Source: Deltaproteobacteria bacterium RBG_13_61_14
Lineage (GTDB): Bacteria > RBG-13-61-14
Length of the DNA: 14,089 nt
Reading direction: 5' to 3'
Assembly: GCA_001797815.1 (NCBI GenBank)
Contig: MGQK01000067.1
Span: 18,689-32,777 of the forward strand
Shown here: one piece after another, positions 1 through 14,089 of the stretch
Layout: every line of letters begins with the position of its first letter
Position numbering within the stretch: the stretch's first letter is position 1
The notes under the pieces: generated by a model
Told to the model about the DNA's origin: nothing
The model's database searches: none
The model's input: only the letters and a program-made list of their open reading frames with translations
Translations under genes and position numbers: made by a program

Positions 1-2251
1 AGACCAGGAGCCCCATCCGCCGCGCTTCCGAAAGATAGGCGAAGGTCGAGTAATAACCGCCCTGGTTCGAGATCACCGCGGCCATGAACTCGGCCGGAAA
101 GTGGGCGCGGAGCCAGGCCGACTTGAAGGAGACCAGCGCGTAGCTGGCCGAGTGGGGCTTGCAAAAGGAATAGCCGCTGAAGGAGAGGATCATCTTCCAG
201 ATTTTCTCGATCACCTCTTCCGCCGCGCCCCGCGCCCGCGCCCCCCGATAAAACTGCTCCCGGTATTCCAGGAGCCGTTTGGTCCGGTGCTTCTTGGACA
301 GGATCTTGCGCAACCCATCGCCGTCAACCGCGTCGAAACCCGCCAGTGCCATGGCCGCCTTGCACACGTCCTCCTGGTAGCACATGATCCCGAACGTCTC
401 CGACAAGAGCTCCTCCAGCACCGGGGGCAGCGGCTCCCACGACCCGCCGTGCAGGCGCCGCACGTATTCACGAATGAAATCATTGGCCGCCGGCCGGATG
501 AGGGAGGAGTGCGCCACCAGCCGCTCGAAGTCGCCGGTCCCGCACTTCTGCTGGAGCTGGCGCATGGCCGGGCTCTCCACGTAAAACACGCCGAGGGTGT
601 CGCCCCGGCTGAGCAGCGCCTGGGTCGCGGGGTCATCCAGGGGGTTGAACTTGGTGTAGAGAATTTCCCTCCCGTAATTCTTCTTGATCGCGGCCAGCGC
701 GTCGCGGATCACGGCCAGGCTGCGGTTCCCGAGCAGGTCAATCTTGACCAGGCCGGCGTCCTCGGTCTGATCCTTTTCCCAGTGGATGATGTTCACGCCC
801 TTGGCCGCGCGCTCGAGCGGCACCCGGCGCACAAGCTCGCCCGGCGCGATTACCACTCCGCCGCAGTGAACCGAGAGGTGGCGGGGGATACCCTCCAGCG
901 CGGTGGCCAGCCTTAAGATCTCGGGCCAGGGCGGATCGAGCTTCAAGTCTTTGAACCTGGGGTGCATCCGCACCAACTCCTCGGCGTTGCCCGCGTCCCA
1001 AAAGCCGCGCATCCGCTTGGTCACCCGGGAGATCTCGCCCTCGGGCAGTCCATACACTTTTGCAACTTCCCGCACCGCGGCCCGGGCCTGGAAAGCCACG
1101 TGGTTCGAGACCATGGCCGCGCCCCGGGCGCCGTATTTGGCGAAGACGTAATCGAGCACGCGATCGCGCTCGTCCCAGGGGAAGTCCACGTCAATGTCGG
1201 GCGGGTCTTTGCGCCCGGGGTTGAGGAACCGCTCGAAGAAGAGGTGGTGGCGGATCGGGTCCACGTGGGTGATCTTCAGGCAGTAGCTGACAATACTCGC
1301 CGCGGCGCTGCCCCGGCCGCAGGTGAGCGGGAAACGCCGGACAATGTCTTCCACCACCAAAAAGTAGTTGGCAAAACCCTTCTGCCGGATGACGTTCAGC
1401 TCGTGGTCCAGACGTTTCCGCACCGCCTCGCCGATCCCGCCGTAGCGCTCCCTGGCCCCGGCCTCGCATTTTTCGCGGAGAAGCTTAACCGCCGCTTCCT
1501 CATCCAGGCCGGCAAAGGCCGGGAAAAGCAGGCGGTCCCAGGGCGGATCGGAGAGCAAGCACTCTTCCGCCACCCGGCCGGCGTTCTCCAGAGCCGACGG
1601 GCAATGAGGCAGCCGGCGGGCGATTTCCGCGGCTGAGGTCAGCCACGCCCCGGGGTCGGCGAGCTCGGCCGGCGGGATCCGGGAGAGCGTGGTGTTGAGG
1701 TCAATGGCGCGAAGCAGGCGGTGGAGGGCTAATTCATCCGGCTCGGCAAAGTAAACATTGCCGGTGGCGACCGGCAAGAGATCCAGCTCGCGGGCCAGCT
1801 TGAGGAGCGCGCGGTCATCGCGGCCCGGCGGCAGCGCCACGTAGAGGTCGCGCCTGACCCCCGCCTGGACAAGAGCCTTGAGTAACACCAGATCATGGCT
1901 CAGAATAATAAGGCCAGCGCGATCTTCCTGAAGATAATTCGCGAGCGAAAAATTCTCTTGCAGGTGCCGGTCGGTGAGGATCTCGCAGAGCCGGGCATAA
2001 CCGGCTTTGTCCCGGACCAGGAGCACGACCTGTTCTTGATCGGTCCGGACCTCGGCCCCCAGGATCGGCTGAATTCCGGCTTCCTTCGCCGCCTGCCAGA
2101 ACCACACCGCGCCGTAAAGCCCGTTCAGGTCGGTAAGCGCGAGCGCGGTCATGCCTGACTCCTTGGCCTTCCGGCAGAGCGCCTCGGGCGAGCTGGCGCC
2201 CCGCAGGAAGCTGTAGTAAGAATGACACTGGAGATGGACAAAACCATTCAT
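1..2251 (-). CDS. dnaE2: DNA polymerase III alpha subunit, error-prone DnaE2/ImuC-like (C-terminus beyond window)
   Basis: Reading the minus strand from ATG 2251 gives 750 uninterrupted codons up to the window edge. The N-terminus (MNGFVHLQCHSYYSFLRGAS) is a PHP domain of C-family DNA polymerases. The palm follows, with GRGSAAASIVSYCL and PPDIDVDF; the two metal-binding aspartates are about D354 and D356, and the third is D505 in KIDLLGNRS, so the polymerase site looks intact. DnaE polymerases synthesise DNA on the sliding clamp; the DnaE2/ImuC subgroup does SOS-induced translesion synthesis. Assignment to that subgroup rests on the HSYYSFLRGAS start and on the ImuB-like gene upstream; a replicative DnaE is the alternative. 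Family members are about 1000-1100 aa, so roughly a third lies outside. The ATG is chosen from the usual family start; its ribosome site is weak, and in-frame GTGs at 2260 and 2278 are possible. The spacer from imuB is filled with repeats. Confidence 0.9.
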   Translation of the reverse strand, partial: MNGFVHLQCHSYYSFLRGASSPEALCRKAKESGMTALALTDLNGLYGAVWFWQAAKEAGIQPILGAEVRTDQEQVVLLVRDKAGYARLCEILTDRHLQENFSLANYLQEDRAGLIILSHDLVLLKALVQAGVRRDLYVALPPGRDDRALLKLARELDLLPVATGNVYFAEPDELALHRLLRAIDLNTTLSRIPPAELADPGAWLTSAAEIARRLPHCPSALENAGRVAEECLLSDPPWDRLLFPAFAGLDEEAAVKLLREKCEAGARERYGGIGEAVRKRLDHELNVIRQKGFANYFLVVEDIVRRFPLTCGRGSAAASIVSYCLKITHVDPIRHHLFFERFLNPGRKDPPDIDVDFPWDERDRVLDYVFAKYGARGAAMVSNHVAFQARAAVREVAKVYGLPEGEISRVTKRMRGFWDAGNAEELVRMHPRFKDLKLDPPWPEILRLATALEGIPRHLSVHCGGVVIAPGELVRRVPLERAAKGVNIIHWEKDQTEDAGLVKIDLLGNRSLAVIRDALAAIKKNYGREILYTKFNPLDDPATQALLSRGDTLGVFYVESPAMRQLQQKCGTGDFERLVAHSSLIRPAANDFIREYVRRLHGGSWEPLPPVLEELLSETFGIMCYQEDVCKAAMALAGFDAVDGDGLRKILSKKHRTKRLLEYREQFYRGARARGAAEEVIEKIWKMILSFSGYSFCKPHSASYALVSFKSAWLRAHFPAEFMAAVISNQGGYYSTFAYLSEARRMGLLV

Positions 2252-2270
2252 GACCGACACCCAAGAATTT

Positions 2271-2355
2271 CCATCCACCGATTTCGCCGATTAACGCGGA
2301 TTTTAAAAGAGAATACCGAGCGCTTTTAATTCTTCTTCTGAATCCGTGAAATCTG
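2271..2355. repeat. Imperfect inverted repeat of the 'GATTTCGCCGATTAACGCGGATT' type
   Basis: The left arm CCGATTTCGCCGATT (from about 2278) pairs imperfectly with AATCCGTGAAATCTG (2341-2355). Inner bases AAAAGAGAAT and ATTCTTCTT extend the pairing, so the segment could fold as a long hairpin. It begins 20 bp upstream of the dnaE start. The sequence type resembles dispersed intergenic repeats of many uncultured bacterial genomes; that comparison is from memory. Confidence 0.6.
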
Positions 2356-2380
2356 CTCAGGAAATACACCGGATTCCCCC

Positions 2381-2426
2381 TCACCCTAACCCTCTCCCTC
2401 GAGGGGAGAGGGGAGGGAGAGGGTGA
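2381..2426. repeat. Polypyrimidine/polypurine hairpin repeat (TCACCCTAACCCTCTCCC type)
   Basis: The left arm TCACCCTAACCCTCTCCCTC (2381-2400) is followed directly by a G/A-rich arm beginning GAGGGGAGAG and ending GAGAGGGTGA (2401-2426). Together they make a long imperfect palindrome with almost no loop. A related C-rich/G-rich palindrome lies at 6684-6734. No T-run follows on either strand, so it does not look like a standard terminator. It is best called a dispersed intergenic repeat. Confidence 0.7.
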
Positions 2427-2529
2427 TTCCCGGCTGCAAGGGCATTTTCATGATTTCAGGGTGCCGCCTTGCGGCATGAACGACTGCATTGCAATCCGGC
2501 AACATCTTTTTATTTGGAAAGATAATTTC

Positions 2530-2716
2530 AACCGCAGATCAACGCGGATGAACGCGGATGGAAAAACAAAAAAGATATCTATCCACGAAGGAACACGAAG
2601 GGACACGAAGAAAAGAAGCCGTATTAAATTCCCTTACCTTCGCGATCATTCGTGTCTTTTCGTGGATAAATCCTTTCTTCCTCTTCATTTGCGTTTATCC
2701 GCGTCCATCTGCGGTT
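2530..2716. repeat. Nested double inverted repeat, 187 bp, two repeat families
   Basis: The outer arms are 2530-2555 and 2691-2716. They begin AACCGCAGAT and end ATCTGCGGTT, a perfect 10-bp match, and pair over 26 bp with three mismatches. Inside them lies a second pair, 2581-2600 and 2648-2667, built on CCACGAAGGAACACGAAG and TTCGTGTCTTTTCGTGG with about four mismatches. The left arms also contain short tandem units: ACGCGGATGA twice and RACACGAAGG twice. No credible ORF with a ribosome site lies here. The element sits in the imuB-dnaE spacer; 2427-2529 holds only a small hairpin (TGCCGC-CTT-GCGGCA, 2462-2476). Confidence 0.8.
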
Positions 2717-2764
2717 TCCAATTCTTCTTCGGTTGCGGCCCGGCCGCGCTGGGTAATCTGCGAA

Positions 2765-3955
2765 TCATCCTCTTCCTCTTAACTCCTTCTGCGGCATCGG
2801 TGGACATCTCCCGTAGCGCAGCGCCGCCTCGCCGAAGCGCGACCGGAGCCGATCCAGGGCCGCGACCAGGCCGCGTTCTTTGACCTCTGCCGCAGCCTCG
2901 GGAAACAGGCGGAGCTGACGCGGCTCGGGGCTCAGCTCCTTCAAGCTCAAGCCCAGGTAGCGCACCCGCGTCCGCCGGGTCCAGACGCTCTCCAAGAGCC
3001 GCTTGGCCGCGCCAAAAAGCGCGCCGTCCAAGTCCGTAGGATCGGTCAGCCTCACTTGCCGCCAAGCCGAGACGTGGTCGGCATAAGTGAGCTCCAGCCG
3101 GACCATCCCGGCCCGATGCTGGACTTGGCGCAGGCGCCGGCCGGCCCGCTCGACTAAAAGGTAGAGCACACCCAGGACCACCCGGTCGTCGTTGGAATCT
3201 TCGGCCAGGGTCTCCTCCTCCCGGATCGCGAGCGCCCGCTCGGCCGGCCGCACCGGGGAATCGTCCCGGCCGAGCGCATAGCGGTGCAAGCGATAGCCGA
3301 GAGAGCCGAAGGCCAGGAACAGGTGCTCGGGCGATATCCCGGCCAACTCGCCCACCCGGCCGATATTCAATTCCGAAAGCTTGACCTCGGCCGCTTCCCC
3401 GATCCCGGGCAGGACCTCCACCGGCAGCGGGGCCAGGAAGACGCGCTCGCCGCCGGGGAACACGTCGCACACGCCCCGGGGCCGGATCACCCGCGAGGCC
3501 ACCCGGCTCACCAGCTTGTTCGTGGCCAACCCCACGGCGCTCCGGAGCGAAAAGCGCGCCTTTAGCTCCTTCTGGATCTTCGCGCCAGTGTCCACCGCGG
3601 GGCCGAAGAGACGGCGGGTGCCGGTGAGGTCGAGAAAGAGGTGCCCGGCGCGCCAGGGCTCGATCAGGGGCGAGTATTGATCCAGATAAGTTTGCAGCGC
3701 GGCCGCGGCCTTGCGGTAGAGCGGCTCGTTGGGCGGGATCACGATCAGCCCCCGGCAGAATTTTCTGGCGACCGCCACCGGCATGCCCTTGCGCACGCCC
3801 TCAAGATAAGCCTCGCGCGAGACCGAGAGCGCCACCGCCCGGGGCGAGTTCGCCGGCGCGATCACCACCGGCCGCTCCCGCAGCGCCGAATCCTTCACCC
3901 GCTCGACCCCGATGGGGAAGGCGGAGACGTTGATATGTAACACGTCGCGGTCCAT
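2765..3955 (-). CDS. imuB: ImuB-like, catalytically dead Y-family polymerase homologue (SOS mutasome adaptor)
   Basis: This 396-aa protein aligns along its length with the DinB/ImuB Y-family: palm 1-165, helix-hairpin-helix thumb near VLPGIGEAAEVKLSEL (181-196), little finger about 240-340. The catalytic acids are gone. The N-terminal motif reads HINVSAFP, where DinB has HVDMDCFF, so N9 and S11 replace the aspartates and P14 the steric-gate Phe. The second motif reads IEPWRAGHLFLDLTG instead of IEPLSLDEAYLDVT, so G104 and H105 replace Asp-Glu. A clamp-binding peptide RQLRLF (346-351) is kept. ImuB proteins characteristically lack these acids and bridge the sliding clamp to DnaE2, which is the inferred role here. 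It is shorter than typical ImuB (about 500 aa), missing much of the usual C-terminal extension. GAGG lies 10 nt before the ATG. dnaE2 follows after a 513-bp repeat-filled spacer. Confidence 0.85.
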   Translation of the reverse strand: MDRDVLHINVSAFPIGVERVKDSALRERPVVIAPANSPRAVALSVSREAYLEGVRKGMPVAVARKFCRGLIVIPPNEPLYRKAAAALQTYLDQYSPLIEPWRAGHLFLDLTGTRRLFGPAVDTGAKIQKELKARFSLRSAVGLATNKLVSRVASRVIRPRGVCDVFPGGERVFLAPLPVEVLPGIGEAAEVKLSELNIGRVGELAGISPEHLFLAFGSLGYRLHRYALGRDDSPVRPAERALAIREEETLAEDSNDDRVVLGVLYLLVERAGRRLRQVQHRAGMVRLELTYADHVSAWRQVRLTDPTDLDGALFGAAKRLLESVWTRRTRVRYLGLSLKELSPEPRQLRLFPEAAAEVKERGLVAALDRLRSRFGEAALRYGRCPPMPQKELRGRG

Positions 3956-3967
3956 GGGAAGAAGACC

Positions 3968-4010
3968 TCACGCCAAGACGCCAAGGGGCAAAGGCGCTAA
4001 GAAGAAAAGA
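3968..4010. repeat. Dispersed repeat, 'CACGCCAAGACGCCAAGG' type, copy 1
   Basis: TCACGCCAAGACGCCAAGG followed by GCAAAGGCGCTAAGAAG is a degenerate tandem of an A(A/C)GRCGC-like unit. A same-orientation relative lies at 6592-6619. It occupies the imuB 5' flank, beginning 13 bp from the start codon. It shows no open reading frame or hairpin of its own. Confidence 0.6.
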
Positions 4011-4041
4011 ATCGAGGGTCCTATCTGGTGGCTGCGCCTGT

Positions 4042-4065
4042 AGGGGCATGGCATGCCATGCCCCT
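4042..4065. repeat. Perfect 24-bp palindrome between the unknown gene and imuB
   Basis: Half-site AGGGGCATGGCA is followed at once by its exact reverse complement, giving a loop-free 24-bp palindrome; a T/G wobble and a G-C pair extend it by two bases on each side. It lies in the 158-bp gap before imuB. No T-run follows on the minus strand, so intrinsic termination is not supported. It could be a dispersed palindromic repeat, an mRNA-processing hairpin or a protein-binding site. Confidence 0.75.
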
Positions 4066-4113
4066 GCCTTCTTACTTGAATCCTTTGGATAACTTAAACT
4101 TAAAGAAAGCTGG

Positions 4114-4884
4114 CTACCTCTTCTTGGGCCAAAAAACTCCTAGCACAATCCAACTTGTGGGGTGTTGGAAAAGAGTCCCAACAAAAAAATGTGTGTCTTT
4201 ACCTGAATCACACATCTCATCGTAATATTTTTGCCGAACTTTTTGAGCGGCGATATTAGGATCGCTGAACTTATCCCTCATCTGGCGATAAAGCTGTCCG
4301 AGTTCCCAATCTTCGATCATCATGGTGTGCCCCTGACATTCGGGGTTGTCGCAAGTAAAAACATAGGAGAACTTAAATGGAATTTTCTCCAAAGGCTTCT
4401 GGTCCGGCCCGAACAATCTTTGCTGTTGAAATACAGTTTTCCATTGAGGTTTCCAATCTGGCTCCACAGGTTCGATGCGGAAATCTTGCACATACTTTGG
4501 TCGAACGATGCCAAGAGAAGTCTTGTCAGCCTCTTGTTTCTTCCAAAGTTCTTCCATGGTATGAGTACCCTTGGCCAGAACATATTTTCTGCGCTCCGCC
4601 CAATTCCGCTTGGTATCAAGCCGGGCAAGGGGTTGGATTGTGTCTACCTTGGGTCGGAAACTTTCCTTGCGTGGATCATTCGGATGCTTCACAACCTCCA
4701 ATTCGATCCACTGATATTTTTTGTACCACTGACAGTAGGGCTGGTAGCGATAGTCAATGGGGTAAAGTCGGATCCAATCTCCGTTTTCCAAAACCCCTGC
4801 CGTGCATACCAGTTCTTGGTAAGACTTGGAAGGTAGAGGATAAGTCTTAACCGTGATTAAAACCTTACGTTTCTCATAATTCAT
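4114..4884 (-). CDS. Unrecognised 256-aa protein with a CX4CX2H putative metal site
   Basis: I do not recognise this family. The start is the ATG at 4884 (MNYEKRKVLITVKTYPLPSK). It overlaps the upstream stop codon as ATGA and has GGAGG eight bases further up, whereas the longer reading lies inside the upstream gene. The N-terminal third is beta-rich (RKVLITVKTYP, ELVCTAGVLENGDWIRLYPI, YQWIELEVVKHP). The middle is charged and Trp-rich. Residues 171-195 hold CDNPECQGH (C178, C183, H186), possibly binding zinc, followed by IEDWELGQLYRQM. The C-terminus reads DTHFFVGT and HPTSWIVLGVFWPKK. No signal peptide or membrane segment is seen. Base composition is well below its neighbours' (24 of 60 G+C at 4201-4260). 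Its coupling to the DUF488 gene argues for a joint function; I cannot name the reaction. Confidence 0.85.
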   Translation of the reverse strand: MNYEKRKVLITVKTYPLPSKSYQELVCTAGVLENGDWIRLYPIDYRYQPYCQWYKKYQWIELEVVKHPNDPRKESFRPKVDTIQPLARLDTKRNWAERRKYVLAKGTHTMEELWKKQEADKTSLGIVRPKYVQDFRIEPVEPDWKPQWKTVFQQQRLFGPDQKPLEKIPFKFSYVFTCDNPECQGHTMMIEDWELGQLYRQMRDKFSDPNIAAQKVRQKYYDEMCDSGKDTHFFVGTLFQHPTSWIVLGVFWPKKR

Positions 4885-5759
4885 CTTGCCTCCAGATGAT
4901 GAACAGGCAGCCCTGAATTCCGGGCCAATGCTTGGGCTAGACGACTCCGATGGCAACTATTCGCGTCCGCTTCCACGCATAACAAAGCCGTAGGCTGAGT
5001 CCGAATCAACCTTAAAGCTTGGCCCATAGCCTCTTGATGGCGAGGCAAAATCGCTTTTTCATAGCGATTCAGTAAGGCCCGACGGGATGCCGGTGTGCTC
5101 AAGTTTTCTCTTTGTTCCTGGGGGACACCCAACTCAGGGAGATGCCGATATTCGATGCCCACCTTGGAGCAAAATTCTGCCAGGGCATTTTGGGTGAAGC
5201 CCCACTTCCGCGACCAGGGGTTGTTCCGGACATCCAAAATTTGTTTGATTCCGTGCTGGATGCAGGCGTTGAGAAAGCCATCCACTGACGTTCCCTCGTA
5301 GCCAATGGTGTAGATGGAAATTGGAGCCACGGGAGGAGAAGAAGATTGCGCCTTGAGCTCGCTAAAGTAAGTAAACCTGGGGTAGCGGTCATAAATTATC
5401 TTAATCAAGTGGTGATCCGAAACGCGGGAAAACCGCCGCTCGATCTTGGCTACCCCTTCGCGAAGCGAGACCGGCATCTTTTCCACTTCCTCTGCCGCTT
5501 CAGTTTTCCGAGTTTTGAGAATTTCTAAATCCTCATCCCCTCGAATCCATCCATCTCGCGCCAACTCGTTGAGATCGCGATAAAGCGCAAAAGAGAACGG
5601 CCCATATTTATATGGCAAAAAGTCATAAAACGGCCCTCGCTCTCCCTCAGGCAACTCTTGGGCAACCAAAAATGCCATCTTCACCAGCCGAGTTTTAGAA
5701 GGCGACCCCTGATGTCCCAGCAGGAAAGAAAGAATGACTCTTTGCGCGTTTCTCATCAT
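4881..5759 (-). CDS. Panacea-like domain fused to DUF488
   Basis: The 292-aa protein has two parts. Residues 1-135 resemble the Panacea/SocA-like (DUF4065) or YwgA-like helical domain: KMAFLVAQE, then PFYDFLPYKYGPFSFALYRD and LNELARDGWI. Residues 147-292 are a full DUF488 domain: TIGYEG (151-156), ILDVRNNPWSRKWGF (174-188), RHLPELGVP, LLCVEADANSCHRSRLA (259-275) and VHHLE. The conserved Cys/His motif CX8CHR is intact (C261, C269, H270). DUF488 has no established reaction; Panacea domains are known as antitoxin or chaperone-like domains. The start is the ATG at 5759, preceded by GGAGG and GAGGAAAAT; a second ATG follows immediately. It starts 43 bp after lexA on the same strand and overlaps the next gene by 4 bp. 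G+C is lower than lexA's (33 of 60 at 5041-5100 against 43 of 60 at 6121-6180), suggesting acquisition by transfer. Confidence 0.85.
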   Translation of the reverse strand: MMRNAQRVILSFLLGHQGSPSKTRLVKMAFLVAQELPEGERGPFYDFLPYKYGPFSFALYRDLNELARDGWIRGDEDLEILKTRKTEAAEEVEKMPVSLREGVAKIERRFSRVSDHHLIKIIYDRYPRFTYFSELKAQSSSPPVAPISIYTIGYEGTSVDGFLNACIQHGIKQILDVRNNPWSRKWGFTQNALAEFCSKVGIEYRHLPELGVPQEQRENLSTPASRRALLNRYEKAILPRHQEAMGQALRLIRTQPTALLCVEADANSCHRSRLAQALARNSGLPVHHLEAR

Positions 5760-5802
5760 ATTTTCCTCAACCTCCTGCGGCGATTATAGCCGAAGGAAGG
5801 AA

Positions 5803-6402
5803 TTACCGATACGTCCTCATCAACCCGATCACCACACCCTGGATCTTCACCTGGTCCGCGGCCACGGTGATCGGTTCCATGGCCGGGTTGGCCGGCCGCA
5901 GTTCCACCAACTTCCCTTGCCGAAAAAACTTCTTGACCGTGGCCTCACCCTCGATCAGCGCCACCACGGTCTGGCCGTTCTCCGCGCTCTCCTGCTTCTT
6001 GACCAGGATCAGATCCCCATCGTGGATGCCGTCCTCAATCATCGAGTCGCCCTTCACCTTGAGCGCAAAACACTCCCCGCCCCGGAGCAAACTCTCCGGC
6101 ACCTCCACCTGGTCCGGCACCTCCACCGCCTCAATCGGCTCTCCCGCCGCCACCGCGCCCAAAAGCGGCAACCTCACCCCCGGCCGGCCCCGGCCCACCA
6201 GAGCGAGCGCCCGCTTCTGGCTGGCCCAAGGCGAGCGCAGATACCCCTTCCGCTCCAACTGCTTCAGGTGCTTGAAGACCGTGCTCAAGGAGCTCAGGCC
6301 CAGCCCCTGCCGGATTTCCTCGTAAGACGGCGCGGTGCCCTGCTCCTCAAAATACTCCTCCAAGAAGCTGTAAACCTCTTGCTGGCGACGGGTCAGGTTC
6401 AT
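5803..6402 (-). CDS. lexA: LexA repressor, SOS regulator and self-cleaving serine peptidase
   Basis: The protein is 199 aa, the usual LexA length. It begins MNLTRRQQEVYSFLEEYF. The N-terminal winged helix-turn-helix spans about 25-58 (SYEEIRQGLGLSSLSTVFKHL). The autocleavage bond is Ala86-Gly87 in GAVAAGEP. The catalytic dyad is Ser120 in KGDSM and Lys157 in EATVKKF. LexA represses SOS genes by binding DNA as a dimer; RecA filaments on single-stranded DNA trigger its self-cleavage. The ATG at 6402 is chosen because homology starts there and GGAG lies 7 nt upstream; a longer reading to 6489 would run through leader repeats. Promoter, possible operator and a structured leader lie just upstream. 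It heads the co-oriented block leading to imuB and dnaE2, and probably controls it. Confidence 0.97.
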   Translation of the reverse strand: MNLTRRQQEVYSFLEEYFEEQGTAPSYEEIRQGLGLSSLSTVFKHLKQLERKGYLRSPWASQKRALALVGRGRPGVRLPLLGAVAAGEPIEAVEVPDQVEVPESLLRGGECFALKVKGDSMIEDGIHDGDLILVKKQESAENGQTVVALIEGEATVKKFFRQGKLVELRPANPAMEPITVAADQVKIQGVVIGLMRTYR

Positions 6403-6404
6403 GA

Positions 6405-6490
6405 TTTCGCTCCGCGAAAGTTCCCAGTTGGCGGTTGGTGGTTGACGGAAAGATCTCTTCTCCGAAAACCGCGAACCGCCAACCGTCAAC
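6405..6490 (-). promoter_or_regulatory. Structured lexA 5' leader with alternative stems
   Basis: In the minus-strand transcript a 15-base hairpin TTTCGC-GGA-GCGAAA (6419 to 6405) ends two bases before the lexA ATG and holds the GGAG ribosome site in its loop and first stem base. Upstream, the segment 6490-6473 can pair with 6444-6427 (GTTGACGGTTGGCGGTT against AACCACCAACCGCCAAC, about 15 of 17). Alternatively GTTGACGG (6490-6483) pairs perfectly with CCGTCAAC (6448-6441). The two registers exclude each other. This may be a decayed repeat or a real translational control element. Confidence 0.5.
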
Positions 6491-6494
6491 TATC

Positions 6495-6513
6495 CCTATA
6501 GGAGAATATTAGG
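6495..6513 (-). promoter_or_regulatory. Candidate LexA operator at the lexA start site
   Basis: The minus strand reads CCTAATATTCTCCTATAGG, which contains a perfect 8-bp palindrome CCTATAGG (6495-6502) and outer CCTA/TAGG arms. It overlaps the -10 box and the expected transcription start, where autoregulating LexA sites usually lie. It matches no LexA box I know. The 158 bp upstream of imuB do not repeat it convincingly, so this is positional inference only. Confidence 0.3.
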
Positions 6514-6534
6514 CGAAGATTTTCCTTTTGTCAA
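6506..6534 (-). promoter_or_regulatory. lexA promoter, TTGACA-17-TAATAT
   Basis: On the minus strand a consensus -35 box TTGACA (6534-6529) is followed by a 17-bp spacer and TAATAT (6511-6506). Transcription would start near 6499, giving a leader of about 97 nt before lexA. No equally good promoter was found before the DUF488, unknown or imuB genes, so read-through from here into them is plausible. Confidence 0.75.
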
Positions 6535-6591
6535 GAAAAAAATTTCCCCCCTCCCCTAACCCGGCCGAGCCGGAACCCAAGAAGAGAAGAG

Positions 6592-6619
6592 TTTCACGCA
6601 AAGACGCCGAGACGCCAAG
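6592..6619. repeat. Dispersed repeat, 'CACGCAAAGACGCC' type, copy 2
   Basis: TTTCACGCAAAGACGCC followed by GAGACGCCAAG resembles the repeat at 3968-4010 in the same orientation. The two copies bracket the interval carrying lexA and the two AT-rich genes. It lies upstream of the lexA promoter and overlaps no credible gene. Confidence 0.6.
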
Positions 6620-6639
6620 TGCTCCAGTTCATAATTTCG

Positions 6640-6782
6640 ATGACGTCCTTTCACTGCTCGGTCCCGCCTTGCCCCATCACGCTCCCCCTCACCCTCCCCT
6701 CTCCCCCCAGCGGGAGAGGATAAGGAGAGGGGGGTAGCCTTTCGGTGTCCCGGGACTGATATGAAGATCAAGAGGACGTCAT
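6640..6782. repeat. MITE-like inverted-repeat element with C-rich/G-rich core
   Basis: The ends are a perfect 10-bp inverted repeat, ATGACGTCCT (6640-6649) and AGGACGTCAT (6773-6782), with weaker pairing further out. Inside, GTCCCG (6661-6666) pairs with CGGGAC (6751-6756). The centre is a long palindrome between a C-rich arm (6684-6705) and GGGAGAGGATAAGGAG plus a G-run (6712-6734). The whole could fold as one cruciform of about 143 bp. It encodes nothing. The rest of 6535-6878 holds only the 6592-6619 repeat and unremarkable sequence. Confidence 0.6.
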
Positions 6783-6878
6783 GGATATTTATGAAATAGC
6801 CCACTTAGGTGAACAGCATTACCCCCGCCCCCTCGCTCTTCCCGGTTTGCGCCGCAGCCGCGCCACCGCGCCTTCGCA

Positions 6879-6907
6879 TTGACAATCCCGCCCTGATCTG
6901 TTAAGAT
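6879..6907 (+). promoter_or_regulatory. Promoter TTGACA-17-TAAGAT before the membrane protein gene
   Basis: TTGACA (6879-6884), a 17-bp spacer and TAAGAT (6902-6907) form a good sigma-70-type promoter. The expected start is about 6913-6915, only some 6-8 nt before the ATG at 6921, and no Shine-Dalgarno lies between. The transcript may be nearly leaderless. Confidence 0.6.
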
Positions 6908-6920
6908 TGTTGCCTCATCC

Positions 6921-9266
6921 ATGAAATCCCTCGAAGCGAAATCCCCTCCCCCGGCTTCCTTTTCCCAGCCCCGATTCCTTTTCGCCGTCTTTGCCATCTG
7001 CTTCTGCATGCTCTTCCTGGAACTGCTCTACCCCAAGTTCTTTTATTTCCTGAAGATTTACCCCGGCTTCGAGATGGTGCTGGTGGCGGTGAACATGCTC
7101 GGCCTGGCCGCCGGCGGCATCTACGGCTACCTTTGGCCCCGCTCCGCCCTGGCCACCCGGCTCTTCGCGCTCGGTTTTGCCCTCTCCATCGGCCTGTCCC
7201 TGGTCACCACCCTCTACTGGCAAGACCCCCGCTGGATCATCGCCGTCCTGGTGCTGCCCTTTTTCTTCGGCAGCGTGGTCATTGCCGAGGCCTTTATCGC
7301 GGCCCCGCCCTCGCGGGTCTATGCCGCCAGCCTGCTCGGCTCCGGGCTGGGGATCCTGGCCATTTTCTTTTTGCTGGAGCCCCTCGGCGGCGAAGGCTGT
7401 ATCCTGCTGGTGACCGCGCTCGCGGCCGTGGCCGCGGTTTCGCTTCCGGGCCGGCCCCTGATCCGGACACTGGCCGGACTCTGGATCATAATCTTTGCGG
7501 CGCTCTTCACGGTGCAGGTGCTGACCGACCGCTTTGACCTGATCAAGATCCTGCCCCGCACCTACCAATACCCCGGCATTACCGCGCAGGTCGGCTCGGA
7601 CGCGCTCAAACTGACCGATGCCAGGCTCCTCGCCACCCGCTGGAGCCTGATCACCCGGGTGGACGCGATCCAGGGCGACTACAGCACGATGATGTCCTGC
7701 TTTCCCCAGGGCTTGCCCGCCACCGAATCTCCCGACTTGCGCGAGCTGCGCGAGACCTACCTCACCCCCATCAACCTCTACTATAACAACGAGGCCTTTA
7801 CTCCGGCCGCGGCCCGAGGCGAGGTCTTCTCCGCCCTGCCCTACCTCTTCCTGGACCGGCCTTCGGTGCTGGTGATCGGTCCGGGCGGCGGCGCCGATTT
7901 GGCCAAAGCCTTCTTTCATCAGGCCAGGGAAGTGGTGGCGGTGGAGATCAACCCCGGCACGGTGGAGATGATGCGCGGGCCGCTGGCCCAGGCCACCGGC
8001 CAGGTCTATAACCGGGCTGAAGTCCACACCCTCGACGGCCGCACCTATGTGCACTGGGCCGACCGCAAGTTCGACCTGATCACCCTCATGTTCGCCGAGC
8101 TCTACATCGCCTTTCCCAACTCCCAGGTTTTCATCGAGAACTACCTTTACACGGTGGAAGCCTTCGAGGACTATTTCCGCCATTTAAACGACCAGGGTTT
8201 CATCTTCATCGTCAAGCCCCTGGCCGAGAAAAAGGGCGAACCCAGCCAACTGCTCCGCCTGACCACCACGGCCTTTGAGGCGCTGCGCCGGCTGGGCGTC
8301 GAGCGGCCCCAGGACCACATCGTGGTCTCCGGGATGCGCTGCGCCCTGCCCTTTTTCGAGGGCGGGAAACTCCTGATCAAGCGCACGCCGTTCACCGCGG
8401 AAGAGGTCTCGCGGATCGCGGCCCTGCAAACCGATCCCTTTTACATGGTCGCCGGGCCGGGACTCGCGGTCTCGCCGGCGGACGATCCTTTCCGCCAATT
8501 CCTGGAATCGCCGGACAAGAAAAAGTTCTATGACTCTTATCCGCTGGACGTCACTCCCTGCACCGACAACCGGCCCTTCTTTTATATTTTCGACCGCGAC
8601 CTCCCGGTCCACCGCCAGTTCTACTCCACCTTTCTCAAGCTGGCGGCGATCTTGAACCTGATCCCGCTGGCGCTCATCTTCCTGCTTAGCAAGAAATTCC
8701 TCCGGCCGGCTTACTATCCTCCGCTCCTCTTCTTCATCGCGCTCGGCGCCGCCTATATGTTCCTGCAGGCAACCATGATCCAGAAGTTCAACCTGTATCT
8801 CGGCAGCCCCACCTATTCTCTGGCCGTGGTCATTGGCTCGTTCATGGTCTTTGCCGGACTGGGCAGCGGGCTGGCCGGCCGGCTCTCCCCCCGAGGAGCG
8901 ATCGTCGGCGTGATCCTGATTCCCTTGCTCCTTCTCGGCACCTTTCTCCTGCTGCCCCGCTACCTGGAACTGACTTTCAGCCCTCATCTCGGCAGCCGCA
9001 TCGCCGCCGCCCTCCTTTTCCTGGCGCCCCTCTCCTTCTGCCTGGGCCTGCCCTTCCCCCGCGCCCTGGCCGGGGTCAAGGCCCGCTTCAGCGAGCGGGA
9101 CGCCGCCTTTTTCTACAGCGTGGACGCGGCGGTGGCCGTGATCGCGGTGGTATCCTCCATCCTGCTCTCCATCCTCCTCGGCTTCAACGCCCTCTTCCTG
9201 ATCACCATCGCCGGCTATGCCCTGGCCGCACTGCTTTTCATCTTCACGCCGGCACTCAACCACTAA
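6921..9266 (+). CDS. Membrane-embedded spermidine synthase-like protein (SAM-fold domain between two membrane regions)
   Basis: The 781-aa protein has about seven hydrophobic segments in 18-202, a soluble Rossmann domain at about 300-480, and about seven more segments in 572-777. The soluble part carries the nucleoside-binding loop VLVIGPGGGADLAKA (316-330) and the acidic strand end VVAVEINP (338-345), as in spermidine synthase (SpeE) and class I methyltransferases. TDNRPFFYIF (548-557) and the TYSLAVVIGSFMVFAGLGSG segment are typical of bacterial membrane SpeE-like proteins. Where SpeE has the catalytic Asp (ITDSSDP), this protein reads ITLMFAEL, so aminopropyl transfer is doubtful. The substrate is unknown. 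ATG 6921 is chosen because the next Met (residue 30) lies inside the first membrane segment. It has its own promoter and a promoter-separated neighbour downstream. Confidence 0.88.
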   Translation: MKSLEAKSPPPASFSQPRFLFAVFAICFCMLFLELLYPKFFYFLKIYPGFEMVLVAVNMLGLAAGGIYGYLWPRSALATRLFALGFALSIGLSLVTTLYWQDPRWIIAVLVLPFFFGSVVIAEAFIAAPPSRVYAASLLGSGLGILAIFFLLEPLGGEGCILLVTALAAVAAVSLPGRPLIRTLAGLWIIIFAALFTVQVLTDRFDLIKILPRTYQYPGITAQVGSDALKLTDARLLATRWSLITRVDAIQGDYSTMMSCFPQGLPATESPDLRELRETYLTPINLYYNNEAFTPAAARGEVFSALPYLFLDRPSVLVIGPGGGADLAKAFFHQAREVVAVEINPGTVEMMRGPLAQATGQVYNRAEVHTLDGRTYVHWADRKFDLITLMFAELYIAFPNSQVFIENYLYTVEAFEDYFRHLNDQGFIFIVKPLAEKKGEPSQLLRLTTTAFEALRRLGVERPQDHIVVSGMRCALPFFEGGKLLIKRTPFTAEEVSRIAALQTDPFYMVAGPGLAVSPADDPFRQFLESPDKKKFYDSYPLDVTPCTDNRPFFYIFDRDLPVHRQFYSTFLKLAAILNLIPLALIFLLSKKFLRPAYYPPLLFFIALGAAYMFLQATMIQKFNLYLGSPTYSLAVVIGSFMVFAGLGSGLAGRLSPRGAIVGVILIPLLLLGTFLLLPRYLELTFSPHLGSRIAAALLFLAPLSFCLGLPFPRALAGVKARFSERDAAFFYSVDAAVAVIAVVSSILLSILLGFNALFLITIAGYALAALLFIFTPALNH

Positions 9267-9294
9267 AATTGATTCCGCCTCAGGGTCTCTGTCC

Positions 9295-9323
9295 TTGACT
9301 CGGAACCCCACCTTTCCTATGAT
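9295..9323 (+). promoter_or_regulatory. Promoter TTGACT-17-TATGAT before the TPR/CNB gene
   Basis: TTGACT (9295-9300), a 17-bp spacer and TATGAT (9318-9323) match sigma-70 boxes at 5 of 6 positions each. Transcription would start near 9330. That rules out the upstream in-frame GTG at 9326 as the translation start and gives a leader of about 70 nt. Confidence 0.7.
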
Positions 9324-9387
9324 AAGTGAAGCCGGGCGACCATTCTTTCCTGCAGGACACCGGAAATAACTTTTTTCCATTCGGAGC

Positions 9388-9394
9388 GAGGAGG
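9388..9394 (+). promoter_or_regulatory. Ribosome-binding site deciding the TPR/CNB start
   Basis: GAGGAGG lies six bases before ATG 9401. It is the strongest ribosome site near the N-terminus and supports ATG 9401 over the GTG at 9326. Confidence 0.8.
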
Positions 9395-9400
9395 TTGGCC

Positions 9401-10834
9401 ATGGCCGTTTCTGCACCCGCAAGCCCACGCGGACCTGAGAAAAAACGGGCTTATCTCTCCAGCACCCAGGTGATCAAGGAAATCCTCGGCCACCTGGGCC
9501 AGGGGGACCTCGAGTCCGCGGTCCAGCTTTACAGCCATTGCCAGGAGGACATCGGCTACCTGCTCATCGCCAAGGCCCCGCGCGACCAGAAGCTCATGCA
9601 GAACCTGGCCAAGATGCTCTTTGCCGCCAAGGACTTCGAGAAAGCGGCCCAGGTCTGCGAGGCCATGGCCGAATACAAGAAGGCCGCGGAGCTTTACGCC
9701 CGCTGCGACCTCTACGACAACGCCGCCGAGCTTTACGCCAAGCTCGAAGACTGGGAGATGGCGGCCCAGATGTTCGAAAAACACGGCGACTACAACCTGG
9801 CCGCGGAATACTATTCCAAGGTCAATAACTACGAGCGCGCCGCCATCTCCTTCGAGAAGGCGGTCAACCACTTCCTGGCCGGCAAATATTATTTCCAGCT
9901 CAAGAAATACCAGAAGTCCATGGAGCTGCTCCAGAAGATTTCCAGCAGCGACGACCATTACCTGGAAGCGGCCCTGATGATGGGCAACATTTTAGCCTCC
10001 CACGGCTACCTCGACCTCGCCATCCAGAAATATCAAAACGTGGCCCAGACCGTGGGACTGAACAAAAGCACCCTGGGCGTGTTCTACAACCTGGCCCAAC
10101 TCCTGGAACGGCAGAAAAAGCTGATCGAGGCCAAAAAAAATTATGAGGATATTCGCGGCCTCGACCCGGGTTATCGGGACGCGGCCCAGCGCATCGCGGC
10201 GCTGGAGACCGAGATCATGAAAGGGGTCGAAGTGGTGGACGCCTCCGCGGCCGAAGCGGAATTGCTGGAAGAGATCGAGGAGCTTCAGCCGGTGGAGGAG
10301 GCCGAGCAGGAAGTAGTGGCGATGCCGTTAAAGCCGGCGGCGGCCGGGCCGCCGGCCAAGGCCCAGATCGTCAGCGTCATGGAAGGATTCGAGTTTTTGA
10401 AAAGCACGTCCCTGTTCGAGAGCCTGTCCCTGGGCGAGATGAAGGCGTTCTGGAACATCTGCGCCAACCTTCAGCTCCAGGCGGGGGAAATCTTGATTGA
10501 GCAGGATCAGCCCGGCCAGGCTCTCTTCATTTTGAAAAAGGGCGCGCTCCTGGTGCAGCGAATCGAGGGCGGCAAGAACAAGGACCTGGTGGAGTTGAAG
10601 CCCGGCGCCCACGTGGGCGAGATGAGCCTGGTGGACAATGCGCCGACCTCGGCCCGGGTGATCACGAAAGAGGACTCCGAGCTGTTCCAGATCACCCGCG
10701 AGAAATTCGAGGAGCTCTTGAACCAGAACGACAAGATCGCGATCAAGGTCTATCAGGTCTTCATCAACACCCTGTGCCAGCGCCTGCGCCAGACCACCGC
10801 CGAGCTCTCGGCGGCGAAAAAAGCGTCCGCCTAG
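9401..10834 (+). CDS. TPR-repeat protein with C-terminal cyclic-nucleotide-binding-type domain
   Basis: The 477-aa protein has no signal peptide or membrane segment and is probably cytoplasmic. Residues 22-270 are helical repeats with TPR-like spacing, rich in paired small residues: FEKAAQVCEAMAEYKKAAELY, then YDNAAELYAKLEDWEMAAQMF and YNLAAEYYSKVNNYERAAISF. An Ala/Glu/Pro-rich linker (272-325) follows. The C-terminal domain (about 330-460) is a CAP/PKA-type beta-roll: FLKSTSLFESLSLGEM, AGEILIEQDQPGQALFILKKG and GEMSLVDNAPTSARV (406-420). In the phosphate-binding cassette the Arg that normally contacts the cyclic phosphate is Thr416, so cAMP or cGMP binding is uncertain. There is no DNA-binding helix-turn-helix, so this is not a CRP-type regulator; a scaffold or signal sensor is likelier. 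It has its own promoter. Confidence 0.85.
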   Translation: MAVSAPASPRGPEKKRAYLSSTQVIKEILGHLGQGDLESAVQLYSHCQEDIGYLLIAKAPRDQKLMQNLAKMLFAAKDFEKAAQVCEAMAEYKKAAELYARCDLYDNAAELYAKLEDWEMAAQMFEKHGDYNLAAEYYSKVNNYERAAISFEKAVNHFLAGKYYFQLKKYQKSMELLQKISSSDDHYLEAALMMGNILASHGYLDLAIQKYQNVAQTVGLNKSTLGVFYNLAQLLERQKKLIEAKKNYEDIRGLDPGYRDAAQRIAALETEIMKGVEVVDASAAEAELLEEIEELQPVEEAEQEVVAMPLKPAAAGPPAKAQIVSVMEGFEFLKSTSLFESLSLGEMKAFWNICANLQLQAGEILIEQDQPGQALFILKKGALLVQRIEGGKNKDLVELKPGAHVGEMSLVDNAPTSARVITKEDSELFQITREKFEELLNQNDKIAIKVYQVFINTLCQRLRQTTAELSAAKKASA

Positions 10835-10855
10835 GAATCTCCGCTGTCTCCTCCG

Positions 10856-10873
10856 CTGCCCGAGCCCGGGCAG
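10856..10873 (+). terminator. Possible GC hairpin terminator after the TPR/CNB gene
   Basis: CTGCCCG-AGCC-CGGGCAG forms a 7-bp perfect stem 21 bp after the stop codon. No T-run follows, so it is at best a weak or factor-aided terminator. A short tandem AGGCCAAGAGGCCAAG lies just downstream (about 10879-10894). Confidence 0.35.
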
Positions 10874-10903
10874 GACGAAAGGCCAAGAGGCCAAGTTTGG
10901 TGG

Positions 10904-10932
10904 TTGACAAATCCGCCCGGAAAAAATAACAT
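10904..10932 (+). promoter_or_regulatory. Promoter TTGACA-17-TAACAT before the EF-G paralogue
   Basis: TTGACA (10904-10909), a 17-bp spacer and TAACAT (10927-10932) resemble the lexA and 6879 promoters closely. Transcription would start near 10939, giving a leader of about 30 nt with AAAGGAG (10957-10963) before the ATG. Confidence 0.7.
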
Positions 10933-10968
10933 GACTTTTTCTTAGATCGGGACCGGAAAGGAGCGGGA

Positions 10969-13074
10969 ATGGCAAAGGAGTATGAGCGGCAGGCCCTGCG
11001 CAACGTGGGCCTGTTTTCCCACGGCGGCGCCGGCAAGACCTCGGTGGGCGAGGCCATGCTGTTTTGCAGCGGGGTGACCAGCCGGCTCGGGCTGGTGGCG
11101 GAGGGGACTTCGATCCTGGATTACGAGCCGGAAGCCAAGAACCGGGTCAGCTCGATCAGCCTCTCGGTCAGCGCCCTGGAGTGGGAGAAGCACAAGATCA
11201 ACCTGGTGGATACTCCCGGGGATCCCAACTTTGTGGCCGAGGCCCGCAACGCCTTGCGCGCGGTGGATGCCGGCGTGTTCCTGGTGGATGCGGTGGACGG
11301 GGTCAAGGTGCTGACCATCAAGCTCTGGGCGGAAGCCAAGGAGCTGGGCCTGCCCGCCATGCTCTTTGTCAACAAGCTCGACCGGGAGCGGTCGGATTTC
11401 GCCGCCGGCCTGGAAAGCATCAAGACCGCTTTGGAGGTCACGCCCTGTCCTTTGACCATCCCGCTCGGCGAGCAGGACAAGCTCCAGGGCGTGGTGGACC
11501 TGCTCCGGATGAAGGCGCTGCTTTACGAGAAGGACGGGAGCGGCAAGTTCAAGGAGGGCGACATTCCGGCCGAGGCGATGGATGAAGCGAAAAAGTTCCG
11601 GGAGAAAATGGTGGAGACCATTGCCGAGTCCGACGACGCGCTCCTGGAAAAATACCTGGAAGAAGGCGACCTCAACCCCAAGGAGTTGGCATCGGCTCTG
11701 CGCGTCGGCGTGCTCGCCGGCAAGGTGGTGCCCCTGCTCTGCGGCTCCGGGGTCAAGAATATCGGGGCCCATCCCTTGCTCCATGCCATTGTGTCTTGCT
11801 TTCCCTCGCCCCTGGAGCGGCCGGCCATCCCGGCCGCGGAACTCAAGTCCGGGGCCGAGGTGAAGCGCGAGCCCAAGGAGGACGCGCCCTTTTCCGCCCT
11901 GGTCTTCAAAACCATCGCCGATCCTTACCGGGGCAAGCTCACGCTGTTCCGGGTCTTTTCCGGCGTGCAAATGGCCGACACCAACACCTACAACGCCAGC
12001 AAGAAGCTGCGCGAGCGCCTGGGCCAGATCCTCCAGCTTTGCGGCGAAGCGGTGGAAGGCGTCAACTCGGCCAAGGTGGGCGACATCGTGGCGGTGGCCA
12101 AGCTCAAGGAGACCCAGACCGGCGACAGCCTCTCGGACGAGGCCCATGCCGTGGTATTGCCGGTGTTGTCCACCACCCGGCCGGTGATCAGCTTTGCGGT
12201 GGTTCCCAAGACCCAGGCGGATGAGGACAAGCTCACCCAGGCGCTGAGCAAGCTGATCGAGGAGGACCCCACCCTCGACCTCAAGCGCGACACCCAGACC
12301 AACGAGTTCATCCTCTCCGGCATGGGCCAGGTGCACATCGAGACCTCGCTCAACAAGATGCAGCGCAAGTTCGGGGTGGGCGTCAACCTCAAAGCGCCCA
12401 AGGTGCCTTACCTGGAAACCATCCGGGGCACGGCATCCGCCGAGGGCAAATACCGCAAGCAGACCGGCGGCCGCGGCCAGTTCGGTTGGTGCTGGGTGGA
12501 GGTCTCGTCCCTGCCCCGCGGCTCCGGGGTCGAGTTTGAGGATGCCATCTTCGGCGGATCCATTCCCCGCCAGTTCATCCCCTCGGTGGAAAAAGGCATG
12601 CGCGACGCCGCGGCCAAGGGGATTATTGCCGGCTACCCGGTCACCGACTTCAAGCTCAAGCTCTACGACGGCAAGTATCATGACGTGGACTCCTCCGACC
12701 TCGCCTTCCAGATCGCGGGCTCGCTCGGCTTCAAGGCCGCCGCGGAAAAGGCCGGAGTGATCCTTTTGGAGCCGATCATGAACACGGAGGTCACCGTGCC
12801 CGACGAGTGCATGGGCGACGTCACCGGCGACCTCAACCGCCGGCGGGGCCGGCTCCAGGGCATGGAAGGCCGGGGCGGCGCCCAGGTGATCCAGGCCACG
12901 GTGCCACTGGCCGAGATGCTCCGCTACGCGCCGGACCTCAACTCCCTCACCTCCGGCCGGGGCCTCTTCACCATAGAGTTTTCCCATTACGAGGAAATCC
13001 CGCCCCACATCGCGGAGAAGGTGGTCGCCGCGGCCCAGCGGGAGAAAAAGGGAGAAGAGGAAGAAGAGGAGTAG
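10969..13074 (+). CDS. Elongation factor G-like translational GTPase, non-canonical paralogue
   Basis: The 701-aa protein has the full EF-G layout: GTPase domain, domain II, and domains III-V, including the conserved QTGGRGQFG, YHDVDSSDLAF, LEPIMNTEV and GDLNRRRG. EF-G moves tRNA and mRNA through the ribosome using GTP. The GTPase motifs are unusual. The P-loop reads SHGGAGKTS (17-25) rather than AHVDAGKTT. Switch I reads RVSSISLSV where EF-G has RGITI. The G3 motif reads DTPGDPNF (81-88), so Asp85 replaces the His of DTPGHVDF. NKLD (135-138) is intact. The GGAGKT form marks a known group of EF-G-like proteins separate from the main fusA product, so this is probably a second, specialised copy. 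AAAGGAG lies five bases before ATG 10969. An acidic run of six Glu ends the protein. The HEPN gene follows after 25 bp. Confidence 0.9.
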   Translation: MAKEYERQALRNVGLFSHGGAGKTSVGEAMLFCSGVTSRLGLVAEGTSILDYEPEAKNRVSSISLSVSALEWEKHKINLVDTPGDPNFVAEARNALRAVDAGVFLVDAVDGVKVLTIKLWAEAKELGLPAMLFVNKLDRERSDFAAGLESIKTALEVTPCPLTIPLGEQDKLQGVVDLLRMKALLYEKDGSGKFKEGDIPAEAMDEAKKFREKMVETIAESDDALLEKYLEEGDLNPKELASALRVGVLAGKVVPLLCGSGVKNIGAHPLLHAIVSCFPSPLERPAIPAAELKSGAEVKREPKEDAPFSALVFKTIADPYRGKLTLFRVFSGVQMADTNTYNASKKLRERLGQILQLCGEAVEGVNSAKVGDIVAVAKLKETQTGDSLSDEAHAVVLPVLSTTRPVISFAVVPKTQADEDKLTQALSKLIEEDPTLDLKRDTQTNEFILSGMGQVHIETSLNKMQRKFGVGVNLKAPKVPYLETIRGTASAEGKYRKQTGGRGQFGWCWVEVSSLPRGSGVEFEDAIFGGSIPRQFIPSVEKGMRDAAAKGIIAGYPVTDFKLKLYDGKYHDVDSSDLAFQIAGSLGFKAAAEKAGVILLEPIMNTEVTVPDECMGDVTGDLNRRRGRLQGMEGRGGAQVIQATVPLAEMLRYAPDLNSLTSGRGLFTIEFSHYEEIPPHIAEKVVAAAQREKKGEEEEEE

Positions 13075-13099
13075 CGGCTTTGCCAGGGAGCGCGGGAGC

Positions 13100-13495
13100 A
13101 TGACCAAGCAAGATCATATCCAGTACTGGATGGAGCTGGCGGAGCATGATTGGGAGACCTGCGAGTCCCTCTTTGCAACCGGCCGTTATGATTCTTGCCT
13201 GTTTTACGCCCATTTGCTTTTGGAAAAGCTGTTGAAAGCGTTATGGGTCAAGAGCCATGCCGAGAACGTCCCGCCCAAAATTCACCCTCTGCATCTCTTG
13301 GCCTTGGATATCAATCTTGAACTTCCTCAAGAGACCTTGACCTACCTCAAGCAAGTCAATCGTTTCGCGATTGAGAGTCGGTACCCTGACTATAAAATGT
13401 CTTTTTATCGGGAATGCACGCGCGAATTCACCGAAGCAAACCTGAAGCGCATTCAGGAGACCGCGACATGGCTGAAAGAGAAGCTCAAGAGTTGA
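13100..13495 (+). CDS. HEPN-domain protein, toxin-like partner of an MNT pair
   Basis: The 131-aa, mostly helical protein matches the HEPN fold: YWMELAEHDWETCESLFATG, YDSCLFYAHLLLEKLLKAL (30-48), PPKIHPLHLLALD and IESRYPDY (91-98). HEPN proteins paired with a minimal nucleotidyltransferase often act as toxin-antitoxin modules, where HEPN is an RNase. The typical RX4-6H catalytic motif is not visible; the only Arg-then-His spacing is R29 to H38. RNase activity is therefore doubtful, and a substrate- or partner-binding role is possible. GGGAG lies close before ATG 13100. Its 3' end overlaps the MNT gene by 28 bp. Local G+C is low (27 of 60 at 13201-13260), suggesting transfer. Confidence 0.85.
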   Translation: MTKQDHIQYWMELAEHDWETCESLFATGRYDSCLFYAHLLLEKLLKALWVKSHAENVPPKIHPLHLLALDINLELPQETLTYLKQVNRFAIESRYPDYKMSFYRECTREFTEANLKRIQETATWLKEKLKS

Positions 13496-13785
13496 CCGCA
13501 ATCCGGGAATTTCTGAACATGCTCCGTCATCAAGACATCCGCGTGGATCAAGCCTATTGGTTCGGTTCCCGGGCGCAGGGACAAGGAACCCGTTACAGCG
13601 ACTTGGACGTGGCGGTTATCTCTCCGGACCTGAGCGGGAATCGGTTCCGGGACAGCCTCCGGATCATCGAGGCGACGCCGGAGGCGGAAGCCCACATCGA
13701 AGTCCATCCTTTCCGCCCCGAAGATTTCACCGAGGATGATCCCTTTGCCGCGGAGATTATGCGCACCGGCATCCGGATCGAATAA
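13468..13785 (+). CDS. Minimal nucleotidyltransferase (MNT), antitoxin-like partner of HEPN
   Basis: The 105-aa protein has the polymerase-beta-type motif GSX10[22 protein letters not shown], with G33-S34 and D45/D47. The usual third acidic position may be E78 in HIEVHPF. Some MNT antitoxins modify their HEPN partner with AMP groups; whether that happens here is inference. ATG 13468 is chosen because AGGAG lies eight bases upstream; the longer in-frame reading from 13414 would overlap HEPN by 82 bp. The gene overlaps HEPN by 28 bp and ends one base before icd. Confidence 0.88.
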
Positions 13786-13786
13786 C

Positions 13787-14089
13787 ATGGCTCCGGTTCC
13801 CCAGGACGGCTCGCCCATCGCCTTTTCCGGCGACCGGATCAAGGTGCCGCAGGACCCGATCATCCCTTTCATCCCGGGCGACGGCACCGGCCCGGACCTC
13901 TGGGCCGCGGCCCGCCGCGTGTTCGACGCCGCGGTGGAAAAGGCCTACGCCGGCGCGCGCCGGATCGCCTGGCTGGAAGTGTTGGCCGGGGAAAAGGCCT
14001 TCCAAGAGACCGGCGAGTGGCTGCCCGAGGCCACGCTCCGCGCCATCGAGCAGTATCACGTGGCCATCAAGGGCCCGCTCACCACCCCG
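13787..14089 (+). CDS. icd: Isocitrate dehydrogenase, NADP type, N-terminal part (runs off window)
   Basis: The 101 codons visible align without gaps to the start of E. coli-type Icd: [18 protein letters not shown] (20-37), [37 protein letters not shown] and [11 protein letters not shown] (91-101). The enzyme oxidatively decarboxylates isocitrate to 2-oxoglutarate in the TCA cycle. The substrate-binding serine of the family lies just beyond the window edge. The ATG follows the MNT stop codon by one base and no good Shine-Dalgarno is visible in front of it, so translation may depend on ribosomes finishing the MNT gene. Reading is open to the edge. Confidence 0.95.

What the first reader, a model, noticed from the sequence alone, without database searches (positions are those of the whole stretch)
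2252..6402. SOS mutasome block without imuA, with an AT-rich gene pair in its place
The classical cassette is lexA-imuA-imuB-dnaE2. Here lexA, a Panacea/DUF488 fusion, an unknown protein, imuB and dnaE2 are co-oriented and no RecA-like ImuA is encoded. The two inserted genes have clearly lower G+C. Either a mobile pair was inserted, or the pair does ImuA's job or another SOS-induced job. This is the best candidate for an undescribed system in the window.
Basis: partly seen in the sequence, partly recalled or inferred. Interest (0 to 1): 0.7.

Follow-up and report, generated by a model that had tools for sequence, protein, structure and literature searches.

The report
Mobile gene pair in SOS operon
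A two-gene module already catalogued as a candidate anti-phage defence pair has landed between the SOS repressor gene and its partner mutagenesis genes; the missing imuA gene is normal for this type of operon and was not replaced by the pair.

Summary
The layout is real: lexA – gene pair – catalytically dead Y-family polymerase – dnaE2, all on the minus strand. The pair is AT-rich (GC at third codon positions 0.49–0.55, against 0.83–0.88 for most neighbours). No imuA was found in the genome.

The reading "the pair took imuA's place" fails. A relative in the same order has lexA–polY–dnaE2 packed together, with no pair and no imuA found. Several other lineages show the same core. This ImuA-less type was described in 2019: its polymerase carries a RecA-like motif and probably binds RecA directly. 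The window's polymerase has that motif and lacks the DUF6504/ImuB-C domain of classical ImuB.

The pair matches both halves of PADLOC's candidate defence system PDC-M19 (E 1e-72 and 2e-87). It occurs as a tight pair in many phyla, on plasmids and in temperate phages. lexA was not found beside it in any of 80 named genome loci.

New here: M19A's N-terminal domain is predicted to resemble the toxin-sequestering domain of the antitoxin DarG, and M19B looks like a double-OB, ssDNA-binding-type protein. A DarTG-like DNA-directed pair is my best mechanism; it is untested. Coupling to SOS is possible but seen only here.

The parts
5803..6402 (-). lexA, SOS repressor
   Evidence: TIGR00498 E 4.7e-60, above cut-off
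6506..6534 (-). lexA promoter-like site, TTGACA-17-TAATAT
   Evidence: Consensus scan, 10 of 12 matches; the only strong site driving this strand across the block
4881..5759 (-). M19A: Panacea/DarG-C-terminal-like domain (about residues 2-137) fused to DUF488 (about 147-292)
   Evidence: PADLOC PDC-M19A E 9.6e-73; DUF488 E 3.6e-24; model pLDDT 95.5, residues 2-137 match chain B of the DarT-DarG complex 7yk3 at Z 12.7
4114..4884 (-). M19B: predicted double-OB protein; its start overlaps the M19A stop (ATGA)
   Evidence: PADLOC PDC-M19B E 1.9e-87; model pLDDT 96.3, nearest folds LEF-3, RPA70 and HIN at Z 5-7.5; 2 of 53 homologues hit PF22557 DuOB weakly
4040..4067 (.). Palindromic REP-like element between M19B and polY
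   Evidence: 12-pair hairpin; 62 forward and 55 reverse pattern matches in the genome (most sites match on both strands), 0 in the backward control
2765..3955 (-). ImuB-like, catalytically dead Y-family polymerase with beta-clamp motif QLRLF and a RecA N-terminal-like motif
   Evidence: PF00817 E 1.2e-32; INVSAF and GHLFLD replace IDxDxF and DExxLD
1..2278 (-). dnaE2, error-prone Pol III alpha (runs off the window)
   Evidence: PF07733, PF17657 and PHP; complete frame in L185

Best explanation
Two separate things sit here. (1) lexA-polY-dnaE2 is an ImuA-less SOS mutasome operon of a known type: the dead Y-family polymerase probably docks on RecA through its RecA-like motif and on the beta clamp through QLRLF, and brings in DnaE2. 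(2) Between lexA and polY lies a horizontally acquired copy of the candidate anti-phage pair PDC-M19. Proposed mechanism (inferred, not shown): M19B is a double-OB protein that binds single-stranded DNA or DNA ends; the Panacea/DarG-like domain of M19A holds M19B in check by binding its DNA-binding face; and the DUF488 domain (PTP/RapZ-like fold, invariant C-x-E and CHR motifs) edits phosphate or nucleotide groups on DNA ends. That would make it a DNA-directed defence or toxin-antitoxin-like pair built on DarTG logic.
For: Pair identity. Tight pairing: 70 of 72 same-strand pairs overlap or lie under 30 nt apart. Independence from SOS genes: lexA not detected beside the pair in any of 80 named genome loci; among 44 viral-contig loci one has a weak short LexA match 3.4 kb away; one Y-polymerase homologue with an active-type N-terminus lies 1.6 kb downstream at L087. 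Mobility: 23 plasmids, 7 Gordonia phage records with the pair beside an integrase. Foreign composition. Empty site: G001, same order, has lexA-polY-dnaE2 with adjoining genes. No ImuA found. Other ImuA-less lexA-polY-dnaE2 loci. Published operon type: PMC6511836. Structure. DarG logic: PMC7003065 and PMC12170906.
Against: PDC-M19 is only a computed defence candidate; I found no experimental test of it. About 24 of the collected loci lack a detectable Panacea-like domain, about half of them with DUF488 convergent to M19B, so that domain is not obligatory and cannot be the whole control. The double-OB match is modest (Z at most 7.5, a level the tool warns can be a common arrangement). No complex between M19A and M19B was modelled. 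The same-order relative is from another family and its polymerase is only 36% identical, so the insertion is inferred over a long distance.
Confidence: 0.8

Rival explanations
1. The pair replaces ImuA: one or both proteins bridge the dead polymerase and DnaE2 as ImuA does in classical cassettes.
For: It occupies the slot between lexA and imuB, where imuA normally sits, on the same strand.
Against: ImuA-less operons exist without it: G001, G046, G055, G329, G245 and others have no pair at this place, and no ImuA was found in G001, G046 and G055, which were checked across the whole assembly. The window's polymerase lacks DUF6504/ImuB-C, and the C-terminal region of ImuB is what binds ImuA in M. 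tuberculosis. The pair's models show no RecA-like fold among their best matches, and lexA was not found beside it elsewhere.
Confidence: 0.04
2. The inserted pair has been put under SOS control: read-through from the lexA promoter makes this defence candidate inducible by DNA damage, such as damage from phage infection.
For: lexA stop to M19A start is 43 bp, same strand, with a good ribosome site; no scored promoter or minus-strand terminator lies in between. M19A and M19B overlap by ATGA, which suggests translational coupling.
Against: A lone TATAAT in the 43-bp gap could be the pair's own -10. The LexA-box model from relatives gave no significant site in the window. Only one genome shows the arrangement.
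Confidence: 0.25
3. PDC-M19 is not defence but a DNA-repair or DNA-end-processing pair carried by mobile elements for their own maintenance.
For: OB folds of ssDNA-binding and repair proteins; carriage by plasmids and temperate phages; neighbours are very mixed with no strong defence-only signal.
Against: Catalogued as a defence candidate by PADLOC; the Panacea/DarG-like domain points to toxin or effector control.
Confidence: 0.3

Closest known systems
PADLOC PDC-M19 (PDC-M19A + PDC-M19B), phage defence candidate
   Same: Both proteins match over nearly full length and are encoded side by side.
   Different: Located inside an SOS mutasome operon; no other such location was seen.
ImuA-less mutasomes of Timinskas and Venclovas 2019 (Kyrpidia tusciae-like and S. 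coelicolor DinB2-like)
   Same: Dead Y-family polymerase with RecA N-terminal-like motif, next to dnaE2 and lexA, no imuA.
   Different: No stand-alone ImuB-C found in this genome, and a foreign pair splits the operon.
DarTG toxin-antitoxin system
   Same: M19A's N-terminal domain resembles chain B of the DarT-DarG complex 7yk3 (Z 12.7); both antitoxin-side proteins fuse such a domain to an enzyme-like domain, and the partner is tied to ssDNA.
   Different: No DarT ADP-ribosyltransferase and no macrodomain; the partner is an OB-type protein and the enzyme-like domain is DUF488.
DUF488-N3 / DuOB families (Pfam PF22751, PF22557)
   Same: 36 of 42 M19A homologues hit DUF488-N3a and 2 of 53 M19B homologues hit DuOB.
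   Different: The window's own M19A is below the DUF488-N3a cut-off and M19B has no DuOB hit.

Membership tests
PDC-M19 | M19A and M19B encoded next to each other | tested here: met
   E 9.6e-73 and 1.9e-87 over nearly full profile length; ATGA overlap
PDC-M19 | Anti-phage activity | not testable with these tools
   The system is a candidate; no experimental test found
Classical imuA-imuB-dnaE2 cassette | ImuA encoded | tested here: not met
   ImuA model finds only RecA; Agrobacterium ImuA finds nothing convincing. Genome is 95% complete
Classical imuA-imuB-dnaE2 cassette | ImuB with C-terminal ImuB-C (DUF6504) | tested here: not met
   No match in P0003 or the genome; Caulobacter control positive
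ImuA-less mutasome (Timinskas and Venclovas) | Y-family member (here dead) with RecA N-terminal-like motif | tested here: met
   Catalytic acids replaced; motif LVAALDRLRSRFGEAALRYG present (motif judged by eye)
ImuA-less mutasome (Timinskas and Venclovas) | dnaE2 and often lexA in the same operon | tested here: met
   Same strand and order; co-transcription not tested
DarTG | DarT ADP-ribosyltransferase partner | tested here: inconclusive
   Partner M19B has no Pfam hit and its model's best matches are OB folds, not ADP-ribosyltransferases; a fold not listed is not excluded, so I do not file the pair as DarTG
DarTG | DarG-like sequestering domain | tested here: met
   Fold match to 7yk3_B, Z 12.7, 2.5 A over 130 residues; sequestering activity not tested

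The most novel reading that the evidence does not exclude
PDC-M19 is a DNA-directed immune pair working on DarTG logic (a DarG-like domain on M19A masks the DNA-binding face of a double-OB effector, and DUF488 edits DNA ends), and in this lineage its insertion behind lexA has wired it to the SOS response, so that DNA damage from infection switches it on.
Probability: 0.1. Interest if true: 0.6.

Novelty: new member of a known kind. Interest (0 to 1): 0.33.

Why it matters
It removes a false lead: the operon did not lose imuA to an unknown replacement, because this operon type lacks imuA anyway. It also gives the untested candidate system PDC-M19 a concrete, testable hypothesis: a DarG-like control domain on one protein and an ssDNA-type OB partner on the other.

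Tried and rejected
ImuA replacement: rejected (rival 1). LexA boxes: six relatives' lexA promoters share 11-bp-period direct repeats such as ACTTACGN4ACTTACG, but a model of them gave no significant site in the window, and a CTAT-N4/5-ATAG palindrome upstream of lexA was supported by one relative only. Solved-structure sequence searches found no relatives for M19B and only two chance-level hits for M19A. Neighbour scan: methyltransferases and mad genes occur near the pair, but neighbours are very mixed and no null was run, so I claim no defence-island enrichment. Literature searches for PDC-M19, DUF488 with DUF4065, and DuOB found nothing relevant. A paper I recall on the RapZ-C-DUF488-DUF4326 clade (Burroughs and Aravind) was not found in the library, so its prediction of DNA-end processing is from memory. 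Whole-genome download was not available. The viral fold library gave again LEF-3 proteins as best matches for M19B and nothing closer.

Full report
Observation. On the minus strand the window encodes lexA (5803-6402), M19A (4881-5759), M19B (4114-4884), a Y-family polymerase (2765-3955) and dnaE2 (to 2278, running off the window). The pair is compositionally foreign: GC3 is 0.546 and 0.494 against 0.83-0.88 for lexA, polY, dnaE2 and the other large genes of the window. M19A and M19B overlap by ATGA. The gap from lexA to M19A is 43 bp and holds a good ribosome site and a lone TATAAT. The only strong promoter-like site driving this strand in the block is upstream of lexA.

The mutasome. The 'imuB' protein has lost the Y-family catalytic acids (INVSAF, GHLFLD) but keeps a beta-clamp motif (QLRLF) and a RecA N-terminal-like motif (LVAALDRLRSRFGEAALRYG). 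It lacks the DUF6504/ImuB-C domain of classical ImuB, and none was found elsewhere in the genome, while the Caulobacter control is positive. No ImuA was found in the 95%-complete genome. The ImuA model hits only a protein with an intact RecA P-loop. That model is a weak test, since it rings on the control genomes without passing its cut-off; an Agrobacterium ImuA as query also finds nothing convincing. Timinskas and Venclovas 2019 (PMC6511836) describe exactly such variants: a Y-family polymerase, active or dead, with the RecA-like motif, next to dnaE2 and often lexA, with no imuA in operon or genome, RecA presumably standing in.

Relatives. G001, of the same order but another family, carries lexA-polY-dnaE2 as a compact operon with a dead polymerase, no pair, and no ImuA found. 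The same core without the pair is seen in G046, G055, G329, G245, G372, G103, G149 and G059; some of these polymerases are active, and in G046 another gene lies between polY and dnaE2. A Desulfosarcina ovata plasmid has lexA-DUF72-polY-dnaE2. So imuA is ordinarily absent and the pair is an addition in this lineage, not a substitute.

The pair. Both proteins match PADLOC's phage defence candidate PDC-M19 over nearly their full length (E 9.6e-73 and 1.9e-87). Homologues occur in 17 of 386 sampled genomes (own genome included), in at least 566 stretches of a species-level genome collection, on 23 plasmids, in 44 viral-contig loci and in Gordonia temperate phages, where the neighbouring gene is annotated as an immunity repressor and an integrase lies nearby. 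Nearest M19B relatives (60-66% identity) come from several phyla. Pairing is tight: 70 of 72 same-strand pairs overlap or lie under 30 nt apart. lexA was not detected in the flanks of any of the 80 named genome loci. About 24 of 128 examined loci lack a detectable Panacea-like domain; in 13 loci a DUF488 gene is convergent to M19B.

Structure. M19A was modelled at pLDDT 95.5. Residues 2-137 match chain B of the M. tuberculosis DarT-DarG complex 7yk3 at Z 12.7 over 130 residues; residues 147-292 match PTP-like and diphthine-synthase-like folds. That chain B is DarG's C-terminal domain is my reading of its length and of the cited paper title. 12 of 42 homologues hit SocA_Panacea and 36 hit DUF488-N3a. 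M19B was modelled at pLDDT 96.3; its nearest folds are tandem OB proteins that bind DNA (LEF-3, RPA70, HIN, telomere-end proteins), at Z 5-7.5, and two homologues weakly hit DuOB. DarG's C-terminal domain sequesters DarT (PMC7003065), reportedly by ssDNA mimicry (title cited in PMC12170906).

Mechanism. Shown: gene order, identity, composition, pairing, distribution, conserved motifs. Predicted: folds. Inferred: M19B binds ssDNA or DNA ends, M19A's N-terminal domain masks it, DUF488 edits DNA ends. I give about 0.25 to this specific mechanism and about 0.9 to 'mobile PDC-M19 pair inserted into an ImuA-less mutasome operon'; the overall 0.8 mainly reflects the latter. SOS coupling is plausible from the layout but rests on one genome, and no LexA-box evidence supports a separate site.

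Verdict. The layout is real, the ImuA-replacement reading fails, and the system is catalogued though untested. Interest is moderate to low; the DarG-like/OB reading of PDC-M19 is the part worth testing.

Noticed in passing
window 13100-13785 +: A HEPN-domain gene (PF05168) followed by a nucleotidyltransferase gene (PF01909) with overlapping frames, a typical HEPN-MNT toxin-antitoxin pair, also with lowered GC3 (0.63-0.65).
   Followed up: no
window 6403-6500 -: A strong hairpin (RNA fold -46.3 kcal/mol, z -5.0) lies between the lexA promoter and the lexA start; its arm sequence recurs about 10 times in the genome, so it is a dispersed palindromic repeat in the lexA leader.
   Followed up: partly
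window 4040-4067: GGGGCATGGCATGCCATGCCCC palindrome belongs to a dispersed family with about 60 sites in this genome.
   Followed up: partly
window 2279-2764: The 480-bp gap between polY and dnaE2 is filled with inverted-repeat sequence instead of an evident gene.
   Followed up: no
L186 3378-9153 (Desulfosarcina ovata plasmid NZ_AP021877.1): A mobilizable plasmid carries lexA-DUF72-Y-family polymerase-dnaE2: an ImuA-less mutasome on a plasmid, with DUF72 in the slot between lexA and polY.
   Followed up: partly
L189, L190, L192, L019, L008, L014 upstream of lexA: lexA promoters of these ImuA-less lineages share direct repeats with an 11-bp period (such as ACTTACGN4ACTTACG), a likely direct-repeat LexA operator.
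   Followed up: partly
window 6921-9266 +: A 781-aa protein with a spermine-synthase-like methyltransferase domain and hydrophobic ends is encoded divergently from lexA.
   Followed up: no

Follow-up and report, generated by a model that had tools for sequence, protein, structure and literature searches.

Within a 14,089-nucleotide stretch of DNA from Deltaproteobacteria bacterium RBG_13_61_14 (the window), two overlapping minus-strand genes, ORF1 and ORF2, make up a PDC-M19 pair, which is best explained as a clamp-targeted, DNA-processing defense module that would be held in check by a Panacea-like domain (probability roughly 0.45). ORF1 matches the PADLOC model PDC-M19A with an E value of 9.6e-73 (residues 3-283), and ORF2, whose gene overlaps this PDC-M19A homologue, matches PDC-M19B with an E value of 1.9e-87 (residues 4-255); this is the same two-gene unit, with both models matched over almost their full length. 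Since PADLOC already lists PDC-M19 as a two-gene phage-defense candidate, it is not a new kind of system; what is new is the view of its domain make-up and its link to the sliding clamp. PADLOC gives no mechanism; the present analysis describes a Panacea/DarG-like domain in ORF1 and, in ORF2, OB folds, clamp motifs, and a zinc site. A literature search found no paper that names PDC-M19 or describes how it works, and none that links DUF488 with Panacea. Neither Pfam nor NCBIfam gave a match for ORF2.

The pair lies within an SOS mutagenesis operon

The genes of the locus are as follows.

2-2278, minus strand: dnaE2-like error-prone polymerase gene, continuing beyond the window
2765-3955, minus strand: imuB-like Y-family polymerase gene (IMS, IMS_C), downstream of the pair
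4114-4884, minus strand: ORF2 (PDC-M19B), tandem OB-fold protein of 256 aa, with its ATG at 4884
4881-4897, minus strand: ATGA stop-start overlap with GGAGG, Shine-Dalgarno-like
4881-5759, minus strand: ORF1 (PDC-M19A), fusion of a Panacea/DarG-like N-terminal domain with DUF488, 292 aa
5803-6402, minus strand: lexA (TIGR00498 equivalog), upstream of the pair

The ATGA at 4881-4884 provides both the stop codon of ORF1 and the ATG of ORF2, and GGAGG lies 4 bases 5' of that ATG (CTGGAGGCAAGATGA). Both minus-strand reading frames, the 4-base overlap, and the GGAGG had been reported in an earlier sequence-only reading of this DNA and are confirmed, as is the low G+C content (45-53% in the pair versus 58-69% for lexA, imuB, and dnaE2 around it). 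The flanks themselves, lexA on one side and imuB-dnaE2 on the other, are context that the earlier reading did not include.

In genome G001, which belongs to the same order, the pair is absent; lexA and imuB are separated by a gap of 18 bp and are followed by dnaE2. Because lexA-imuB-dnaE2 is uninterrupted there, the ORF1-ORF2 pair is an insertion into, or a loss from, a conserved lexA-imuB-dnaE2 SOS mutagenesis operon, and the low G+C content of the pair favors insertion. An ORF2 homologue was looked for in the genomes of two relatives and found in neither. In the source genome, ORF1 and ORF2 are probably transcribed together with the operon; a search for known LexA boxes near the operon gave no match. 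The interval between ORF2 and imuB holds a perfect 24-bp palindrome, AGGGGCATGGCATGCCATGCCCCT, at 4042-4065, and similar short elements occur at dozens of sites in the genome. Elsewhere in the window, at 13100-13785 on the plus strand, overlapping genes for HEPN (PF05168) and MNT nucleotidyltransferase proteins form a typical HEPN/MNT toxin-antitoxin pair.

Pairing and spread of PDC-M19

ORF2 homologues are patchily distributed. They were found in 17 of 386 sampled genomes, on 23 plasmid records (11 of them conjugative), and in 42 viral contigs, as well as in Gordonia phages, and a single scan that covered 84,980 species genomes turned up at least 563 stretches with a homologue; a search of viral contigs with archaeal queries gave no match. 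Three sampled genomes (L014, L015, and L019) contain ORF2 homologues with internal stop codons, suggestive of decaying copies.

Across many phyla, plasmids, and prophages, these homologues are in most cases accompanied by DUF488: 137 of 146 loci have a DUF488 gene within 400 bp, and several of the 9 loci without an adjacent one lie at contig or locus ends. The DUF488 gene is upstream on the same strand in 115 of the 137 loci (89 of these with a Panacea-like domain), convergent in 20, and downstream in 2. Among 91 same-strand homologous pairs, the spacing lies between -60 and +30 bp in 89, and an overlap of exactly 4 bases occurs in 25, which indicates that the ATGA overlap is not due to chance. 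Furthermore, the pairwise-distance matrices of M19A and M19B are correlated (r = 0.76; permutation maximum, 0.11). Natural M19A-M19B fusions were sought, and none was found. Thus, the proposal that the two genes form a module is strongly supported by their adjacency and co-evolution, but the idea of obligate co-translation was too strong, given the 20 loci in which the genes converge.

ORF2 is a predicted tandem OB-fold protein with clamp-binding-like motifs

The AlphaFold2 model of ORF2, built from an alignment of 78 sequences (pLDDT, 96.6), consists of two beta domains. The N-terminal domain is predicted to be an OB fold, most similar by VIA to the telomere-end-binding protein TEBP (Z 8.9), RecO (Z 8.8), and PriB (Z 8.5). 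The second is also predicted to be an OB fold from our own reading of the strand order, together with the Foldseek matches of the whole chain, which are to tandem-OB DNA binders (LEF-3, Teb1, CST, RPA, and HIN) with low TM scores of 0.2-0.4; the best of these is LEF-3 with single-stranded DNA (E value, 3e-4). Solved structures related by sequence were also sought, and none was convincing. Within the M19B family, R39, D70, and R72 are invariant and E74 is nearly so. The following short features are relevant here.

4411-4425, minus strand: QQRLF, internal clamp-binding-like motif of ORF2 (aa 154-158), located in the loop that follows helix 146-153
4327-4353, minus strand: CX4CX2H (C178, C183, H186), first part of a probable zinc site
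4210-4212, minus strand: C225, probable fourth zinc ligand
2903-2917, minus strand: QLRLF in the neighboring ImuB (aa 347-351), of the same motif class as in ORF2

The CX4CX2H noted previously is correct, and the distal C225 can be added as its probable fourth ligand. Where the first cluster contains at least two Cys and a His, about 73% of the homologues have Cys at position 225, versus 0 of the 33 whose first cluster has no Cys. C178, C183, H186, and C225 probably constitute a zinc site that has been lost as a unit in some homologues and is thus common but dispensable.

The consensus for binding the bacterial beta clamp is QL(S/D)LF, and the archaeal and eukaryotic partners of PCNA carry Qxx(I/L)xxFF (PMC9690074). 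In ORF2 homologues, the internal Qxx(L/M)(F/W) motif retains Q in 128, L in 110, and F or W in 121 of 133 sequences; in the model it lies in a loop, with a pLDDT of about 87 in this region. A second motif, Qxx(LIM)(FL), is found within the last 14 residues of 71 of the 133 homologues (shuffled mean, 3.5; maximum, 9) versus 1 of 520 neighbor proteins (p 2e-56). When the homologues are clustered at less than 60% identity, 65 of 73 clusters carry at least one motif. The C-terminal copy, a terminal QxxLF, is absent from the source-genome ORF2, whose C terminus, previously described as conserved-looking, is in fact shorter than in most homologues. Immediately after the ORF2 stop (window positions 4085-4113), the next frame encodes GSQLSLSL, which resembles a clamp hexapeptide. 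It was considered as a remnant of this motif, but the two nearest homologues are likewise without the tail, so that the resemblance may be due to chance.

In archaea, a different motif is seen. At the aligned internal site, the Sulfolobus and Saccharolobus homologues have the PIP-box-like QATLDQYI and QATLEQYI, and the Natronococcus homologue ends in a PIP-like QPGLDSF; the Haloquadratum homologue was found to have no clear PIP box. These four archaeal sequences are suggestive of a switch from a bacterial beta-clamp motif to an archaeal PIP motif. Taken together, these findings make binding of ORF2 to nucleic acid and to the sliding clamp likely, the clamp binding being well supported by sequence. 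Short motifs can mislead, and the internal motif might instead pack inside ORF2 or bind ORF1. The link to nucleic acids guessed at earlier is supported by the predicted tandem OB folds and by the clamp-like motifs.

ORF1 joins a Panacea/DarG-like domain to DUF488

ORF1 is predicted (pLDDT, 96.4) to contain two domains.

5349-5756, minus strand: helical domain at the N terminus (aa 2-137), resembling SocA/Panacea and carrying a YKYGPFSF motif
4896-5315, minus strand: DUF488 domain (aa 149-288; PF04343)
4947-4979, minus strand: CxEx5CHR, putative active-site loop (aa 261-271)

The sequence-only reading had described ORF1 as an antitoxin-associated domain joined to DUF488. DUF488 is evident, with PF04343 matching at an E value of 3.6e-24 (86.1 bits versus a curated cut-off of 22.2). 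The Panacea domain, in contrast, is reached through relatives and structure: Pfam SocA_Panacea matches 18 of 72 ORF1 orthologues (best E value, 7.5e-5) and does not match the source-genome protein at E<1, and thus the assignment rests on the family and on a structural match. The best VIA match of the N-terminal domain is to 7yk3_B, the DarG chain of Mycobacterium tuberculosis DarTG, with a Z score of 12.6 over 130 residues, a value that helical folds can reach by chance. A weak sequence alignment over the same stretch pairs the family consensus YDFVPYKYGPFS with LDFTPGRYGPYS. The GPV signature of Panacea (PF13274) is GPF in the source-genome ORF1 and GAF, GCY, or GCF in some relatives. The resemblance to DarTG extends to design, with an enzyme domain fused to a partner-binding domain in both, but neither a DarT ADP-ribosyltransferase nor a DarG macrodomain was detected by Pfam in ORF1 or ORF2. 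Panacea antitoxins neutralize many toxins, SocB among them (PMC8832971), and a sensor role has also been proposed for Panacea (PMC10440598). The Panacea-like domain is fused to DUF488 in about two-thirds of the loci and is missing from about one-third. Part of the N-terminal domain (window positions 5349-5690) also matches the C-terminal part of the PADLOC model for a type I specificity subunit (E value, 3.6e-14), and some HsdS proteins may carry a fused Panacea-like domain.

Within DUF488, the residues D176, R178, C261, E263, C269, H270, and R271 are invariant, and of 111 partners, 110 have CxEx4-7CHR, the sole exception being L124:1311-1697. The motif previously given as an intact CX8CHR is indeed intact, but it was miscounted, the real spacing being CX7CHR (C261-VEADANS-C269-H-R). 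The predicted fold is similar to those of PTP and the tetrapyrrole methylases (Z 8.7-9.0), in agreement with the work of Burroughs and Aravind in 2023, which reportedly placed DUF488 in the rhodanese-phosphatase superfamily, within a RapZ-C/DUF488/DUF4326 clade. Unlike other DUF488 domains of that superfamily, the DUF488 of M19 is tied to a subunit with OB folds and clamp motifs. For the sister domain DUF4326, a link among signaling, DNA modification, and replication has been predicted (PMC7824862). That the DUF488 of M19A acts on DNA ends is a putative chemistry that can be proposed only tentatively. In the archaea Saccharolobus and Haloquadratum, the partner of M19B is a ParB-annotated protein with DUF488 instead of a Panacea-DUF488 protein, and an archaeal ParB-DUF488-HTH protein has been found to bind CTP (PMC12704722).

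Genomic neighborhood and mobile carriage

At 80 chromosomal loci, 153 PADLOC families were matched by the immediate neighbors versus 44 by genes at least 5 places away, with type I restriction subunits foremost, an enrichment that is only indicative because the counts are of families with redundant PADLOC models. The neighbors at these loci are heterogeneous, and a fixed third gene was therefore rejected; the two families occur neither mostly apart nor in plain metabolic operons, the outcomes that would have spoken against the original proposal. An association with the SOS response as a trait of the family was likewise rejected, since no other M19 locus lies beside lexA, imuB, or dnaE2; the lone near-exception is a copy on a Streptomyces plasmid that has an imuB-like match at a distance of about 4 kb.

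The commonest neighbors in viral contigs are integrases, endolysins, and DNA methyltransferases. In the temperate Gordonia phage Nymphadora, the M19B homologue starts at the stop codon of the immunity repressor gene (TGATG), the DUF488 gene is convergent with it, and an integrase gene is nearby. Nymphadora gene 42 (L029:6828-7280), annotated as 'HipA toxin', encodes a DUF488 protein, apparently a misannotation. The layout matches that of CarolAnn genes 43/44, a RexAB-like pair that is proven to act in exclusion and is co-expressed with the repressor (PMC6426606), and that of lambda RexAB, which likewise lies beside its repressor. However, the proteins are unrelated, and M19 has no membrane component; consequently, CarolAnn 43/44 were rejected as M19 homologues (PMC6426606). 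The related phage Kita carries the validated RosmerTA defense system (PMC10440598), and the M19 pair is absent from the corresponding place. The notion of a defense module, which was already PADLOC's own proposal, is thus plausible and is suggested by carriage on plasmids and prophages, as in the repressor-pair-integrase arrangement of the Gordonia phage. On this context, an anti-phage role for PDC-M19 can be considered somewhat favored as a candidate.

Models for the function of PDC-M19

In one alternative model, PDC-M19 would be a toxin-antitoxin system like SocAB of Caulobacter, in which ORF2 is a clamp poison that blocks access of the polymerase to DnaN, ORF1 is the Panacea antitoxin, and DUF488 is secondary. 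SocB blocks replication because its clamp motif occupies the cleft of DnaN (PMC9690074), and SocA is a Panacea-domain antitoxin (PMC8832971); in both systems, then, a Panacea-type domain is in one partner and a clamp-binding motif or motifs, one or two in M19B homologues, are in the other. An antitoxin-first order and ATGA coupling are also common. However, M19A adds DUF488, which is present with its putative active site in every architecture, including those without Panacea, and convergent genes would be awkward for co-expression of an antitoxin. In addition, M19B, with its 256 residues, its pair of OB domains, and its conserved R39, D70, R72, and E74, all polar, goes beyond the needs of a simple clamp blocker. 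The constancy of the DUF488 chemistry and the existence of convergent loci thus render a plain toxin-antitoxin system unlikely.

Alternatively, the pair may function in repair or damage tolerance rather than in defense, with ORF2 bringing DUF488 to stalled forks for the cleaning of DNA ends. This would explain its site in an SOS mutagenesis operon, between lexA and imuB-dnaE2, and would suit OB folds akin to those of RecO, PriB, and SSB and a clamp motif that is shared with ImuB. Yet that site is not repeated elsewhere, apart from the imuB-like Streptomyces plasmid case, the family is patchily distributed, and its carriage on plasmids and prophages points to conflict more than to housekeeping; a plain repair role is thus improbable. 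A third idea, in which the Qxx(L/M)F motifs serve for docking on M19A or some other partner instead of on the clamp, would accommodate the co-evolution of M19A and M19B and a pLDDT of about 87, which allows that the motif packs on something, but it is very unlikely, because the pattern (fixed at positions 1, 4, and 5, with L, M, or G at 2 and a variable 3), the second copy at the extreme C terminus, and the PIP-like replacement in Sulfolobales all match clamp motifs specifically.

In the preferred model of a restrained, clamp-targeted defense module, PDC-M19 would be a mobile system of two components that works at the replication fork, most likely against phages. M19B, as a tandem OB-fold nucleic-acid binder, would dock on the sliding clamp through its internal motif and, in most relatives, a C-terminal one. 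M19A would supply the chemistry through the fixed CxEx5CHR site of DUF488, probably on DNA ends or terminal phosphates. The fused Panacea/DarG-like domain would probably bind ORF2 or a phage trigger, so that the pair is inactive until infection; upon activation, DUF488 would be brought to clamp-loaded DNA of the phage or the host, and replication would be blocked or aborted. For the family as a whole, it is conceivable, if rather doubtful, that PDC-M19 delivers a DUF488 DNA-processing enzyme to forks by way of the clamp, with a targeting subunit adapted to each domain of life, its motifs being of the beta-clamp type in bacteria and of the PIP-like PCNA type in archaea, under a Panacea/DarG-type restraint or, in archaea, the control of a ParB-CTPase fold.

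PDC-M19 is a widespread candidate, and the clamp motifs provide the first concrete, testable mechanism for it. The archaeal motif switch offers a direct evolutionary test of the clamp link. If the motifs work, PDC-M19 would defend by targeting the sliding clamp or by making use of it, the clamp being a hub that is common to host and phage replication, and it would join the pairing of Panacea domains with clamp-binding partners, as in SocAB, to DUF488 in conflict systems.
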